Assembly: GCF_004022215.1 (NCBI RefSeq)
Contig: NZ_SAUZ01000018.1
Coordinates: 62,001 to 126,000, forward strand
Direction of reading: 5' to 3'
DNA length: 64,000 nt
Source: Paenirhodobacter populi
GTDB taxonomy: Bacteria > Pseudomonadota > Alphaproteobacteria > Rhodobacterales > Rhodobacteraceae
The position numbers and the translations under genes are program-made. The notes beneath the pieces are model-generated. The model made no database searches and was not told the origin of the DNA. It worked only from the letters and a program-made list of their open reading frames with translations. Shown here in pieces: positions 1-64,000 of the stretch (within the stretch, counting starts at the first letter, position 1; each line of letters starts with the position of its first letter).

Positions 1-78
1 GAGGATCGAGGCAACGGGCAACAGCCGGCCGGAAAGCCGCATGAACTTGACGGGGTTGGCGTAATCCCAGAGCGACAT
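1..78 (-). CDS. ccmC: Haem exporter protein CcmC, N-terminal fragment (cut by window edge)
   Basis: The 26 codons visible begin MSLWDYANPVKFM, the typical cytoplasmic start of CcmC, the membrane protein that presents haem to CcmE during cytochrome c maturation. The gene runs off the left edge. It lies directly downstream of ccmB and ccmA on the same strand, the usual operon order. Identity rests on this short N-terminus plus the gene order. Confidence 0.8.
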   Translation of the reverse strand, partial: MSLWDYANPVKFMRLSGRLLPVASIL

Positions 79-130
79 GGAAAATGGCTACCTTTCCGCT
101 GGTGGCGCGACAAGTCACGAAAACGTTTCA

Positions 131-793
131 CTAGGTCTGCCGCAGGTTCATCCGGATCGCGGCGGCCGAGGCGAAGGGCATCAGCGCGATGGTCGCGGCG
201 GTGATGCCCGCAAGCATCAGGAGCGGCACCTCGACCGTCCGCCCCTCGGCGCCCCGCCGCACGAGTTCGGCGCCGAAGATCAGCGTCGGCACGTAGAGCG
301 GCAGCACGAGGAGCGAGAGCAGCAATCCTCCCCGCCGCAGCCCCACCGTCAGCGCCGCGCCGAAGGTGCCCAGCACCGACAGCGCCGGCGTGCCGACGAG
401 CAGCGACAGCACCAGCCAGCCATAGGCGCCTTGCGGCAGATGCAGCAGCACCGCCAGCACCGGCGCCGCGATGGTCAGCGGCAGCCCCGTGGTCAGCCAG
501 TGCGCCAGCGCCTTGATGGCGACCACCGCCTCCATCGGGATCGGCGCGGTGGCGAGCAGATCGAGCGATCCGTCCTCCTGATCCAGCGCGAAGATCCGGT
601 CGAGCGACAGCAGGCAGGCGAGCAGCGCCCCGAGCCAGAGGATGCCGGGCGCGATCCGCGCCAGCACCCCGCCCTCGGGCCCGACGCCGAAGGGCACCAG
701 CGTCACCACGATCAGGAAGAAGACAAGGCCGAGGCCAAAGCCGCCGCCCGCCCGCACCGCCAGCCGCAGATCCCGGAGAAGAAGGGCGATCAT
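131..793 (-). CDS. ccmB: Haem exporter membrane protein CcmB
   Basis: A 220-residue, very hydrophobic protein with about six membrane spans and the usual CcmB length. CcmB is the permease of the CcmAB(CD) complex, which drives release of holo-CcmE in System I cytochrome c maturation. The start overlaps the end of ccmA by 4 bases (ATGA), so translation is probably coupled. The next gene is ccmC. Confidence 0.93.
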
Positions 794-1407
794 CCGAAGG
801 CCTCGTCGAAACCATCCAGCCGCCGGATCCGGGCGCGGAACGGCGACAGGTCGAGCGTCCCGGCCGCCAGCCCCGGGTCGATATGCGTGGCGATCAGCGC
901 GCCGCCGCCGCCCGCCAGATGGTCACGCACCACCTGCCCGAAGAGCGCAACCGAGTCAGCATCGAGCGAAACCGTCGGCTCGTCCATCACCCAGAGCGCC
1001 GCGCCGGTAACCAGAAGCCGCGCAAGGCCAAGGCGCCGCTTCTGCCCCGCCGAGAGGGTGGCGGCGGGCCTGTCCGCCAGCGCGTCGAGGTTCATTCGGG
1101 TGAGCGCCGGGGCAATGCCGGCGGTCCCGTGCAGCCGCGCCCAGAAGGTCAGGTTTTCCCGCACCGTCAGCGCACCCTTCAGCCCGTCCGCATGGGCGGC
1201 ATAGGCAAGGCCCGCCGGGGCGGACACCGTTCCCGCGACAGGCGGCTGCAACCCGGCGATGGTGCGCAGGAGCGTCGTCTTGCCGATCCCGTTCGGCCCG
1301 CGCAGGATAAGCGCCGCGCCGGAGGCCAGCGTGAAATTCACCCCCTCCAGCACCGCCATGCCGCCGCGCGAGACGGTCAGGTCGCGGACGGTCAGCAGAT
1401 CGGCCAT
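790..1407 (-). CDS. ccmA: Cytochrome c biogenesis ABC transporter ATP-binding protein CcmA
   Basis: A 205-residue ABC ATPase. Walker A (GPNGIGKTT) is at residues 37-45, the signature LSAGQ at about 118-122 and Walker B (LWVMDEP) at about 138-144. It powers the CcmB/CcmC haem-handling complex at the inner membrane. It is first in the ccmABC run and overlaps ccmB by 4 bases. Confidence 0.95.
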
Positions 1408-1414
1408 CAGCGGC

Positions 1415-1783
1415 TCACGCGGCCGGGTCCGGCATCGGCAGAAGCGCCGTGGCGACGGCGCGCCCCTCGGACAGCAGCACGTTGTAGCTGCGCGCGGCGG
1501 AAGGCGAAGCCATCGGCTCGCACATCATCCCCACCGCGTCGAGCGCGGCGACGAAGGGCTTCGGCAAGAAGGCGATCTCCGCCCCCGTGCCGACGAACAG
1601 CAGGTCCACTTTGTCGGCAAGTTCGACCAGCGGGGCCAGATCGTCATAGCCACCCCATGAGGTGACCCCCTCGGCATGGACCACCACTCCGCCGCGCCAG
1701 ACCACGCCGCCGACCCGGAAGAACCCCGGGCCGTAGCCGTCGATCGGCAGGGCCGAGCCGAAGTCAGCCTCGGTTATCGGCAT
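1415..1783 (-). CDS. Mth938-like domain protein
   Basis: A 122-residue protein matching the Mth938/NDUFAF3-like family, with the fold core around residues 15-110, including a VDLLFVGTG segment. The exact biochemical role is not settled; mitochondrial relatives assist complex I assembly. Its first 20 bases overlap the end of secF, and it lies between secF and ccmA. Confidence 0.8.
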
Positions 1784-2762
1784 CCAGCACCTCGACCTTG
1801 TTGCCGAAGATCTTCGCCGTGGGGTCGATCTTCTTCTTGTCGCGGTCGACGCCCAGCATCAGCACGATGTTCTTCGAGATGAAGATCGAGGAATAGGTGC
1901 CGACGAACACCCCCCAGATCATCGCGAAGACGAAGCCGCGGATCACGTCGCCGCCCAAAACCAGCAGCGGGATCAGCGCCAGCAGCGTGGTGACGCTGGT
2001 GGCCACGGTGCGCGACAGCGTTTCGTTGACCGAGAGGTTCATCACGTCGCGCAGCGGCATCGACTTGAACTTGACCAGATTTTCACGCAGCCGGTCGAAG
2101 ACCACCACCTTGTCGTTGACCGAATAGCTGAGGATCGTCAGCAGTGCCGCGACGATGCTGAGGTCGAATTTCAGCTGCAGGGCGACGAACAGGCCGATGG
2201 TCAGGAACAGGTCATGGATCAGCCCCACCACCGTGCCGATGGCGAACTGCCATTCGAACCGGATCCAGATGTAGATCATGATGCCGATCACCGTGGCGAT
2301 CGCCGACCACACGGCCGTCCAGATCAGCTCGCCCGAGACCTTGGGTCCGACCGATTCCGTCGAGACGATCCGCACGTCGGGATCGACGGCCTGCAACGCC
2401 TCGGCCACCCGGGCGATGCCGGTTTCGCCCATCGCACCGGGATGGTCGTCCTGCGCCTGGATGCGGATCGAGGCGACATGCTGGTCCGCGCGGAAGGCGG
2501 GGTCGAACACCTCGGAGATCAGCACGTCGCCGAAGTTCAGCGGTTCCAGCGCCGCGCGATAGGTTTCGATCTGCAACGGCTGCGAGGTTTCGGTGCGGAT
2601 CGTCGTGCCGCCCTTGAAGTCGATGCCGAAGCTCAGTCCCGGCCAGAACATCGACAGCGCCGACAGCACCGTCACCGCGATGGCCGCCCAGAAGGTCAGC
2701 CACTGGTGGCGGAAGAAGTCGAACTCGGTATGGGTGGGAACAAGTTTGAGACGGAATGCCAT
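1764..2762 (-). CDS. secF: Protein translocase subunit SecF
   Basis: A 332-residue RND-type membrane protein with six predicted spans. The N-terminal span is followed by the conserved GIDFKGGT motif (residues about 46-53), and a DKVVVFDRLREN block is typical of SecF. With SecD and YajC it uses the proton gradient to help proteins leave the Sec channel on the periplasmic side. It follows secD after 12 bases. Confidence 0.96.
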   Translation of the reverse strand: MAFRLKLVPTHTEFDFFRHQWLTFWAAIAVTVLSALSMFWPGLSFGIDFKGGTTIRTETSQPLQIETYRAALEPLNFGDVLISEVFDPAFRADQHVASIRIQAQDDHPGAMGETGIARVAEALQAVDPDVRIVSTESVGPKVSGELIWTAVWSAIATVIGIMIYIWIRFEWQFAIGTVVGLIHDLFLTIGLFVALQLKFDLSIVAALLTILSYSVNDKVVVFDRLRENLVKFKSMPLRDVMNLSVNETLSRTVATSVTTLLALIPLLVLGGDVIRGFVFAMIWGVFVGTYSSIFISKNIVLMLGVDRDKKKIDPTAKIFGNKVEVLDADNRG

Positions 2763-2774
2763 GATCTTCGCTCC

Positions 2775-4439
2775 TCACACGACCAGCGTTTTCGGCCGGC
2801 GCCAGTGATACCAGTCGGCGATCAGCATGCGCACCAGCCACAGCGCGGTGAAGACCGAGGCGACGATGCCGATCAGCAGCGTCACGGCGAAGCCGCGCAC
2901 CGGACCCGCCCCCAGCACGAACAGGATCATGCCCACCATGAAATGGGTGACGTTCGCGTCGATGATGGCCGACATCGCCTTGTCGAAGCCCAGCTCGAAG
3001 GCGCGCACGGGGTTTCGCCCGCGTCGCAATTCCTCGCGCACACGTTCAAAGATCAGCACGTTGGCATCGACCGCGGTGCCGATGGTCAGCACGATCCCGG
3101 CGATGCCCGGCATGGTCAGCGTCGCGCCGATCAGCGACATGAAGGCGATGATGAAGATGATGTTGAACGCCAGCGCAAGCGAGGCGAAGACCCCGAAGAG
3201 GCCGTAGGAGGCGACCATGAAGGCCACCACCAGAATGAAGCCCGCGATCGAGGCGTAGATCCCCGCCTGCACCGTATCGGCGCCAAGCTCCGGCCCGATG
3301 GTGCGTTCCTCAAGGAAGGTCATTCCGGCGGGCAACGCCCCCGCGCGCAACAGCAGCGCCAGATCCGTCGCCTCCTGCACCGTGAAGCGGCCGGTGATGA
3401 TCCCCGAGCCGCCCGCGATATGGGTCTGGATCACTGGGGCCGAGATCACCTTGCCGTCGAGCACGATGGCGAAGGGCTCGCCGATATGGTTCGCGGTATA
3501 GTCGCCGAAGGTGCGCGCGCCCGTGGTGTTGAAGCGGAAGCCCACGGCGGGCATGCCGTTCTGGTCGGTTTCCGGCCGCGCATCGGTCAGCTCGTCGCCC
3601 GAGACGACGGGCAGCGTGTTGAGGATATAGTAAAGCCCCTGCTCGTTCGCGTCGGGCAGCACTTCCTGCCCCGCGCCCGGCGTCTGCTCGGCCGAGGCGG
3701 CGCGCCCGACCACCTGATGGAAGGTCAGCTTCGCCGTGGTGCCGATCAGCGCCTTTAGTTCGGCGGCCGAGCCGATGCCGGGCACCTCGATCAGGATCCG
3801 GTCGGCGCCCTGCCGCATGATCGTCGGCTCGCGCGTGCCGGCCGCATCGACGCGGCGGCGCACGATTTCCAGCGACTGCTGCATCGTGCGGTCGTCGGCC
3901 GTGGCCTTTTCCGCGTCCGAAAGCCGGATGGTGATCGTGTCGCCCTGCCCGCTGACGTCGAGGTCGTTCTGCCCTACGCCGGTCAGCGTCACCACCGGCG
4001 TGGCCAGCGTGCGCGCCACCTCGACCGCGCGGGCAAGCCCCGCCGCATTGCCGATCTGGATCTTCAGCTCGCCCGGATCCGACGGCAGCCGCCGGATCGA
4101 GCCGATCTGCGCCCGTTCCGCCGCCAGCACCCGGCGCAGTTCCGGCCAGAGCGATTCCATCCGCGCCTTGTAGACATCGCCCAGATGCACCTCGGCCAGC
4201 AGATGGGCGCCGCCGCGCAGATCGAGGCCGAGGTTGACCAGCCCCGAGGGCAGCCAGCTCGGCCAGCCATCCACGGCGGCGGCCTGTTCGTCGGTCAGCG
4301 TGCCGCTGCGTTCCTGCGCCGCAAGCGCGTCGTTATGCGACTCGACCTTTCCGTAGAACAGGTTCGGCGCGCCGAGGATCAGCCCGATCACGCAAAGACC
4401 AAGGATGACGATACGCTTCCAGAGCGGGAACTGCAGCAT
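2775..4439 (-). CDS. secD: Protein translocase subunit SecD
   Basis: A 554-residue protein. An N-terminal span is followed by the GLDLRGGAHLL motif (about residues 70-80), a large periplasmic P1 region and five C-terminal spans with the GTAVDANVLIFERVREE motif. It works with SecF in protein export. The order yajC-secD-secF is the standard bacterial one. Confidence 0.97.
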   Translation of the reverse strand: MLQFPLWKRIVILGLCVIGLILGAPNLFYGKVESHNDALAAQERSGTLTDEQAAAVDGWPSWLPSGLVNLGLDLRGGAHLLAEVHLGDVYKARMESLWPELRRVLAAERAQIGSIRRLPSDPGELKIQIGNAAGLARAVEVARTLATPVVTLTGVGQNDLDVSGQGDTITIRLSDAEKATADDRTMQQSLEIVRRRVDAAGTREPTIMRQGADRILIEVPGIGSAAELKALIGTTAKLTFHQVVGRAASAEQTPGAGQEVLPDANEQGLYYILNTLPVVSGDELTDARPETDQNGMPAVGFRFNTTGARTFGDYTANHIGEPFAIVLDGKVISAPVIQTHIAGGSGIITGRFTVQEATDLALLLRAGALPAGMTFLEERTIGPELGADTVQAGIYASIAGFILVVAFMVASYGLFGVFASLALAFNIIFIIAFMSLIGATLTMPGIAGIVLTIGTAVDANVLIFERVREELRRGRNPVRAFELGFDKAMSAIIDANVTHFMVGMILFVLGAGPVRGFAVTLLIGIVASVFTALWLVRMLIADWYHWRRPKTLVV

Positions 4440-4459
4440 GTGACTGGCCTTCCTGAGCC

Positions 4460-4798
4460 TTATTCGGCGGTGGCGGCCGGTTCGGTCTTCGACAGGACCT
4501 GGGTGATCGTCGATTTCACCACCCGCACCTTGACGCCCGAGGCGATTTCCACCTCAAGTTCGCCGTTTTCCTTGACCGAGGTCACCTTGCCGATGATGCC
4601 GCCCTGGGTCACGACCTGATCGCCGCGGCGCACCGCCTCGATCATCGCGCGGTGTTCCTTGACCTTCTTTTGCTGCGGACGGATCAGCAGGAAATACATG
4701 ATGACGAAAATCAGGATCAGCGGCAGGAACTGACCGAAGGCGGCCATGCTGGAAGCGGCGCCACCGGCGTCCTGTGCGTAAGCGGGAGAAATGAACAT
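4460..4798 (-). CDS. yajC: Preprotein translocase subunit YajC
   Basis: A 112-residue protein with one membrane span (about residues 20-40), then the conserved LIRPQQKK motif and a C-terminal cytoplasmic barrel. A longer reading frame extends upstream to 4891. The start at 4798 (MFISPAYAQ) was chosen because an AGAGGACC ribosome site sits just before it and the family begins here. Confidence 0.95.
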   Translation of the reverse strand: MFISPAYAQDAGGAASSMAAFGQFLPLILIFVIMYFLLIRPQQKKVKEHRAMIEAVRRGDQVVTQGGIIGKVTSVKENGELEVEIASGVKVRVVKSTITQVLSKTEPAATAE

Positions 4799-4924
4799 GA
4801 TATGGTCCTCTTGATTGGGGCCGTGTGGGGGGAATTGCCCCCGGATGGTCGGCGCGCACCCTATCCGCGGCCCCGGGATATGGCAAGGCACGAGCGGGCA
4901 CCTCGCGGTTGTGTCAGCCGGACG

Positions 4925-6088
4925 TCATTTCGCCGGCAGCGCGCGCTCGACCAGACGGGCGAAATAGCTGGCGCCGATGGGCGCGGCCTCGTCGTTGAAG
5001 TCATAGGCCGGATGGTGCAGCCCCGCCCCCGGCCCGATGCCGAGGAAGACGAAGGCACCCGGCCGCGCCTCCAGCATGTAGGAGAAATCCTCGGCCCCCA
5101 TGTCACGCTCCACATCGTCGCGCACGAGGTCTGGGCCGGAGATTTCACGCGCGACATCGGCGGCGAAGGCGGCGTTCGAGGCGGTGTTGACCGTGGGCGG
5201 GTAGCCGCGTTCGTAGCGGATGTCGACGCTGACGCCGAAGGCCGCCGCCTGCCCGTGAACGATGGTGCGGAAGCGGTCCTCGACCATGTCGCGCACCGCC
5301 GGATCGAAAGAGCGGATCGTCGCGCTGAACCAGCCGCTTTCGGGCACGACATTGTTCGCCGTGCCGACGTGGATTTCGTTGATCGAGACGACAAGCTGGT
5401 CGATCGCCGAGGTGTTGCGGCTGACGATGGTCTGCAGCGCCTGCACCATGGCGACGATGGACAGCACCGGATCGATGCAGACCTCGGGCGTGGCGCCGTG
5501 GCCGCCCTTGCCCGTGACCGTGACCCATGCGGTGTCGACGGCGGCCATCACCGGCCCCGGCCCGGTTTCAAAGGCGCCAAGCGTCAGGTTCGGCGCGTTG
5601 TGCATGCCGTAGACCTGACTGATGCCGAACCGTTCCATGATGCCGGCCTTCACCATCACCTCGCCGCCACCGCCCTCTTCCTCGGCGGGCTGGAAGATCA
5701 GCGCGACGGAGCCCGCGAAATTCCGCGTCTCGGCCAGATATTTCGCGGCGCCAAGCAGCATGGTCATATGCCCGTCATGACCGCAGGCATGCATTTTGCC
5801 GGGGTGTTCCGAAGCCCAGTCCTTGCCGGTCGTTTCCGCCAGCGGCAGCGCATCCATGTCCGACCGCAGCCCGATCACCGGCCCCGGCCCGCGCCCGTGG
5901 ATCAGCGCCACGATCCCCGATGTGGCGATCCCTTCGTGAATCTCGTCGACGCCGAATTCGCGCAGCTTCCCGGCGACAAAGGCGGCGGTCTGCGGCAGAT
6001 CGAATTCCAGTTCGGGATGCCGGTGCAGCCAGTGCCGCCACGCGGTCATTTCCGGCGCGAAGGCGGCAATGCGATTGATCACGGGCAT
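4925..6088 (-). CDS. M20 family metallo-amidohydrolase
   Basis: A 387-residue M20D peptidase-type protein. Metal-ligand motifs include SDMDALP near residue 77, HACGHDGH near 103-110 and PAEEEGGGG near 137. The family removes N-acyl groups from amino acids or related amides (hippurate hydrolase and amidohydrolase types), with two metal ions in the active site. The substrate cannot be told from sequence. It is transcribed away from mazG. Confidence 0.88.
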   Translation of the reverse strand: MPVINRIAAFAPEMTAWRHWLHRHPELEFDLPQTAAFVAGKLREFGVDEIHEGIATSGIVALIHGRGPGPVIGLRSDMDALPLAETTGKDWASEHPGKMHACGHDGHMTMLLGAAKYLAETRNFAGSVALIFQPAEEEGGGGEVMVKAGIMERFGISQVYGMHNAPNLTLGAFETGPGPVMAAVDTAWVTVTGKGGHGATPEVCIDPVLSIVAMVQALQTIVSRNTSAIDQLVVSINEIHVGTANNVVPESGWFSATIRSFDPAVRDMVEDRFRTIVHGQAAAFGVSVDIRYERGYPPTVNTASNAAFAADVAREISGPDLVRDDVERDMGAEDFSYMLEARPGAFVFLGIGPGAGLHHPAYDFNDEAAPIGASYFARLVERALPAK

Positions 6089-6167
6089 GATGGACCTGTC
6101 GTAATGGAACGGTTAGACCCTATCTGGCCCCGAAACCGGGCTGGCACAAGAGAGAAGAGGCCCCCCG

Positions 6168-7001
6168 ATGAGCGATCCGACCGATCCGATGCTGTTCGAC
6201 GATAGCGGCGATGCGGGCGCGCAGATGCGCCGGCTGAAGGCGATCATGGCCTGCCTGCGCGATCCGCAATCGGGCTGCCCCTGGGATCTGGAACAGGATT
6301 TCGCCTCGATCGCGCCCTATACGATCGAAGAGGCGCATGAGGTCGCCGATGCGATCGAGCGCGGCGCCTGGGATGAGCTGGAGGGTGAGCTGGGCGATCT
6401 GGCGCTTCAGGTCGTCTATCACGCGCAGATGGCGGATGAGGCGGGGCATTTCGACCTGACCGCCGTGCTACGTGCGATCTGCGCCAAGATGATCGCCCGC
6501 CATCCGCATGTCTTCGGCAACGAAACCCGCGACAAATCCGCCGCGCAGCAGACCGAGGACTGGGAGAAGATCAAGGCCGCCGAACGCGCGGGCCGCGCGG
6601 AAAAGGGTGTCCTCGACGGCGTGGCCTTGGGCCTTCCGGCGCTGACCCGGGCGCTCAAGCTGCAAAAACGCGCGGCGCGGGTGGGCTTCGACTGGCCCAC
6701 GACGAAAGAGGTGATCGCCAAGATCGCCGAGGAGGCGCGCGAACTCGAAGAGGCGCGCGAAGTCCTCGGCCCGGCCGAGATCGCCGAGGAATACGGCGAT
6801 CTGCTGTTCGTGATGGTCAACCTCGGCCGGCATCTGGGGCTTGATCCCGAGGCCGCGCTGCGCGCCGCGAACGGCAAGTTCGCCCGCCGCTTCGGCCATA
6901 TCGAAAGGGAACTCGCCAAGCGCGGCAAGACCCCCGCCGAAAGCGATCTGGCGGAAATGGACGCGCTCTGGGATGCGGCGAAAGCAACCGGGATCAAATG
7001 A
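6168..7001 (+). CDS. mazG: Nucleoside triphosphate pyrophosphohydrolase MazG
   Basis: A 277-residue protein with two MazG repeats. The first carries TIEEAHEVADAIE followed by ELGDLALQVVYHA (residues about 46-85). The second carries EEARELEEAREV and EEYGDLLFVMVN (about 187-223). These acidic helices bind the magnesium that positions the NTP. The enzyme cleaves NTPs or dNTPs to monophosphates plus pyrophosphate. A GAGAAGAGG stretch precedes the start. Confidence 0.94.
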   Translation: MSDPTDPMLFDDSGDAGAQMRRLKAIMACLRDPQSGCPWDLEQDFASIAPYTIEEAHEVADAIERGAWDELEGELGDLALQVVYHAQMADEAGHFDLTAVLRAICAKMIARHPHVFGNETRDKSAAQQTEDWEKIKAAERAGRAEKGVLDGVALGLPALTRALKLQKRAARVGFDWPTTKEVIAKIAEEARELEEAREVLGPAEIAEEYGDLLFVMVNLGRHLGLDPEAALRAANGKFARRFGHIERELAKRGKTPAESDLAEMDALWDAAKATGIK

Positions 7002-7070
7002 TCCCGCATGGCCCGATCGGCCAGCTTTCCCTGTATCCCCCTCGGCCCCCGAGGAGCGCTTTCCCGTCGG

Positions 7071-7120
7071 CTTTCCATAAATATCCTCGGGGGTGCGGGG
7101 GCAGACGGCCCCCGCCGCGA
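7071..7120. repeat. Intergenic repeat with TTTCCATAAATATCC core, copy 1
   Basis: Just after mazG the core TTTCCATAAATATCC is followed by a CGGGGGTG segment and a GC-rich inverted repeat (GCGGGGGC/GCCCCCGC). A second copy of the same core lies at 16722-16785, also immediately after a rightward gene. This looks like a dispersed intergenic element with a hairpin, probably involved in transcription ending. That role is inferred from position only. Confidence 0.55.
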
Positions 7121-7161
7121 CGGCCCGGCATGAAATCCCGCCGGGCTCCGGGCCGCCCGGC

Positions 7162-8169
7162 TCAGGCCGCCGCCCGGTCCACCTCGGCCAGCGCGAGATC
7201 GTAGAGCGCCAGCCCCGCGCCTTCGCGCGTCGCGCCCTCCGACAGCACCCGGCGCCAACCCCGCGCACCGCCGCGCCCGTGGAACAGGCCCAGCATGTGC
7301 CGCGTCACCTGATGCAGCCGCCCGCCGTGGGCCAGATGATCGGCGATATAGGGTTTCATCGCCTCGGCCACCCCAAAAGCCTCCGCCCCCGCGCCCTGCC
7401 CCCAGATCTCGCGATCCGCGGGGCCGAGAATATTCATCGGCTCCTGATAAGCCGCGCGGCCGATCATCACCCCGTCGAGCCCGGCGGCAAGCTGCGCCTT
7501 CGCCTCATCCAGACTGCGGATGCCGCCGTTGATCGAGATATGCAGATCCGGAAATTCCGCCTTCATCCGATGGACCAGCGGATAGTCGAGCGGCGGGATC
7601 TCGCGGTTGTCCTTGGGGCTCAGCCCCTGCAGCCAGGCCTTGCGGGCATGGATTATGACGCGCCGCACCCCCGCATCGCGGATCCGGCGCAGGAAATCGG
7701 GCAGCACCACGTCCGGGTCCTGATCGTCCACACCGATACGGCATTTCACCGTCACCTCGACCGGCGCGGCGGCGATCATCGCCGCCACCGCCCGCGCCAC
7801 CAGATCGGGCGTCTTCATCAGCACCGCACCGAAACAGCCCGACTGCACCCGGTCCGAAGGGCAGCCGCAGTTCAGGTTGATCTCGTCATAGCCCCAGTCG
7901 GCGGCGATCCGCACCGCCTCGGCCAGCTCGCCGGGTTCCGATCCGCCGATCTGCAGGGCGACCGGATGCTCGGCGGGCGAGAAATCCAGCAGCCGCGCGC
8001 GGGAACCATGGATGATCGCCGGCGCGGTGATCATCTCGGTATACAAAAGCGCGCGCTGGCTGATCTGGCGGTGGAACATGCGGCAATGGCGATCCGTCCA
8101 GTCGATCATCGGCGCGACGGACAGGGTCATCGCCTTGCTTTCGCTGATATCCTTGCCACCGTTCCGCAT
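7162..8169 (-). CDS. dusA: tRNA-dihydrouridine synthase DusA
   Basis: A flavin-dependent enzyme that reduces uridine 20/20a in the tRNA D-loop. Visible motifs are SVAPMIDWTDRHCR at the N-terminus, the catalytic-cysteine stretch NLNCGCPSDRVQ, and INGGIRS. The reading frame stays open to 8256. Plausible starts are the ATG at 8169 (used here) and the ATG at 8130 just before TLSVAPM; neither has a clear ribosome site. It converges with mazG. Confidence 0.92.
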   Translation of the reverse strand: MRNGGKDISESKAMTLSVAPMIDWTDRHCRMFHRQISQRALLYTEMITAPAIIHGSRARLLDFSPAEHPVALQIGGSEPGELAEAVRIAADWGYDEINLNCGCPSDRVQSGCFGAVLMKTPDLVARAVAAMIAAAPVEVTVKCRIGVDDQDPDVVLPDFLRRIRDAGVRRVIIHARKAWLQGLSPKDNREIPPLDYPLVHRMKAEFPDLHISINGGIRSLDEAKAQLAAGLDGVMIGRAAYQEPMNILGPADREIWGQGAGAEAFGVAEAMKPYIADHLAHGGRLHQVTRHMLGLFHGRGGARGWRRVLSEGATREGAGLALYDLALAEVDRAAA

Positions 8170-8284
8170 GGGTTCCGCTTTGTTCCTTGCACCGCCATTG
8201 GTTCGCCGGTGTTCCAGCCCCGGCGCCAGACCGGCATATGGCCTTGTTCCCGGCATATCTCAAGACCGTCCTTGCGGGCCGTCC

Positions 8285-9121
8285 TCAGGCAGGACGGCCT
8301 CGTCGGCTCCGGTCCAGCTGCTTCAGAACCGCCGCCACGATCGCCTCGGGCCGGTCTTCCTGGACCAGATGCCCCGCGCCGGGAACCGCGATCACATCCC
8401 GATCCGAGATCAGCGCCGCAAGAGCCTCGCCCTTTTCAAAGGGAATCCAGTCGTCGTTCCGCCCCCAGAGAACCGTGACTGGACAATCCATCCGGGCGTA
8501 TCGCCCCTCGACCTCATCCGTGTATCGCTGGTCCATCTGCGCGATCTGGCGATAGAACGCGGGCTGCCCCACCGGGCCGAGCCACGGCACGCTGTAGATC
8601 TCCAGCGCCTCTTCGGACAACGGATTCTTTGCGGCGGTTTGCAGATAGGCGCGCAACAGCGCCCGGTGCATATAATCCGGCATGCCCGAGAAGGCGGCTT
8701 CATGCAGCCGCACATGTCGGACGAAGGGCGAACCCCACGGCGCCAGCGCAACGGCATCGAAGATCGTCAGCGAGGCATATCGCAAGCCGTTCAGATAATA
8801 GGCGCGCAGCGCCGTCGCCCCGCCGAAATCATGCGCAAGGACATCCGGCCGCCCGATGTCCCATTCCGCGAACAGGGCCGCCAGAACCCGGTTCTGCATG
8901 GCAAGGGACACATCCTGCCCCGCGCGCATTTCGGACAGCCCGTAACCGACCAGATCGAAGTAATGGATCGTCCGGCGATCGGCGAGTTGCGGCACGATCC
9001 TGCGCCAGACCTGCGAGGAAAAGGGTGTGCCGTGAATGGCGACAAGCGGCGGGCCACTGCCGATCCTGCCCCAGCGGACGGCATTGCCTTCGATGATCGT
9101 GGTGTTCGGCAGTTCGAGCAT
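8285..9121 (-). CDS. Alpha/beta hydrolase, haloalkane-dehalogenase-like
   Basis: A 278-residue alpha/beta hydrolase. The oxyanion motif HGTPF is at 30-34, the nucleophile elbow is AHDFGG with Asp98, a candidate acid is in GRNDDW, and the base is the His of AGHLVQEDRPE near the C-terminus. An Asp rather than Ser nucleophile is the hallmark of haloalkane and haloacetate dehalogenases and epoxide hydrolases. The substrate is unknown. Confidence 0.82.
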   Translation of the reverse strand: MLELPNTTIIEGNAVRWGRIGSGPPLVAIHGTPFSSQVWRRIVPQLADRRTIHYFDLVGYGLSEMRAGQDVSLAMQNRVLAALFAEWDIGRPDVLAHDFGGATALRAYYLNGLRYASLTIFDAVALAPWGSPFVRHVRLHEAAFSGMPDYMHRALLRAYLQTAAKNPLSEEALEIYSVPWLGPVGQPAFYRQIAQMDQRYTDEVEGRYARMDCPVTVLWGRNDDWIPFEKGEALAALISDRDVIAVPGAGHLVQEDRPEAIVAAVLKQLDRSRRGRPA

Positions 9122-9227
9122 TCCGATGCCTCACATCCGGCTGCACGACAATATGTGGAGGGTCGTGAACAGGTCAAACGCCGGGCGCGGTATCGGGATT
9201 TTCGGGGAGACAGACCGCAGGGTCATC

Positions 9228-9301
9228 TGGAGCGGGTAGCGGGAATCGAACCCGCGCCAAGAGCTTGGGAAGCTCGTGTGATACCATTTCACCATACCCG
9301 C
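9228..9301 (-). tRNA. tRNA-Gly (CCC)
   Basis: Read on the minus strand, a 7-bp acceptor stem GCGGGTA/TACCCGC, a T-arm with GTTCGATTC, an anticodon loop TTCCCAA and an encoded CCA end form a complete 74-base tRNA. The anticodon is CCC, so glycine. The anticodon stem is four strong pairs plus one mismatch at its base. Confidence 0.93.
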
Positions 9302-9587
9302 ATCACGAGGCGTTCTCTAACCAAACCCGCCCGGGATGGCAAGACGCCATCTGCCGGAGGTTGTGGCTTTTCTTCGTCCGCTCATCCGATCCGGGCGGCA
9401 GATCGGGCAGCAGGCGCCCGCTTTCGCACCGGATGATGGGATAATTGTGCATTATTCAGGCAGACGCGGAACGCCGCCGCGTTATTGCCGCGCTTCCGGC
9501 GCGGGCATTTCCAGAGGTTTTCCGGACCGCATAAGCTGGGAATTATCTGGTCCCCGGACCAAAAATCATTCCACGAGGAGGCGTTTC
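9302..9587 (+). promoter_or_regulatory. Long leader before the nucleobase permease, with palindrome
   Basis: About 285 bases without a convincing gene separate the tRNA from the permease. Near the end, 9548-9561 is the perfect palindrome TGGTCCCCGGACCA, 26 bases before the start codon. GGTCC (9549-9553) could also pair with an upstream GGACC (9524-9528). It could be an operator or a folded RNA leader. I do not recognise a known riboswitch. Confidence 0.35.
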
Positions 9588-10985
9588 ATGCCGCAGGTCC
9601 CCGATCCCGTCGAACAGAAGCTCCCGGTGAATCAGCTGATGCCGCTGGCGCTGCAACATGTGCTGGTGATGTATGCCGGCGCGGTGGCGGTGCCGCTGAT
9701 CGTCGGGCGGGCGCTGAACCTGTCGCCGCAGGAGGTCGCCTTCCTCATCAGCGCCGATCTTTTCGCCTGCGGCATCGCGACGCTCATCCAGTCCTGGGGC
9801 TTTCCGGGGGTGGGCATCCGGCTGCCGGTGATGATGGGGGTGACCTTCGCCTCGCTCGGGCCGATGTTGTCGATCGCGGCAAGTTCGGACGCCGGGCTTC
9901 TGGGGATCTTCGGCTCGGTGATCGGGGCGGGGATCTTCGGCATCCTGATCGCGCCTTTCGTGTCACGGCTGCTGCCATTGTTTCCGCCGGTGGTGACCGG
10001 CACCATCATCCTGATCATCGGGGTGTCGCTGATGCGGGTGGGCATCAACTGGGCGGGCGGCGGACAGCCGACGATCACCCGGGTCGTCGACGGCGTGCCG
10101 GGCGCCTTCCCGAACCCGGATTACGCGGCGCCGCAGGGGCTGATGATCGCGGGCTTCGTGCTGCTGTTCATCCTCGCGCTGCTGAAATGGGCAAGGGGCT
10201 TCGTGCGCAATGTCGCGGTGCTTCTGGGCATCGTGGCGGGCTGCGTCGTTGCCAGCGTTCTGGGCCTGATGCATTTCGACCGGGTGGGACAGGCCGACTG
10301 GATCGGTCTGGTCATGCCCTTCCATTTCGGCATGCCGACCTTCCATCTGGTGCCGATCCTGACCATGTGCATCGTGATGATCGTGGTGATGATCGAATCG
10401 CTCGGCATGTTTCTGGCGCTTGGCGAGATGACCGGGCGCAAGGTCGACCGCGCCGCGCTGACCCGGGGGCTGCGCGCCGATGGTCTGGGCACGCTGATCG
10501 GCGGCATCTTCAACACCTTCCCCTACACGTCGTTTTCACAAAACGTCGGGCTGGTCGGCGTGACGGGGATCCGCTCGCGGTGGGTGACGGTGGCCGGCGG
10601 CGGGATCATGATCCTGCTCGGACTGATGCCCAAGATGTCGGCGCTGGTCGAATCGGTGCCGCAGGTGGTGCTGGGCGGCGCGGGTCTGGTGATGTTCGGG
10701 ATGGTCGCGGCGACGGGGGCACGCATCCTCGGCACCGTGGATTTCAAGAAGAACCCGAACAACCTGTTCGTCGTGGCGATCTCGGTGGGCTTCGGGATGA
10801 TCCCCATCGTCGCGCCGAACTTCTTCAGAAGCCTGCCGCACGACCTGCATCCGCTGCTGGAATCCGGCATCCTGCTGGCGGCGATCTCCTCCGTCCTGAT
10901 GAACCTGTTCTTCAACGGGATCGTCAGCGAGAAAGAGGCGGAAGAAGAGGCAACGAAGGCCGCGACGACGGCCGAGCACGCCTGA
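9588..10985 (+). CDS. Nucleobase:cation symporter-2 family permease (xanthine/uracil type)
   Basis: A 465-residue, strongly hydrophobic protein of the NCS2 family, with about 14 spans. Visible family features include QHVLVMYAGAVAVPLIVG near the N-terminus, the FNTFPYTSFSQNVGLV block and the GLMPKMSALVESVPQVVLGGAGLVMFGMV motif. It imports a purine or pyrimidine base with a cation. The start follows a GAGGAGG ribosome site. A longer in-frame reading upstream is not needed. Confidence 0.92.
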   Translation: MPQVPDPVEQKLPVNQLMPLALQHVLVMYAGAVAVPLIVGRALNLSPQEVAFLISADLFACGIATLIQSWGFPGVGIRLPVMMGVTFASLGPMLSIAASSDAGLLGIFGSVIGAGIFGILIAPFVSRLLPLFPPVVTGTIILIIGVSLMRVGINWAGGGQPTITRVVDGVPGAFPNPDYAAPQGLMIAGFVLLFILALLKWARGFVRNVAVLLGIVAGCVVASVLGLMHFDRVGQADWIGLVMPFHFGMPTFHLVPILTMCIVMIVVMIESLGMFLALGEMTGRKVDRAALTRGLRADGLGTLIGGIFNTFPYTSFSQNVGLVGVTGIRSRWVTVAGGGIMILLGLMPKMSALVESVPQVVLGGAGLVMFGMVAATGARILGTVDFKKNPNNLFVVAISVGFGMIPIVAPNFFRSLPHDLHPLLESGILLAAISSVLMNLFFNGIVSEKEAEEEATKAATTAEHA

Positions 10986-10993
10986 AACGGAAA

Positions 10994-11014
10994 GGGCGGC
11001 CCTTGCGGCCGCCC
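10994..11014. terminator. Hairpin between convergent permease and threonine aldolase genes
   Basis: An 8-bp perfect stem (GGGCGGCC/GGCCGCCC) with a 5-base loop lies between the stops of two convergent genes. There is no long T-run on either strand, so if it ends transcription it is a weak or factor-assisted site. Confidence 0.5.
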
Positions 11015-11022
11015 CTGCGCGT

Positions 11023-12069
11023 TCAGGCCAGATGCGAGAGGAATTCCCCGACCTCTTCCTCGGTCGTCGCCCAGGAACAGACGAGCCGCGCGGCCAGCAA
11101 TTCGTCATCGTCGCCATCCAGCGATTGCTCGAACGGCCAGAGGTAATATTGCGCCCCGGCATCGCGCAGGCTGCGATGCACCCGGCGCGGGAAGCGGGCA
11201 AAGACGGCGTTCGCCTCGGTCGGGTGCAGAAGCTCCGCCCCCGGAACGGCGGCGATCCCGTCCGACAGCCGCGCCGCCATCGCATTCGCATGCCGCGCAA
11301 GGCCCATCCAGAGCCCGCCCGCCAGATAGCCCAGCATTTGCGCCGCAAGGAAACGGTTCTTGGAGAACAGATGCCCGGCCCGCTTGCGCCGCAGCTCGAA
11401 TTCATGGGCGCGGGCGGGATCGAAGATCACCACCGCCTCGACCCCCATGCAGCCGTTCTTGGTGCCGCCGAAGCTGAGCACGTCCACCCCGGATTTCCAC
11501 GTCATCTCGGCCGGCGTCGCGCCGGTCGCGGCCAGCGCATTGGCAAAGCGCGCGCCGTCCATATGCACCGGCAGATCGTATTCCCGGGCAATCCCGGTCA
11601 GGACGCGGACCTCTTCGGGGGTGTAGACGGTGCCCGCCTCGGTCGCATTGGTGATCGAGAGCATGCCGCGCTGCACATGGTGGATGGCGCCGCCCGCATG
11701 GGCGATCACCGGGCGCATCAGCTCGGGGTCGATCTTGCCATGCGCGCCTTCCAGCAGCACGAGCTTCGCCCCGTCGGCAAAGAATTCCGGCGCGCCGCAT
11801 TCGTCTTCCTGAATATGGGCATGCCGGTGGCAGAAGATCGCGCTCCACGGATCGGACAGCAGCGCGCAGGACAGCGCATTCGCCGCCGTGCCCGTCGCCA
11901 CCAGATAGACCGCCGCCCCGGGCGCCTCGAACAGATCGCGGATCTTCGCCCGCACCGCGTCGCTCAGCGCATCGGCGCCGTAGGAGGGCACATGTCCCTC
12001 GTTCGCGGCCTGAAGCGCGGCCATCACCTGCGGCGCGACGCCGGCGGTATTGTCAGAAGCGAAATGCAT
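11023..12069 (-). CDS. ltaE: Low-specificity L-threonine aldolase
   Basis: A 348-residue PLP enzyme of the beta-eliminating lyase/threonine aldolase family. The motif HMDGAR (Asp171) and SFGGTKNG (Lys204, expected Schiff-base lysine) are in place. It splits L-threonine or allo-threonine to glycine and acetaldehyde. Its start overlaps the stop of the upstream YcgN-type gene, so the two are probably co-translated. Confidence 0.9.
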   Translation of the reverse strand: MHFASDNTAGVAPQVMAALQAANEGHVPSYGADALSDAVRAKIRDLFEAPGAAVYLVATGTAANALSCALLSDPWSAIFCHRHAHIQEDECGAPEFFADGAKLVLLEGAHGKIDPELMRPVIAHAGGAIHHVQRGMLSITNATEAGTVYTPEEVRVLTGIAREYDLPVHMDGARFANALAATGATPAEMTWKSGVDVLSFGGTKNGCMGVEAVVIFDPARAHEFELRRKRAGHLFSKNRFLAAQMLGYLAGGLWMGLARHANAMAARLSDGIAAVPGAELLHPTEANAVFARFPRRVHRSLRDAGAQYYLWPFEQSLDGDDDELLAARLVCSWATTEEEVGEFLSHLA

Positions 12070-12515
12070 CAGGGTTCCTCAATGACATATTGATCCCAGT
12101 CCTCTTCCGGGACCGCGGTTTCCGAAACGGTCCAGCCGCGCACCGAGGCCCCGGCCTCATGCACCGTCTCGCGCGAGCCGGAGATGAGGTAGTGCCATTC
12201 GGGCAGCGGCTTTCCCTCGAACCGCAGCCGGTAGGCGCAGGTCCGCGGCATCCAGTAGGCGATCTCGGCGATCGTCTTCGGCGTGAGCTGCACACATTCC
12301 GGCACGTATTTGTGGCGCGTTTCGTATTTCATGCAGCGGCAGGTCTCACCATCCAGTAAACGGCAGGAGACGCGGGTGAATTCCAGCTCGCCCGTATCCT
12401 CGTATTCCAGCTTGTTCAGGCAGCATTTGCCGCAGCCGTCGCACAGGGCTTCCCATTCGCCCGGAGTCAGCCGGTCGAGGGGCAGGGTCCAGAAATGCGG
12501 GCGCAGCGCGGTCAT
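12069..12515 (-). CDS. YcgN family cysteine-cluster protein
   Basis: A 148-residue protein with the conserved CDGCGKCCLNK cluster near residue 20 and further cysteines in SCRLLDGETCRCMKYETR, typical of UPF0260/YcgN proteins. These are thought to bind a metal, but the function is unknown. The frame is open upstream to 12614; the ATG at 12515 matches the usual family start (MTALRPHFW). It sits just downstream of ribF on the same strand. Confidence 0.88.
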   Translation of the reverse strand: MTALRPHFWTLPLDRLTPGEWEALCDGCGKCCLNKLEYEDTGELEFTRVSCRLLDGETCRCMKYETRHKYVPECVQLTPKTIAEIAYWMPRTCAYRLRFEGKPLPEWHYLISGSRETVHEAGASVRGWTVSETAVPEEDWDQYVIEEP

Positions 12516-12576
12516 CGGCACAACCTGACGCATCGCGGGGCGAATGGAAAGCCCGCCCCTGTCACATGTCGGCGCA

Positions 12577-13500
12577 TCACGTGGCGGAGAGGATGTCGCG
12601 CGCCCGCGCCACATCCCTGTCCATCTGGGCGATCAGCGCGGGCAGGCCGTCGAACGTCATTTCGGGCCGCAGGTAATCGACCAGCGCGATCGACAGGTGC
12701 TGGCCATACAGATCGCCGCGGAAATCCAGGATGAAGGTTTCAAGGTTGGGCGCATTCTCCCCGAACATCGGCCGCACGCCAAGGCTCGCCGCGCCCATGT
12801 AGCTGCCGGCATTCGGCCCGGTCAGCACATCGGCCTTGACCGCATAGACGCCGAGCTTCGGCAGATGCAGCCCCTGCAATCCCATGTTCGCCGTCGGAAA
12901 CCCCAGATCCCGGCCGCGTTTGTCGCCGTGGATCACCGGCCCCTCGATGCGGTGCAGGTGGCCGAGCATCGCCGCCGCATCGCGCGGCCGCCCCTCGGAC
13001 AGGGCCAGCCGGATCGCGGTCGAGGAAATCTCGATCCCGTCGAGCCGCTTCAGCGGCGCCACGGTGACGTCGAAGCCAAGCTGACGGCCGAGCACGGACA
13101 AAAGCTCGCTATCGCCCTGCCGCCGCGCGCCAAAGCGGAAATCGCGTCCGACGGCGACATGGCGGACACCCAGCCCCTCGGCCAGCACCTCGCGGGCGAA
13201 GGTCTCGGCGGTCATGCCGGCGAGTTCGCGGTCGAAGGGCAGCTGGAACAGATAGTCGACGCCCAGCTTTTCCAGACGGTTGGCCCGCGATTCGGCGTTC
13301 ATCAGGCGAAAGGGTGGCCCGCCGGCGGCAAAGACCTCGCGCGGATGGGGCTCGAAGGTGATGATGCCCAAGGGCCCCCTGCCCCGCGCCAGATCGATCA
13401 CCGACTGATGACCGAGATGCAGCCCGTCGAAATTGCCCATCGCCACCGAAGCGCCCCGCGCCGCCTCGGGGATGTCCCGCCACCGGGTGAATATCCGCAT
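12577..13500 (-). CDS. ribF: Bifunctional riboflavin kinase/FAD synthetase RibF
   Basis: A 307-residue protein. The N-terminal FAD synthetase domain shows GNFDGLHLGHQ (residues 22-32), and the C-terminal riboflavin kinase domain shows the GDKRGRDLGFPTAN motif. It converts riboflavin to FMN and then FAD. The start at 13500 (MRIFTRW) was chosen over a longer frame because it gives the normal length and N-terminus. Confidence 0.95.
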   Translation of the reverse strand: MRIFTRWRDIPEAARGASVAMGNFDGLHLGHQSVIDLARGRGPLGIITFEPHPREVFAAGGPPFRLMNAESRANRLEKLGVDYLFQLPFDRELAGMTAETFAREVLAEGLGVRHVAVGRDFRFGARRQGDSELLSVLGRQLGFDVTVAPLKRLDGIEISSTAIRLALSEGRPRDAAAMLGHLHRIEGPVIHGDKRGRDLGFPTANMGLQGLHLPKLGVYAVKADVLTGPNAGSYMGAASLGVRPMFGENAPNLETFILDFRGDLYGQHLSIALVDYLRPEMTFDGLPALIAQMDRDVARARDILSAT

Positions 13501-13665
13501 CCGTCCCCGCTTCCGGCCTGCCGGCCGGCTCGTCGTTCTTTGGCGGGCGCGCGAGCGGCGCCTCGCCCCTGACCCCCTATCGCTCAGCAGACCGGCGGTT
13601 TCAAGGGGCGGCGGCCCGGCAACCGGCATCCATGGCGCGCGGTTGCCGATCCTTTGGGCACAGGC

Positions 13666-14544
13666 TCAGCGCAGCATGCCGATCGCGTATTGCGGCGCCT
13701 GATCGCGCGTCCGCAGCCAGTCGTTCAGCAGCTCCTCATTCGGGTTTTCCGGATCCGGGCCGAATTGCCCCGTCGCCAGCCCGCCGGTCACGAAAAGCGC
13801 GTCGATATCCTCGCCGCGCGCACCGGAGATATCGGTGTTGATCCCGTCGCCGATCGCCAGCAGGTTCGGATCGCGCGGGCCGCCAAGCGCCGCAAGCCGC
13901 CGCCGCGCGAGATCGTAGATCGGCGGATGCGGCTTGCCGAAATACAGCGCCTCGCCGCCCATGTCCTGATACAGCGCCGCCAGCGCCCCGGCGCAATAGA
14001 TCCGCCGCTCGCCCATGTCGACGACGACATCCGGATTGGCGCAGAGCATCTTCAGCCCGCGCCCCTTGGCCAGCAGGAACTGCGGACGGTAATCCTCGGG
14101 CACCTCGGTGATCTCGTCAAAGGGGCCTGTGCAGACGATCCCCTCGGCCTCGTCAAAGGGCACCCGCTCGATCGCCGCCTGACCCTGCCATTCGGGCGGG
14201 ATGTCATCGAAGAAACCATCGTCCTTCGACGGGCCAAGGTGCCAGACCTTCTGCCCGACCGCACCCGCGAACATCGCATCCTGCGCCGCGTCGCCCGAGG
14301 TGACGACCAGATCGTAGGCATCCTTCGGCACGCCCATGCGGTCGAGCGAGGCGATCACATAGCGCGAGGGACGCGGCGCATTGGTCAGCAGCACAACCTT
14401 GCCGCCCCGCGCGCGGTATTCCTGCAACGCCGCCACGGCAGGGGCGAAGGGCGCGACGCCATTGTGCAGGCAGCCCCACAAATCGCAAAACAACGCATCA
14501 TAGGGTTGGGAAATCGCGGCGAGCGAAGGAACGATCCGGGTCAT
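13666..14544 (-). CDS. TIGR01459 family HAD-type hydrolase
   Basis: A 292-residue HAD-superfamily (NagD-like, subclass IIA) protein. Motif I is FCDLWGCLHNG near residue 20, motif II is LLTNAPRPS, and the C-terminal GDGINTDISGA motif carries the metal-binding aspartates. It probably removes phosphate from a small molecule; the substrate is unknown. The start at 14544 gives the usual family N-terminus. Confidence 0.88.
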   Translation of the reverse strand: MTRIVPSLAAISQPYDALFCDLWGCLHNGVAPFAPAVAALQEYRARGGKVVLLTNAPRPSRYVIASLDRMGVPKDAYDLVVTSGDAAQDAMFAGAVGQKVWHLGPSKDDGFFDDIPPEWQGQAAIERVPFDEAEGIVCTGPFDEITEVPEDYRPQFLLAKGRGLKMLCANPDVVVDMGERRIYCAGALAALYQDMGGEALYFGKPHPPIYDLARRRLAALGGPRDPNLLAIGDGINTDISGARGEDIDALFVTGGLATGQFGPDPENPNEELLNDWLRTRDQAPQYAIGMLR

Positions 14545-14685
14545 GTCTGCCTCAACTGTCTGGAACGGCGGGCCTGAACCCGCGCTTTGCGTCTTGACGC
14601 ACCGGATGTATGGCACGCTCCGCCCCAAAGGCAAAGCGGACAGACCGCGAAAAAGGCGGGAACCGACCGGCTGGGGAACGATCCG

Positions 14686-14865
14686 TCAGCCGCCGTTATG
14701 GATCGCCTCGTTCGCGATGACACGGGCGATCCCCGCCAGCACCAGCGACAGCACGATCAATCCCGCGACCGTCGCGAGAAAGCCGATGGCCGAGACCACC
14801 ACGGCCAGCACCGCGATATTCAGAACGACGAGCGGCAGAATCCACCATCCCGGACGAAACTGCAT
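14686..14865 (-). CDS. Small membrane protein, 59 residues
   Basis: Two hydrophobic segments (about residues 8-24 and 26-48) make this a likely two-span inner-membrane protein. The ATG at 14865 has a strong GGGGAG ribosome site seven bases upstream, which decides the start against a much longer open frame. I do not recognise a family; function unknown. Confidence 0.65.
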   Translation of the reverse strand: MQFRPGWWILPLVVLNIAVLAVVVSAIGFLATVAGLIVLSLVLAGIARVIANEAIHNGG

Positions 14866-15036
14866 GATTGTCTCCCCAAGCCAATACTCTTTACACAAAC
14901 CGTCTTCGGCGCGGTGCCTCACCAAAGAATTAACAAAAACGCTTGAACAGGCTCTTACTGATAAGAGTTTGCGACAAAGGTTAACAAACGCAAAGCGAAT
15001 ATAGACGTCAGCCCCTGCGTTTGGCAGTTTCCCTGC
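14866..15036. promoter_or_regulatory. AT-rich divergent promoter region with a 6-bp palindrome
   Basis: This 171-base gap separates divergent genes and is clearly AT-richer than its surroundings. It holds CTCTTA-CTGA-TAAGAG (14953-14968) and two TTAACAAA stretches. It probably contains promoters for both genes, but I cannot assign exact -35/-10 boxes. Confidence 0.4.
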
Positions 15037-16692
15037 ATGATCAGGTCCCTCCTCACCCCCGTTTCCGGTTTTTCGATCCTCGCGCTGTGTCTTGGGGCAC
15101 TGTGTTTCGGCTTTGCGCTGACGCCGGGGCTGGTGCCGCATCCGGGAACGGTGCAGGGCGCGCTGGCGGGGGCGAGTTTCGCGGCGGGTTATGGAATCGG
15201 GGTGGGGCTGGTGCTGCTGTGGCAGGCGTTGGGTCTGCGGGTCTGGCTGCGCCCCGGCCCGGCGGCCCGGCAGACGTTTTCGTGGCTGGTCCTCGCGGCG
15301 ATCCTCGGGGCCACGTGGCTCCATGCCGATGCGCAGGAGGATCTGCGCGGCCTGATGGGGCTTCCGCCCGACGGGCCCTTGCGGATCGTGACGCTGTTGC
15401 TGACGGCGGTGCCGGTGGCGGCGGTGCTGCTGATCCTCGGGCGGCTGTTCCGCTCGGCGATGCTGACGGTGGCGCGCGGGCTTTCGCCGCTGCTGCCGGA
15501 ACGTCTGGCGCTGCTGCTCGGTTTTCTGATCGCGGTGCTGCTGTTCAGCTTCATCGGCAATGACGTGATCGTGCGCCGCATCCTCGAAGCCTTCGACGCG
15601 AGCTATCAGGCGCTGGACGAAACCCTGCCCGCCAGCGCCGATCCGCCCTCGGACCCGCTGAAAACCGGCAGCGCCGCCTCGCTCATCCCCTGGGGCGGGA
15701 TCGGGAACGAGGGGCGGCAGCGCGTGCTAGATCCGCTCGACGCGGCGGCCATCGGCGCGATCACCGGCGCGCCCGCGCGCGAACCGCTGCGGGTCTATGT
15801 CGGCCTCGGTTCCGCCGACACGCCCGAGGCGCGGGCGCGGCTGGCGCTGGACGAGGCGATCCGCATCGGCGCCTTCGACCGCAAGGTGCTGGTGATCGCG
15901 ACGCCCACCGGCACCGGCTGGATCGACCCCTCGGCGATGATGCCGCTCGAGGTGCTGACGGGGGGCGATGTGGCGACGATCTCGGTCCAGTATTCCTACC
16001 TGCCCAGCTGGCTGTCGCTGCTGACCGTGCCCGAATACGGCGAGGAAACGGCCAAGGCCGTCTTTGCCGCGATCCACGAGCACTGGCGCGCCCTGCCCGA
16101 GGACCGCCGCCCGCAGCTCTACCTCTTCGGGCTGAGCCTCGGCGCGCGCAATTCGGATCTTTCGGCGGATTTCTACGACCTGATCGGCACGCCCTATCAG
16201 GGCGCCTTCTGGGCGGGGCCGCCGTTCGGTTCGCGCAGCTGGGTCGACATCACCCGCGCGCGCCTGCCCGACACGCCGCAATGGCTGCCCCGGTTCCGCG
16301 ACGGTTCGGTGGTGCGGTTCCTGAACCAGTATGAGATGCCCGATCGCGGCAAGCCGTGGGGGCCGCTCAGGATCGTCTATCTGCAATATGCCTCGGACCC
16401 GATCACCTTCTTTTCGCCCTCGATCCTGTGGCAGGAGCCGGACTGGATGAAGCCGCCGCGCGGGCCGGACGTGAGCCCGGACCTGCGCTGGATCCCCGTC
16501 ATCACCTTCCTGCAGATCGGCTTCGACGTGATGACCGCAACCACCACGCCGCGCGGCTTCGGCCATGTCTATGCCGGGACCGATTACCTGAACGGCTGGC
16601 TCGCGCTCCTGTCGCCCGAGGGGCTCAGCGGCACCTGGGACGATGCGGCGCTCACGCGGCTCCGGGCGGCGATCGCGGCACGCGGATTGTAG
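15037..16692 (+). CDS. Membrane-anchored alpha/beta hydrolase (Abhydrolase_9 family)
   Basis: A 551-residue protein. The first ~190 residues hold about five membrane spans (Abhydrolase_9 N-terminal region). The rest is a soluble alpha/beta hydrolase domain with the nucleophile motif GLSLGAR in the middle and a GHVYAG motif near the end that may supply the catalytic His. Likely an inner-membrane esterase or lipase; substrate unknown. Confidence 0.85.
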   Translation: MIRSLLTPVSGFSILALCLGALCFGFALTPGLVPHPGTVQGALAGASFAAGYGIGVGLVLLWQALGLRVWLRPGPAARQTFSWLVLAAILGATWLHADAQEDLRGLMGLPPDGPLRIVTLLLTAVPVAAVLLILGRLFRSAMLTVARGLSPLLPERLALLLGFLIAVLLFSFIGNDVIVRRILEAFDASYQALDETLPASADPPSDPLKTGSAASLIPWGGIGNEGRQRVLDPLDAAAIGAITGAPAREPLRVYVGLGSADTPEARARLALDEAIRIGAFDRKVLVIATPTGTGWIDPSAMMPLEVLTGGDVATISVQYSYLPSWLSLLTVPEYGEETAKAVFAAIHEHWRALPEDRRPQLYLFGLSLGARNSDLSADFYDLIGTPYQGAFWAGPPFGSRSWVDITRARLPDTPQWLPRFRDGSVVRFLNQYEMPDRGKPWGPLRIVYLQYASDPITFFSPSILWQEPDWMKPPRGPDVSPDLRWIPVITFLQIGFDVMTATTTPRGFGHVYAGTDYLNGWLALLSPEGLSGTWDDAALTRLRAAIAARGL

Positions 16693-16721
16693 AACACCAC
16701 CCGCCGCCGCCTCCCTTTCGT

Positions 16722-16785
16722 GTTTCCATAAATATCCCGGGGGTGAGCGGCAAAGCCGCGAGGGGGCTGGCCCCCTGCCGCCCTC
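16722..16785. repeat. Intergenic repeat with TTTCCATAAATATCC core, copy 2
   Basis: This shares the core TTTCCATAAATATCC and following CGGGGGTG with 7071-7120, again directly after a rightward gene and before a leftward one. It is followed by inverted repeats (GGCAAAGCC; GGGGGCTGGCCCCC). It probably ends transcription from both sides. Confidence 0.55.
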
Positions 16786-18060
16786 TCAGCCCATGCCGGC
16801 GGTTTCGGTTTTGAAGCGCGTCTCCCGTCCAACCCGCAAAACCCGCCCGGCCAATATGGCAATGACCGAAGCGCCAAGGCTGAACAGCGCCCCCATCTTC
16901 GCCGCATCCTGCACCGCACCCGGCGCGAAGGCGACCGAGGCCACGAACAGCGCCACGGTGAACCCGATCGCCGCGACGCAGCCCAGAACGAACAGATCGC
17001 GCAGCGTCATCCCCTCGGGCAGGCCAAGCCGCAATCCCCGCGCGGCAAAGGTGCCCATCGCGAAGATGCCCATCGGCTTGCCGATCACCAGCGCCGCCAG
17101 CACGATCCATGTCGGCGCGGAAATCGCGCCGAATTCCACCCCGGCGTTGAGCAGACCGAACAGGAACAGCACCCCCTCGACCGGCGGCTTCAGCGCATGC
17201 TCGATGCGGTTGAGCAGATCCGGCCGATGGCTCTCCCCCGCCGCGAAAACGCCGAAGTCGGTATCGGCATGGGGAATCGTCGGCACGATCGGCAACAGGC
17301 CGAGCGCGGGATGGATGCCCGCCTGCTGGAAGCCATACCAGCTGATCGCCCCGGCGATCAGATAGGGCCAGAAGCCAAGCCGGTCGCGCACCCAGCTCGA
17401 CACCGGCCGGTCCGCCCGCCCGGCGTCGAGCCGCCGCGGCAGCCGGTTCGCCAGCCCCCAGACCCCAAAGGCCGCGACCAGCGACAGCAGCAGCCACGCG
17501 GGCGCAAGATCACCCGACGGGTAGAAGATCGCCAGAATGATCAGCCCGCCCGCGTCATCGGCGATCGCCAGCAGCAGCAGAAACCCGATCGCCGGATGCC
17601 CCGCGCCAAAGACGATCCGCCCCACCAGATAGCTGAAGGCGATATCGGTCGCCGTCGGAATCGCCCAGCCATGCGCGATCTGCCCGAACAGCCCGAAGGC
17701 CGCCGCCAGCCCCAGATAGACCGCCACCGGCCCAGCCATGCCGCCAAGCGTGGCGATCAGCGGCGTCAGCGCCTTTTTCCCGCGCAGCGGGCCGCCCTTC
17801 AGGGCCACCGCCTCCCAGACCTCTTTCCCCGCCAGCGCGAAGAAAAAGGCCATGGCCATGTCGTTGACCAGATAATGCAGCGTCAGCACCCGCTGCCCCG
17901 TAGCCGCATCCATCGCGCCGATGGGCGATCCCGTCAGCAGCGGCAGATGCACCAGATGGTGGTAGCTTTCGGGCGCCACATTCGCCCAGACCAGCGCGAC
18001 CCCGGCCCCGGCGATCAGCAGAACGGAATAGCGCGAAACGAAGGACCAGACTTTGTGCAT
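16786..18060 (-). CDS. nhaA: Na+/H+ antiporter NhaA
   Basis: A 424-residue membrane protein with 12 predicted spans. The LAIADDAGG motif carries the paired aspartates (Asp163/164 in E. coli) that bind sodium and protons. It exports sodium in exchange for protons. The frame is open far upstream, but the ATG at 18060 (MHKVWSFVSRYS) gives the normal family N-terminus. Confidence 0.94.
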   Translation of the reverse strand: MHKVWSFVSRYSVLLIAGAGVALVWANVAPESYHHLVHLPLLTGSPIGAMDAATGQRVLTLHYLVNDMAMAFFFALAGKEVWEAVALKGGPLRGKKALTPLIATLGGMAGPVAVYLGLAAAFGLFGQIAHGWAIPTATDIAFSYLVGRIVFGAGHPAIGFLLLLAIADDAGGLIILAIFYPSGDLAPAWLLLSLVAAFGVWGLANRLPRRLDAGRADRPVSSWVRDRLGFWPYLIAGAISWYGFQQAGIHPALGLLPIVPTIPHADTDFGVFAAGESHRPDLLNRIEHALKPPVEGVLFLFGLLNAGVEFGAISAPTWIVLAALVIGKPMGIFAMGTFAARGLRLGLPEGMTLRDLFVLGCVAAIGFTVALFVASVAFAPGAVQDAAKMGALFSLGASVIAILAGRVLRVGRETRFKTETAGMG

Positions 18061-18192
18061 GCGGCGTTCCCTTGGGTTTCCGACGAACCTAGCCGGAACC
18101 GCCCCGGCCGCAACCCGGAACTGAAACGGGGCTGGACAGTTGTCGCACGACGCCCGATCCTTGGGCGTCAATACGATACTGGAGAGTTCAAG

Positions 18193-18513
18193 ATGAAAAC
18201 TGCATGGATGGCGATGACCGCAAGTCTGGCCGGGGCCGCAAGTCTGGCGGGAGCCCCCGCGATGGCGGCCCTGTCCGGTTTTCACGACAGCGCCGCGCAG
18301 ATCGCCGTCATCACCACCAGCACCCCTGTCGCCGACGCGATGAAGCAACTGCCGATCGAGGGGCTGAAGGCCACCGGCAAGCGCGGCGACGGCGGGATCG
18401 AGTGGCGGGTCTGGAGCAAGGGCTGCTCGATCAAGGTCGTGCTCACCCCGGTCGCGCCGCAAGGCATCGGGCGGACGGATTACCGGGTCGGCGAACTCAC
18501 CCGTTGCCGCTGA
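18193..18513 (+). CDS. Small secreted protein, 106 residues
   Basis: Residues 1-26 form a Sec signal peptide (MKTAWMAMTASLAG..., likely cleavage after APAMA). The mature part is about 80 residues and contains two cysteines that could form a disulfide. No family recognised. The start follows a GGAGAG ribosome site. It is transcribed away from nhaA. Confidence 0.75.
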   Translation: MKTAWMAMTASLAGAASLAGAPAMAALSGFHDSAAQIAVITTSTPVADAMKQLPIEGLKATGKRGDGGIEWRVWSKGCSIKVVLTPVAPQGIGRTDYRVGELTRCR

Positions 18514-18578
18514 ACGGCTCTTTCACCGCGCCGTCCGCTCGGCTAAGGGTGCGGTATCTTTAACCGAAGGAGGGCCGG

Positions 18579-18929
18579 ATGGCCGAAATCAAACGCATCG
18601 AAACGGGCGCGCGGATGAGCGGCGCCGTCGTCTTCAACGGGCTGATCTGGCTGGCCGGTCAGGTCGGCACCCCGGGGGCGAGCGTCGCCGATCAGACCAG
18701 GGCCGCGCTGGCCGAGGTGGACCGCCTGCTGGCCGAGGCCGGATCGGACAAGGAGCATATCCTGTCGGCGCAGATCTGGCTCGCCGACATGGCGGATTTC
18801 GCGGAAATGAACGCCGTCTGGGATGCCTGGGTGCCCGCGGGTCACACCCCCGCCCGTGCGACCGGCGAAGCCAAGCTCGCCGCGCCGGACTATCTGGTGG
18901 AAGTGATCGTCACCGCCGCGGTGAAGTGA
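18579..18929 (+). CDS. RidA family protein
   Basis: A 116-residue YjgF/YER057c/UK114 (Rid) family protein, with FNGLIWLAGQVG and the C-terminal EVIVTAAVK. RidA members hydrolyse reactive enamines and imines made by PLP enzymes; some relatives have other roles. AAGGAGG precedes the start. It converges on sufE across a strong hairpin. Confidence 0.9.
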   Translation: MAEIKRIETGARMSGAVVFNGLIWLAGQVGTPGASVADQTRAALAEVDRLLAEAGSDKEHILSAQIWLADMADFAEMNAVWDAWVPAGHTPARATGEAKLAAPDYLVEVIVTAAVK

Positions 18930-18937
18930 TCCCGCTG

Positions 18938-18959
18938 CGCCCGCCTTCGGGCGGGCGCG
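18938..18959. terminator. UUCG-loop hairpin between convergent ridA and sufE
   Basis: A perfect 9-bp stem GCGCCCGCC/GGCGGGCGC with a TTCG tetraloop lies between the two stop codons. The position suggests a two-way terminator, although no T-run follows. Confidence 0.6.
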
Positions 18960-19388
18960 CTATTCCGCCGCCGCTTCCGCCGCCAGATGGCGGATGCGCC
19001 CGACCATCGCGCGCAGTCCGTTGGACCGCTGCTGCGACAGATGTTCATCCAGCCCCAGCCGCCCGAGTTCGGCGCCGGCATCGACCTTCAGCACATCCTC
19101 GACCGACAGCCCGGAATAGAGCGCATGCAGGATGGCGATCAGCCCGCGCACGATCAGCGCGTCGGATTCGCCCTCGAAGCTGAACACCGCCTGCGGACCG
19201 CTGCCCGCGATCCGCGGCAGAAGCCAGACCTGCGAGGCGCAGCCCTCGACCTTGGTCGCCGGGACCTTCAGCGCCTCGTCGAGCGGGGCCATCGCCTTGC
19301 CCAGTTCAATCACATGCCGGTAACGGTCTTCCCAATCGTCGAGGAAGTCGAAGGTGTCGGCGATATCTTCGAAGGCTTCGGTGGCCAT
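18960..19388 (-). CDS. sufE: Cysteine desulfuration protein SufE
   Basis: A 142-residue SufE-type sulfur acceptor. The conserved KVEGCASQVWL motif places the sulfur-accepting Cys at residue 50. It takes sulfur from the cysteine desulfurase SufS for iron-sulfur cluster assembly. It stands alone here, apart from any suf operon visible in this window. Confidence 0.92.
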   Translation of the reverse strand: MATEAFEDIADTFDFLDDWEDRYRHVIELGKAMAPLDEALKVPATKVEGCASQVWLLPRIAGSGPQAVFSFEGESDALIVRGLIAILHALYSGLSVEDVLKVDAGAELGRLGLDEHLSQQRSNGLRAMVGRIRHLAAEAAAE

Positions 19389-19528
19389 CTGCCTCTCCTG
19401 TCGCTGTCTGGCGGTTGTCGTCCTAGCGCCGCTGCACGCGCGGGTCCAGTGGCAGAGGCGCTTTTCAAAGGCCGCGCGATCGGCTACCCAAGGGCTGCGC
19501 GCCAGATCGCGCCAGACAGGAAGACGCC

Positions 19529-20026
19529 ATGACCCGTTCCGCCCGCACCCCGCTGCCGTTTCGCATGATCCTCGTGCCGATCGCGTTTTCGGTCGCGCTT
19601 GCCGGCTGCGGCTGGATGAATCCGATGAACTGGTTCGGCCCGTCGGAGCGGGTGCAGACGCTGGAACCCAAGGGCGGCTACGCCGCCGCGCTGCAGGACG
19701 ACCGGCCCTTGGTGCCGCAGGTGACCGACCTGCGGATCGACCGGACGCTGACCGGGGCGATCGTCTCGGCCACCGGCCTGCCGCCGACGCAGGGCTGGTG
19801 GAACGCCGCGCTGGTGGCCGAGAATGGCGGGCTGCCGGTCGACGGGGTCATCACCTATCGCTTCGTCGCCGCGCCGCCGCCCACCGTATCGCCCGATGCG
19901 CATCGCGCCCTCAGCCCCGAATCGCGCGAACTGACCGCCGCGGCCAGCATCAATGCCACGCGGCTTGCGCAGACCCGCCGGGTGGTGGTGATCGGCGCCG
20001 AAAACAGCCGCGCCGTCACCCGCTGA
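19529..20026 (+). CDS. Putative lipoprotein, 165 residues
   Basis: The N-terminal signal peptide ends in the lipobox LAGC, with lipidated Cys27, so it is probably anchored in the envelope. The mature part has a short beta-rich region; no family recognised. AGGAAGACGCC precedes the ATG. It converges on rnd. Confidence 0.8.
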   Translation: MTRSARTPLPFRMILVPIAFSVALAGCGWMNPMNWFGPSERVQTLEPKGGYAAALQDDRPLVPQVTDLRIDRTLTGAIVSATGLPPTQGWWNAALVAENGGLPVDGVITYRFVAAPPPTVSPDAHRALSPESRELTAAASINATRLAQTRRVVVIGAENSRAVTR

Positions 20027-20041
20027 CCCCGCGCGGCACGA

Positions 20042-21199
20042 TCAGACCATCACCAGCCGGACCGAGGCCCCCGCCGCCGTCAGCGCCACCTCGCCCTTGG
20101 CCAGACGCAGCGCATCCTTGCCGAAGACGTCGAGCCGCCAGCCGGTCAGCGCCGGCACGTCGCGCTTGCCCGCCGCGATCCGGTCGAGGTCCGAGGAACT
20201 GGCGATCAGCTTCGCCGCCACGCCGGTTTCCTCGGATTTCGCCTTGAGCAGCACCCGCAGCAGATCGGCCAGCGCGGTGTTGACCTGCAACTGCGCGCTT
20301 TCCTCGGACACATGCGGCACATCCTCGGGTCTGCAGTCGAGCCCCGCCCGCACGGCGGTGATGATCCCTTCGGCGATGTCGCCCCGGCGCGCCTCGCGCA
20401 GCAGCAGGCGCGACTTGTTCAGCTCATCCAGCGTCGCGGGCTTGGTCGAGGCCAGTTCCAGCAGCGCGTCATCCTTGAAGATGCGCGAGCGCGGGATGTT
20501 CTTGTTCTGCGCATAACCCTCGCGGAACCGCGCCAGTTCGCGCACGATCGCCAGAAACCGGCCCGAGGTGGTGCGCGTCTTGACCCGCTCCCACGCATCT
20601 TCCGGCCGGGTGATGTAGGTTTCCGGGTTGAGCAGGATGCCGAGTTCCTCCTGCACCCATTCCGCGCGGCCGGACTTTTCCAGCTCGCGCGACAGGAATT
20701 CGTAGATCACCCGCAGATGGGTGACATCGGCGATGGCATAGGTCTTCTGCGCCTCGGTCAGCGGACGGCGCGACCAGTCGGTGAAGCGCGAGGTCTTGTC
20801 CAGCGCCTGCCGCGCGATCTTGCGCACCAGCGTTTCATAGCCCACCTGTTCGCCAAAGCCGCAGACCATCGCCGCGACCTGCGTGTCGAACAGGGGCTTG
20901 GGGAACAGGTTCGCCTCGGTGAAGAAAATCTCAAGATCCTGCCGCGCGGCGTGGAACACCTTCACCGTCGCCTCGTGCCGGAACAGATCGTAGAGCGGTT
21001 CGAGCGACAGCCCCTCGGCCAGCGGATCGACCAGCACCGCCTCGCCGTCCTTCGCGGGCGGGATCGCAAGCTGCACGAGGCAGAGCTTGGACCAATAGGT
21101 CCTCTCGCGCAGGAACTCGGTATCGACGGTGACGTAGGGCTGGGTCTTCGCCCGGGCGCAGAATTCGGCCAAGGCTTCGGTGGTGGTAATGGTCTGCAT
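20042..21199 (-). CDS. rnd: Ribonuclease D
   Basis: A 385-residue 3'-5' exoribonuclease of the DEDD family. VTVDTEFLRE carries the first Asp/Glu pair and FHAARQDLEIF the second Asp; a C-terminal HRDC region follows. It trims tRNA and other small RNA 3' ends. The ATG at 21199 (MQTITTTEALAEF) was chosen over one ten codons upstream because it fits the family N-terminus. Confidence 0.93.
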   Translation of the reverse strand: MQTITTTEALAEFCARAKTQPYVTVDTEFLRERTYWSKLCLVQLAIPPAKDGEAVLVDPLAEGLSLEPLYDLFRHEATVKVFHAARQDLEIFFTEANLFPKPLFDTQVAAMVCGFGEQVGYETLVRKIARQALDKTSRFTDWSRRPLTEAQKTYAIADVTHLRVIYEFLSRELEKSGRAEWVQEELGILLNPETYITRPEDAWERVKTRTTSGRFLAIVRELARFREGYAQNKNIPRSRIFKDDALLELASTKPATLDELNKSRLLLREARRGDIAEGIITAVRAGLDCRPEDVPHVSEESAQLQVNTALADLLRVLLKAKSEETGVAAKLIASSSDLDRIAAGKRDVPALTGWRLDVFGKDALRLAKGEVALTAAGASVRLVMV

Positions 21200-21317
21200 C
21201 GCAATTCCTTGCCGCGGGCTGTCCCGCAATCACATTTTCTTTAGGCAGTCGCGTGCCGAAAGAAAAGCGGATGCAGGGCGGCGTGGGGCCGGAAATTCCC
21301 GGGTGATGCCGAAATCA

Positions 21318-21905
21318 TCACAAAAGAACGGGGGTGCGGTCGCCTGCCGCGTAGCGGCGCAGCACCGCGGGGTAAAGCCGATGTTCCACGTTCAGCACCC
21401 GCGCGGCCAGACTGTCGGCGTCGTCGCCCGGTTCGATGGACACCCGCCCCTGTCCGAGGATCGGCCCGGCGTCGAGTTCGGCCGTGACCTCATGCACGGT
21501 GCAGCCGGCCTCGGCATCGCCCGCCGCGATCGCCCGCGCATGGGTGTGCAGGCCCGGATATTTCGGCAGGAGCGAAGGATGGATGTTCAGCATCCGCCCA
21601 TCGAACCGGCGGACGAAATCGGGCGTCAGCACCCGCATGAAGCCGGCAAGGCAGAGGATATCCGGCTCGGCGGCCAGAAGCGGTTCCAGCAGCGCGGCCT
21701 CAAAGGCGGCGCGATCCTTGCCGAAGGCGCGATGATCGACGGCCGCCGCCGCGACGCCAAGCGCCCGCGCCTTCGCGAGCCCGCCCGCCGCCGGATCGTT
21801 CGAGGCGACCAGCACCGGCGCGGCATAGCCTTCGGCCTGCATCGTCTCGACCAGACGGACCATGTTCGACCCGCCGCCCGAGATCAGGATCGCGACCCGT
21901 TTCAA
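21318..21905 (-). CDS. purN: Phosphoribosylglycinamide formyltransferase PurN (TTG start)
   Basis: A 195-residue GAR transformylase. ISGGGSNM lies at the N-terminus, and [18 protein letters not shown] carries the catalytic Asn-His pair. It makes FGAR in purine synthesis. The start is most likely the TTG at 21905, which overlaps the stop of purM (TTGA). The first in-frame ATG lies after the essential glycine loop, and no ATG or GTG fits. Confidence 0.94.
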
Positions 21906-22969
21906 AGAAGGCTGCCCCGGTAGCTGACCCCCTGCCCCGCGGTCACGGTGCCGATCTGGGTAACCGTCTCGCCCGCCTCGCGCAGCAGCGCCGCAAGCGC
22001 GTCCGCCCGATCCGGCGCGACGACAAGGATCATCCCGATCCCGCAGTTGAAGGTCTTCAGCAGTTCCGGCTCGGCCATCTTCGCCGTCGTGGCGAGCCAG
22101 CCGAACACCCCCGGCAGCGTCCACGCATCGAGGTCGATCGTCGCGCCAAGCCCTTCGGGCAGGACGCGAGGCAGGTTCTCGGTCAGGCCGCCGCCGGTGA
22201 TATGGGCCAGCGCATGGACGCCACCCGCCCGCACCGCCGCCAGCGCCTGTTTCACATAAAGCCGCGTCGGCGCCAGCAGCGCCGCGCCGAGCGTGCCCTC
22301 CGAGAACGGCGAGGCCGCATCCCAGCCGAGGCCCGAGACCTCCACCACCTTGCGCACGAAGCTGTAGCCGTTGGAATGCACGCCGTTCGAGCCGAGGCCC
22401 AGCAGCACGTCGCCTTCGCTCACCCCTGCGGGCAGGTCCGCGCCGCGCTCCATCGCGCCCACGGCAAAGCCCGCAAGGTCGAAATCGTCCTTCGCATACA
22501 TGCCCGGCATCTCGGCCGTCTCGCCGCCGATCAGCGCGCAGCCCGATTGCGCGCAGCCCTCGGCGATGCCGTTGATGATCCGCGTGGCCTGATCGACATC
22601 GAGCTTGCCGGTGGCGAAATAGTCGAGGAAGAACAGCGGCTCCGCCCCCTGACACACGAGGTCGTTGACGCACATGGCCACGAGGTCGATGCCGATCGTA
22701 TCGACATTGCCGGTGTCGATGGCGATGCGCAGCTTGGTGCCCACCCCATCGGTCGCGGCGACAAGGATCGGGTCGGTGTAGCCCGCGGCCTTCAGGTCGA
22801 ACAGCGCGCCGAACCCGCCAAGCCCCGACACCGTGCCCGAACGCCCGGTGCGCTTCGCCGCCGGCTTGATGCGTTCGACCAGCGCATTGCCCGCGTCGAT
22901 ATCCACGCCCGCGTCGGCATAGGTCAGTCCGTTCCCGCCACTTTCGCCCTTGCCCTGCCCGGTGGTCAT
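21902..22969 (-). CDS. purM: Phosphoribosylformylglycinamidine cyclo-ligase PurM
   Basis: A 355-residue AIR synthetase. Motifs [20 protein letters not shown] and [15 protein letters not shown] match the family. It uses ATP to close FGAM to AIR. It is first of a purM-purN pair joined by a 4-base overlap, the common bacterial arrangement. Confidence 0.96.
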
Positions 22970-23102
22970 CGCCCCATCTCCGCCGTTGGAATCCTTCGAC
23001 GGGCCTTAGCGCAAAGGCCGGACGGGAGCAACGGCAAGGGCCGCCGGCAGATGATTTCTTGACCCCGAACGGTTTCCTGCATAATCCAGAGAACGACGTT
23101 GA

Positions 23103-23178
23103 GGGCCTGTAGCTCAATGGTCAGAGCAGGGCGCTCATAACGCCTTGGTTGGGGGTTCAAGTCCCTCCGGGCCTACCA
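23103..23178 (+). tRNA. tRNA with CAT anticodon, probably tRNA-Ile2
   Basis: A complete 76-base tRNA with encoded CCA. The acceptor is GGGCCTG against CGGGCCT, and the anticodon loop CTCATAA has a GGGCG/CGCCT stem. The T-loop TTCAAGT and the AGAGCAGG/CTTGGT surroundings resemble E. coli ileX rather than elongator Met, so it is probably the CAT tRNA whose C is changed to lysidine to read AUA. Its 3' end is the phage attachment site, and integration leaves the tRNA intact. Confidence 0.9.
23163..23178. other. attL core (tRNA 3' end)
   Basis: The 16 bases CCCTCCGGGCCTACCA are the last 16 bases of the tRNA and are repeated exactly at 63044-63059. The next base outward differs on each side, so the shared core is 16 bp. 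Confidence 0.9.
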
Positions 23179-23221
23179 GTCACCATATATTTTCCTTATA
23201 AACCATCATATTACGGGAAAT

Positions 23222-23252
23222 GTGTCCCATGTTAAATTGTGCCGTGGGACAC
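23222..23252. repeat. Candidate integrase arm sites, left end
   Basis: ATGGGACAC (minus strand, 23222-23230) and GTGGGACAC (plus strand, 23244-23252) lie 44-74 bases inside attL. The same two 9-mers occur near attR (62939-62947 and 62994-63002). Short motifs repeated at both prophage ends are typical of arm-type sites bound by a tyrosine recombinase. Confidence 0.5.
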
Positions 23253-23261
23253 TTGCCTTGA

Positions 23262-23378
23262 GAACGGACGATTCTGCTCGTCGTCTGGTCCCGATGGCTC
23301 ACCGGACCATGGGCGGAGGCGCGGGATCTGCAACTCCCTTTGCCGGATGATGATCTGGCATTGATCGAGGACGCCTGA
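23262..23378 (+). pseudogene. Possible C-terminal remnant of an SOS-response-associated peptidase (SRAP)
   Basis: A 38-codon open stretch without a start codon, preceded in frame by TGA, reads like a real protein end (…WSRWLTGPWAEARDL then QLPLPDDDLALIEDA). The W-L-x-G-x-x-x-E-A plus LPLPDD pattern recalls the C-terminus of SRAP/YedK proteins, which are common in phages of this group. The match is from memory and short; it could be chance. The rest of 23180-23578 holds att-associated repeats and a terminator but no convincing complete gene. Confidence 0.3.
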
Positions 23379-23383
23379 ACCCC

Positions 23384-23421
23384 AAAAAACACCCCCGGCC
23401 ACCACAAGGCGACCGGGGGCT
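23384..23421 (-). terminator. Rho-independent terminator at the end of the leftward phage transcript
   Basis: On the minus strand a CCCCCGG…CCGGGGG stem is followed by TGTTTTTT. It lies beyond the last leftward phage gene and would stop late transcription before attL and the host tRNA. Confidence 0.75.
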
Positions 23422-23578
23422 TGATAAGACCTCAGGGACCGGCAAAGCCGCCGCCCGACTGCCTCCCGCCGAGCGGCTGCCCTACTCGTTAACCACAGCA
23501 CTCTTAACGATTCGACTGTAGCCTCGGGCACGATGCGTGTCCTTGATATCGGGCAAGTCCGACGGAAGGCACGTAACG

Positions 23579-23782
23579 TCAGGCTGCGGCTGTGAGCGGG
23601 CGCATCACCCATATGGGGTATGAAAGACGCGGAAAGTCGCTTTGCTGAAACGGGCCATCCGCGACTAAACTCCGACCGGCCGAGGCCAGCCGGGGCAGAA
23701 GACGCATCGGGTCGTAAAACAGCCGCCCGGCCCCCTCAGGCTGGGCGGCTTTCACTCGCACATACGCCTGTAAAACGCTCAT
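23579..23782 (-). CDS. Hypothetical phage protein, 67 residues
   Basis: Begins MSVLQAYVRVKAAQ. Its ATG overlaps the stop of the preceding regulator gene (ATGA), which supports translation by coupling. No family recognised and no membrane segment. It is the last gene of the leftward phage transcript. Confidence 0.45.
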   Translation of the reverse strand: MSVLQAYVRVKAAQPEGAGRLFYDPMRLLPRLASAGRSLVADGPFQQSDFPRLSYPIWVMRPLTAAA

Positions 23783-24345
23783 GACGGATGTGGGTTCCCA
23801 ATCGCCCGCCACCGGTCCCGCACGGCGCGCTCGCTGCGTTCTAGTTCGTCGGCGATCGCCCACCAAGCGGAGCCGCTGGCGCACATCTCGGCAAGGGTTG
23901 CGTCGTCTTCCGGCGTCCAGCGCTGACCGGTTCGGCCGAAGGTGGGGATCTCGCGCCGGATGTCGGCGGGGATCTGGACCGGCGGGGTCTTGACCGGCTT
24001 TGGGAACTCGCCCTCGATCCGGTAGCCCTCGCCCCAGACGGTGACGACCCTGATGGCAGGCGGTAGCTTGCGGCGCAGGTTGTGGACGTGCGTCTTCGCG
24101 GTATCCGGAAACATCGGATCGGATGCGATGCCACCTGCCACCAGCGTGATGGCGTCGAACGGGACAACGCCGGGGCTTTTCCGCGTCAGGTAGGCCGCGA
24201 TGCGCGCTTGGGTCGGCGAGAGTCCCAGTTCGCGATAGGCCGCGGCCATGCCGTTCTCCTCGCCCGTCAGGTCGCCGATCACCGCAAGCGCGGCGGGCAG
24301 GCGATCCTGCGGCGGCAGGGCCATGATGTCGGCGCGAATGGTCAT
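23779..24345 (-). CDS. Winged-helix plus Myb/SANT-like DNA-binding protein
   Basis: A 188-residue protein. Residues about 40-112 look like an OmpR/PhoB-type winged helix (LSPTQARIAAYL…THVHNLRRKL…VWGEGYRI). Residues about 142-183 (RWTPEDDATLAEM…AWWAIADELERS…VRDRWRAIG) look like a Myb/SANT three-helix domain. There is no receiver domain. A 19-codon ORF (24345-24404) ends on its start codon (TGATG) and may couple translation. It lies at the far end of the late region. Likely a transcription regulator; targets unknown. Confidence 0.7.
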   Translation of the reverse strand: MTIRADIMALPPQDRLPAALAVIGDLTGEENGMAAAYRELGLSPTQARIAAYLTRKSPGVVPFDAITLVAGGIASDPMFPDTAKTHVHNLRRKLPPAIRVVTVWGEGYRIEGEFPKPVKTPPVQIPADIRREIPTFGRTGQRWTPEDDATLAEMCASGSAWWAIADELERSERAVRDRWRAIGNPHPS

Positions 24346-24416
24346 CAATAGCCGCCTGCGCGCAGCGGGTAGCCTTTTTCCAAGGGGGTCATGTCGGTAT
24401 CCATTACGATGGTGGC

Positions 24417-24442
24417 CCCCGGCTGGCTTTGGCCAGCCGGGG
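24417..24442. terminator. Strong hairpin after the large FN3 protein gene
   Basis: A perfect 11-bp stem CCCCGGCTGGC/GCCAGCCGGGG with a 4-base loop lies a few bases after the stop of the 896-residue gene. No T-run follows on the leftward strand, so it may stabilise the transcript end or reduce read-through into the regulator gene. Confidence 0.5.
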
Positions 24443-24448
24443 AACGGG

Positions 24449-27139
24449 TCATGCCAGCGGGTTAATGACCAGCCGCACAATGTTGGAACTCCACACCTTG
24501 CGCCCCACCGCGTCGATGGTTTCCGCCCCCAGTGGCCCGTCTGGGTATTCAAAGCCCATCTGGAATAGCTGCCCCGAGATTTGCACCGCTGTCAGATCCT
24601 GCGAATTTGGCGTGGTCACCATACGCTCTGGTTTGGACCACCACTGCATGCGAAGGTTACTGGACGCGAACGTGTAACCACGGCCAACACCGCCCCCCAC
24701 CATCGTCAGAACGAGACTTCCGCTTTGGGCATCCGGCGCGGCGGGCACGGTCATGCTCGCATAGCTCGCTTCCGGGTCTGTGCCATCTTGGGCCTGCGAT
24801 GCAGAGACAAAGCTGACGGTCGCGTCTCCCTTGACCACTACCGTCACCAGTAGCCCTGAAAGAGTATTGGTGGCTATGGTCTTCCCGATATTGTCCTCGG
24901 TGGCCGTAACCTGCACCATCGTGAAGGACCGGCGGTCATTGCCCCCGCTCGGCGTTAGGCCGCTGCGAACGGCCATGTTGACCTGACTGCTACCCCAGAA
25001 GGTTTTCCTGGCAACCTCGGCTTCCGCTTGAGAAGCGGCGTTATAGAACGGTGCGGTAGAATTTGCTGCCGTTACAGCAACCAAGACAACCCGGTCGCCC
25101 ACCACAGTTTCAGGAGGAAACGCAAATGTGTAGGCGGCATTTACGGATTCATCCACCCGGAAGGCCCGCAGTTTATTCGCCCCAGTCCCGAGCCCGAGCA
25201 CATTGAGGGCATCGGTGACGGCGGAAGCGTTGTCGGTTCCCACGGTAACGCTCCCCGCCGGGACGCCTGTGATGGCGTCGGGCATACTGAGCGCCGAGGC
25301 TGCCAATCCATTGGATGTCCTGACCTCGACGCTACCCGGGGTGCTTACGCCCACCCTGATGGTCTGCGCCGCAGGGGTGGCAGCCGCGATAGCCGGGTAT
25401 GTCCACGTGTCGGTTAGGCCGGTATCCGTCCGCGCGGTGATGATGTCCCATACGAGGTCTACCAGCCACGCGCTGGTTTCCTCGCCGACCGAACCAGTGG
25501 TGCTGTTGGAATAGAAATCCGTGAACCGCATCCCAGTCGGCTTGCGTCGCCACACCGTGGCATAGTGCGCCAGAGTGATGAGATAAAGGCCGAGGTCTTT
25601 CATGTGCCCGTCATTGGGCGAACTACGCAAGAAAAATTGGCCCATCGACGTGATTTCGGCAGGGGCAGTTCCAGCCTCGATTGCGTCATAAATCGCCAGA
25701 TACATGGGGAGGACGGGAATCACCCAGAGCGGCTTTGTCCCCGGAACACGATTCGCGTTGTAGTGCGCGAGCCATTCTTCCTTCTTTCTGAGGTTTTTCC
25801 GTGCATTATCGACCCAGAATGCGCGGAAGGTGTCCTGCGCCCCCGACACGGACCCGATGCTGGCGATCTCCGTATTGGTGGGCATGGTCGAATAGTGGAT
25901 CATGTAAAAGTAGCGATCCGTAACGCCATTGCGAGTTGCGAGTTCATCCCACTGATACATCGCCTCGACCGTATCGAAGTCGTAGTATCCGCCGCTTTTG
26001 TCGCCGGTAATCAGCACTTTCCTGTCACCAACAGCAAGCGCGGTCTTGAGCGACGGTGCGCCACCGGGGCCAGCGGGGGCCGTTCCGGTGGTGTCGATGC
26101 CGTCATTATCCCAGATTTCCCGCAGCCCACTGGCCGAGCGGAACATATAGGTGAAATTGGTGCCGTCACCGCCTGCCAACGAAATGGCCCGGGGGATATT
26201 GAAATCGAGATTATTCGTCATGGAAGCGCCGAAATAGCACCACGGCTCATTAAGGTCACGTGACGTTGCCCCGGTATTCCCGACGAGGGCCTTTGCCTTG
26301 ACTTCTTCGGTTCCTTTCTTGGCGGTAATCGTAAGTCCGCCCGGCGCAAGGTTGGAGATGGTCCAGTTTCTGCCAGACCCTGTGACAGCCTGAGCAGCCC
26401 CGTTGACAGTCGCCGTCAGGCTATCCACGGCAGTGGCGGTTGTTACCGTTACATTGTCCCCACGGTTCAGCGAAGTCCGGGACATGGTGAGTGGGGTAAC
26501 TTCGGCGTCTTCCGCCCCACTCGTCGCACTTTTCGTCGCACTCGCCGCGCCCGGGCCCACCGCGTTCACCGCGCGCAGGGCGAAGGTGTAGCTGGTCCCC
26601 GCCGCGGGCATGGTCAGCGTCCGCGATCCGGTGCCGGCGCCGGTCAGCGCGGTCCACGTGCTGCCGCCGTCGACGGTGTACTGCAGCGCGGTGATCGTGC
26701 TGCCGCCGTCCGAGGGCAGAGCCGAGACGTTGAGCACGACCTGCGAAGCCGCGAGGCCGGTCGTGACGGACCAGTCGGAGGTGGAGAATTGGCCGGGCGC
26801 GGTGGGGGCAACCGGTTCCTCACGCACCTGCACCGTCCGGTTTGCCGTCAGCGGGTTGCCATCCGCATCCGCGCCGGTCGCGGTCACCACCAGCGGGCCA
26901 GCCTCGGCCGGGGCCGTGCCGGTGCGCGTGTTGCCAGAACCGGTCAGGGCGATGGGCGTGCCGCCGTCGGTCGCGGTGACCGTGGACAGGGTGCCGCCTG
27001 CGGGGACGGTCACCGTGATGGTGAACGCGCCGCCGACGTAGAGGGCCGAGGGGCTGACGGAGATGGAGATGCCGGCAATGAGGGTGCCGCCACCGGGGCG
27101 CCGACGGGGCCGGGGACGGCCGAAGGGCATGCGTGCCAT
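24449..27139 (-). CDS. Large phage protein with Ig/FN3 domains and SGNH-hydrolase-like region
   Basis: An 896-residue protein. After a basic, proline-rich start there is an Ig-like segment (about 25-105), an FN3 domain (about 112-207) and another Ig-like segment (about 215-285). A region at about 298-530 shows FGASMTN (Ser306) and NDGHMKDLG (Asp510, His512), resembling SGNH/GDSL hydrolase blocks I and V. A beta-rich C-terminus follows. It lies after the lysis genes, not in the tail block. It could be a surface or tail accessory protein acting on host surface glycan or ester groups. The enzyme assignment is tentative. Confidence 0.6.
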   Translation of the reverse strand: MARMPFGRPRPRRRPGGGTLIAGISISVSPSALYVGGAFTITVTVPAGGTLSTVTATDGGTPIALTGSGNTRTGTAPAEAGPLVVTATGADADGNPLTANRTVQVREEPVAPTAPGQFSTSDWSVTTGLAASQVVLNVSALPSDGGSTITALQYTVDGGSTWTALTGAGTGSRTLTMPAAGTSYTFALRAVNAVGPGAASATKSATSGAEDAEVTPLTMSRTSLNRGDNVTVTTATAVDSLTATVNGAAQAVTGSGRNWTISNLAPGGLTITAKKGTEEVKAKALVGNTGATSRDLNEPWCYFGASMTNNLDFNIPRAISLAGGDGTNFTYMFRSASGLREIWDNDGIDTTGTAPAGPGGAPSLKTALAVGDRKVLITGDKSGGYYDFDTVEAMYQWDELATRNGVTDRYFYMIHYSTMPTNTEIASIGSVSGAQDTFRAFWVDNARKNLRKKEEWLAHYNANRVPGTKPLWVIPVLPMYLAIYDAIEAGTAPAEITSMGQFFLRSSPNDGHMKDLGLYLITLAHYATVWRRKPTGMRFTDFYSNSTTGSVGEETSAWLVDLVWDIITARTDTGLTDTWTYPAIAAATPAAQTIRVGVSTPGSVEVRTSNGLAASALSMPDAITGVPAGSVTVGTDNASAVTDALNVLGLGTGANKLRAFRVDESVNAAYTFAFPPETVVGDRVVLVAVTAANSTAPFYNAASQAEAEVARKTFWGSSQVNMAVRSGLTPSGGNDRRSFTMVQVTATEDNIGKTIATNTLSGLLVTVVVKGDATVSFVSASQAQDGTDPEASYASMTVPAAPDAQSGSLVLTMVGGGVGRGYTFASSNLRMQWWSKPERMVTTPNSQDLTAVQISGQLFQMGFEYPDGPLGAETIDAVGRKVWSSNIVRLVINPLA

Positions 27140-27173
27140 TGGTATGTTCCTTGTTACTGGCAGATTGCGGAGG

Positions 27174-27392
27174 TTATTCCTGCTCCGCGACCGATCGGAC
27201 CGCGGCGAGCTTGGAGTTGGCGCAGAGCCGCCCGGCCTGTTCGGCAGCGGCGGCTCTTGCGAAGGTACGTTCGGATGTCGGGGTGCCGCCGGTCCAGCCG
27301 GGGCAATCGCTCAGATCGAGCAGCGCCAGCGCCGGCGGATCACGGCCACAGCTTGCGAGCAGCATCAGACAGATAATCGCTGAGCGGCACAT
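27174..27392 (-). CDS. Outer-membrane spanin lipoprotein (Rz1-like)
   Basis: A 72-residue protein with a signal peptide and lipobox LLASC (Cys15). It starts inside the upstream Rz-like gene in a different frame and runs past its end, the classic overlapping Rz/Rz1 arrangement. With the inner-membrane partner it would fuse the two membranes in the final step of lysis. Confidence 0.8.
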   Translation of the reverse strand: MCRSAIICLMLLASCGRDPPALALLDLSDCPGWTGGTPTSERTFARAAAAEQAGRLCANSKLAAVRSVAEQE

Positions 27393-27615
27393 CTCCGCCT
27401 CCTGCTGTTATGAGGTAGGTATCGACCTCGGCCGCCTCACGGCGCAGCCGGGCGAGGTCGGCATCCTGCTTGGCGCGGATCTGCGCGGCCTCGACATAGG
27501 CGGCGACTTTGGCCTCGGCCGCATCGAGGCGGCTTTCGGCCTGCGACAGGCGCCACGATTGCAAAAGTGCGAACGCGGTGGCGAGGGCACCGAAGAACAG
27601 AAGGGCGCGGATCAT
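27340..27615 (-). CDS. Inner-membrane spanin (Rz-like)
   Basis: A 91-residue protein with one N-terminal membrane span (about 3-20), then a long helical, coiled-coil-prone segment (ESRLDAAEAKVAAYVEAAQ). This layout matches i-spanins. Its start overlaps the stop of the endolysin gene (ATGA), and its end overlaps the Rz1-like gene by 53 bases in another frame. Confidence 0.78.
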   Translation of the reverse strand: MIRALLFFGALATAFALLQSWRLSQAESRLDAAEAKVAAYVEAAQIRAKQDADLARLRREAAEVDTYLITAGGGDVPLSDYLSDAARKLWP

Positions 27616-28163
27616 TTCAGGGCCCTCTCGAACGACCAGGCGTACCCGGCGATCATCTCCGCCCGGTCGGTGCCGTTGATGACCCGGCGCGCACTGCGGT
27701 AATCCGGCGGGCGGCTCAGCAGGTAATCATCGAGCTTGCGCGTGGTGAACCAACCCTCGCAACTGCCCAGAACCATGATCCGCGCAGCGATCGGCCGGCG
27801 CAGCGCCGCGTCAGGATTGGCGATCAGGTCGATGCCGAGGGCCGCGCCGGCCTTGGCATAGTTCGTGCGTCCGGTGATCTGGACATAGCCGCGGCCGCGG
27901 AACAGGTATCCGTCCCCTGCCCGCGTGTTGCCAAGCCGGCGGCCGATCGCCGTGCCCGGCTCGTATTTGTCGAAATATGCCCGTGCGCCGCGTTCGGTGA
28001 TCGGCTGCATGGTCTGCGCCGTCTCATGGAAGGCCGTCGCCAGCAGATAGGCCCGGTGCGCCAGCGGCAGGCCATCGACGGCGGCAAGGATGGCATTGAT
28101 CCCTTCCACCTGTGACGATGTGAGCCGCCCCCCGAATAGGGGCCGGATGCGATCGAAATCCAT
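27612..28163 (-). CDS. Endolysin, glycoside hydrolase family 19-like
   Basis: A 183-residue protein with the GH19 pattern: AFHETAQTM (Glu47, likely catalytic acid), ITERG (Glu57, likely second acid) and FRGRGYVQITGRTNY (88-102). Phage GH19 enzymes cut the glycan strands of peptidoglycan. There is no signal peptide, so it needs the holin. The ATG at 28163 follows GGGAAATGAC. An ATG at 28175 directly abuts the terminator T-run. Confidence 0.88.
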   Translation of the reverse strand: MDFDRIRPLFGGRLTSSQVEGINAILAAVDGLPLAHRAYLLATAFHETAQTMQPITERGARAYFDKYEPGTAIGRRLGNTRAGDGYLFRGRGYVQITGRTNYAKAGAALGIDLIANPDAALRRPIAARIMVLGSCEGWFTTRKLDDYLLSRPPDYRSARRVINGTDRAEMIAGYAWSFERALK

Positions 28164-28176
28164 GTCATTTCCCATG

Positions 28177-28198
28177 AAAAAGCCCGCGCGAGGCGGGC
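28177..28198 (-). terminator. Rho-independent terminator directly upstream of the endolysin
   Basis: On the minus strand, GCCCGC-CTCGC-GCGGGC followed by TTTTT forms a short terminator. Leftward transcripts coming from the holin cassette must read through it to reach the endolysin. Confidence 0.7.
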
Positions 28199-28225
28199 GT
28201 AGTTGTCGTCAGATCATCGAGGGTG

Positions 28226-28441
28226 TCAGCCGTCGGATTTCGGCGGGTCGTCGGCCTCGATCCGCGCGCGGACGAAGCAATCCTTCGCTTCGAGGAGTTT
28301 GCGCATTCCGGCAGTCTTCTCCGCGCTTTCGGGGAGAAGATCGTCCATCTGCTGCGCGAGATCGCCGAAATGCGCGCTGACCTCCTTCAGGCGGTCGGGA
28401 AGGTGCTTGAACTCGAACCATTTCAGCATGCGATTTGCCAT
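28226..28441 (-). CDS. Small phage protein, 71 residues; possible Acb2/Tad1-hairpin relative
   Basis: Begins MANRMLKWFEFKHLP and continues with an LP-x-x-x-EKTAGM then KLLEAKDCFVRA pattern, a layout I know from many small phage proteins of unknown role. It resembles, weakly, the helical-hairpin anti-CBASS proteins (Acb2), which share EK-[ST] followed by a leucine/alanine-rich helix. A strong GAGGAG site precedes the start. It sits between holin and endolysin. The defence role is only a hypothesis. Confidence 0.5.
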   Translation of the reverse strand: MANRMLKWFEFKHLPDRLKEVSAHFGDLAQQMDDLLPESAEKTAGMRKLLEAKDCFVRARIEADDPPKSDG

Positions 28442-28473
28442 GGTCGGTCTCCTCTATGTGGGGTGGCGGAACA

Positions 28474-28584
28474 TCAGAAGGCCAGGTGCGCAGCGAGGAA
28501 GACCCCCACGGCGAAACCGATGCGCAGCCACATTGCCACTACGGGACATGTCGACTGCGGGCGCGGATCACGGATTGGTATCAT
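28474..28584 (-). CDS. Tiny membrane peptide, 36 residues, in the lysis cassette
   Basis: The ORF starts MIPIRDPRPQ and ends in a hydrophobic stretch (WLRIGFAVGVFLAAHLAF). A GGGGAGG ribosome site stands six bases before the ATG, and the start overlaps the holin gene by 17 bases. A single-span peptide beside a holin could be an antiholin or pinholin-like partner. No family recognised. Confidence 0.5.
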   Translation of the reverse strand: MIPIRDPRPQSTCPVVAMWLRIGFAVGVFLAAHLAF

Positions 28585-28930
28585 GGGGCAGCCTCCCCGC
28601 GCGGATGCGCTGGATCACGACCTCAAAGATGGCAGCTCCGATCGAGCCGGTGAGATAGGCAACAGAGCCGCCGGCGGCGCCTCCGGTCATGGTCAGGGTC
28701 TCGGGCGGCATGCCGAGCCAGTAGCCGACGATCGGCGCACCGAGGCCACCGATCCCCGCGGCGAAAAGCGCGCCCAAGGCAATGTGCCGGACGGCCTCCC
28801 GGATCGTGGTGCGGATCACGAGCGCATTGGTAGCACCTCCGAGGGCGCCCCAGAGCGCCGCGGCAAACGCGCCAGACGCCAGCATCGCCGTCACAACTTC
28901 GCGCCAGAAGGGTTGAGGATCTTCAGTCAA
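28568..28930 (-). CDS. Putative holin (TTG start)
   Basis: A 120-residue protein with about three membrane spans (about 12-32, 48-70, 78-103) and a charged tail, next to the endolysin and spanins. Holins make the inner-membrane hole that lets endolysin reach the cell wall. The start is a TTG with a perfect AGGAGG site six bases before it; no ATG fits. Confidence 0.7.
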   Translation of the reverse strand: MTEDPQPFWREVVTAMLASGAFAAALWGALGGATNALVIRTTIREAVRHIALGALFAAGIGGLGAPIVGYWLGMPPETLTMTGGAAGGSVAYLTGSIGAAIFEVVIQRIRAGRLPHDTNP

Positions 28931-28948
28931 TCGCGCCTCCTGCGCATG

Positions 28949-28971
28949 AAAAAGCCCCGCCGGAGCGGGGC
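28949..28971 (-). terminator. Rho-independent terminator upstream of the holin
   Basis: On the minus strand GCCCCGC-TCCG-GCGGGGC followed by TTTTT is a strong terminator between the 93-residue gene and the holin. It would limit lysis-gene expression until read-through occurs. Confidence 0.8.
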
Positions 28972-28995
28972 CGTGTCGTCGGATTTCAGGATGCG

Positions 28996-29277
28996 TCAGA
29001 CCGGGAGTGGCACAGCGCCGGCACTGACGCTGACGGGCAACGGGAACCGCTGCGCCTCCGAGGCTTCTGGGCCGACCGGCAGGATCAGGGTCACATGAAG
29101 CTCCCCATCGACGCGCGTTGCCTGCCCGACGATCCAGTCAGAGCCCTCGAAATCCCGCGGATCCTCTGCGGTCACACTGGTCAGGTCGATCACCTCGTCA
29201 TTGAGAGTGAGGATGTTGCCGTCGACGCTGGCGGACAGCATGTCGTCGCGGCGCTGCGGGCTGAATGTGATCTGCAT
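28996..29277 (-). CDS. Hypothetical phage protein, 93 residues (tail-fibre accessory region)
   Basis: Starts MQITFSPQRRDDML after a GAGGAG site. The sequence is beta-rich and short, with no membrane segment. It directly follows the fibre genes, where small fibre-associated or assembly proteins are common; no family recognised. Confidence 0.6.
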   Translation of the reverse strand: MQITFSPQRRDDMLSASVDGNILTLNDEVIDLTSVTAEDPRDFEGSDWIVGQATRVDGELHVTLILPVGPEASEAQRFPLPVSVSAGAVPLPV

Positions 29278-29288
29278 CTTGATTCTCC

Positions 29289-29993
29289 TCAATACCAACG
29301 GCCGATGGCGGTAATTGCTACCATGATCGTTGCCCCCTCTGGGATGCTAGGTGCGCTGTTCCCCTTGTAGAGGTCCACAAGGCCACTTCCTGCGCCCATG
29401 AGATTTGGTGTTCCGATTGTCCCCCAATACCCTCGCGTGACAGAGGTGTCAGCATATCCAACGGCAGTCGTAAAGATGGGGGTCGCGGTGAGGGTCGGAT
29501 TGCTTCCGGCCAAAAATGACGCGGGATGTGTCCAGATGCCGCGACACGAGATATCGAGGTTCCGGGTGAGCGTGAGCGTGCCGGTGCAGATCTGCGTGCC
29601 ATCCGCCCACCGGGTGTAGTTGCCGTTGCTGTTGCTGCCGCGCTCGATGATAGCCCCGGTCGGCAATCCCCCCGACTGCGACACCGTACCGACAACCGGC
29701 CGCGTCCACTGCATCACGAGCGTCGCGGTGCCGCTGACATTTTGGTAAAGATTGCTGGCCCCGGTCGACGTGCTGATGACCAGAAAATAATCTCCGTTCG
29801 AAGTGCCTGCGATCCCACCTGCGGTCGTGCCATACGGACCCTTGATGCCGGACACACCCGCCGCCGTCATTGCGTTGATCTGACCCTGCAACAGGCCAAG
29901 AGCCGCCGCCATGGTGGCAGGCGAAACACCGCCGACCGGCAGAGCACCAGCAGCAAACGCCAGAAGGTTCGATTTGTCGAAAATGGTGCTCAT
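29289..29993 (-). CDS. Phage tail fibre / receptor-binding-type protein
   Basis: A 234-residue protein rich in Gly, Ser and Thr. The C-terminal half has SNSNGNYTRWADGTQIC, a motif seen at the start of many phage fibre tip domains, followed by a beta-rich end. It probably forms part of the fibre that touches the host. Its start overlaps the upstream gene by 4 bases. Confidence 0.7.
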   Translation of the reverse strand: MSTIFDKSNLLAFAAGALPVGGVSPATMAAALGLLQGQINAMTAAGVSGIKGPYGTTAGGIAGTSNGDYFLVISTSTGASNLYQNVSGTATLVMQWTRPVVGTVSQSGGLPTGAIIERGSNSNGNYTRWADGTQICTGTLTLTRNLDISCRGIWTHPASFLAGSNPTLTATPIFTTAVGYADTSVTRGYWGTIGTPNLMGAGSGLVDLYKGNSAPSIPEGATIMVAITAIGRWY

Positions 29994-30658
29994 TGGGTGA
30001 TACCCCTCTCCACGATGATGGTCCCGGTCTTGCTGCGCCTGGTGACAGTGCCGACGGTCGCCTTGATATCGATTTGATGCTCGCCGAGGGGCAGGAGTGC
30101 GGTCTGCGTGGATGGCATCGCCACCTCAAACGTCCCCGCGGGCCGAGACACAAAGGCGACGGTCAGGGTCCGCATGGCTGCATCGGGCCCAAGCAGGGAT
30201 GACGTGATCGTCACCCCCGTGAGATCGATGGGATGATAGTTCTCGTCTATCCACTGCATGCCGAGCGACAGCGTGTCGCCCCGCTTGATCCGGTGTGCCT
30301 TTGAAACGTCGGACGGCAGGCGCACTGGCAGCAGGTCAGCCAATGTATAAGGGCCGGCGCCGTTGATCGCGACGGGTCCAACTCTTTGCTCTACGGCCCG
30401 ATCTGGGCCGACGGGGTTCAGGATCGAATACCTGTAGCTCACATCATAAACGGTGCCGATGGAACCGCTTGATGTTGTGAACAGCTCGACATCGATCACC
30501 CCCGCGGAAACCTGCGCGATAACGGGACCGCGCATAACGAGCGCGGTGTCCGTCTTGTCCCACGAACGCAGCTGGAAGATCACCAGCGTTCCGTCCATTG
30601 CGGGTGAGCCGTCCGGCAGGACAACGGGTCCGGTCACCCGGCTTCTCAAAACACTCAT
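29990..30658 (-). CDS. Phage tail/baseplate-associated protein, 222 residues
   Basis: A beta-rich protein with LPDGSPAMDGTLVIFQL at the start and a later GMQWIDENYHPIDLTGVTI segment, like adaptor domains that attach fibres to baseplates. No specific family certain. It lies between two fibre genes and is coupled to the next by ATGA. Confidence 0.6.
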   Translation of the reverse strand: MSVLRSRVTGPVVLPDGSPAMDGTLVIFQLRSWDKTDTALVMRGPVIAQVSAGVIDVELFTTSSGSIGTVYDVSYRYSILNPVGPDRAVEQRVGPVAINGAGPYTLADLLPVRLPSDVSKAHRIKRGDTLSLGMQWIDENYHPIDLTGVTITSSLLGPDAAMRTLTVAFVSRPAGTFEVAMPSTQTALLPLGEHQIDIKATVGTVTRRSKTGTIIVERGITQ

Positions 30659-30700
30659 GTGTCACCTCAAATTGCCGCAGCGGCGTAGAAGGATAGATAA

Positions 30701-31549
30701 TCAGGCCTTGAGCGCCGCGAGTTCGGCCTTCAGCGTTTCGACCTGCCCGGCCATCTGCTGGAGGGCGGCATAAAGCAGGGCCACAGGCGCACCCCAGTCA
30801 CCAGCCTTGACATCCTTGATGACCGAGCCATCCGCCAGCGTCACCTCGGGAATGATCGATGCCGATCCGGGGATCGCTGCATCAATGTCATCCATCACGA
30901 CCGACACGCGGAACTGTCCGTCACGTGCGTCGTGATAGGTCCCTGACCGCACCGTCAGCGCCTTGCTCAGGGCATCGCTGATGGGCTCCAGATCGGGCTT
31001 GAGCCTGATGTCCGAGCCGCTTGTCCATGCCCCTTTGAGGGCAAAACCGTTCCCGCTGACTGGATTGAAGAGCCATGCCGCATTTTGGCCTGAACCGTTG
31101 TCTGCGGTAATCACCGCATCCACTGCGCCATTGACGGTGGACTGAATGAAGAAATCGGCGATAACCCCTACGATCCCGGAACGCAGTCTCCCGCCGTAGT
31201 TGATCTCACCAGGGGTCGTGGTTTGGCTTGATCTTTGCCCCCTGAAACCGACCTCCGCAGATGAGGTCTGCATCGCGCTCCAGGTATTCGTCCCGGAAAG
31301 CAGGGGCACGGATCCGCCAGAGGATCCGATCGGATAGCCTGCCGCAACTGTGATCCAGGCCGTATTCGCTGAATTTCGCAGCTTTACCAGCCCGGTTGTC
31401 GTGTCTGCCCACAACATGTAAGGCCACGTCGTCGGCGGCGCAGATGGACCGCTGTTGAGCGTGGCCGTCGCGGAAATCGAATTGTTGAACCCCTGCCGGA
31501 CGGCTGAGCCCGTGCCGTTCGGAACACTCAGGCTTGTCACCTGCGTCAT
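30701..31549 (-). CDS. Tail fibre protein with C-terminal S74 intramolecular chaperone
   Basis: A 282-residue protein. The N-terminal half is repetitive and beta-rich. The C-terminus has GSDIRLKPDLEPISDALSKA, the start of the peptidase S74/endosialidase chaperone domain (SD-x-R-LK), ending in a coiled coil (MAGQVETLKAELAALKA). This domain helps the fibre trimer fold and then cuts itself off. It is coupled by ATGA to the upstream tail-tip gene. Confidence 0.8.
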   Translation of the reverse strand: MTQVTSLSVPNGTGSAVRQGFNNSISATATLNSGPSAPPTTWPYMLWADTTTGLVKLRNSANTAWITVAAGYPIGSSGGSVPLLSGTNTWSAMQTSSAEVGFRGQRSSQTTTPGEINYGGRLRSGIVGVIADFFIQSTVNGAVDAVITADNGSGQNAAWLFNPVSGNGFALKGAWTSGSDIRLKPDLEPISDALSKALTVRSGTYHDARDGQFRVSVVMDDIDAAIPGSASIIPEVTLADGSVIKDVKAGDWGAPVALLYAALQQMAGQVETLKAELAALKA

Positions 31550-34200
31550 GCTGCTACCTCGTCTGCTATCACCCGCAGCACGCTCACCACAGGTGCCACG
31601 TCCGCGCTTTTTGATGTGAGAATGGCGCGGGCCTGCACGCCCCGCGCCCGGTATTCGCCGGCATCCAGTCTCGACCAGTTACCCCAGATCGGCGAGCCTG
31701 CAGGATTGTCCGTTGTCGTGCGGACCTGCATCTCGACATCGGCTTCGCCCTGCGCATCGCCATCCCAGTCCTGAAAGGAATCGACGGTTTCGATGCGCCC
31801 GTCCCAGTCGTCGCTCAGAACAAGTGAGCTCATCTCGATCAGCGCCCGGAGGCGCACGAGCTTTGCCGCCCCCAAGTTCATTGTCGAACCGAAGGTATAC
31901 ATTCCCTCGGAAACCGGTCCCTCTGGAAAGTCCCAGTTCGGCAGGCTGTCCACATTGCCCGGAAGCGCGTCCCACAGCGTTGGCGAAGACAGCGTCAACT
32001 CGCCGTTTACCGCGACCGTTTTGTCATGCGTCCCGGCAAAGCTGGCGTCCGCCTGGAGGATTCCGGCATTCACGAACGCCACCACCTGCGCGCCCGACGC
32101 CGTCAGCTTTGTGATCGGCCCGAGTGTGCCAGAGCTATCGACCGCACGCACGAAATAGGTGCCCGGCATCAGCGGCACGACGGCGATCGTGCTGTTGCCA
32201 GGCACCTCGTCCAGCGAGACGCTGTTCGACCAGCCCGCATTCGGCACAGCCGAGTGCCGGATGACAATCCGCCCGCCATAACGCACGTCGAGATCCGACG
32301 GCAGCGCCCATTTGATGACGGCCAGACCGCCCGCGGTTTGCAGCGTGACATTCTGCAATTCCGATGGCTCACCGGCCATGCCATAGATCTCGGCTTGGTA
32401 ATACGACCATTCGGACGTTGCGCCGAGGCGGGTGATGGCCTGAACCCGGAACTGCCAGAATCCTGGCATCGCGTCTTCGAAATAGGCCTGCGTATCGCGC
32501 GTGTCGGCAATCGTCACCCAGTTCTCGCCATCGGACGACCCCTGAAGGACATACCGATCGACATTGACGCTCTCGCTTTCCGACCAGACGATCAGCGCGC
32601 GGGACTTCACGCCGTCGCCCGTGCGGGTGACATAAAGCTCCTCGGACACCGACTGAATGCCGGACGGAGAAACCTGCCAGGCGTTTGGCAGATTGGTCCG
32701 CGGCGCCGCAGCGTAGATCTGCATCTCGCTGGCGTTGTGGTCGTAGACCAGCGGCGAGGTTTCCGACAGCGATAGCATCGGCATCAGGCCCAGACCATCC
32801 GCAACGGGCTGAAGCGACATGCCGGTCACGACGAACGGCTTGTTCGCCGCGCCCCACCGCGCCCGGGTAAGGGACACGGTATCGCCACAGGCCGCCTGAA
32901 GACAGCGCAGCCGACCCGGCCACGAAATCGACATCTGCCGCCGCGCCAGTTCCAGCTGGATCTTGGCGATCCGCTGCGCCGCATAAGCCGACGTGGTGAA
33001 AGGCAGCGTCAGATCCTTCCACGCCTCCCGGCCCCTGTCCTCAGCCAGATAGACCGCCGATTGAAAGGCCGGAAAGTCATCCGCCTGCCAGTCATTTTCC
33101 GGGCTGATGAACACGCCCCTCACGCCGTTGAAATTGTCCGACCGGCTCATCCGCGTCGTCAGCGTTACATTGCCCGCGGCGTCATCGTCGTTCAGCGCGA
33201 GCGACGGGATGCGGTAGGCGCCGGCATGGATGTTCCACGCCCCACCGGAATAGATCGCCTGCCCGCACATCGCGGTGAGCATCGCCTGAATGATCGTCTG
33301 CGGCGTCTGCGAAGTGTCGACAATACCATCGCAGCGATAGCGCTGTTCCGATCCGCCGTCTGGACGGGAAACCCATTCATCGCAGACATTCGCCGCCTCG
33401 ATCAGGCGCCCTTGGCGAATTCCGGTCTCGACGCCCACAGTTGCGCCAAGCCCATATCGGCTGTCGGCCACATAGTCCGCGATACATAGCGCCGCGTTGT
33501 TCGTATAGCTTCGCTGTCCCGTGCGCGGATCGAGGATGTCGTTCTTGCCCCGAACGGTGACCGTGACGTTGGGCACGCCATTCGGAAACACCTCGTTCGA
33601 GCCGTACAGCATGATGTGGATGTAGGCCACGCCGCGCAGCCGATGATCCGCGGTCCATTTTCCGGGGAAATGATCCATCAGGCTTTGCATCGCGGGCTGA
33701 TCCGACCCGCCCAGATGCTTCCACGCCCATGCGACAGTGCCACCTTTTTTTGTCAGCACACGGTCCGCCGGACTACCGTCGGCATTGAATGCGAGTTCGC
33801 CGTCGAAATAGATCTCGTCGATCCCCTCGACCTGGTGCCCCGCAAGCGCGATCACCAGATGCAGGCGCTTGTCGTCTGTGCTCAGAACCATCGACCCAAA
33901 TCGATTCTCAAACCCGCCGGAGGTTCCCATGAACACGATGGTGCCCGCCTTGCGAACGCGGCCATAGACCAGCTCGCGCGCCGCAACCGGTTCTTTTGAC
34001 GACACCTGCCGGGACCTGAGGGCATTGTCCGTTCCGGCCTGCTTCCCCATGAGCGCCGTTGAGACGCCGGACAGCAGCAGGGACGCGCCAAAGTTCGCGA
34101 CAACGCCCACCCATGTGGTCGCAGCCAGCGCGGCGGCCACGCCGCCAGCCGACAGCGCGGCGCCGCCAAGGGCGATCGCACCGATGACTACCTGAGGCAT
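31546..34200 (-). CDS. Phage tail tip / host-specificity protein (J-like)
   Basis: An 884-residue protein beginning MPQVVIGAIALGG with hydrophobic N-terminal segments. A TipJ-type middle follows (RELVYGRVRKAG; YFDGELAFNADG; CIADYVADSRYGLGA), then FN3-like repeats and a beta-rich C-terminus. Such proteins form the tail tip that contacts the receptor. The frame is open upstream to 34305, but the start at 34200 matches the end of the NlpC/P60-like gene. Confidence 0.82.
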   Translation of the reverse strand: MPQVVIGAIALGGAALSAGGVAAALAATTWVGVVANFGASLLLSGVSTALMGKQAGTDNALRSRQVSSKEPVAARELVYGRVRKAGTIVFMGTSGGFENRFGSMVLSTDDKRLHLVIALAGHQVEGIDEIYFDGELAFNADGSPADRVLTKKGGTVAWAWKHLGGSDQPAMQSLMDHFPGKWTADHRLRGVAYIHIMLYGSNEVFPNGVPNVTVTVRGKNDILDPRTGQRSYTNNAALCIADYVADSRYGLGATVGVETGIRQGRLIEAANVCDEWVSRPDGGSEQRYRCDGIVDTSQTPQTIIQAMLTAMCGQAIYSGGAWNIHAGAYRIPSLALNDDDAAGNVTLTTRMSRSDNFNGVRGVFISPENDWQADDFPAFQSAVYLAEDRGREAWKDLTLPFTTSAYAAQRIAKIQLELARRQMSISWPGRLRCLQAACGDTVSLTRARWGAANKPFVVTGMSLQPVADGLGLMPMLSLSETSPLVYDHNASEMQIYAAAPRTNLPNAWQVSPSGIQSVSEELYVTRTGDGVKSRALIVWSESESVNVDRYVLQGSSDGENWVTIADTRDTQAYFEDAMPGFWQFRVQAITRLGATSEWSYYQAEIYGMAGEPSELQNVTLQTAGGLAVIKWALPSDLDVRYGGRIVIRHSAVPNAGWSNSVSLDEVPGNSTIAVVPLMPGTYFVRAVDSSGTLGPITKLTASGAQVVAFVNAGILQADASFAGTHDKTVAVNGELTLSSPTLWDALPGNVDSLPNWDFPEGPVSEGMYTFGSTMNLGAAKLVRLRALIEMSSLVLSDDWDGRIETVDSFQDWDGDAQGEADVEMQVRTTTDNPAGSPIWGNWSRLDAGEYRARGVQARAILTSKSADVAPVVSVLRVIADEVAA

Positions 34201-34201
34201 C

Positions 34202-34603
34202 TCAAGCCCTCCACGCCGTCTGGCAGTCCGCCAACGGCACCAGCACAAATCCTTCCGGCCCGGCGAAAGCGGCAAGCTCGCCGATGCAGATCCCCATGGC
34301 GCCACGGAACATCACCACGTCACCGCGACGCGCCGCGAGGACGCGGGGCAGCGGATCACCCATGATGCCCGCCGCCAGCGCATCCAGATCGCGCCAGCCG
34401 TGCCGCTTCAGCCAGCGCCGTGCGCCGCGCGCCGTCGAATACTGGCCGCGCCATGCCTCTGCTGCACTCGGAAGGCCGGTCAGTGCAGCGCGCACGTCCA
34501 TCGCCCAGGTGGCGCAGTCATGCGCACCCCATGAAAAAGGGCGCCGCCGGGCGCCCTCGATCTTCTCCACAAGGATGGTTTCCCATCCGTCGATCCGTGT
34601 CAT
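34202..34603 (-). CDS. DUF6950-type / NlpC-P60-like tail protein
   Basis: A 133-residue protein with the HDCATWAMD motif (likely active Cys) near residue 28 and AARRGDVVMF further on. Tail peptidases of the NlpC/P60 type at this position help the tail cross the cell wall or act in tail assembly. The ATG at 34603 overlaps the stop of the upstream gene (ATGA). Confidence 0.72.
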   Translation of the reverse strand: MTRIDGWETILVEKIEGARRRPFSWGAHDCATWAMDVRAALTGLPSAAEAWRGQYSTARGARRWLKRHGWRDLDALAAGIMGDPLPRVLAARRGDVVMFRGAMGICIGELAAFAGPEGFVLVPLADCQTAWRA

Positions 34604-35160
34604 GACATCTCCCAATCGAGATCCATGTCCTGAATGGTCGTGACGAACTCGAAGCCCCGGTCTCCGGGATAGAGCGTCTTCTGGCTTTCATCCGTGTAGC
34701 GCCACTCCCGCGCACGCTGGAGATCGATCAGCTGGTTCTCGTAGCTGATCGTCACCGTGCAGGTATCGGCCCCCTCTTCGATCTGCGGAACATCCAGCAG
34801 CCCGGCAAAGATCAGTTCTGGATCGGCCAGCAGCTGCCAGTCCTCGGACATGAAGCCGAGGTAAAGCCGTCCCGGCGCGCCCTGCTGCGCCTCGTCGATG
34901 GCGATCTGCACCAGATCCAGCGGCACGCCAGATAACGAGATCGAGGCACCGTTCGCGGTCACCTCATTCGTTTCCTCGATCGAGCCGATTCCCATCAGCG
35001 TTCCGGCACCCGCCCAGGTCCGTCCGCCCCAGACGAGACTACCCAGACCGGACCAGAGCCGCACCGTGCCGGACGCGAACTCTCCCTCGAACAGCGCGAT
35101 GATGCGGACGCGATCAGCAGCCAGAGCCGCGGCATTGGCGGGAGAGAGATCGCGGCTCAT
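34600..35160 (-). CDS. Phage minor tail protein, 186 residues
   Basis: Beta-rich, with VRLWSGLGSLVWGGRTWAGAG near residue 32, as in tail proteins found between the tape measure and the tip (DUF2163-like position). No signal peptide. Overlaps neighbours on both sides by 4 bases. Identified mainly by position and composition. Confidence 0.65.
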   Translation of the reverse strand: MSRDLSPANAAALAADRVRIIALFEGEFASGTVRLWSGLGSLVWGGRTWAGAGTLMGIGSIEETNEVTANGASISLSGVPLDLVQIAIDEAQQGAPGRLYLGFMSEDWQLLADPELIFAGLLDVPQIEEGADTCTVTISYENQLIDLQRAREWRYTDESQKTLYPGDRGFEFVTTIQDMDLDWEMS

Positions 35161-35726
35161 AGTGCCTCCACGGCGGAGATGTCAAAAATCGTGACGACGA
35201 AACCGACGGGCGCAGAGACCTTGGACGAGGCCCGCAATGTTACTGCAGGAGCCTTGATTTCGACGAAAGTTCCATTCGATGGTGATGCCCGAAGACGCGG
35301 GACAAAGCGCAGAACGGCAGCCCCACCGGAAGTGGGAACCGCGTCCTCAGTCAGTTGATGGAGACGGTGATATCCTCCGATCTCGACCGAGAAGAAATCA
35401 CCAGCGCGCAGGCTGATATCTCCCCATGCGCCCGCCACGTTCAGGCTGTTCCCGGATTGGTTCGCCCCAGACACGATGAGCGCGCCGGAACCGACACCCT
35501 CCTGCCAGTCGCGAAAGGTGAACGGGAGTTTCTTGTTCAGGATCGAATTCGCGAACACTTCGAATTCGCGGCCCCGGGCCTTTGCCTCGATCGTGAAGGA
35601 CCAACGCTCCCCGCCGAAATCCTGCACCTGTTCGGCATAGGAAAAAGGCGAGGAAGTCGACACGATCGCACTGTCCAGAGCGCGCGTGACACCCGTCACA
35701 TAGGACTTCGGAAACTCGGCAACCAT
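35157..35726 (-). CDS. Phage minor tail protein, distal-tail position
   Basis: A 189-residue protein with FTFRDWQEGVGSGALIVSGA in the middle. It lies straight after the tape-measure gene, where distal tail (Dit-like) or first minor tail proteins are coded. Overlaps the next gene by 4 bases and abuts the tape-measure stop. Exact family uncertain. Confidence 0.6.
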   Translation of the reverse strand: MVAEFPKSYVTGVTRALDSAIVSTSSPFSYAEQVQDFGGERWSFTIEAKARGREFEVFANSILNKKLPFTFRDWQEGVGSGALIVSGANQSGNSLNVAGAWGDISLRAGDFFSVEIGGYHRLHQLTEDAVPTSGGAAVLRFVPRLRASPSNGTFVEIKAPAVTLRASSKVSAPVGFVVTIFDISAVEAL

Positions 35727-37714
35727 CAGGCCCCCCTTTTCTGCGCCATTTTCATGGCCGAGACCGACTGGGCGATGAGTGTTGGCGCTACCTCATTCAG
35801 CTTTCGCGCGATCAGATCAGCCGTTCCTTCGGTGGCGCCACGGGCGTCAACAGAGATACTGATCCCGCCTGATCCAGTCCCATCCATCATCCGTTTCGAA
35901 ACGTCGTGTGGAATGATTCGCGAGCCGGAAGGAAGATCCACGATCTCACCGCCCCGCTCATTGATCGCCGTCAGTCCGCCGCGCCAGTTGTTGGTGCCAT
36001 TCGCATTCGCGCCGATCCCGAAGCCCTTGAGGACGCTTCCCATCCATCCAGAGTTTTGCGTGAACATGTTCTGGAACGCGGCGTTCATCACCATCTCAGC
36101 GAGTTTGCCGATGATCTGCCCCACCATGTCCTTGAACGACGAAGCGCCGGTAAGAAACGACGAGAACGCCGACGAAATCGACGACTGCCATTCCTTCGTC
36201 GCATCCTTGAGGGACTGCATCCCGGCATTCATCTTTGTGATGGCGGCGATCTGCTTCCCGTCATTGCTGTCCGCCGAAACCCCCGCGTCACGCTGATTGC
36301 GCCACACGTCAGCATCGACATCCGACATGCTCATGGTCGCCTTCAGCTCGGCGTTCTGCTCTTTGAGCCGCTTCATCACCTCCTGAAGGCTGGAAAGCTT
36401 TGCCTTCGCCTTGTCGGAGGCGGAAGAGACCTGATCGAGGCCGCCGCCCAGACGATTGAAGCCACCCGCTGCGTCATCGGCAGCTTGTGCCGCCGCTCGT
36501 GCCGCCGCCGCTTGCTCCTCGGCGGCCAATTGCGCCGCGCCCAGCTCCTGCGTGATTACCGCACTTTGACCGGCGAAATCCGTGCCAAAGAGAGAGTTCA
36601 TTCCGTCGGCTATGGTCCAGGTGAAATCGACCCACCGGCCAGCCATATCGCGCAAGACCTCGAAAAACTTCGCCTTGAACGTATACCACGCGGCAGACAG
36701 CCCACCGACGCTCCGCGTCCATTCCATAACCCGATAGGTTATTTCCCCAATTGCAACTGCGATCAGACCAATACCTGTAGCCGCAATTGCCCCCTTCATC
36801 GCGGCCAGCGCGCCGACAAGAGAAAACGTAGCCACGCGCGCCGCTGCGAACGCCGCGACCCATTTCGCCCCAATCACCGCGAGAAATGCTGTCACATAGG
36901 CCGTCATGTGCGGGATCTGCGCTGCTATCGCGCGCACCGTGTCACCGATAATGTTCCCCTCTTTCGACGCCTCAACGAAGGCATTGGCAAGGGCAGTCAT
37001 CGCCGGAACAACCTGTTGCGCGATGATGTTTCGGAACCCGGAAAACGCCATCTGGACATCACTAAACGACTGCTTCGCACGAGCAAAAGCCGCGATAGTC
37101 TTATTGTCCAGAACGGCCCCGAGCGAAGCCGCCTTGGCGGCATACTCGGCCATGCCCTTTCCGCCATCCCTCAGGAGCGGCAGCAGCGCGGTGCTGTCGG
37201 ACGCCATCGCCTCCATATAGAAGGTGAAATCCTGCTGGTTCACGTTCGCCTTTTTCAGGCTGTCCACGTAGAGTTGCAGCGCCTGTGGACCGGACAGATT
37301 GCGGAACTGCTCCGCCGTGACGCCGACTTTGGGGCCGATTACGTCGAAGAAATCCTTCATCGGGCCGCCTCCGGTCGAGATGAAATCCCCCACCCGGTCA
37401 TTCACGTCCTTGAGGATATCCGCCAGCTTCTCCTGCTCGATGCCGACAGACTTGGCACCCGCAGACCAACCCTGGAACTCAACAGCCGACGCGTTGGAAA
37501 GCTGCGCGGCGCGCTGGATCTCCGCGCCCATATTCGCTGCCGCAACGCCAATCGCCGCCATAGCAGGGGCTGCGGCAGCAATGGCCCCACCCATGATCTT
37601 GCCAACCTGACCCGCGAAGGCCTTCGCCTGTGTCTGCGCCTGCTTGACGCCAGCGGTGAACGCCGCGCTGTCCAGTCCGAGCGAGACATAGAGGGCACCG
37701 ATTGCGTCTGCCAT
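35726..37714 (-). CDS. Tail tape measure protein
   Basis: A 662-residue protein starting MADAIGALYVSLGLDSAAF after a GGGAG site. It has alanine-rich helices, hydrophobic stretches in the middle (about 290-345), coiled-coil segments, and a C-terminal GGEIVDLPSGSRIIPHD motif typical of tape measures. It sets tail length and passes into the host with the DNA. At about 3 residues per 1.5-2 Å this suggests a tail near 100 nm (rough inference). Confidence 0.88.
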   Translation of the reverse strand: MADAIGALYVSLGLDSAAFTAGVKQAQTQAKAFAGQVGKIMGGAIAAAAPAMAAIGVAAANMGAEIQRAAQLSNASAVEFQGWSAGAKSVGIEQEKLADILKDVNDRVGDFISTGGGPMKDFFDVIGPKVGVTAEQFRNLSGPQALQLYVDSLKKANVNQQDFTFYMEAMASDSTALLPLLRDGGKGMAEYAAKAASLGAVLDNKTIAAFARAKQSFSDVQMAFSGFRNIIAQQVVPAMTALANAFVEASKEGNIIGDTVRAIAAQIPHMTAYVTAFLAVIGAKWVAAFAAARVATFSLVGALAAMKGAIAATGIGLIAVAIGEITYRVMEWTRSVGGLSAAWYTFKAKFFEVLRDMAGRWVDFTWTIADGMNSLFGTDFAGQSAVITQELGAAQLAAEEQAAAARAAAQAADDAAGGFNRLGGGLDQVSSASDKAKAKLSSLQEVMKRLKEQNAELKATMSMSDVDADVWRNQRDAGVSADSNDGKQIAAITKMNAGMQSLKDATKEWQSSISSAFSSFLTGASSFKDMVGQIIGKLAEMVMNAAFQNMFTQNSGWMGSVLKGFGIGANANGTNNWRGGLTAINERGGEIVDLPSGSRIIPHDVSKRMMDGTGSGGISISVDARGATEGTADLIARKLNEVAPTLIAQSVSAMKMAQKRGA

Positions 37715-37784
37715 ACCGTATCTCCCAAAAGAAAGACCCACAGCAATCGCCATGGGTCTCTGATCGCACGCCTAATCAGTCAGG

Positions 37785-38492
37785 CTACTTTATTCGCATC
37801 ATGTCCGGGGCGAATACGACTTCAAGCTGCTGCCACCAGCCGTATTTCTCAGCAGGAAGTGGAAAGCCGTCCGCTCCCGCTCGAATGACGGCGCGCCGCG
37901 CGGCCTCAAATGCCTGCATCGCCGCCGCGCCAGATCCGCCCGAATGTGCCGTCATTCTGATCGAGCTATTCACCGGACTGCCGTTCATCTGCATATCGAA
38001 CTGCACCGTTATCGAGACTTTCATCGCCTCTGTGCTTAGCGATCCAACGTTCCACTGCCTCCGCAGGTCAACCAAAATGGCCTCTTTTTCGCCAGCAGTT
38101 AAGGGCGGCCCGCTGCGATCAGACCTCGGAACATGTAAACGCCAATCTCCCGTCGCGGTTTCCTTCGGGACAGCAGACACCGAAAACACCAGATCCCGAC
38201 CTGCCGCTCTGTCCGGTAATTCTGGCAGCGGAAAGTCGAGATCAACGGCTTCACCTGGCTCTATGCCGCCAGCAACAGAAAAACTGCCGCCACTTCTTGC
38301 CCACGGGATTGAGCGCCCATCCTCTCCGACGACGACCACATACGTTAACGATCCGACAGCCTTATCTTCATTATTTGTCACGCTGCACTTTATAGACCGA
38401 GTTTCACGCCGACATTGTTCGGCACTCACGCCATCGGCTAGTGCCGGTAGAGAAATAGTAGCAGATACAACCAGTGCAATTGTCCTAAGCAT
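37785..38492 (-). CDS. Secreted protein with TolA/TonB C-terminal-like domain (moron candidate)
   Basis: A 235-residue protein with a Sec signal peptide (MLRTIALVVSATISLPALA). Its last ~85 residues (LRRQWNVGSLS…VQFDMQMNGSPVNSS…AAMQAFEAARRAVIRA) resemble the C-terminal domain of TolA/TonB-type proteins. It interrupts the tail operon between the assembly chaperone and the tape measure. A GGAGGT site precedes it, and a hairpin lies upstream. It may be made in the lysogen and act in the periplasm, for example in superinfection exclusion; this is inference. Confidence 0.65.
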   Translation of the reverse strand: MLRTIALVVSATISLPALADGVSAEQCRRETRSIKCSVTNNEDKAVGSLTYVVVVGEDGRSIPWARSGGSFSVAGGIEPGEAVDLDFPLPELPDRAAGRDLVFSVSAVPKETATGDWRLHVPRSDRSGPPLTAGEKEAILVDLRRQWNVGSLSTEAMKVSITVQFDMQMNGSPVNSSIRMTAHSGGSGAAAMQAFEAARRAVIRAGADGFPLPAEKYGWWQQLEVVFAPDMMRIK

Positions 38493-38550
38493 CGTGACCT
38501 CCAATACAAAAGCATCAGAGGTGCAAACACTGGCATCGTCAAGTTGATGA

Positions 38551-38571
38551 TCGCCGGGGCCACCACAGCCC
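38551..38571. terminator. Hairpin upstream of the secreted-protein gene
   Basis: A perfect 7-bp stem CCGGGGC/GCCCCGG with a 7-base loop lies between the tail-chaperone ORF and the inserted secreted-protein gene. A TTGACG element follows on the minus strand. Hairpin plus separate promoter is typical around morons, but no T-run is present. Confidence 0.4.
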
Positions 38572-38630
38572 CGGCTCGTGTTATGCGGCTTGCCCGACCA
38601 GCGCACGCACATTGACGATCCTGTGGAACC

Positions 38631-38933
38631 TTACTGCCGCCCCAACGCCCGATCGATCCGATCCCACGCCGCGTGGAAAGCCTTGACCCTCGCCGCGCGG
38701 GATTTCGGAGCTTCTTTCCGTCCAACGAAAGCCTTCAGCGTCACCGGCCTTTCGAGATAGGGGAGCATGGCACTGAACCAGACCATTTCCCGCTCGCGCT
38801 CCAGACGGATCGCCGCGCCCTCCATCTCGACGGCCATCAGGCGCGGCGTGATCGACCAGAACCGCTCCGGGGCCAGCCCGGCGCCGATGTAGAGAGCGCA
38901 GGCACGGGCGAGGTTCAGCGCTTCCGCTTCCCC
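38631..38933 (-). CDS. Tail assembly chaperone, downstream frame (probable -1 frameshift product)
   Basis: The frame is open from the G-runs at 38930-38939 to the stop at 38631, about 100 codons. Its N-terminal part (APERFWSITPRLMAVEMEGA) looks like a short tail-assembly-chaperone domain (TAC_6-like). The first ATG (38837) falls inside that domain, and there is no ATG, GTG or TTG before it. It is therefore most easily made by a -1 slip from the upstream gene, as in lambda G/GT. Start coordinate approximate. Confidence 0.6.
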   Translation of the reverse strand, partial: GEAEALNLARACALYIGAGLAPERFWSITPRLMAVEMEGAAIRLEREREMVWFSAMLPYLERPVTLKAFVGRKEAPKSRAARVKAFHAAWDRIDRALGRQ

Positions 38934-39250
38934 GCCCCCACCGCGTTTCCCGATGCGTCCGGGAGTGCCGCCACCATGAGCCGCCCGATCAGTTCCGGAT
39001 CGGCCGTCAGCATATCGTCGGCCAGATCGGAGGCCTCGATGGCCGGCATCTTTTCACCCTTGGCGAGCGCCTTCGCCGCGATGTCAATCATGAGCGCGAA
39101 GGGCGGCGTCTTGCCGTCCTGATTGCTCAGGCGATCAAGGAAGTCGTCCCCATGCGCGGCTTGGATCTCCGCGAGGACGCCCCACGTCAGCCGCAGGGTG
39201 TATTCCTTGCCGCCAAAGGTATGGTGCAATGCACCGGTCACATCAGCCAT
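38915..39250 (-). CDS. Tail assembly chaperone / gene-transfer-agent-type protein (TAC_11-like)
   Basis: A 111-residue protein (HTFGGKEYTLRLTWGVLAEI; LADDMLTADPELIGRLM) like the GTA-family tail chaperone found after the tail tube gene. It ends in a basic AGKRKR tail within a G-rich stretch where a -1 frameshift could join it to the next frame. It helps the tape measure fold before tail-tube assembly. Confidence 0.75.
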   Translation of the reverse strand: MADVTGALHHTFGGKEYTLRLTWGVLAEIQAAHGDDFLDRLSNQDGKTPPFALMIDIAAKALAKGEKMPAIEASDLADDMLTADPELIGRLMVAALPDASGNAVGAGKRKR

Positions 39251-39258
39251 GGTTCACC

Positions 39259-39729
39259 TCACGGGGTCACGGGTCGCGGGTTCGTCGCCCGTCGCTCGAA
39301 GATCTTCAGGTTCAGCGTCACCATGCGTTTCTCGCCGACGGACGCCTGCGGGATGAAGGTGTTGACGTAACCGCGATAGGTGCGTCGGATGCCGCCCACG
39401 ACGAACTCGATCAGGACGTTCTCATATTCGCCCGTCTCGGTCAGGGTGGCGAGGTTGTCGAGCAGGACCTGTGACGCATGCGTCGGCCAGAATTGCAGAT
39501 CCTGCGACCAGTCTGCCGATCCCATCATGCCGGGAATCGTCTCGCGCGCGCGGCCCGGAGACTGCATGTGCGTCACGTCGATATCGTCGGGCGTGCGCTC
39601 GGGCGTGTTCAGCGTTTCGATCCCGTAGATCTGGGTCCATTCGGTGACCGTGGCGCCGGCCGGGCTCGTGGGCCCGATCCACAGTTCGTCATCCCAAGCC
39701 ACCTCGGCTTGCGAAGCAAGTTCAGCCAT
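39259..39729 (-). CDS. Phage tail tube (major tail) protein
   Basis: A 156-residue, beta-rich protein. It contains RARETIPGMMGSADWSQDLQFWP and VVGGIRRTYRGYVNTFIPQ, as in TP901-1/lambda-type tail tube proteins. Its polymer forms the inner tube through which DNA passes. It overlaps the upstream terminator-protein gene by 8 bases. Confidence 0.82.
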   Translation of the reverse strand: MAELASQAEVAWDDELWIGPTSPAGATVTEWTQIYGIETLNTPERTPDDIDVTHMQSPGRARETIPGMMGSADWSQDLQFWPTHASQVLLDNLATLTETGEYENVLIEFVVGGIRRTYRGYVNTFIPQASVGEKRMVTLNLKIFERRATNPRPVTP

Positions 39730-40108
39730 GATCAGGCCTCCATGTTACAATGAAATCCTGCGAGAACCGGAAGGGGCGCCCCGCGGCGCCGTCCTCATAG
39801 ATCTCGCGCTCTGCGTCGATCAGGATCAGCCGGATTTCCCCGGCGCGCTTCCCGTTCAATGCACCTAGAACCGCCCGCGACAACGCACGAGCTGCGGGAC
39901 GGTCCGTGCCGTAGCTGTCCACCTGGACACGGTATTGCCAGAAGCCCCCTGCCCCCTGCATGTGCGGATTGTCGGTGGCGCTGATGACGGTCACGACCAG
40001 ATATGACGGCACCGCATCCTGCGGCGCTACGCCCCAGAATACGCCAGCGGCCACGATCTCTTGCACCGCCGACGAACCAGTCAGCATCGCCCAGAAGGCC
40101 TCATCCAT
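39722..40108 (-). CDS. DUF3168 tail completion/terminator protein
   Basis: A 128-residue protein with GVFWGVAPQDAVPSYLVVTVIS and QYRVQVDSYG, matching DUF3168 (lambda gpU-like). It caps the tail tube and joins it to the head. The position between the HK97-gp10-like gene and the tail tube is standard. Confidence 0.85.
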   Translation of the reverse strand: MDEAFWAMLTGSSAVQEIVAAGVFWGVAPQDAVPSYLVVTVISATDNPHMQGAGGFWQYRVQVDSYGTDRPAARALSRAVLGALNGKRAGEIRLILIDAEREIYEDGAAGRPFRFSQDFIVTWRPDHG

Positions 40109-40112
40109 TTTC

Positions 40113-40679
40113 TCAGCCTTTCGCCCTGCGTTTCGCCTGCCGTTTCACGGCCTTATCGATCAGCACACGCATTTCCGTGCTGATGATGCGCAGAGCCTCA
40201 TCCTTGTTGCCGTCCCATGCGGGCCGGATAAACGGCTGCGGCGCAGTTCCGGGATGATCCGCGCCCTTGAACATACCGCCCGCCTTGTGTGGGGCCGTGC
40301 CGAACTCTACCAGATGAGCATACGGTGCCTTCACGGATGGCCCGACGAACATCATCACCGGCGGCATGGTTCCCTTCGCAGCCCGCCTCGCATCGCGCAT
40401 TTGCCGAACAGCCGCTGCTTTATCAAAACCTGCGCGCATCGCAGCAGCGTATGCTGCCTTGCCTGCCTCGCCCTTGATCTTAGTGCCAACCGTGATGCTG
40501 CGCTTAAGGCGGCCGCCGCCTTTGGCCCTCTCTGGCGCCTTCTGCTGCATGGCTTCCGCGATCGGTTGCCCTGCCTTCTTAAGCGCGTTTCGCACGACGG
40601 TCTTGCGTGTGACGGTTTTTTCGAGCTGCATCAACGCTGCCTCAAGATCTCTAAGCCCTTCGACCTTGACCGTCGCCAT
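40113..40679 (-). CDS. HK97-gp10-family head-tail protein
   Basis: A 188-residue protein with VEGLRDLEAALMQLE and a helical KTVVRNALKKAGQPIAEAMQ segment followed by LKRSI, as in HK97 gp10 relatives. It is a neck or tail-completion factor. It abuts the head-closure gene. Confidence 0.85.
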   Translation of the reverse strand: MATVKVEGLRDLEAALMQLEKTVTRKTVVRNALKKAGQPIAEAMQQKAPERAKGGGRLKRSITVGTKIKGEAGKAAYAAAMRAGFDKAAAVRQMRDARRAAKGTMPPVMMFVGPSVKAPYAHLVEFGTAPHKAGGMFKGADHPGTAPQPFIRPAWDGNKDEALRIISTEMRVLIDKAVKRQAKRRAKG

Positions 40680-41002
40680 CAGTCCAGCCTCGCTTCTGCC
40701 GTGATCTCAAGATAGTCACGCCGACCCCTTTGCTTTACGCCCACAATGGAAAACGTCAGGCCCTCCGTCACAAATCGATCCTTCGGCTTGATGTCCCGCG
40801 AGAGCGTTGTTGATCTGACGACGAAACGGGAAACGACCGTCCCCTGAACCGTCCCGGCCGCGGCCTTTTCCGCATCCGAGATGTCCGACCGACCCGCCCA
40901 TATCCGCCCGATCGGCTGCCAATCGGGTTTCCAGCCTGACGGCGTATTCTCGCCGGCGTCGCGCTCTATGGTGATGCGGCGGTCCAGCGCGCCGGCGGTC
41001 AT
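40679..41002 (-). CDS. Phage head closure / head-tail adaptor protein
   Basis: A 107-residue protein (MTAGALDRRITIERD; IGRIWAGRSDIS; FVVRSTTLSRDIKPKDR) of the head-tail joining family (SPP1 gp16/HK97 gp9-like). It closes the portal channel after packaging. The ATG at 41002 overlaps the connector stop (ATGA). Confidence 0.85.
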   Translation of the reverse strand: MTAGALDRRITIERDAGENTPSGWKPDWQPIGRIWAGRSDISDAEKAAAGTVQGTVVSRFVVRSTTLSRDIKPKDRFVTEGLTFSIVGVKQRGRRDYLEITAEARLD

Positions 41003-41490
41003 ATCCGCACCCACCGGATCGGCGCCAGCAGAGCGTTCACGGCCATCGGTAGCTCCGCGAAGCTCCCTTGGGTCACCGCTTCCCGATTCTCATACCAGTG
41101 GGCGACCATCAGCTTCACGATCATCTGCACGCTGGCGAGAATATCCTCCGGCGCTTGAGCGGTCAGCGTGACCGTCGCCGCTTCGGTCATCGTCACCAGA
41201 GAGCCGAGCGCGTCATGAGACAGTGTCGCTGTCCCTGCGTCGGCCCCGACCGTCTGCACGCCGGGAAACGGCAGCCGATAGGTGCCGGGCGCGTCATAGG
41301 TCACCTGCCACGTCTGCGGCATGATGCAGCGCCCCAAAACGCCGCGATACCCATCCAGCCACCCCACGGCAGCGGCCTGATAGGCGGTGATCAGCATGTC
41401 ATCATCATCGCTGTCCACGCGCAGATGCGCCTTTAGGTCTTCCAAAGAAACAACGGGGTCGGCCGGGGCGACCGTGCGAACAGGGGTCAT
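40999..41490 (-). CDS. Head-tail connector protein (phiE125 gp8 / gp6-like)
   Basis: A 163-residue protein with VSLEDLKAHLRVDSDDDDMLI near the start and LMVAHWYENREAV near the end, the two hallmarks of this connector family. It forms a ring below the portal. Confidence 0.88.
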   Translation of the reverse strand: MTPVRTVAPADPVVSLEDLKAHLRVDSDDDDMLITAYQAAAVGWLDGYRGVLGRCIMPQTWQVTYDAPGTYRLPFPGVQTVGADAGTATLSHDALGSLVTMTEAATVTLTAQAPEDILASVQMIVKLMVAHWYENREAVTQGSFAELPMAVNALLAPIRWVRI

Positions 41491-41547
41491 ATCAGAACCT
41501 CAAATCGGCTTAATAAAGGGGCGGCTTCCCGCCCCTCAGGAAACCGA

Positions 41548-42750
41548 TCACACGGCAATGTCGCCGTAGACGAAGGCTTCCGGGCGATACACGGCCAGCG
41601 CGAGACGCTCTTCGGCGAGGATCGTCACGAGGTTTTTCGTGAAGTCGTCGTTCTCGTAGCCCACCTCAATGCGCGCATCCCACCGATCGAACAGCTGGGC
41701 GCCAAGCTTGAAGGCGCCGGTCAGGAACTTGCCCGTGGCGATCGCATGCGTCTCGACGACCGGCAGGCCCCAGAGCGTCGGCTGGATGGAGCCCTGCGGA
41801 TTCGCGATCAGATACCAGCCCGCCGTATCCTTCAGCCGCTCGATGTTCGACCAGTCGATCGGGTGCAGGACGTGGCCGGTCGCCGGGTATTCGGCAAGAA
41901 CCGCCTGAAGCATGGCGATCCGCAGGACATCCAGCGTGGTTTCCGCAGCATCCGCACCGGCGGGCGGCGCATAGGCCGTCGCCTGAGGGATGATGCCATG
42001 CAGGTTCTGGCCGGTGCCGTCGCCGTTCAGGATCTGGGCTTCTTCCTTGAACCGAAGGCCGAAGATCAGGTGCTGGTCGATCAGGGATTGCAGCTGAGAA
42101 AAGTCCGACAGCGCCTGCTTGGGCGCCTTCATCCAGTGGGCGATGACCCTGGCCGTAGTGGTGACCAGGTCCAGCTGGATATCCGAGGACGGCTTCGCCG
42201 CGCCCTCGGCGACGGGGGCGGCATTGTTGTTGAACCCCTTCTCGATCACGTACTCCAGCGCATTCCCATCCATACGACCCGACGAGATCAGATCGCGAAT
42301 GGTCAGCTTGCGCTGCGGGATTTCGAGGATGCCCGGCAGTCGGGTCGTGGGAATGGCGGCGCCGATGGACCCAGCGGCATCGGTGGTCGAGCTGGTCAGC
42401 GTCGCCTTGATGCGCACATCCGCACGGCCGACCGATTTCGCGAAGCCCGCTTCCGCGAAGGCCTTGAACCCGTCGCCCTCGACGAGCTGTTCGCCGATGG
42501 ACTTGACCTGGCTGCGCGTGTCATCGCCGTCGCGCGCAAGTTTCTGTTCCAGCTCATCGAGCGCGGTCTTGAGTCCGTTCATCTTGAGGAGCGCCTCATC
42601 GGCCTTTTCCTTCACGCCGGAAGCCAGAGCTTCACCGGCCTTGGCTTTGCCAAGCGCCTCCTCGGCGATGCCCTTGACCTCGTTCAGGGACGCATCGAAC
42701 GCAGCTTTCGTTTCGGCGGCAAGCTGCTCCGCCGTTTTGGTTTCCGCCAT
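41548..42750 (-). CDS. HK97-family major capsid protein
   Basis: A 400-residue protein. Residues 1-~110 form the helical delta/scaffold domain (long coiled coil). The rest matches the HK97 capsid fold (IPTTRLPGILEIPQRKLTIRD; FLTGAFKLGAQLFDRWDARIEVGYEN). It builds the icosahedral shell, and the neighbouring protease is expected to remove the N-terminal domain. Confidence 0.94.
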   Translation of the reverse strand: MAETKTAEQLAAETKAAFDASLNEVKGIAEEALGKAKAGEALASGVKEKADEALLKMNGLKTALDELEQKLARDGDDTRSQVKSIGEQLVEGDGFKAFAEAGFAKSVGRADVRIKATLTSSTTDAAGSIGAAIPTTRLPGILEIPQRKLTIRDLISSGRMDGNALEYVIEKGFNNNAAPVAEGAAKPSSDIQLDLVTTTARVIAHWMKAPKQALSDFSQLQSLIDQHLIFGLRFKEEAQILNGDGTGQNLHGIIPQATAYAPPAGADAAETTLDVLRIAMLQAVLAEYPATGHVLHPIDWSNIERLKDTAGWYLIANPQGSIQPTLWGLPVVETHAIATGKFLTGAFKLGAQLFDRWDARIEVGYENDDFTKNLVTILAEERLALAVYRPEAFVYGDIAV

Positions 42751-42780
42751 GGGAACCTCCAGTAATGTGTGGATGGGGCG

Positions 42781-43434
42781 TCAGCCCCGCATGGCCGCCC
42801 AGAACCGGGCCGCCTCGTCTTCCGCCTTGGCAGGTTCCCCCTGCCCCTTCAGGTGGACGCGCGCGGCACGCTCCGCCTGCGAATTCGAGAGGCCAAGACC
42901 CTTGGCCAGTCGCTCGAACTCTCGCTCAGTCAGCCGATCCCCGGCTGATAGCTTTTCGATAAGATCCTCGCATCCCTCGGACTTGGCCGAGGTGATCTTC
43001 GCCCGCTCATTCATCGGGAACGTGACCGGCGAGACCTCGTAGAGATCCACCGTCTTCAGCAGGCGGTAATTTCCGTCCGGCTCCGAGGATTTGGTGATGT
43101 AGCCGATCGACAGGCCACCGACGGCGCCAGCCTTCATCAGGGCGAGGGTCTCGCGGGCCTTCGGAACATCCATCACCAGACGCCCTTTGCCCCACAACCC
43201 CTTCGCATCCTCGGCCAGATCATCCCAGACCCCGATGGGCTGGCTCGGATCGTGATTCCAGAGCATCTTGACCGTCCGCCCGGTCTGCCGCGCCTTCGCG
43301 AGGCTCTCGACGAACGCGCCCGGCATCACCTTGTCACCGCCCTTGTCCACGTTGCCGAACGTCGAAGCGTAACCCTCGATCACGCCCTCATCCGACAGCG
43401 TCTTGATCTCAAGGCTAAAGTCCTTGGTTTCCAT
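42781..43434 (-). CDS. HK97-family prohead protease
   Basis: A 217-residue S78 peptidase. GYASTFGNVDKGGDKVMPGAF is near the N-terminus, the catalytic His lies in MLWNHDPSQPIG and the catalytic Ser in GGLSIGY. It matures the prohead. The ATG at 43434 (METKDFSL) was chosen. It overlaps the portal gene end by 20 bases. Confidence 0.93.
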   Translation of the reverse strand: METKDFSLEIKTLSDEGVIEGYASTFGNVDKGGDKVMPGAFVESLAKARQTGRTVKMLWNHDPSQPIGVWDDLAEDAKGLWGKGRLVMDVPKARETLALMKAGAVGGLSIGYITKSSEPDGNYRLLKTVDLYEVSPVTFPMNERAKITSAKSEGCEDLIEKLSAGDRLTEREFERLAKGLGLSNSQAERAARVHLKGQGEPAKAEDEAARFWAAMRG

Positions 43435-44647
43435 CGCTGGACCCTTCCGTTTGCGAGATCGGGATATTCTGCATCTGCATCCGAACCTCATCGCCTCCCG
43501 CTACCGGGGACAGATTTTCGAGTGCGCGAACCTCATTGATCGTCATCGCCCCGATCTGTGTCATGGTCTGGTAGAACGATGACCGGGCAACGCTGTCGCC
43601 GCGCAGGAGCCCCTCCAGGTTGAACTTGACGAACAGGCCAGCAGCCTTGTCATCGGCCGTCAGCAGCTGCTGCGCGATCGCCATCTCGATCCGCTTCAAC
43701 CGACGACGAAGCGTGAACTTCTGGAACATCAGGACCTGCTGTTCCACGCTCGTCGGCCAGGCTGTCGATCCGCCCGAATGTCCGATCATCACCGGCGGGA
43801 CGCCGAAGAACCGGCAGATCTCCTCAACGGAAAACTGACGGGTCTCCAACATCTGCGCATCTTCTGGCGTCAGCGAAAGCGGCGTGAAGGTCATGCCCCC
43901 TTCCGCAATCCACGGACGCCCCGCGTTCACAGCCCCGGCGTAACTTTCGGCCAGCGCCCGCGTCTGCTTTCGAAGATCCTCGGACAGCCACTCTTTGGTG
44001 GTGATGATGCCGCTCGGGCGCATGCCATTCCTGAATGTCGCCGACGCCGTCTTTTCGGCCGCCAGCGCGGCCGACAGGGTGTTGCGCGCGACGGTCAGCG
44101 TCGACATGCCTCCGAGAGGATCGCCGCCCGGCCCACGGACATGCAGGATATCGCGGTCGCGCAAGCGATAGGATTTCCCCTCATACGACCAGCTGTATTC
44201 CAGCGCGCCAGTATCGAGGCGGCGCACGAACACAAGATCCGGGCGCACCGGATAAAGCGCCACAACCTTCGCGCCGCTGCGCACAACGCGGGCATAGGCA
44301 TTGCCCCACAGCTCCAACGACAGGCACATGAAGTCCCAGAAATCGAGCGCCGTCTGGTCGTAGTTCGGCGCATTGTGCAGTACCGCGTAAAGCGGATGGT
44401 CCGTCACTGCCGCAGGAACCCGGCCGGACTGCCGATATACCTCGCATGGCAACGAGGAAATCGTGCCGGAGATCAGGTTCGAACAGGCCCACGCCGCCGA
44501 AAGGCCGAGGGTCGATGTCGCACTGACCGGAATACCGGCATCGCCCATACCACCGCCAAGCACGTCGCGTCCGTCCGTCCACCGAACATTGCTCTCCGCT
44601 TTTCTTTGCAGGCCGATCAAAGACAAGGCCCGGTCCATCAGTGCCAT
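43415..44647 (-). CDS. HK97-family phage portal protein
   Basis: A 410-residue portal (PF04860 type) with GLSAAWACSNLISGTISSLP near residue 48 and FFGVPPVMIGHSGGSTAW further on. Twelve copies form the ring through which DNA enters and leaves the head. It follows terL after three bases. Confidence 0.94.
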   Translation of the reverse strand: MALMDRALSLIGLQRKAESNVRWTDGRDVLGGGMGDAGIPVSATSTLGLSAAWACSNLISGTISSLPCEVYRQSGRVPAAVTDHPLYAVLHNAPNYDQTALDFWDFMCLSLELWGNAYARVVRSGAKVVALYPVRPDLVFVRRLDTGALEYSWSYEGKSYRLRDRDILHVRGPGGDPLGGMSTLTVARNTLSAALAAEKTASATFRNGMRPSGIITTKEWLSEDLRKQTRALAESYAGAVNAGRPWIAEGGMTFTPLSLTPEDAQMLETRQFSVEEICRFFGVPPVMIGHSGGSTAWPTSVEQQVLMFQKFTLRRRLKRIEMAIAQQLLTADDKAAGLFVKFNLEGLLRGDSVARSSFYQTMTQIGAMTINEVRALENLSPVAGGDEVRMQMQNIPISQTEGSSDGNQGL

Positions 44648-44650
44648 AGG

Positions 44651-46363
44651 TCAAGCCTCCAGGCTGGCGAAGAAACCGGCCATCTTTACGTTGTTGTCGT
44701 TCGGTTGCGGGTTCAGAAACATCAGCATGGCGGCGTCGAAGGCGGCCATAAGGGGGTCGATCTTCGCCGCCCCGGACGCCTCTTTGGTCACCATGTAATT
44801 GTTCCTCACAAGCTCCTGCTTGGCATTGCCAACCGCCCAGTTCAGGAGCGGCTGATTACCGTGCAGGAGGCGTTTCGATTCCAGCTTCAGCGGCATCGTC
44901 GTGATCGCCGTCTGAAGCGCCCACCCCTGCTTGACGGCCTGCACGAGCGGTTCGCCCATCCCGAGATCGTTCAGGGCGTCGAACAGCAAGGCGATGCCCG
45001 CGCTGTCCAGACCGATGCCCGACGCCTCGGGCAGCAAGCCCGCCGACCAGATCTGAGCGCAGATGGCGGCGGCCTCGGCCGCCTGATCCTCGCCCGTCTG
45101 AACCACGCTCAGATGTCCGTCGGCCTCGAAATCGCGAAGGCGCGGCGCGATCTGCTCGCGCTGCGTGAAAACGCTCGGTCTCGCCCACGCCTTGGCCCAG
45201 AGAAGCCATGCCTTGTCCGACCGGCGCCGGCCGATCACCGCGAGTGCGGCGAGGTCATCAGCCCCGCCCCAGTCCACGCCGATCGTGCAGACCTCGCTCT
45301 CCTCCATCAGCGAATCGAGCGTCAGCCCCTCGCAGACGGCTCCTTCCCAGTGGATTGCCCCAGACCATGCGGCGCTGCCCAGGCCGACGCCAATTTCGAT
45401 GTTCAGATGCTGGCTGGCCCAGATCTGTTCCGTCTCTTTCGACACCCGGCCGTTGTTGTCGTAATCGTCCTGCAGCGCCTGCTCGTCGATCGACAGGCCG
45501 AGGTTCGGAAGCACGAGGCGCCAGTTTTCGCGATCCTGCCAGAAGGCCTTGTTGCGCTGAAGCTCATCCGGGAACTCGTAGAGAACAGGCAGCATGATCG
45601 GGGACTTCCCGCCCTTGCCGTCGCGAATGTCCCGTGCCTTTTTCAGTTCCGATTTCCAGATGCCCGCCGGCGCCTCGTCGGACTGCGTCGTGATGAACAG
45701 CACCTTGCCGCGCTGCATGGTGATGCCGCCACCGCGGATCTGCTGCATCACCTTGGCCGCCTTGGCCTTCTTGCCCAACTCGTGCAGCTCATCGATGATC
45801 GTCAGCACGGGAATTTCGCCCGTGACGATCGAGGTGTCGAACGTCTTCACATCGAGCGCCGTGCCGGTCTTGCGCCGGGTGATCGTCTTCAGATGCTCCT
45901 GAACCTTGAAGATATCCTTCAACTGCTGATCCAGGTTGATCATGCCCTGCGCCTGACTGAACAGACGCTCGGAAATGTTCTGGCTCGGACCGACCAGCAG
46001 CATCTGCCTGTTCGGGGCTTCCTCCATGTAAAGAGCCGTCAGGGCCAGCGCCGCGACATAGGTCGACTTCGAGTTCTTCTTCGGGATCATGCAAAGCAGT
46101 TCCCAGACGATCTCCCGGCCGGTCTGCGGGTCCTCGCTCGCCATGAAGGCGCACAGCAGATCCTTGAACCAGTCCCCGCAGGCAACAGCCATCTTCGGAT
46201 TCCCGGAGACGTCCGGGAGCCGCAGCCGGTTGAAGAACGCCAGAACCTTCGCTGCCTTCTCCTCATTGAGAGGAACCTCAGCCATCGGTGTTTCGCCGTT
46301 CTGGATTTTCCCCCACCAGTCCGGGCAGGCGAAGCGTGGCAGCGGGTCAGTTTGGCCGGACAT
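44651..46363 (-). CDS. terL: Terminase large subunit
   Basis: A 570-residue packaging motor. Walker A-like MIPKKNSKST is at 92-101, Walker B LTIIDE at 187-192, and the coupling motif TTQSD at 225-229. The nuclease domain starts with GVDWGGADD (Asp364). It cuts concatemers and pumps DNA into the prohead. Overlaps terS by 17 bases. Confidence 0.95.
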   Translation of the reverse strand: MSGQTDPLPRFACPDWWGKIQNGETPMAEVPLNEEKAAKVLAFFNRLRLPDVSGNPKMAVACGDWFKDLLCAFMASEDPQTGREIVWELLCMIPKKNSKSTYVAALALTALYMEEAPNRQMLLVGPSQNISERLFSQAQGMINLDQQLKDIFKVQEHLKTITRRKTGTALDVKTFDTSIVTGEIPVLTIIDELHELGKKAKAAKVMQQIRGGGITMQRGKVLFITTQSDEAPAGIWKSELKKARDIRDGKGGKSPIMLPVLYEFPDELQRNKAFWQDRENWRLVLPNLGLSIDEQALQDDYDNNGRVSKETEQIWASQHLNIEIGVGLGSAAWSGAIHWEGAVCEGLTLDSLMEESEVCTIGVDWGGADDLAALAVIGRRRSDKAWLLWAKAWARPSVFTQREQIAPRLRDFEADGHLSVVQTGEDQAAEAAAICAQIWSAGLLPEASGIGLDSAGIALLFDALNDLGMGEPLVQAVKQGWALQTAITTMPLKLESKRLLHGNQPLLNWAVGNAKQELVRNNYMVTKEASGAAKIDPLMAAFDAAMLMFLNPQPNDNNVKMAGFFASLEA

Positions 46364-46868
46364 TGTGCGTTGCCTCGAATTCGAGTTCGGCCATCAACGC
46401 CTCGTCGGCGTCGAGCGCCTTCTGTTCGTCGACCACCTTCTTGCCGACCTTCGGCGGCGGCTTCTCTTTGGCTTTCGCCGCGAAGGCCCGCTCGGCTTCC
46501 ATGCGGTCGTTCTTTTCGAGCAGTTGGACGAACAGCCGCTCCGCACCGACATTGCCGGACTGCGCCTGCGTCCAGACGCGCATCAGGCGTTCAGCCTCAA
46601 GGCGGTCGCGAGCAGCATCCCGGATTTGCAGCTCGGATCTAAAATGCCGCTTCAGCGTCGGAACGGAAATCGCCTTCCCGGTCCTTGGGTCAAGGATCAC
46701 CCCGGCGATCCTGTCGTTCGACCAGCCAGCCGCCAGCAACATGCTGACTTTGTTGGAGTTTTCCATAGTCCATTCGAAGGCGGGGCGGCCCCGCCTCTTG
46801 TTGGCAGCCGACCAGACCTCACCGAACAGGTTCCGGAACTGATCCGGGTCCGAATTTTCGTCGGTCAT
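46347..46868 (-). CDS. terS: Terminase small subunit
   Basis: A 173-residue protein with an N-terminal HTH region (KVSMLLAAGWSNDRIAGVIL, about 40-60) that would recognise the pac/cos site, then a helical oligomerisation part. The ATG comes straight after a terminator T-run, with no ribosome site visible, so the true start or its translation mode is unsure. Confidence 0.82.
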   Translation of the reverse strand: MTDENSDPDQFRNLFGEVWSAANKRRGRPAFEWTMENSNKVSMLLAAGWSNDRIAGVILDPRTGKAISVPTLKRHFRSELQIRDAARDRLEAERLMRVWTQAQSGNVGAERLFVQLLEKNDRMEAERAFAAKAKEKPPPKVGKKVVDEQKALDADEALMAELEFEATHNVRPN

Positions 46869-46871
46869 GAG

Positions 46872-46892
46872 AAAAAAATCCCTCGCTGAGGG
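46872..46892 (-). terminator. Terminator immediately upstream of the terminase genes
   Basis: On the minus strand CCCTC-AGC-GAGGG is followed by A and seven Ts, ending three bases before the terS ATG. A second possible stem (GGGAC/GTCCC) precedes it and could compete. It separates early leftward transcription from the late operon. Confidence 0.7.
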
Positions 46893-46944
46893 GGACGCGG
46901 GTCCCTACGCGGGCGACCCCCAGACTTTCGATGCCCCCCCTTCG

Positions 46945-47166
46945 TCAGAGCCAGTACATCGTCACACCCTTGGTTGGCACGAATGTGAGCGTGATGGTCT
47001 TTTCGGCATCTGTCGCATCCGCATTGAGCGCGTCGAGCACCACCCTCATGACACGTACGCTGTCCGCGACATTCATCGACTCAACGCTTACCCGGGCGAC
47101 CTCGCGACCGCGCCGATCAACGATGGCGCCACCCGGGGCCTCCACGAATTTAGGCTTGTCAGTCAT
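46945..47166 (-). CDS. Hypothetical phage protein, 73 residues
   Basis: Begins MTDKPKFVEAPGGAIVDRRGREVARVSV. It has a beta-rich, soluble composition and no recognised family. It lies just before the terminator in front of terS. Confidence 0.5.
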   Translation of the reverse strand: MTDKPKFVEAPGGAIVDRRGREVARVSVESMNVADSVRVMRVVLDALNADATDAEKTITLTFVPTKGVTMYWL

Positions 47167-47202
47167 TCCTCATCATCCTCCGATGTGCCTGAACGTATCT
47201 GA

Positions 47203-47511
47203 TCACCCTTCGGCCTTGGCCCCTGGATCCAGCACCGTCATGCAGACGGCATCTGCATCGTCGATGCGCCGACCCGAGCTGCTCTCGACCCAGCCGAACT
47301 CGATCTCACCACGGCTATAGTGCTGATCGACCTCAATACGGCGGTCAAAACCGCGAAGGGTGAGGCGTCTGTCTTTACCGATACGATCCCACATTGCGCG
47401 GCATCGATCACGCGCATCGACCTGACTCTTGCATACGACCATGATGCGATCGCCCGACAATGCGCGTCGCACCAGATCAACAATATCCATTTCAGCTTTG
47501 ATGTTACTCAT
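47203..47511 (-). CDS. Hypothetical phage protein, 102 residues
   Basis: Begins MSNIKAEMDIVDLVRRAL; charged and soluble, no recognised family. Its start overlaps the HNH gene stop by 4 bases (ATGA), which supports expression. Confidence 0.55.
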   Translation of the reverse strand: MSNIKAEMDIVDLVRRALSGDRIMVVCKSQVDARDRCRAMWDRIGKDRRLTLRGFDRRIEVDQHYSRGEIEFGWVESSSGRRIDDADAVCMTVLDPGAKAEG

Positions 47512-47861
47512 GTCGATCCATTCCTTTCCTCCGCCTGCTTGACCCGGTCATGGCATTCCTTGCACAGGCATTGCAGGTTGCCCCGATCCCAAAACAGCGC
47601 GGGGTCACCGCGATGCGGGATCTTGTGGTCGGCCACCAGCTTGAAGGTGTTCCCCTCAAGCCTGCCGCAATAGGCGCAGGTGAACCGCGCATCTTCGAGC
47701 ACTGACCAGCGCAGGTCCTTCCAGCGCGCCGTCTTGTACCAAGCCCGCCATGGCGTTCGAACGATCCGTTGCGCTGAACGCTCACGCTCATCACGCGGCG
47801 CATTGCCAAGGCGCACGGGCGCGGACCCGAAGCGCGACGGGATCTGTCGCAATCTGGTCAT
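47508..47861 (-). CDS. HNH endonuclease
   Basis: A 117-residue protein with an HNH motif: CAYCGRLEG (zinc pair), VADHKIPHRGDP (catalytic His), then NLQCLCKECHDRVK (Asn and second zinc pair). HNH nucleases next to the terminase are needed for packaging in several HK97-like phages. It lies upstream of terS on the same strand. Confidence 0.88.
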   Translation of the reverse strand: MTRLRQIPSRFGSAPVRLGNAPRDERERSAQRIVRTPWRAWYKTARWKDLRWSVLEDARFTCAYCGRLEGNTFKLVADHKIPHRGDPALFWDRGNLQCLCKECHDRVKQAEERNGST

Positions 47862-47897
47862 GGGATACCAACGCTAAGGGGAATGGACATGACAACG

Positions 47898-47925
47898 CCC
47901 GGCAGAGGGGTTCCTCTCCGGGCGC
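47898..47925. terminator. Hairpin upstream of the HNH gene
   Basis: CGCCCGG-C-AGAGG-loop-CCTCT-CCGGGCG forms a long interrupted stem between the 260-residue gene and the HNH gene. No T-run follows on the leftward strand. It may be a processing or pausing site. Confidence 0.4.
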
Positions 47926-47982
47926 AATTATCGATGATGACAATTTATTGGCATGCGGAAGGGATAAGCGTCAATCCCCTTT

Positions 47983-48765
47983 TTACTCCGCGATCCACAT
48001 ACGATCCAGCGCGGCACCCAGTTGCGATTGAAGGGCTGGTCGGGTGACCTTGTCTGGCACCCATCCGAACCGGCGCAGCACCTGTGAAATCGTCAGTCCC
48101 TCGATACAGACCAGATCCACGAGCACCCGCACCGTGATCCCGCTGCGACCGCTGCTACCCGCGCGCTTCGGAACCAGAGCGACATCGTCGCCGATGGCGG
48201 CCCGGAGGGCTTGAATGCAACGCCCTTCCTGTATCAGGGCATCCATATAGCTACTTCCCGTTGCGGAGCCGCCTGCCCGGCCCGCCAGCATCGTTTCGAT
48301 CGAGATTCCGCGAACACCTGCGGCATTGTGCTTCTCCACGAGGGCCGCATACCGGCGACCCATCCCCATCTGCCGATCCGAGAACGGCGGCCGGTATTCA
48401 TCGCCGCCCTTACGCCGGGCCTGTCGATCCATGAGGTCGAAGGCATCGGCCATCCGCGCCGCGTCACGCCCCTTAAAGCCGACATGCCGGACATCCCAAT
48501 CCTTATCCTTCGGTGTGACCAACAGCGGAGAGAACGCAACCATCGGACCCCGAGCGGGCGCCGCGATCATATCGGATCCACAGCGCTCCGGCGGCAATGC
48601 CCTGGCCTTCAGCAGCGCCACCCGATCGGCATCCGACACGAACGGATCTGGCAGACCGAAAGCCCGCGCCAGATCTGCCTGCACCCGCTTCTTCGCCAGA
48701 ACCAGACGCTCAATCACCGCGCCGAACTCCGCCTCATACCCCGTCCTTACCACATCTTGCGCCAT
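47983..48765 (-). CDS. Candidate late regulator with C-terminal HTH (DUF6456-like)
   Basis: A 260-residue protein. The middle has FSDRQMGMGRRYAALVEKH. The C-terminal ~60 residues (VRVLVDLVCIEGLTISQVLRR then FGWVPDKV) look like a sigma-4/DUF6456-type helix-turn-helix. It sits between the replication and packaging genes, the usual place for a late activator or antiterminator, and terminators follow downstream. Function inferred from position and HTH only. Confidence 0.55.
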   Translation of the reverse strand: MAQDVVRTGYEAEFGAVIERLVLAKKRVQADLARAFGLPDPFVSDADRVALLKARALPPERCGSDMIAAPARGPMVAFSPLLVTPKDKDWDVRHVGFKGRDAARMADAFDLMDRQARRKGGDEYRPPFSDRQMGMGRRYAALVEKHNAAGVRGISIETMLAGRAGGSATGSSYMDALIQEGRCIQALRAAIGDDVALVPKRAGSSGRSGITVRVLVDLVCIEGLTISQVLRRFGWVPDKVTRPALQSQLGAALDRMWIAE

Positions 48766-48789
48766 TCTTCTTTCCTTTCACCAGTTCTT

Positions 48790-49147
48790 GTTTCTCTAAG
48801 ATTTTTGACGGGAGGATAGGGAGGATAATTGAAATTAACGGGAGGACATGAAGGAGGATGAAAGATGCGGATTATAACGTAATATCAACGCACTAACGAT
48901 CATCACGGGAGGATAGGGAGGAACGGGAGGATAATTCTTGCTACGTCTGGAATACTCTCCCCCAGACCCCCTATTCCCTTCTCCTACACGTACGCGGGAT
49001 TTATCCTCCCGTTCCTCCCTATCCTCCCGTCTTGGCTGGCAACCCATTGACGTTTCGACATTTCCCCCGCTCCCCTCGATTTCCCACGTCCTCCCGATTT
49101 CATCGTCCCGTCCTCCCTGTCCTCCCGCATTTCTGAGAAAATGGGGT
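48790..49147. repeat. Dyad-symmetric array of 12 GGGAGGA units; candidate replication origin
   Basis: Six GGGAGGA on the plus strand start at 48810, 48819, 48840, 48907, 48916 and 48925. Six TCCTCCC start at 49004, 49013, 49022, 49089, 49111 and 49120. The order is 2+1+3 then 3+1+2, and every pair is mirrored about 48967.5-48968. Units within a group are spaced 9 bp. The inner triples form a perfect 29-bp inverted repeat (48906-48934/49001-49029), while the DNA between groups has diverged. It lies between the primase-helicase gene and the candidate late regulator; no gene is visible in 48766-49155. Confidence 0.8.
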
Positions 49148-49155
49148 GCGGGGCA

Positions 49156-50955
49156 TCACTCGGGCGTCTCATACCGGCCCTTGATGATCGAGCCGTCATG
49201 CGCGCGCGGGGCCTCAAGGAACCGGGTTTTGAACGGCTCGCGGAACTGGATGCCGTCGTAGAACATGGAACTGTTCTTCCGGGCGACGAAAACCTGCCCC
49301 GTCCCCGGACTCTTCCAACGCCCGGACTTCTCCTTCAGGCGATTGTAGATCGTGCGCGGCTTCCATGCGCCTCGCCCGGCTTCATCCATCCAGAATGAAA
49401 ATGCGTCGCTGAGCTGCTTTGCCGGGACACTGTGTGCCGGATCTCCGGTGACCGCACAGCACTCCACCAGGAATGTTGCCATCGGATCGCTGTCCTCGCG
49501 ATACTCCGCCGTCGCCGCCGTGACTTCCTCTGGGATCTGTAGTCCGTGCTGAAGGTAATCCTTCAGCCCTTCGATCAGCCAGTTGAGGATGCCGGATCGC
49601 TCCTCCCACAGCTTGGCGCCGAGTTCAGGGTCGCGCTCATCCGGCGGGATCTGCACATCGAACGGCACCAGCATGACGCGCCGCCAGATCCCGTCGTCGC
49701 CGCCATGGATCTCAGGCTTGTGGTTGCCCGAGATCGTAAGCTTGAAGATCGGATAGATGGTGACGAAGTTCTCGTTGAGCGCCCGGACCATGATCGGCTC
49801 GCCGCCGGTCAGTTCCTTGATCAACCCTTCCTGAAGCTTTTCACCGGCGTTGGGCTCGGACGCCCGAACGAAACGAGCGCCGATCAGCGGCATCAGGTCC
49901 GGCGTGGCATCCCCGCCCCCCCGACGATTGCGGCCGGTAATGGATTCGATCTTGGCGGTGGCGGAGTAATCCCCGAACAGTTTCGCCATCAGGTCGACCA
50001 GAACGGACTTGCCGTTCGCCCCGCCCCCATAGAAGAAGGCGAACTTCTGTTCGTTCGTCAGCCCGGTCATCGAAAGCCCCATCCAGCGCTGAATGAAGCG
50101 GCGCATATCGGCCAACGGCTGCACGCGCTCCAGGAACATCAGGAACTGCGGGCATTTCGCCCTTTGGTCGTAGGTGACAGGCATGACCTTGGTCAGCAAC
50201 TGCTCGCGCGCATGCGGAATGGCCTCGACCAAGGCCCGCGGAGGCGGAGGATTCATGCCCCCGTCGTCCTCACCCGGTTCGGTGCTGAAGCGCAGGACGC
50301 AGGACTCGGTATTGATCACCATCGGATCGGCATCGAGATCTTCCAGCGGCCGGGCAATGATCGCCGCCGCCTCCCCCATCAGGTTCTTGATCGCGTTCGA
50401 GTTGCCGGCATTCTTGGCGTGCGTGAGACGCCGCCCGATCGATCTGTCACGCTTTTCCTTGATCTTGTCGGCTGCACGTCGGAGCGAGGTCAGGAAATCA
50501 AAGCGCGCGCTTTCGGCCTCGGACCGAAGGTTTGCGAGTTTTCCGCGCAGCTCGGCGTATTCCGACTCGCTGGCCTCGACATCCTGAAGGACCGCCGCCT
50601 CGTCATCATCCATCGGGATGTGCCAGACTTCGCGCGCGATCAGATCGGAAAGCTGATGTGCCTTGCGCCGCACCGCAATATCATCCGGGTCGGTCAGCCA
50701 CCGGGCATCCGCCCAAGTGAACCACCCGACCCGCGGGATGAACAGAAGGTCGTCGCCAAAGTGCTCCAGCAACCGTTTACCATTGCCGTAATCATTCAGC
50801 GGGAAGTCGACACATCTCTCTTCCGGGGGTGCGGGGCGGTCCCCTGCCCGATCATCCGGGCAGGGGCCGGGATCGAGGCCATCCCACGCATCATGGTCAT
50901 CATCCCCATCGTGGACGGGTGTCACATTCGCCAGTGGATCGTTGTCGTCTCTCAT
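49156..50955 (-). CDS. P4/D5-family phage primase-helicase
   Basis: A 599-residue protein. It has an acidic N-terminus, a D5_N-type region, and an SF3-like helicase with Walker A FYGGGANGKSV (about 303-313), ARFVRASEPNAG and the LTISGNHKPEI motif. A C-terminal winged-helix-like domain follows. It probably starts and unwinds phage DNA. The ATG at 50955 has a GGGGGAAATCC site before it, and its upstream neighbour overlaps by 4 bases. Confidence 0.9.
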   Translation of the reverse strand: MRDDNDPLANVTPVHDGDDDHDAWDGLDPGPCPDDRAGDRPAPPEERCVDFPLNDYGNGKRLLEHFGDDLLFIPRVGWFTWADARWLTDPDDIAVRRKAHQLSDLIAREVWHIPMDDDEAAVLQDVEASESEYAELRGKLANLRSEAESARFDFLTSLRRAADKIKEKRDRSIGRRLTHAKNAGNSNAIKNLMGEAAAIIARPLEDLDADPMVINTESCVLRFSTEPGEDDGGMNPPPPRALVEAIPHAREQLLTKVMPVTYDQRAKCPQFLMFLERVQPLADMRRFIQRWMGLSMTGLTNEQKFAFFYGGGANGKSVLVDLMAKLFGDYSATAKIESITGRNRRGGGDATPDLMPLIGARFVRASEPNAGEKLQEGLIKELTGGEPIMVRALNENFVTIYPIFKLTISGNHKPEIHGGDDGIWRRVMLVPFDVQIPPDERDPELGAKLWEERSGILNWLIEGLKDYLQHGLQIPEEVTAATAEYREDSDPMATFLVECCAVTGDPAHSVPAKQLSDAFSFWMDEAGRGAWKPRTIYNRLKEKSGRWKSPGTGQVFVARKNSSMFYDGIQFREPFKTRFLEAPRAHDGSIIKGRYETPE

Positions 50956-51359
50956 GAGGATTTCCCCCTGAACCTTCCACTCGGATCGACGCGGCCAAGG
51001 AAGGCCCGACGGCTTGCGTCGTCGAAGCTCTCCCAAAGCGTGGCGAAGATCCGTTTCCGCGCCGCCTCACAGAATGCCTGGCGGCTGATTTTCCTCAGGC
51101 CTTCGGCAACGAAGACCTCGATTTCGACAGGCGTGGCGCAATCCGCCCAGAACGCCGCATCTTCCCGGATCCGGCCGAACAGCAGATCCGGCGATGGCAT
51201 CCCCGCGCCCAGATCCTCCAGCGCAGCCGCCATGATCTGGACCGCGTCCTCGGGCTCGCAGGCGCGGATCGCAGCGGCCAGTATTCGCGTGGCCTCCGCC
51301 CGACGTTCGCGATCCGCCACCATCGCAGAGACGGCGCCATGATCATCCCCGTCCGGCAT
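50952..51359 (-). CDS. Hypothetical phage protein, 135 residues
   Basis: Helical and acidic, with ILAAAIRACEPEDAVQIMAA and LLFGRIREDAAFWADCATP. It overlaps the primase start by 4 bases and the DUF1937 gene end by 17. Three possible in-frame ATGs (51377, 51359, 51323) lack clear ribosome sites. No family recognised; probably replication-associated by position. Confidence 0.55.
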   Translation of the reverse strand: MPDGDDHGAVSAMVADRERRAEATRILAAAIRACEPEDAVQIMAAALEDLGAGMPSPDLLFGRIREDAAFWADCATPVEIEVFVAEGLRKISRQAFCEAARKRIFATLWESFDDASRRAFLGRVDPSGRFRGKSS

Positions 51360-51825
51360 AGATGAACACCGGCACATTGTGCGCCACGGCGAACTGGACC
51401 TCAGTCCAGATGCCGTCGGACTGATCCCACCCGGGAATATCCGGCACGACGATCATCGCTGCGCTGTTCAGGATCGGCCGACACCAATCCATCCAGAAAT
51501 CCCGGTCCAGAGGCGACAGGCGACGACCTGTTGTCGATGACTGCGCATGCAGCGCCTCCGAAGCCAGAACGATCGGACTGACCGCGGTGACACGTTCGCG
51601 CATCAAAAGCAGCATGTGCCGCGACGCCATCGCCGACAGCATGACGGAACGGTCGAAACTCCATTTCCCGCGGATTGTGACCTCGCGCGTGTAGGGCGTT
51701 GCCAGATAGGCGATCCCGACATTGTGCCGGGCCACGGTTCTGGCGTCCGCGCCGACATGAATCAGCGGGGCGAAATTGCCGTCGGGCGCCATCAATGCGG
51801 TCCAATCTTTCACGGTGGCGAGCAT
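51343..51825 (-). CDS. DUF1937 family protein
   Basis: A 160-residue protein with GIAYLATPYT near residue 38 and DFWMDWCRPILNSAAMIVVPDIPGW, the DUF1937 pattern. The fold is related to nucleoside 2-deoxyribosyltransferases, so a nucleotide-related role is possible. It lies in the replication operon. Confidence 0.78.
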   Translation of the reverse strand: MLATVKDWTALMAPDGNFAPLIHVGADARTVARHNVGIAYLATPYTREVTIRGKWSFDRSVMLSAMASRHMLLLMRERVTAVSPIVLASEALHAQSSTTGRRLSPLDRDFWMDWCRPILNSAAMIVVPDIPGWDQSDGIWTEVQFAVAHNVPVFIYAGRG

Positions 51826-51833
51826 TCAGACCC

Positions 51834-52781
51834 TCACGCCGCTTTCCGCGAACGGATGGCCCGCGCCTTGAGCATCGTCCACAACCGCTGCTGACCATCG
51901 ATGGTGACTTTGCCATAACGATCGAGAACGCATTCGCTCAGCGCACGAAACCGCTTTTTGAGCTGACCCGCATCAACATCGAGATCCAGGGCGAGCTGAC
52001 CCAGTTTGGTTCCAGCCGCCAAACCGTCGACAAGGTCGAAGTCAAGCTCGGCGTCGAATCCCACCTCGTATCCGAGAGCGTCGAGGAACTGCCATATCCG
52101 CAAGTTCTCCCCGTGCAGATCCGATGCCAGCACCGCAGCGCTGCTTTCGGTGCTGGCATCGGCCGCCGAAGGCTCGCGAGGCGGGGCTGCGACGGAAATG
52201 GCGGCCTTCCCGGCAGTGGCAGCCACTTTCGCTGGCGTCGCTGCCGGCGCAGCGGATTTCCCGACGGTTTCCGCCTTCGGCCGGCGCTCTTGGCTGAGCA
52301 ACAGCGCAACCGTCTGGGTCCTGCGGTTCAGGGTCTTGGCAATGCCGCTGGCGGTGAATCCCTTCGCAGCCATGTCGCGCACGGTAGCCTTTTCATCGTC
52401 GCTCAACGGCCCGGTGACAACAGGCGACGAAACAGGCTTGGGTGCAGTTCTCGGTGAGGGATTGGCCGAAGCCGCCAGCGGCTGGACTTCCTCCGAGGCA
52501 GACTGAACAGGCTCAAGCACCAGAGCCACGTCCTCGTCCCGTGCGTCCGCGTCGGCCAGCGCAAAACGCTCGTCGCCAGGCTGCGCCAAGGGGGTCTTGA
52601 CGGTGCTCGGGATCTCATAGTGCGTCACGATAACAATCGGGCCTCCGGGGGCCATGTCGATCGCGAGTCTCTGCTCGCCGCGCACCGGCAATTCCGCCAG
52701 ACAACCCGCGGCGCGGATGATCTTCTCCAGAACCTCGTGGAGTTCCACTGCGTCCTTCAGCGACATCTCACTCAAATTCAT
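51834..52781 (-). CDS. Phage DNA-binding protein with central HTH, 315 residues
   Basis: Starts MNLSEMSLKDAVELHEVLE after a GGGGAG site. Residues about 135-175 (SDDEKATVRDMAAKGF then TASGIAKTLNRRTQTVALLL) form a GcrA/resolvase-type HTH. An alanine- and proline-rich linker follows, then a conserved-looking C-terminal domain (LRIWQFLDALGYEV…LWTMLKARA). It may load the primase or regulate early genes; no specific family known. Confidence 0.6.
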   Translation of the reverse strand: MNLSEMSLKDAVELHEVLEKIIRAAGCLAELPVRGEQRLAIDMAPGGPIVIVTHYEIPSTVKTPLAQPGDERFALADADARDEDVALVLEPVQSASEEVQPLAASANPSPRTAPKPVSSPVVTGPLSDDEKATVRDMAAKGFTASGIAKTLNRRTQTVALLLSQERRPKAETVGKSAAPAATPAKVAATAGKAAISVAAPPREPSAADASTESSAAVLASDLHGENLRIWQFLDALGYEVGFDAELDFDLVDGLAAGTKLGQLALDLDVDAGQLKKRFRALSECVLDRYGKVTIDGQQRLWTMLKARAIRSRKAA

Positions 52782-53026
52782 CTGGCTCCCCTTCTTTCGT
52801 TGGCGGCATCGACGGCATCGGCCAGCGCCCGCAGTTGATCGCCCATCCCGGGCTTGATGAAGTCGTTGAAAAGCGGCCCGCTCCACGGCTCACCGGGCGG
52901 GCCTCGATGCCACAGCAGATCCGCCGATCCGTCATTCTCGAAGATCGTCGCCGTGCAATCGCCCACCACCAGATCGGTGCGACGCGCGGCAAGCATGCCT
53001 TTCACAACTTCACCGATGCGCCTCAT
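52778..53026 (-). CDS. Hypothetical phage protein, 82 residues
   Basis: Begins MRRIGEVVKGMLAARRTDLVV. Both ends overlap neighbours in ATGA fashion, so it is probably translated. No family recognised. Confidence 0.5.
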   Translation of the reverse strand: MRRIGEVVKGMLAARRTDLVVGDCTATIFENDGSADLLWHRGPPGEPWSGPLFNDFIKPGMGDQLRALADAVDAANERRGAR

Positions 53027-53247
53027 GCCGCGCGCCCCCATGCGTTCAGCCCAACCAACACGCGGCGGCGCAGGAGTTGCCCCTCAGCGCTCGACCGCGC
53101 CGCCGCGTCCTTCCGGGGGCACAGCAGCATTCGTGCCCGCACCGGAAACCGAATGAAAAGGGCGCGACGGCCGTGGGATGCCGCCGCGCAGGTGGACAGC
53201 GGCACAGGCAGGCCGCGGTCAAAACCGTTTGAGCGAAGCGCCGCCAT
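53023..53247 (-). CDS. Hypothetical phage protein, 74 residues, basic
   Basis: Arginine-rich (MAALRSNGFDRGLPVPL; SHGRRALFIRFPVRARM). The ATG at 53247 overlaps the upstream stop (TGATG), and its own stop overlaps the next start (ATGA). A codon earlier (GTG at 53250) is also possible. No family recognised. Confidence 0.45.
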   Translation of the reverse strand: MAALRSNGFDRGLPVPLSTCAAASHGRRALFIRFPVRARMLLCPRKDAAARSSAEGQLLRRRVLVGLNAWGRAA

Positions 53248-53402
53248 CACCCGCGCCCCCGCTTCTGCTCAATCTTTCTGGTCAAAAAGTTTTGCAGCGG
53301 GATCAGCCACGTGGCTGCCTCCCTCGGGATGAAGGCCACCCCGTTCAGCGCGATAATCACGACACTCACACCGGCCTTGAGGCCTTCCAGAACCCAGACC
53401 AT
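53247..53402 (-). CDS. Small membrane-type phage protein, 51 residues
   Basis: MVWVLEGLKAGVSVVIIALNG gives one hydrophobic stretch, then a basic tail (LTRKIEQKRGRG). TGATG overlaps at both ends support translation by coupling. Function unknown. Confidence 0.5.
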   Translation of the reverse strand: MVWVLEGLKAGVSVVIIALNGVAFIPREAATWLIPLQNFLTRKIEQKRGRG

Positions 53403-53716
53403 CACGCGCGCCGCTCCATGAAGTCCTGAAACCGGCGGCCCGCCAGCGCGACAACATCGCCGCTCGGGCGGTTGATGCCCTGCCACCAGTTGAGCGCGGT
53501 CTGATACCGGACGCCGAACGCGACCGAGACTTCCTCGGGGTTCCGATAGTTCTGGTGCAGGAAATCCGCCCAGCAATGCGCGAACCGAGCACGAAAAGCG
53601 CGCGGGTCCAAAACTTTTGACCATGACATTTGAGTGGGTCCTTCCCCATGTTGAGCACATGCAGACGGTTCAACTGGTGAGATTGAGGAAAGGCGGGACG
53701 GGGCGGGCTGTGTCAT
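53402..53716 (-). CDS. Phage HTH-type protein, 104 residues
   Basis: The region YRNPEEVSVAFGVRYQTALN followed by WWQGINRPSGDVV (about 57-90) looks like a helix-turn-helix. The first ATG (53716) overlaps the cro stop (TGATG). An internal ATG at 53629 (MSWSKVLD) would give a 75-residue protein. Probably an early regulator or replication initiation helper. Confidence 0.5.
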   Translation of the reverse strand: MTQPAPSRLSSISPVEPSACAQHGEGPTQMSWSKVLDPRAFRARFAHCWADFLHQNYRNPEEVSVAFGVRYQTALNWWQGINRPSGDVVALAGRRFQDFMERRA

Positions 53717-53925
53717 CAGCTCGCCTCTTTCTGCTGGCAGAGGAAGTTGAACAGATACTCAGGGCATGCGACGCCGTGAGCAGCGCACATATCCCGAAGT
53801 ACGATATACCAACTCGGCGGAAAGGCGCCCTCAACAGCGGCGTTGCTCACCGCTGTCACGCTGCGACCTATACGCTCCGCGATCGCGCGCCGACCCAGCT
53901 GGTCGCACACATCCTTCGCGGTCAT
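53716..53925 (-). CDS. Cro-like repressor
   Basis: A 69-residue HTH protein (MTAKDVCDQLGRRAIAERIG then RSVTAVSNAAVEGAFPPSWY) of the Cro/YdaS type. It is the first gene leftward from the switch promoter and diverges from the CI-like gene. It would shut off lysogeny after induction. The frame extends 8 codons upstream (53949). Confidence 0.72.
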   Translation of the reverse strand: MTAKDVCDQLGRRAIAERIGRSVTAVSNAAVEGAFPPSWYIVLRDMCAAHGVACPEYLFNFLCQQKEAS

Positions 53926-53956
53926 TCTGTTTTGTTCGCCAACACACATGACGGGG

Positions 53957-53985
53957 ACATTAGTCCAGATAATCTGGATTTACAA
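53957..53985 (-). promoter_or_regulatory. Leftward early promoter with operator O1 inside the spacer
   Basis: On the minus strand TTGTAA (53980-53985) is followed by 17 bases and TAATGT (53957-53962). The 17-base spacer contains the perfect palindrome TCCAGAT-A-ATCTGGA (53964-53978). Transcription would start near 53950 and run into the cro-like gene. Confidence 0.65.
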
Positions 53986-54003
53986 TATCCACATCGATCA
54001 AAG

Positions 54004-54018
54004 TTCAGGATTTCTGGA
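54004..54018. promoter_or_regulatory. Operator-like site O2
   Basis: TTCAGGA-T-TTCTGGA has the same 7-1-7 layout as O1; its right half matches at 6 of 7 bases, its left half at 4 of 7. It is centred 40 bp from O1 and 20-34 bases before the CI start, so it could act on the repressor's own promoter. Confidence 0.45.
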
Positions 54019-54037
54019 TTATGGGTATCCTGCGCCC

Positions 54038-54421
54038 ATGGATAGCGATGAAAAACATAGGCTTGCTAAGTTCGGAGAAGTTGGTCTTGAGGCCTGCGCG
54101 ATACGTCTTCGTGCGTCCCGCAAAGTAACCGGCCTGCAACAGAAGGAAATGGCAGCCGCGGCTCATGTATCGAAATCAGTCCTAAACAACGCCGAGATGG
54201 GCCTGACATACCCAAACAGAGAGATCATGCAGTATCTCTACCGGGAGCATAGAATCGACTTCAACTTCATGATGGCGGGCCTTTACGCACAGCTCCCAGG
54301 TGATGTTCAGGAGCGCCTTTTCCCCGCTCTCGAAGTCGCCAGTAATGAATGGGATCAAAAAGAGCGTTCAGGTCGAAGCCGCACTTCGCAGCGACAAGCG
54401 CAATCACAAACAGCAACCTAG
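54038..54421 (+). CDS. CI-like repressor without peptidase domain
   Basis: A 127-residue protein with an HTH_3-type domain (RLRASRKVTGLQQKEMAAAA then HVSKSVLNNAEMGLTYP) in the first ~75 residues. The rest is short and polar (ends QRQAQSQTAT). No S24/LexA-type self-cleavage domain is present, so RecA cannot trigger it directly. No ribosome site precedes the ATG and a TATCCT box ends seven bases before it, so the mRNA may be leaderless like lambda pRM. Confidence 0.75.
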   Translation: MDSDEKHRLAKFGEVGLEACAIRLRASRKVTGLQQKEMAAAAHVSKSVLNNAEMGLTYPNREIMQYLYREHRIDFNFMMAGLYAQLPGDVQERLFPALEVASNEWDQKERSGRSRTSQRQAQSQTAT

Positions 54422-54451
54422 TCCTCATTCGCACCCCCGCACGCCACAGTA

Positions 54452-54466
54452 GAACATAGTAGGAAC
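54452..54466 (+). promoter_or_regulatory. LexA (SOS) box, GAAC-N7-GAAC
   Basis: GAAC (54452-54455), seven bases, then GAAC (54463-54466). This is the reverse form of the alphaproteobacterial LexA site GTTC-N7-GTTC, with all eight bases matching. It lies 70 bases before the next gene. Confidence 0.7.
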
Positions 54467-54535
54467 ATTTTCTGATTCGGCAACCATAACGCGAGTTATT
54501 GCCTGCACCTTCTTGTGGAGAAGCTGGATAGTGCC

Positions 54536-54778
54536 ATGACCCCCGAAGAACGCCTCGACGAACTGGAGCGCCGCCTCGATCAGTCCGAGACGGCCAACGA
54601 GATCATGTTCGGACTGCTGTTCATGATCGTGTCCGACCAGCGCTGGCGGGATGTGGTGAAGACGCCCGAGGACATGGCCGGATACCTGCGCATCGCCGCC
54701 GGATCGCGCGAGGATCAGGAAGACCACATCGCCGCCCAGATCCTCGACCGGATCGCGGCGAAGCTGGCGGACGGGTGA
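54536..54778 (+). CDS. Small SOS-controlled protein, candidate antirepressor, 80 residues
   Basis: Acidic and helical (MTPEERLDELERRLDQSETAN, then GLLFMIVSDQRWRDVV). A GTG seven codons earlier (54515) is an alternative start. It stands directly after the CI gene and downstream of a perfect LexA box. A small acidic protein under LexA control next to a non-cleavable repressor fits an antirepressor such as phage 186 Tum. No homology recognised. Confidence 0.5.
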   Translation: MTPEERLDELERRLDQSETANEIMFGLLFMIVSDQRWRDVVKTPEDMAGYLRIAAGSREDQEDHIAAQILDRIAAKLADG

Positions 54779-54821
54779 AGGCAAACACCGACTGGTCAAA
54801 TCAACTTTATAAGGCAAGATA

Positions 54822-55166
54822 TTGGAACCACTAGATTTCTTTGCGGCGGCCATCATCGCTGTATATGCTATGATCGGCGGCGCCGTCCTCAACGCATCGA
54901 TCACCGCTCCAAGAGCATGTTTGGCAGTAATAGATGCCATGAAGGCATCAGTTAAGTTCTGCGCATGGTGGTCGTTCGCTCTTATTGCGCTCGCCGTTAT
55001 ACGCAGGTACTGGCTGCCAGATAGTGCCACACCACTGAAGACGGATGGCATCTGGAGAGACCCTCTCATCTGGATCTCCGGCGCAGGCTTTGCTGTGGTT
55101 GTCGTATTCCTTCTTGCGTCCATCTTCGCCGTCGCCGCTGAAAACGCCAACAGCCGCCACAAATAG
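54822..55166 (+). CDS. Phage membrane protein, 114 residues (TTG start)
   Basis: Three hydrophobic segments (about 6-30, 46-62, 83-104). The likely start is a TTG with AAGG six bases before it. It lies in the immunity region between the SOS gene and the early rightward promoter and could be a lysogen-expressed exclusion protein; not recognised. An opposing frame over the same stretch has no protein-like features. Confidence 0.45.
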   Translation: MEPLDFFAAAIIAVYAMIGGAVLNASITAPRACLAVIDAMKASVKFCAWWSFALIALAVIRRYWLPDSATPLKTDGIWRDPLIWISGAGFAVVVVFLLASIFAVAAENANSRHK

Positions 55167-55290
55167 AAGGCCGAGAGCCGCCCCGGACGCGAAGCCGTGC
55201 GCACCGATCAGGGCCATTTCCAAAGCAAACTTCCAAAGCCACCGTCGGATGCCTAGCCTTCTGATGTCTTCCACCTGACACTTCTCCCCA

Positions 55291-55313
55291 AGCCCGCCTT
55301 GCGCGGGCTTTTT
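55291..55313 (+). terminator. Rho-independent terminator ending the immunity transcript
   Basis: AGCCCGC-CTTGC-GCGGGCT followed by TTTTT on the plus strand. It separates the repressor-side genes from the early rightward promoter. The rest of 55167-55486 holds operators and this promoter but no gene. Confidence 0.8.
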
Positions 55314-55379
55314 GCTGTCCACCAGCCCTCTGCTGGCCGGGTGATTCTGGCACATCGCACAACTCAGTCACAAGACTAA

Positions 55380-55394
55380 TCCAGTTATTATGGA
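55380..55394. promoter_or_regulatory. Operator-like site O3
   Basis: TCCAGTT-A-TTATGGA has the same 15-bp layout as O1 (left half 6 of 7, right half 5 of 7). It is centred 30 bp, about three helical turns, before O4. Confidence 0.45.
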
Positions 55395-55402
55395 TTTTTC
55401 TG

Positions 55403-55431
55403 TTTACAGTCCATTTTATCTGGATTACTGA
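55403..55431 (+). promoter_or_regulatory. Rightward early promoter with operator O4 inside the spacer
   Basis: TTTACA (55403-55408), a 17-base spacer, then TACTGA (55426-55431). The spacer contains TCCATTT-T-ATCTGGA (55410-55424), whose right half is identical to that of O1. Operator-in-spacer is the same design as the leftward promoter. Confidence 0.6.
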
Positions 55432-55486
55432 TTTCTCCATTCCCGCCGCTGAAACCCACCCGGGCCGATCACGGAAACCTTAGAAG

Positions 55487-55789
55487 ATGGAGAGACCATT
55501 GCTCGACAATTTCCACGATGCAGATGGCGAGGTCGTCCAACCCTACTTCGCAGCCTTCATGATTGAGCGCGGATATCGCCGGTCAAAGCACATCTTCGAG
55601 CGCGACGGACATGGCCTCGAATACCAGGATTGGAACCGCGCGCGGTGGCTCGAATTCAAGGTCCCCCGCGGCATCAGCCTGCATGTCACCAGCAAAGAAG
55701 ACCACGCCGCTTTCAAGGAATGGCTTGAGCTTCGCTGCATCGACTTCGCCTGCCGCAACTCGGTCGAAGGCGTTCCTCTCGCGGCCTGA
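55487..55789 (+). CDS. Hypothetical early phage protein, 100 residues
   Basis: Begins MERPLLDNFHDADGEVVQPYF; mixed charge, no membrane segment, no family recognised. First gene after the rightward early promoter. Confidence 0.6.
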   Translation: MERPLLDNFHDADGEVVQPYFAAFMIERGYRRSKHIFERDGHGLEYQDWNRARWLEFKVPRGISLHVTSKEDHAAFKEWLELRCIDFACRNSVEGVPLAA

Positions 55790-55886
55790 CGTTTCGGTGA
55801 GGGGCGGACCGGCCAGCCGCCCAGATCCCAAGCGCCAGACGGTCAAACGGTTTTGACCCGGTGCCCGAAAGCCAAAAGAGGAACCC

Positions 55887-56507
55887 ATGAACGCGATGAC
55901 CAACATCACCGAAGATCCGGATCAGGATGGCGACCTGTACGCGCGCGCGGTGAAGATCGTCCGCGAAACCGATCGGGCGTCGACCACCTTTCTGCAGAAG
56001 CAGTTCGGCATCGGCTACAACAAGGCGGCGCGCATCATCGAACGGATGGAGCAGGCCGGCATCATCAGTGCCGCCAACCACGTCGGCAAGCGCGATGTCC
56101 TGCCCGTGGTGTCGGTGAGGGATGAGAACCCCAGCATCACGATCTCTGCCGGCGGCACCGATGTCACGACCACGCTCGATCAGATGCGGAAAGCGGCTGA
56201 AGAGCTGGACCGTCAGCACGGCAAGCCGCCGATGAAGAAGGATCCCGATTTTCAGAAGCACAACGACGCAGCCTACAGCGTTGCCGCCGACGAGCTGCGC
56301 CAGTTCATCGAGCAATTCGAGCAGCTTGAGGCCGAGAAAAAGGACATCGTCGAGCAGCAGAAAGAGGTGATGGCCGAGGCCAAGGGCCGCTTCTACGACA
56401 CCAAGGTGATCCGGAAGATCATCGCCATCCGCAAGCGGGACAAGGATGACCTCGCCGAGGAAGAGGCGATCCTCGACCTCTACAAATTCGCCCTCGGCAT
56501 GGCCTGA
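55887..56507 (+). CDS. FtsK-gamma / GapR (DUF2312) fusion protein
   Basis: A 206-residue protein. Residues about 14-75 (DLYARAVKIVRETDRASTTF, QKQFGIGYNKAARIIERMEQ, AGIISAANHVGKRDVL) are an FtsK gamma winged helix, the part that reads KOPS DNA. Residues about 132-206 (ADELRQFIEQFEQLEAEKKD, VMAEAKGRFYDTKVIRKIIA, IRKRDKDDLAEEEAILDLYK) are a GapR domain, which clamps overtwisted DNA. A charged linker joins them. There is no FtsK motor. Probably a phage DNA-organising or replication-linked factor. Confidence 0.9.
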   Translation: MNAMTNITEDPDQDGDLYARAVKIVRETDRASTTFLQKQFGIGYNKAARIIERMEQAGIISAANHVGKRDVLPVVSVRDENPSITISAGGTDVTTTLDQMRKAAEELDRQHGKPPMKKDPDFQKHNDAAYSVAADELRQFIEQFEQLEAEKKDIVEQQKEVMAEAKGRFYDTKVIRKIIAIRKRDKDDLAEEEAILDLYKFALGMA

Positions 56508-56521
56508 CGATTTCCACCCTG

Positions 56522-56563
56522 CCCCGGCGGCGCCACCACTCACGATACCCGATGCCGCCGGGG
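56522..56563. terminator. Long inverted repeat after the FtsK-gamma/GapR gene
   Basis: CCCCGGCGGC (56522-56531) pairs exactly with GCCGCCGGGG (56554-56563), 10 bp with a 22-base loop. No T-run follows. It could stabilise the upstream mRNA or limit read-through. Confidence 0.4.
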
Positions 56564-56702
56564 CGCACAGAGAGATCCGGGCATGTCGCCCGGTGCGGGC
56601 GGGCTGACTTCGGCTGTCGCCTGCCCGCCAACCAACACCTGACATTTCCGGCAGCCGCCTGCGTCAGCAGCGGACGGCATCCCGAAAAGTCGAGGGAGTA
56701 TC

Positions 56703-56888
56703 ATGGAAAACCCGAATCCCACCGCCGCCGTCACCGAACTTCACATCCGCCTGAAACAGGCGCGCCGCCACACGCCGTTTGGCCGGCTGTTCCCGGAAGA
56801 CCGAGACCCGATCTACCGTGCCGTCGCGCGTGACCACCACTGCACGGTCGAGGACTTGCACCACTGGACCGAAGGCGGTGCAGCATGA
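56703..56888 (+). CDS. Hypothetical phage protein, 61 residues
   Basis: Begins MENPNPTAAVTELHIRLKQA, after a GAGGGAG ribosome site. His-rich C-terminus (RDHHCTVEDLHHWTEGGAA). Its stop overlaps the next start (ATGA). No family recognised. Confidence 0.6.
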   Translation: MENPNPTAAVTELHIRLKQARRHTPFGRLFPEDRDPIYRAVARDHHCTVEDLHHWTEGGAA

Positions 56889-57307
56889 GCGGCCGACGAT
56901 TCCTTCCCGGATGGTGGATCATCCCAGGACTGGTCGGAGGCGTCGTTCTTGTCTCGGCGCTGGCCACCTGTGCACATGCCGCGACGGGCGGCGCCGATAC
57001 CCCGATCTACCAGTGCTTCGACCTGCCGCCCCTGTCTGCGAACGGTATCGGCCCGCGCGGTGAGCCGAGCGACACCTATCTGGCGATGGTTCAGGAGCGC
57101 AACGCCCGTGAACTGGTCGAATTCATCGACAGCCTGACGCCTGCCTACATCACCGGCGGATCGGGACGCGGAAATGGTTCTCCGGCCACCGCCGCCCCTG
57201 CTTCCCCGGCGCTGCCGTCTGTGGATCTGCCTCCCGGGGTCGGTCCTTTCGCGGCCTGCCTCATTGCCGTCTGCGGCATAGCCGCCATCGCACGGAAGAA
57301 GAAATGA
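56885..57307 (+). CDS. Envelope protein with C-terminal sorting-signal-like tail, 140 residues
   Basis: An N-terminal signal or anchor (residues about 9-32, ending ATCAHAA) is followed by a soluble part with a GSGRGNGSPATAAPASPA linker. A tripartite end follows: short LPPG motif, hydrophobic span (VGPFAACLIAVCGIAAIA) and RKKK. This resembles PEP/VPLPA-CTERM exosortase signals known in this bacterial family. It might equally be a plain two-span membrane protein. Confidence 0.55.
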   Translation: MSGRRFLPGWWIIPGLVGGVVLVSALATCAHAATGGADTPIYQCFDLPPLSANGIGPRGEPSDTYLAMVQERNARELVEFIDSLTPAYITGGSGRGNGSPATAAPASPALPSVDLPPGVGPFAACLIAVCGIAAIARKKK

Positions 57308-57381
57308 CCCAGTTTTTCCGCAAGATCCGTGACGCTCTTGATCGCGCAATCCGCACTCTGGCCGAGGGCATGGACCAATGA
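57304..57381 (+). CDS. Mini-ORF, 25 residues, translationally coupled
   Basis: MTQFFRKIRDALDRAIRTLA plus five residues forms a short basic amphipathic helix. Its ATG overlaps the preceding stop and its stop overlaps the next ATG (ATGA at both ends). It may be a real peptide or only a device that carries ribosomes to the next gene. Confidence 0.45.
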   Translation: MTQFFRKIRDALDRAIRTLAEGMDQ

Positions 57382-57824
57382 CTGCCACCGTCACCCATAT
57401 CCCGACGCGGGTCACGGCCCTAGCCATGGCCCGCCAGGCCGTTTATGGCCCGGCTCCGCTGACCGCTGCCGAAATGGCAGCGTGCTGCGACGTGCTGGCC
57501 CGCGGTGATGATCGCGATCAGATGATCGCACGCAACCTTCGCAAAATCCTGCGCCCTACCGACGTGGACGCCTTCCGGCGTGCCGATGGCGAAGAAATCC
57601 ACGGGTCGGCCCCCTTGCCGATCTTCCCGGAAGAGCCTCCCGCGCCGCACTCGGAACCGATGATCCGCGTGAGATCCGCGATCTACCTCGCCGTGCTGAC
57701 GGCGGCGCTGGCACTGATTGCCGCCCATGTCCTGCCAAAGGCCACAGCCGAAGCAGCGCGCGCCGCCAGTCCTTACTGCGACCCGGTCAAGTGCATCATG
57801 CCGATTGAAAGGATCGAAGGATGA
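57378..57824 (+). CDS. Hypothetical phage protein with C-terminal membrane span, 148 residues
   Basis: The soluble N-terminus includes LTAAEMAACCDVLARGDDRD. One membrane span (about residues 100-120) is followed by a short tail with CDPVKC, two cysteines that could form a disulfide outside. ATGA overlaps on both sides. No family recognised. Confidence 0.6.
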   Translation: MTATVTHIPTRVTALAMARQAVYGPAPLTAAEMAACCDVLARGDDRDQMIARNLRKILRPTDVDAFRRADGEEIHGSAPLPIFPEEPPAPHSEPMIRVRSAIYLAVLTAALALIAAHVLPKATAEAARAASPYCDPVKCIMPIERIEG

Positions 57825-58996
57825 CCATGCACCAACCCATCACCGGCACCGCGTCGGCAATCCGCCTCAGCGCCACCATCGAGCTTGCCGAATTTCGGCG
57901 CGCGGCGCGGATTGCGTCGTCGGTCATCGAAAGACGCAACACCATCCCGGTCCTCGGATATGCGCACCTCGGGGTGTCGAAGGGCACCGTCACCCTGTGC
58001 GCGACCGATCTGGACAGCTATTTCACGACGCTGGTCGAGGCGAACACCGCGGGCGAGGGCACGGTGCTGATCAGCGGCAGGATGCTTTCGGCCTTCGCGG
58101 CGGCGGCGACCGGTCCGGTGACGATCGAGGTCCAGCAGGCCGAGAAAGGCCCGGACATGGTTGTGCTGCGCGACGGCGATCTGGTGCTGCGCGCCCACGA
58201 GCTGATCCAGACCGCGGATTTCCCGAAGCAGTTCGGCTTTGACGACAGTCCGGCCGCTACCTGGACCATGATGCAGGACGGCCTGTTGCGCATGATCCGG
58301 CTGTGCGAGCACTGCATCAGCCGCGAAGAGACGCGCTATTACCTCCAAGGCATCTTCCTGCATCAGAAGCCGGGCGGGGACACGCTGCGCGCCGTGGCGA
58401 CGGATGGTCATCGCCTCGCCTGCATCGACAGCACCGATTCCGTGGACCTGTCCAGCCATGATCAGCGGGGCGTCATCGTGCCGCGCACCCTGATTGCCAA
58501 GATGAAGCCTCTCCTCGGCAAGGGCGGCAACGAGCCGGTCACCATCACCGTGCAGCGGCACAAGATCAGAATCGCCACCGGCGCGGTCGAGGTCATGGCG
58601 AAGACGATCGATGGCAAATATCCAGATTACTCGCGCGTCATCCCGGAACCGTCCGATCGTATTGCGGCAACGCTCTCGCGTGACATCCTCCAGCGCCTGA
58701 CCCGGGCGGCCACCGGCCTCGATGGCGTGAAGAACGTGCGCATCGCCGCGAAGTTCGATCCGAAGGCCGGGCGGATCTCGGCGGGCCGGCACGACGGCGA
58801 GGTATCCCTCCCTGCGTCCATCTCAGCGTCCGACCCGGGCGCGGTGGAGCCCTTCGGCCTCGATCTCTCCTACCTGCGGGATCAGGTGCGGGTGACGCCG
58901 GTGTTTTCGCTGCGCGGGCAGCGCGCAGGCGATCCGTTCCGCATCTACGGCGAGGATCCCGACGCCCTCTTCATCCTGATGCCGATGCGCGTGTGA
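57821..58996 (+). CDS. dnaN: Phage-encoded DNA polymerase III beta subunit (sliding clamp)
   Basis: A 391-residue clamp with three repeats. Markers are NTIPVLGYAHL near residue 40, YYLQGIFLHQ and LRAVATDGHRLAC in the middle, DGKYPDYSRVIP, and the C-terminal FILMPMRV. A clamp holds the polymerase on DNA. No phage polymerase is visible, so it probably works with the host enzyme or recruits it to phage DNA. It overlaps the upstream gene by 4 bases. Confidence 0.92.
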   Translation: MTMHQPITGTASAIRLSATIELAEFRRAARIASSVIERRNTIPVLGYAHLGVSKGTVTLCATDLDSYFTTLVEANTAGEGTVLISGRMLSAFAAAATGPVTIEVQQAEKGPDMVVLRDGDLVLRAHELIQTADFPKQFGFDDSPAATWTMMQDGLLRMIRLCEHCISREETRYYLQGIFLHQKPGGDTLRAVATDGHRLACIDSTDSVDLSSHDQRGVIVPRTLIAKMKPLLGKGGNEPVTITVQRHKIRIATGAVEVMAKTIDGKYPDYSRVIPEPSDRIAATLSRDILQRLTRAATGLDGVKNVRIAAKFDPKAGRISAGRHDGEVSLPASISASDPGAVEPFGLDLSYLRDQVRVTPVFSLRGQRAGDPFRIYGEDPDALFILMPMRV

Positions 58997-59006
58997 GGGG
59001 GGATCG

Positions 59007-59093
59007 ATGACAACCGCCCTTCTCTTCGGCCTCGCCTTCACCGCCGCGCTGTTCGGCGCGCTCGTCTCCCTGATCCGGAGGGATAATCCATGA
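59007..59093 (+). CDS. Tiny single-span membrane peptide, 28 residues
   Basis: MTTALLFGLAFTAALFGALV with a basic end (RRDNP). A GAGGGGGG run lies just before the ATG, and its stop overlaps the next ATG. Too short for usual gene finding, but well supported by signals. Confidence 0.5.
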   Translation: MTTALLFGLAFTAALFGALVSLIRRDNP

Positions 59094-59755
59094 CCCTCCG
59101 CGTCCTGATTGGCTGCGAACAGTCCGGCGTGATGCGTCGTGCCTTTGCCGCCCGCGGGCATGACGCATGGTCCTGTGACCTCCTGCCGGCCGAGGATGGC
59201 AGCAACAGGCACATCACTGGCGATGTGCGCGACCATCTTGATGATGGCTGGGACTTGCTCGTCGTCGCGCATCCGCCCTGCACCCGCCTGTGCAATTCCG
59301 GCGTCCGCTGGCTGCACCAGCCGCCACGAGGCCGGAGCATGGACGATATGTGGCGAGAGCTGGAGGACGGCGTATCCCTGTTCACCGCCTGCTGGGATGC
59401 CCCGGTGCAGCGCGTTGCTGTCGAAAACCCGGTGATGCATCGCCACGCCCGGGAGCGGATGCCGGCCAGTCTTCCGGCGCCGCAGATCGTGCAGCCGTGG
59501 TGGTTCGGTGAGCCTGCATTCAAGGCGACGGGCTTCTACCTGCGCGGCCTGCCGAAGCTGGCCCCGACGAACCGACTGATCCCGCCGCGCGCCAAGGAAG
59601 ACCCAGAGGCACACAAAGCCTGGTCGGCGGTCCACCGCGCGCCGCCCGGTCCGGATCGGTGGAAGTTCCGCAGCCGAACATTTCAGGGCGTGGCCGAGGC
59701 CTGCGCCGACCAGTGGGGCAGCTACGCCCTTGATCAGATCAGGAGGTCAGCGTGA
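59090..59755 (+). CDS. Small C5-cytosine-methylase-like protein, 221 residues
   Basis: RVLIGCEQSGVMRRAFAARG (motif I-like), AHPPCTRLCNSG (PC motif, likely catalytic Cys) and VAVENPV (ENP, motif VI-like) are in the right order. The later recognition region and QxRxR motif of full C5 methylases are missing. Such short relatives are common in phages. It could modify phage DNA, modify another substrate, or have lost activity. Confidence 0.65.
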   Translation: MTLRVLIGCEQSGVMRRAFAARGHDAWSCDLLPAEDGSNRHITGDVRDHLDDGWDLLVVAHPPCTRLCNSGVRWLHQPPRGRSMDDMWRELEDGVSLFTACWDAPVQRVAVENPVMHRHARERMPASLPAPQIVQPWWFGEPAFKATGFYLRGLPKLAPTNRLIPPRAKEDPEAHKAWSAVHRAPPGPDRWKFRSRTFQGVAEACADQWGSYALDQIRRSA

Positions 59756-60903
59756 CCGTAGAAGATGACATGAATCGTGTGACCGAGCGCATGGGTAGCA
59801 ATCGATATGGGAAGGTAGAGAGAACCTACCCGACCCCGGACACCTGCGGTCACTCTCCGGACGGCCTGAACACCTGCGTGGATCACGACTGTCCCTGCGC
59901 GAAAGGGCAACGGGAGCGCGACAAAGCCCCAATGGTTGAGGCCGACGCGGATCCGGTGGCCTTGCAGATGGTCTACCCGCATCAGCCGGAGGAGCGACCA
60001 GACGATCTAGTGTCGCGGAAGGCGGCGATCCTTGCCGTATGCGCTGAGCGTAGTGGGATGGCCCACATCGCCGGCATGCCTTACGGCACCGTGACGCTGG
60101 AAGCCGCCTGCGACGCTATCCGCGCCCTCCCCACCGCAGGGCAGGACAAGGCGGAGGTGGACGGGCTGAGGGCGGAAGTCGAGCGCCTGACAATCAGTGA
60201 AGACGTATCGCGCGCATCTATCGACACGCTCAAGCACACCTACAACCAGCTGTTCGAGGCGATGCAGGCTGAGCAGGCGGATCACAAGAAGACCGCCACC
60301 GAGCGTGACGCTTTGCGCGCCGAGGTCGAGGAGATCGCGCCGCTTGAAGAGGCCCTGCGCACCACCCGGCGGGAACACCGTGCGGCGATGGCAGATGCCG
60401 ACACTCTCCGCGCCGAGGTCGCCGCCCTGCGCGCGCAGGTGGAGGCGATGCGGGAGGCGCTGGTCGTCATTGCCGATGGTCGCGGCGTCTGCGGCTGCTG
60501 CGGAGCGCGGGCTGTCGGGCCGAATGGTGGCGTCTTGCAATGCGATTGCCCCGATCCGGTATGGGACCATCAGGATTCAGAGGCGATCGCACGCGCCGCC
60601 CTCTCCACGCCCGCAGCCGCATCGCCGCAGGGATGGATGCCGATCGATACCGCACCGAAGGATGGCCGAATGGTATTCCTGCTGGTCGACTATACGGACG
60701 GGGCCGCCCCGCTCGATGACGCTGAGATTGCCGCAACCATCGGCTTCAACTGTCTCGATGATACCGGCGAGGACGAGTGGCATCTGGTGGGCTGGAATTG
60801 GTCGCAAGACTGCTTCACCGATGGTCAAGGAACGGTGATTGGATGGACCGACTTTTCGCCTCCCGCTCCCGCCCTCCCGAACGCAGATAAGGAGGACGTG
60901 TGA
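59752..60903 (+). CDS. Coiled-coil protein with DUF551-like C-terminus, 383 residues (GTG start)
   Basis: The N-terminal part has Cys/His pairs (DTCGHSPDG; CVDHDCPC). A long coiled coil follows (about 140-245), then a CGCCGA segment, and the end has GWMPIDTAPKDG as in DUF551. The GTG start overlaps the preceding stop (GTGA). Function unknown. Confidence 0.6.
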   Translation: MTVEDDMNRVTERMGSNRYGKVERTYPTPDTCGHSPDGLNTCVDHDCPCAKGQRERDKAPMVEADADPVALQMVYPHQPEERPDDLVSRKAAILAVCAERSGMAHIAGMPYGTVTLEAACDAIRALPTAGQDKAEVDGLRAEVERLTISEDVSRASIDTLKHTYNQLFEAMQAEQADHKKTATERDALRAEVEEIAPLEEALRTTRREHRAAMADADTLRAEVAALRAQVEAMREALVVIADGRGVCGCCGARAVGPNGGVLQCDCPDPVWDHQDSEAIARAALSTPAAASPQGWMPIDTAPKDGRMVFLLVDYTDGAAPLDDAEIAATIGFNCLDDTGEDEWHLVGWNWSQDCFTDGQGTVIGWTDFSPPAPALPNADKEDV

Positions 60904-61085
60904 TGAAGCCGATCATCGGCGCCTTGGCCGGTGCGATTATCGCATATCTCGGCAGCGCGTTTGTCCTTTGGAATCTGAACCCCGGAGAATGGGCCGAAGC
61001 TCAGCGAGGGGCCACGGCGTTTTTTTCCGGTTTGTTCGCCTTCGTCGGGGCGCTATTCGCGAAAATTTCGGAGCTAATGCCATGA
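60903..61085 (+). CDS. Small membrane protein, 60 residues
   Basis: Two hydrophobic segments (MKPIIGALAGAIIAYLGSAF; AFFSGLFAFVGALFA) make a two-span protein. Its start overlaps the upstream stop (TGATG) and its stop overlaps the next start. Function unknown. Confidence 0.55.
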   Translation: MKPIIGALAGAIIAYLGSAFVLWNLNPGEWAEAQRGATAFFSGLFAFVGALFAKISELMP

Positions 61086-61411
61086 CCGACCTCAACACCC
61101 AGATGACCCCAGAGGCGATGATGCAGGCGGAAATCGAGAGGTCGGCTCGCGACTACAACGACCTGCGAGATGCCTTCGATAAGGTAGTCGCCGAGCGTAA
61201 TTGGGCGGATCACCGCGCCGAGAAAGCCGAACGCGAACTGGCGGAGCACTGCGCCCATACCGATGCGCTGATCGCAGCGGCGCGGGCCATCGAAGCGCAT
61301 GACGCCTTTGAGCCAGCCTACCTTTCCGCCGATCTGAACGACAAGCTGGCTGACCTGTCCGAGGCTCTCCGCGCCTACCGGGACAGCAATCAGGCAGAGG
61401 GGGCGCGGTGA
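61082..61411 (+). CDS. Hypothetical helical phage protein, 109 residues
   Basis: MTDLNTQMTPEAMMQAEIER starts a mostly helical, charged protein (NWADHRAEKAERELAEHCA). ATGA overlap at its start and a one-base overlap at its end with the next gene. No family recognised. Confidence 0.55.
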   Translation: MTDLNTQMTPEAMMQAEIERSARDYNDLRDAFDKVVAERNWADHRAEKAERELAEHCAHTDALIAAARAIEAHDAFEPAYLSADLNDKLADLSEALRAYRDSNQAEGAR

Positions 61412-61668
61412 TGGGGGTTCGGTCCGATTTCCACCGACATGCCAAGTCCAGCATAATAACGTACGGATGCGGGGCTTGGCTCTCGTGGATGACGGTTGGC
61501 GCAACGGTGTTCACTGATGCGGTTCCATTTTGGGTGATTAAGGGCGCGGTCTATTTCGGCGTGTTCATGCTTCCGGCGATGATAGCCGTGGATCTTGCAG
61601 TTGCGTGCCTGTGCGGTTTCCTGCGCCCCCGCGCCGCGCCGATACAGGAGGGCCGGGACGATGGGTAG
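61411..61668 (+). CDS. Small membrane protein, 85 residues
   Basis: Two hydrophobic segments (WLSWMTVGATVFTDAVPFWV; YFGVFMLPAMIAVDLAVACL). Coupled to both neighbours. Function unknown. Confidence 0.5.
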   Translation: MGVRSDFHRHAKSSIITYGCGAWLSWMTVGATVFTDAVPFWVIKGAVYFGVFMLPAMIAVDLAVACLCGFLRPRAAPIQEGRDDG

Positions 61669-61849
61669 GCCGCGCTCTGTTACGAGATCAGATCTCGACC
61701 GCGCCATGAAAGTTGCCCGGGCCGCCGGGCTTTCGATCCTTGAGGTTGTCGTCGAACCTGACCGATTTCGGCTGATCACCAGCCCACTTGCCGAGCAAAA
61801 GGAACCGGAGGATAACGTTGGACCGAAAGATTGGCCCTCTGCCGGGTGA
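61661..61849 (+). CDS. Hypothetical protein overlapping the integrase start, 62 residues
   Basis: MGRPRSVTRSDLDRAMKVAR then AGLSILEVVVEPDRFRLI. Small, basic at the start. It overlaps int by 32 bases. By position it could be an excision factor, but no winged-helix Xis motif is visible. Confidence 0.5.
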   Translation: MGRPRSVTRSDLDRAMKVARAAGLSILEVVVEPDRFRLITSPLAEQKEPEDNVGPKDWPSAG

Positions 61850-62936
61850 TGTTATGCGCATAGACTATCCCGGACTACTCCGCGAACCCATGCCATCAGG
61901 CGCGGTCCGGTGGCGTGTCAGGGTAGAAGGCGATAAGCGCCAGCGGGTGACGCTGACCGTAGCCCCGGACCATCCGCAGTTTCGCGAGTACTATTATGCC
62001 GCCCGAAAGGGCATCCAGTTGCCCGCGCCCGAAGAAACCAAAGCATCGAGCATCCGCGGTTCGGTCGGATGGCTCGTGGAACTATATGCCGCCGCCATGG
62101 ATGGCATGGTTAAGGATGGCGCCATGGCAGAGGCGACGCAGCATCAGCGCGGCGTGTTCCTTGACTGGCTTCGGGCGGAAGTCGGCGAATACAAAGCATT
62201 GATGCCACAATGTGAGCTTGTGAAGCTCCGGGATAAGAAGACGGCAACGCCGGGGGCTGCGGACAACTTCATCAAAGCCGTGCGCGCGATGTACTCTTGG
62301 GGCTGTGATCGCGGGCACGTGTCAGCCAACCCAGCAACCGGAATCGCCAAGCTCAATCGCGATGGCAAAGGCGCAACGGCATGGACTGTTGCCGATCTGA
62401 AGCAATACCGTGAAAAGCATCCGCCTGGAACGATGGCGCATCTCGCGCTCACCCTGTTCATGTTCACGGCCTGCCGGATCAGTGATGTGGTGCTGCTCGG
62501 CAGGGGGAATGAGATCCAGCGAAAGGGTGTGACGTGGCTGGATTTTCAGCCGGTCAAGAAGGGCGCAAAGCGCGTCAGGATTCCGATGCTCCCGCCGCTC
62601 TTTGCAGCGACCCGGGCATCAACGATCGTCGGCAAGACCTATCTTCTGACAGCTCACGGCAGACCGTTTGCGTCGTCGACAGCTTTTGACAACAGATTTC
62701 GGTCCTGGGTGATCTCTGCGGGGTTCGTCGATGACGACGGGAAGGCCACCCGATCATCGCACGGAATACGAAAGGCTGCCGGCGAACTACTCGCCCTCGA
62801 AGGTGCGAGCCAGTATCAGATCATGGCAGTACATGGGCACGCCAGCCCCAAGACATCACAGATCTACACCGACGGTGTGGACCGAGACGAACTGGCCGCC
62901 GTTGCCATGTCCCTGCTGTCGGGGATGGACTGGTAG
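61818..62936 (+). CDS. int: Tyrosine-recombinase integrase
   Basis: A 372-residue protein (TTG start). The catalytic set is present: Arg220 in FTACRISD, His315 and Arg318 in HGIRKA, His341 in HGHAS, and Tyr350 in SQIYTDG. It joins phage and host at the tRNA 3' end. The TTG at 61818 has GGAGG six bases upstream; an ATG at 61854 is the alternative. The gene ends 107 bases before attR. Confidence 0.92.
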   Translation: MDRKIGPLPGDVMRIDYPGLLREPMPSGAVRWRVRVEGDKRQRVTLTVAPDHPQFREYYYAARKGIQLPAPEETKASSIRGSVGWLVELYAAAMDGMVKDGAMAEATQHQRGVFLDWLRAEVGEYKALMPQCELVKLRDKKTATPGAADNFIKAVRAMYSWGCDRGHVSANPATGIAKLNRDGKGATAWTVADLKQYREKHPPGTMAHLALTLFMFTACRISDVVLLGRGNEIQRKGVTWLDFQPVKKGAKRVRIPMLPPLFAATRASTIVGKTYLLTAHGRPFASSTAFDNRFRSWVISAGFVDDDGKATRSSHGIRKAAGELLALEGASQYQIMAVHGHASPKTSQIYTDGVDRDELAAVAMSLLSGMDW

Positions 62937-62938
62937 GC

Positions 62939-63002
62939 ATGGGACACCACTAACCTAACTCATTGATTCCATTGACGCGCAAATGACCGTTTCGTGGGAC
63001 AC
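62939..63002. repeat. Candidate integrase arm sites, right end
   Basis: ATGGGACAC (62939-62947) and GTGGGACAC (62994-63002), both on the plus strand, lie between int and attR. They repeat the pair found near attL at 23222-23252. The shared flanks extend the matches to CATGGGACAC and CGTGGGACACT. Confidence 0.5.
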
Positions 63003-63043
63003 TCGGCGCTTGAAATCATGAATATTTTTGGCATGTCGATCGG

Positions 63044-63059
63044 CCCTCCGGGCCTACCA
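63044..63059. other. attR core
   Basis: Exact second copy of the 16-bp tRNA 3' end. The rest of 62937-63248 holds the arm-like repeats, an AT-rich stretch (ATGAATATTTTTGG) before attR, and about 190 bases of host DNA with no convincing gene. Confidence 0.9.
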
Positions 63060-63248
63060 AACCCCTGCATTTTGTGCCAACGAGGCATAAGAATGCACAC
63101 TTTGGCCGTTTTCATGCACACCCCTGTCAAGTGAAATCTTCGAGATCGGAATCAGGGCTGCGCAAACCGTCCTTAGGTGCCTTGCCACCTGGTCGCCGAA
63201 CATCGCTTTGAGTCCATTGCGGATGGTGGCGCCAAACAATAGCTTACC

Positions 63249-63707
63249 ATGATGACTACTTGGCGCCCCGCATCCAGAATTCGTTTCAAAGCCCTTGGCC
63301 TTCACTGGAGAGAAGGTCGCCTTCTTGCGGCCGAAGTTTTGGATGATGCCGGACGGGTGAAGGGGGTTCGCCCTCTGGGGGGCACGGTTGAATTTGGCGA
63401 AACGGCAGAGGCGGCTGTCATTCGTGAGTTTTGCGAAGAGCTGGGCGTTGCCATCGAGATCGTCGGGTCACCTGTTTTCATGGAGAATATTTATACCCAT
63501 GAAGGTAGCCTTGGGCATGAAGTGCTCGCGATCTTCGATGTGAAATTTGCAGATACCGATTTCGTCAACGAAACTCGTATCGAGTTCCACGAGGATAGTG
63601 GCGCCCAATGCTTCGCGGAATGGTTTTCACTCGACGCACTAGATCAGCCGGATCAACCCCGCCTCTACCCAGATGGGCTGAAGGCGTATCTGCTGAAAGC
63701 TCGCTGA
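63249..63707 (+). CDS. NUDIX hydrolase
   Basis: A 152-residue protein with a full Nudix box, GGTVEFGETAEAAVIREF then CEELG (about residues 44-66). The family hydrolyses nucleoside diphosphate compounds; the substrate is not predictable. It is the first host gene beyond the prophage. Two adjacent ATGs (63249, 63252) are possible starts. Confidence 0.9.
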   Translation: MMTTWRPASRIRFKALGLHWREGRLLAAEVLDDAGRVKGVRPLGGTVEFGETAEAAVIREFCEELGVAIEIVGSPVFMENIYTHEGSLGHEVLAIFDVKFADTDFVNETRIEFHEDSGAQCFAEWFSLDALDQPDQPRLYPDGLKAYLLKAR

Positions 63708-63814
63708 CCGGCAGCTTTGTTCCGCAGAGTGACCACCGCTGGCCCGCTCCAGCGCGAGGGTGCGGTCAGGTCGGCGGGATCGACATGAAGAGCCCTTAGC
63801 TGACGGTGGTATCC

Positions 63815-64000
63815 CTAATAGCTTTGGAAGCCTTCGGCGCTGAACTGGCCGCACCACCAGTGCAGACGCCAAGGAAGAATAGTGACCTTCGCGCGGATGC
63901 CAGCCTGAGCGTAAGGATCGTCCCGCTCGAACCTTCTCGCCTCCTCTTCATCCTCGGTGTCCAGTAGGCTGGCTCCACCCGTAATTGTTTTTCCATCACC
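63815..64000 (-). CDS. YciI family protein, C-terminal fragment (cut by window edge)
   Basis: The last 61 codons read GDGKTITGGASLLDTEDEEE, ARRFERDDPYAQAGIRAKVT, then ILPWRLHWWCG. The 'DPYAQAGI…V…I.PWR' ending is the mark of YciI-like domains, small ferredoxin-fold proteins of uncertain function. The start lies beyond the right edge. The stop is TAG. Confidence 0.75.
   Translation of the reverse strand, partial: GDGKTITGGASLLDTEDEEEARRFERDDPYAQAGIRAKVTILPWRLHWWCGQFSAEGFQSY

What the first reader, a model, noticed from the sequence alone, without database searches (positions are those of the whole stretch)
48790..49147. Twelve GGGAGGA units in a precise mirror-symmetric array beside the primase gene
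The units occur as 2+1+3 on one strand and 3+1+2 on the other, and all mirrored pairs share one centre (48967.5-48968) to within half a base. Within groups the spacing is 9 bp. The inner triples form a perfect 29-bp inverted repeat, yet the DNA between groups has diverged, so only the motifs and their spacing seem to be kept. This is what selection on a protein-binding array would leave. The place, upstream of neither flanking gene's first promoter but next to a P4/D5 primase-helicase, suggests a phage replication origin or a segregation/packaging site. Alternatives are an RNA hairpin acting on the leftward transcript, or triplex-forming purine DNA.
Basis: partly seen in the sequence, partly recalled or inferred. 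Interest (0 to 1): 0.9.

Follow-up and report, generated by a model that had tools for sequence, protein, structure and literature searches.

The report
Phage replication origin with mirrored iterons
The mirrored repeats are most likely the DNA replication start site of a dormant virus in this bacterium, read by the virus's own primase-helicase, and the same layout with other letters recurs in other phages, an archaeal virus and an archaeal plasmid.

Summary
The array is real: 12 of the window's 15 exact GGGAGGA lie in 317 bp (48810-49126), 2+1+3 / 3+1+2, mirrored about 48968. It lies just 3' of a D5-type primase-helicase gene. Relatives keep the lattice (9-bp steps, convergent inner groups) while spacers diverge, and many use a different repeat (GGGACG, GGGCCTG, GGGGCG, ATGACG). 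Among 49 non-redundant loci found by primase homology, not by motif, 24 carry the convergent 9-bp set within 420 bp of the primase stop with at most one mismatch; shuffles gave 0. The array follows the primase, not the packaging genes: Sc-Yong805-1 has it with a lambda-type terminase and none of the window's packaging genes, while four phages with related packaging genes but no primase match lack it. Repeat sequence covaries with the primase's C-terminal winged helix, not with its helicase domain or neighbouring p260. The annotated Sfi21 origin and the region required for pRN1 replication share the design. Best reading: the prophage's initiator-dependent origin, of the PICI/P4 kind, in an elaborate 12-iteron form. 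Packaging, operator and RNA-hairpin readings fit less well. Binding and replication were not tested.

The parts
48810..49126 (.). Origin array: 12 GGGAGGA iterons in four blocks, mirror-symmetric about 48968
48810..48846 (+). Left outer block (48810, 48819, 48840)
48905..48934 (+). Left inner triple (48907, 48916, 48925); one arm of the 30-bp perfect inverted repeat
48935..49000 (.). Central region between the inner triples, 46% AT against 36% in the window; proposed melting/loading region (inferred)
   Evidence: proposed by analogy with PICI origins
49001..49030 (-). Right inner triple (49004, 49013, 49022); other arm of the inverted repeat
49089..49126 (-). Right outer block (49089, 49111, 49120)
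49156..51036 (-). Primase-helicase / proposed initiator, 626 aa as called from TTG; D5_N and DUF5906; C-terminal part (about 517-600) modelled as a winged helix
47983..48765 (-). p260: next gene, unknown function, no Pfam or PHROG match; not the best candidate reader of the array
47508..47861 (-). HNH endonuclease
46347..46868 (-). phrog_12540 protein, probable small terminase subunit (relatives in MseS-P1 and Rivra are so annotated)
44651..46363 (-). Large terminase subunit (phrog_9)

Best explanation
The array is the replication origin (or the essential initiator-binding part of it) of this prophage. The D5-type primase-helicase encoded directly upstream binds the 9-bp iterons with its C-terminal winged helix. 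Two convergent iteron sets facing each other across a centre of about 65 bp (start-to-start 64-132 bp in relatives) would seat two helicase complexes that open the centre and start replication. Shown here: real array, conserved lattice with changing iteron sequence, linkage to the primase gene, covariation with its winged helix, and the same anatomy at an annotated phage origin and in a plasmid region shown by others to be required. Inferred: binding, the two-complex loading, melting at the centre, and the role of the outer blocks (extra initiator sites; six iterons per half would match six subunits of one helicase ring).
For: Position 3' of the primase: of 39 viral-contig stretches with a strong array (of 65, not deduplicated; L070 is this phage itself or a near-identical copy), 31 have the primase, 1 (L066) has a VapE/DUF5906 primase-helicase instead, 5 begin or end at the array, 2 (L027, L055) are unresolved. 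Lag specificity: 73 non-redundant primase loci, convergent 2x2 set with <=1 mismatch at lag 9 in 46, at lags 5-8 and 10-14 in 0-4 each, control windows 1 of 199. Of these 73, 23 had come in through the motif and L008 is this phage; in the other 49, 24 pass at <=1 and 28 at <=2; shuffles 0 and at most 2. Different iterons, same layout. Same array with unrelated packaging genes: Sc-Yong805-1 TerL is phrog_15, the window's phrog_9, and it has no tblastn hit to the window's TerS, TerL, HNH or p260. Four phages with related HNH, TerS and TerL but no primase match (E<=1) have no such set before HNH (best lag-9 score 5-7 mismatches). Covariation: motif distance versus winged-helix distance given helicase r=0.20, p=0.0025, reverse r=-0.03, p=0.57 (34 loci); with L103 put back r=0.23, p=0.0015, reverse -0.05 (35 loci); given p260 r=0.42, p=0.001, reverse -0.09, p=0.84 (17 loci). 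Winged helix in the model. Controls: Sfi21 GenBank origin (step 8, span 89), pRN1 required region (step 9, no mismatch), P4 crr annotated type 1 repeats next to alpha. Published logic: the SaPI Rep C-terminus reads iterons directly downstream of its gene; Cch2 likewise (PMC7581432, passages).
Against: No binding or replication data for this array. Cumulative GC skew does not turn at the array in four complete relatives or in the window stretch. The centre is only mildly AT-rich. 21 of 49 primase loci found without the motif, 20 of them below 44% identity, lack the pattern at <=2 mismatches, as does Bordetella BIP-1. My detector at lag 9 missed the annotated P4 crr and P4 ori, and Sfi21 fits at lag 8, not 9. 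GenBank marks RcapNL's genome ends, a 26-bp '3' cohesive overhang', inside its array. Mantel permutation does not fully remove shared ancestry.
Confidence: 0.85

Rival explanations
1. Packaging site (cos/pac): the small terminase subunit, helped by HNH and perhaps p260, binds the iterons and the genome is cut in a spacer.
For: The array lies between the replication and packaging modules in the window and many relatives. GenBank marks RcapNL's ends (26-bp '3' cohesive overhang') inside its array. A few metagenomic contigs (L009, L016, L051) end in or next to the array.
Against: Sc-Yong805-1 and AmM-1 have the array but no tblastn hit to the window's TerS, TerL, HNH or p260, and phrog_15 terminases. 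In AmM-1 the array is about 3.2 kb from the record's end, the terminase genes being at the record's start. RcRhea has a 13-base 5' overhang by PMC8601537 Table 3; if its record begins at those ends, its iterons are about 1.4 kb away. Four phages with related HNH/TerS/TerL and no primase match have no array before HNH. The spacer at the place of RcapNL's marked ends is poorly conserved (in which RcapNL was not included). PMC8601537 Table 3 lists RcapNL as circularly permuted.
Confidence: 0.07
2. Binding array for another DNA-binding protein (p260 or a host factor), acting as operator or partition site for the packaging operon.
For: p260 is in the fetched stretch of 21 of 39 strong-array contigs, and the array is its 5' leader.
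Against: Arrays occur without a p260 match (Sc-Yong805-1, AmM-1). Psul1 has p260 but no primase match, and the three gaps tested near it show no lag-9 set (5 mismatches or more; one lag-10 set with 2 mismatches at 9900-10200). Motif does not follow p260 once the winged helix is accounted for (r=-0.09, p=0.84, 17 loci; p260 alone r=0.13, p=0.049).
Confidence: 0.04
3. RNA or DNA hairpin element acting on the leftward transcript (terminator or structured leader), or a cruciform.
For: The window copy folds very well as RNA (-169.5 kcal/mol, z -10.5); the pRN1 authors call their region a stem-loop whose integrity is required.
Against: Outer blocks are flipped in relatives (L009, L045, L023, L052 of 16). 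Linkers pair no better nested (4.11 of 6) than swapped (4.13) in 46 loci. The 9-bp direct periodicity has no role in a hairpin. No terminator-like site. The three Rfam matches are below their gathering scores.
Confidence: 0.02

Closest known systems
PICI/SaPI pri-rep-ori (PMC6092414, passages read; PMC7581432, passages read)
   Same: Origin directly 3' of the initiator gene; two sets of iterons facing across a central region; the initiator's C-terminal domain reads the iterons (in SaPI, from the paper).
   Different: This is a full phage with its own packaging and capsid genes; four blocks with 12 iterons; centre only mildly AT-rich. [quoted passage not shown]
Satellite phage P4 crr and ori with alpha protein (GenBank features; alpha carries D5_N, DUF5906, Pox_D5)
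   Same: 300-bp region of direct and inverted type 1 repeats, two of them 9 bp apart in each half, just 3' of the alpha primase gene.
   Different: P4 also has a second site (ori) about 4.5 kb away; other repeat steps are 10-18 bp. No second convergent set of the own iteron was found in the window or in five relatives, only stray single pairs (Pthi1 seen in part).
Streptococcus phage Sfi21 origin (GenBank feature)
   Same: Annotated origin immediately after a DUF5906/Pox_D5 primase; convergent tandem pairs, span 89.
   Different: 8-bp step; two units per side in the core found.
Archaeal plasmid pRN1 origin (PMC4234260, abstract and passages)
   Same: Required region just 3' of a D5_N/DUF5906/Pox_D5 protein; its stem holds two TGTCCA copies 9 bp apart on each arm, span 79.
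   Different: The authors describe it as a stem-loop without iteron structure; two units per arm only.

Membership tests
Initiator-linked iteron origin of the PICI/P4 kind | D5-type primase-helicase encoded directly upstream | tested here: met
   D5_N, DUF5906; array starts about 30 bp after the stop codon
Initiator-linked iteron origin of the PICI/P4 kind | Two sets of iterons facing each other across a central region | tested here: met
Initiator-linked iteron origin of the PICI/P4 kind | C-terminal double-stranded-DNA-binding domain in the initiator | tested here: inconclusive
   predicted only: winged-helix order of elements at about 517-600 in the AlphaFold2 model and covariation; Pfam Pox_D5 did not match the window protein at 0.001
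Initiator-linked iteron origin of the PICI/P4 kind | AT-rich centre | tested here: inconclusive
   46% AT against 36% window-wide; centre exceeds its locus in 40 of 46 loci
Initiator-linked iteron origin of the PICI/P4 kind | Initiator binds; fragment replicates autonomously | not testable with these tools
   needs bench work
PICI or P4-like satellite (the whole element) | Lacks own capsid and full packaging genes, depends on a helper | tested here: not met
   window carries TerL and genes matching Pthi1's annotated portal and major capsid protein
cos/pac site | Linked to the terminase genes | tested here: not met
   array kept with unrelated packaging genes, absent before HNH in four phages with related ones and no primase match
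cos/pac site | Virion ends lie in the site | not tested
   only conflicting records for RcapNL
Structured RNA element | Pairing conserved across relatives beyond the repeats themselves | tested here: not met

The most novel reading that the evidence does not exclude
One origin design, a convergent lattice of 8-9-bp steps read by the winged helix of D5-type primase-helicases, spans temperate phages, satellites, an archaeal virus and an archaeal plasmid. Iteron letters drift and co-evolve with the winged helix while the lattice stays fixed, so the iteron sets replicon identity. The 12-iteron form gives one iteron per subunit of a double hexamer, and the 'stem-loop' origin of pRN1 is in fact such an iteron pair.
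Probability: 0.35. Interest if true: 0.78.

Novelty: new variant of a known kind. Interest (0 to 1): 0.6.

Why it matters
It gives a sequence rule (a convergent 9-bp lattice just after a D5-type primase) that predicts origins in many phages and mobile elements annotated only as 'DNA primase, hypothetical protein'. It extends to full phages, and to an archaeal virus and plasmid, an origin layout reported as unique to PICIs. It offers a natural series of paired initiator domains and iterons for working out how these helicases recognise DNA, and a testable re-reading of the pRN1 stem-loop.

Tried and rejected
Packaging site: first favoured because RcapNL's GenBank ends fall in the array; dropped after Sc-Yong805-1, AmM-1, RcRhea and the terminase-only phages. 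Contig ends inside arrays were not used as evidence for it, since inverted repeats can break assemblies. GC skew gave no support. Rfam gave three sub-threshold microRNA matches. A whole-record detector ranked the array first in 6 of 18 fetched phage records (Pthi1 part, RcapNL, Mae-JY02, AmM-1, Sc-Yong805-1, Wrath), that is 6 of the 13 that have the primase; Wrath is not supported by the stricter test (4 mismatches), AmM-1 won only narrowly, and L4768, BcepC6B and RcRhea were missed. It is noisy in GC-rich coding DNA. The core detector missed P4, L076, L062 and L017 (in the last three the array lies further from the primase). RR1-A was fetched only to base 50000 of 53102, so its case is open. 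TerL covariation was not run (6 loci only).

Rows dropped: of 90 primase loci whose alignment reaches residue 540, 73 remained after removing near-identical primases and loci with under 300 bp downstream. 23 of the 73 came through the motif and L008 is this phage; 49 are free of that bias. 50 of the 73 gave iteron profiles (<=2 mismatches); 34 of these, meeting alignment limits, entered the covariation test. L103 had been left out by hand; with it (35) the result holds. Column conservation used 16 GGGAGGA-type loci, most of them found through that motif, so the unit value of 90% is inflated.

Papers: passages of PMC8601537, PMC7581432, PMC6092414, PMC4234260 (with abstract), PMC7145576 and PMC6536676 were read; all others were seen as search listings only. 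No paper describing these arrays was seen in the listings; several listings were capped (20 of 59, 20 of 47, 20 of 127, 6 of 215, 8 of 297) and only open-licence papers are held. That PDB 7ola is a SaPI Rep, that P4 alpha's C-terminus is a winged helix outside the passage, and the IHF consensus are recalled.

Full report
Observation. The window holds 15 exact GGGAGGA, 12 of them in 48810-49126. They form 2+1+3 on the + strand and 3+1+2 on the - strand, mirrored about 48968, with 9-bp steps inside groups. The inner triples hold a 30-bp perfect inverted repeat. In the window's genome GGGAGGATAGGGAGGA with 0-1 mismatch is found only here, and elsewhere in the window there is one single 9-bp-spaced pair (33014) and no second convergent set.

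Surroundings. On the - strand the order is primase-helicase (49156-51036; D5_N and DUF5906, phrog_1156), array, p260 (47983-48765, no family), HNH endonuclease, a 102-aa ORF, phrog_12540 protein, large terminase subunit (phrog_9), then genes matching Pthi1's annotated portal and major capsid protein. The array starts about 30 bp after the primase stop.

Relatives. An exact scan for GGGAGGATAGGGAGGA gave 65 viral-contig stretches. By a motif-density score 39 are strong arrays. Of these 31 have the primase in the fetched stretch, 1 has a VapE/DUF5906 primase-helicase, 5 stretches begin or end at the array and 2 are unresolved; they are not deduplicated and L070 is this phage or a near-identical copy. 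Of the 26 weak ones 7 have the primase and 19 do not; I take many of those 19 for chance matches. Geometry is kept: offsets near 0, 9, 30, 97, 106, 115 and their mirror recur, total length about 250-350 bp. Across 16 non-redundant GGGAGGA-type loci the unit columns are 90% identical to the window and the spacers 40% (the unit value is inflated because most were found through the motif). The inner groups are convergent in all 16; outer groups are flipped wholly or partly in several (L009, L045, L023, L052; single units in L010, L018, L065).

Different letters, same lattice. Relatives found by primase homology carry other repeats in the same layout: GGGAAGGTA (L077), GGGACGCAA (RcapNL), GGGCCTGAC (Pthi1), GGGCCCGAC (L076), CGGCCCGAA (L075, L080, L082) and GGGGCGC (L083-L086). 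Some more distant primases have a minimal form, two or three units per side, sometimes starting within 20 bp of the stop codon: ATGACGCTT (L091, L097), ATGACAAAA (L128), AGTGTAG (L090), TTGGGACAC (L134).

Statistics. The test asks for two sites in tandem and two inverted sites in tandem, 6-mers, within 160 bp, in 420 bp after the primase. Of 73 non-redundant loci 46 pass at lag 9 with <=1 mismatch; lags 5-8 and 10-14 give 0-4; 1 of 199 control windows passes. Because 23 of the 73 came in through the motif and L008 is this phage, the fair set is the other 49: 24 pass at <=1 and 28 at <=2; 20 rounds of shuffles gave 0 and at most 2; other lags gave at most 2 and 5. For primases at 44% identity or more, 12 of 15 pass at <=1 and 14 of 15 at <=2. 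Below 44%, 14 of 34 pass at <=2, so most distant primases lack a form that this test recognises.

Primase or terminase? Sc-Yong805-1 has the GGGAGGATA array after a 51%-identical primase, but its TerL is phrog_15 (lambda type) and it has no hit to the window's TerS, TerL, HNH or p260. AmM-1 has the array after its primase, again with phrog_15 and none of those hits. RcRhea, reported with 13-base 5' overhangs (PMC8601537 Table 3), has AGGGGACTT x3 with an inverted partner at one mismatch about 1.4 kb from the record's end. Conversely ppBeUSDA76-1, LagS-V1, Rivra and MseS-P1 have related HNH, TerS and TerL, no primase match even at E<=1, and no convergent set in the stretch before HNH (5-7 mismatches at lag 9, 4 or more at lags 8 and 10). 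Against this stands the RcapNL GenBank annotation of a 26-bp cohesive overhang inside its array; PMC8601537 instead lists RcapNL as circularly permuted.

Which protein reads it? An AlphaFold2 model of the primase (without its first residue; 23 sequences, mean pLDDT 83) ends in a winged-helix order of elements at 517-600. Motif distance correlates with distance in this domain (r=0.32) and more weakly with the helicase domain (r=0.25); given the helicase, the winged helix keeps r=0.20, p=0.0025, and not the other way round (r=-0.03, p=0.57; 34 loci; the same with L103). In the 17 loci with p260 the winged helix keeps its signal given p260 (r=0.42, p=0.001), p260 has none given the winged helix (-0.09, p=0.84). 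Mantel permutation does not fully remove shared ancestry. By fold the 50 best-listed solved chains are all African swine fever virus PrimPol; by sequence that protein and PDB 7ola, a 797-aa DNA primase, match weakly.

Known origins as controls. The Sfi21 record marks an origin immediately after a DUF5906/Pox_D5 primase; it holds TTAGTTAC x2 and its inverse, step 8, span 89. phi105 has TGTTAC pairs at step 9, span 99, right after its primase. In pRN1 the region after orf904 shown to be required (PMC4234260) holds TGTCCA pairs at step 9 on both arms, no mismatch, span 79. P4's crr, annotated as cis-required, lies beside alpha with type 1 repeats at 4314, 4323 (+), 4366, 4384 (-) and 4398 (+) and a second copy, though my detector does not pick it up. 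BcepC6B (no mismatch) and the archaeal virus L4768 (one) pass; BIP-1 does not. D5_N and DUF5906 are shared by the window protein, Sc-Yong805-1, RcRhea, L4768, P4 alpha, phi105, pRN1 and the four distant primases scanned; BcepC6B shows D5_N only and Sfi21 DUF5906 with Pox_D5.

Mechanism. Shown: lattice, conservation, linkage, covariation. [quoted passage not shown] the isolated Cch2 C-terminal domain binds its putative origin (PMC7581432, passages). Inferred: here two initiator complexes assemble on the two halves and open the centre; six iterons per half equals the number of subunits in one helicase ring. Minimal relatives with two per side show that six are not always needed, so the outer blocks may raise affinity or set firing frequency.

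Verdict. An ordinary function in an unusually regular form that the searches made did not find described: a phage origin of the PICI/P4 kind with four mirrored blocks.

Noticed in passing
L142 (pRN1) about 5078-5190: The published stem-loop origin of pRN1 is made of two 9-bp-spaced TGTCCA copies on each arm, so it may be an iteron pair rather than a structure.
   Followed up: partly
L105 (RcapNL) 1-26 and 40464-40489: GenBank marks a 26-bp terminal repeat as a 3' cohesive overhang, while PMC8601537 Table 3 calls the genome circularly permuted; it could be an assembly overlap.
   Followed up: partly
window 48935-49000 and spacers; relatives: Recurring spacer elements: TACGYGTA/GCGCGCG in the centre, G-runs such as GGGGTTCGGGGG, and CAATGGGTTG; function unknown.
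   Followed up: no
L080, L083, L084, L077 downstream of the array: AATCAAC-type sequences resembling an IHF site (consensus recalled) between array and p260.
   Followed up: no
L125, L128: Minimal origins beside genes that look like host genes (sbcB-type exonuclease, HMG-CoA reductase), suggesting small integrated elements.
   Followed up: partly
L017, L055, L062: Array intact although 0.6-1.3 kb separates it from the primase (L062, L017), or a C5-methylase gene lies beside it (L055).
   Followed up: partly
L066 7916-8321: A GGGAGGA array beside a VapE-like/BT4734-type primase-helicase, outside the main primase group.
   Followed up: partly
L144 (BIP-1): No 9-bp array after the primase although its relative BcepC6B has one.
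   Followed up: no
L112 40516-40977, L108 35782-36111: Annotated hypothetical genes overlap the arrays in Sc-Yong805-1 and L4768 and may be spurious.
   Followed up: no
L113 (Psul1) 9900-10200: GGACA/TGTCC repeats with a 10-bp convergent set at 2 mismatches between its replication-like genes and p260.
   Followed up: no
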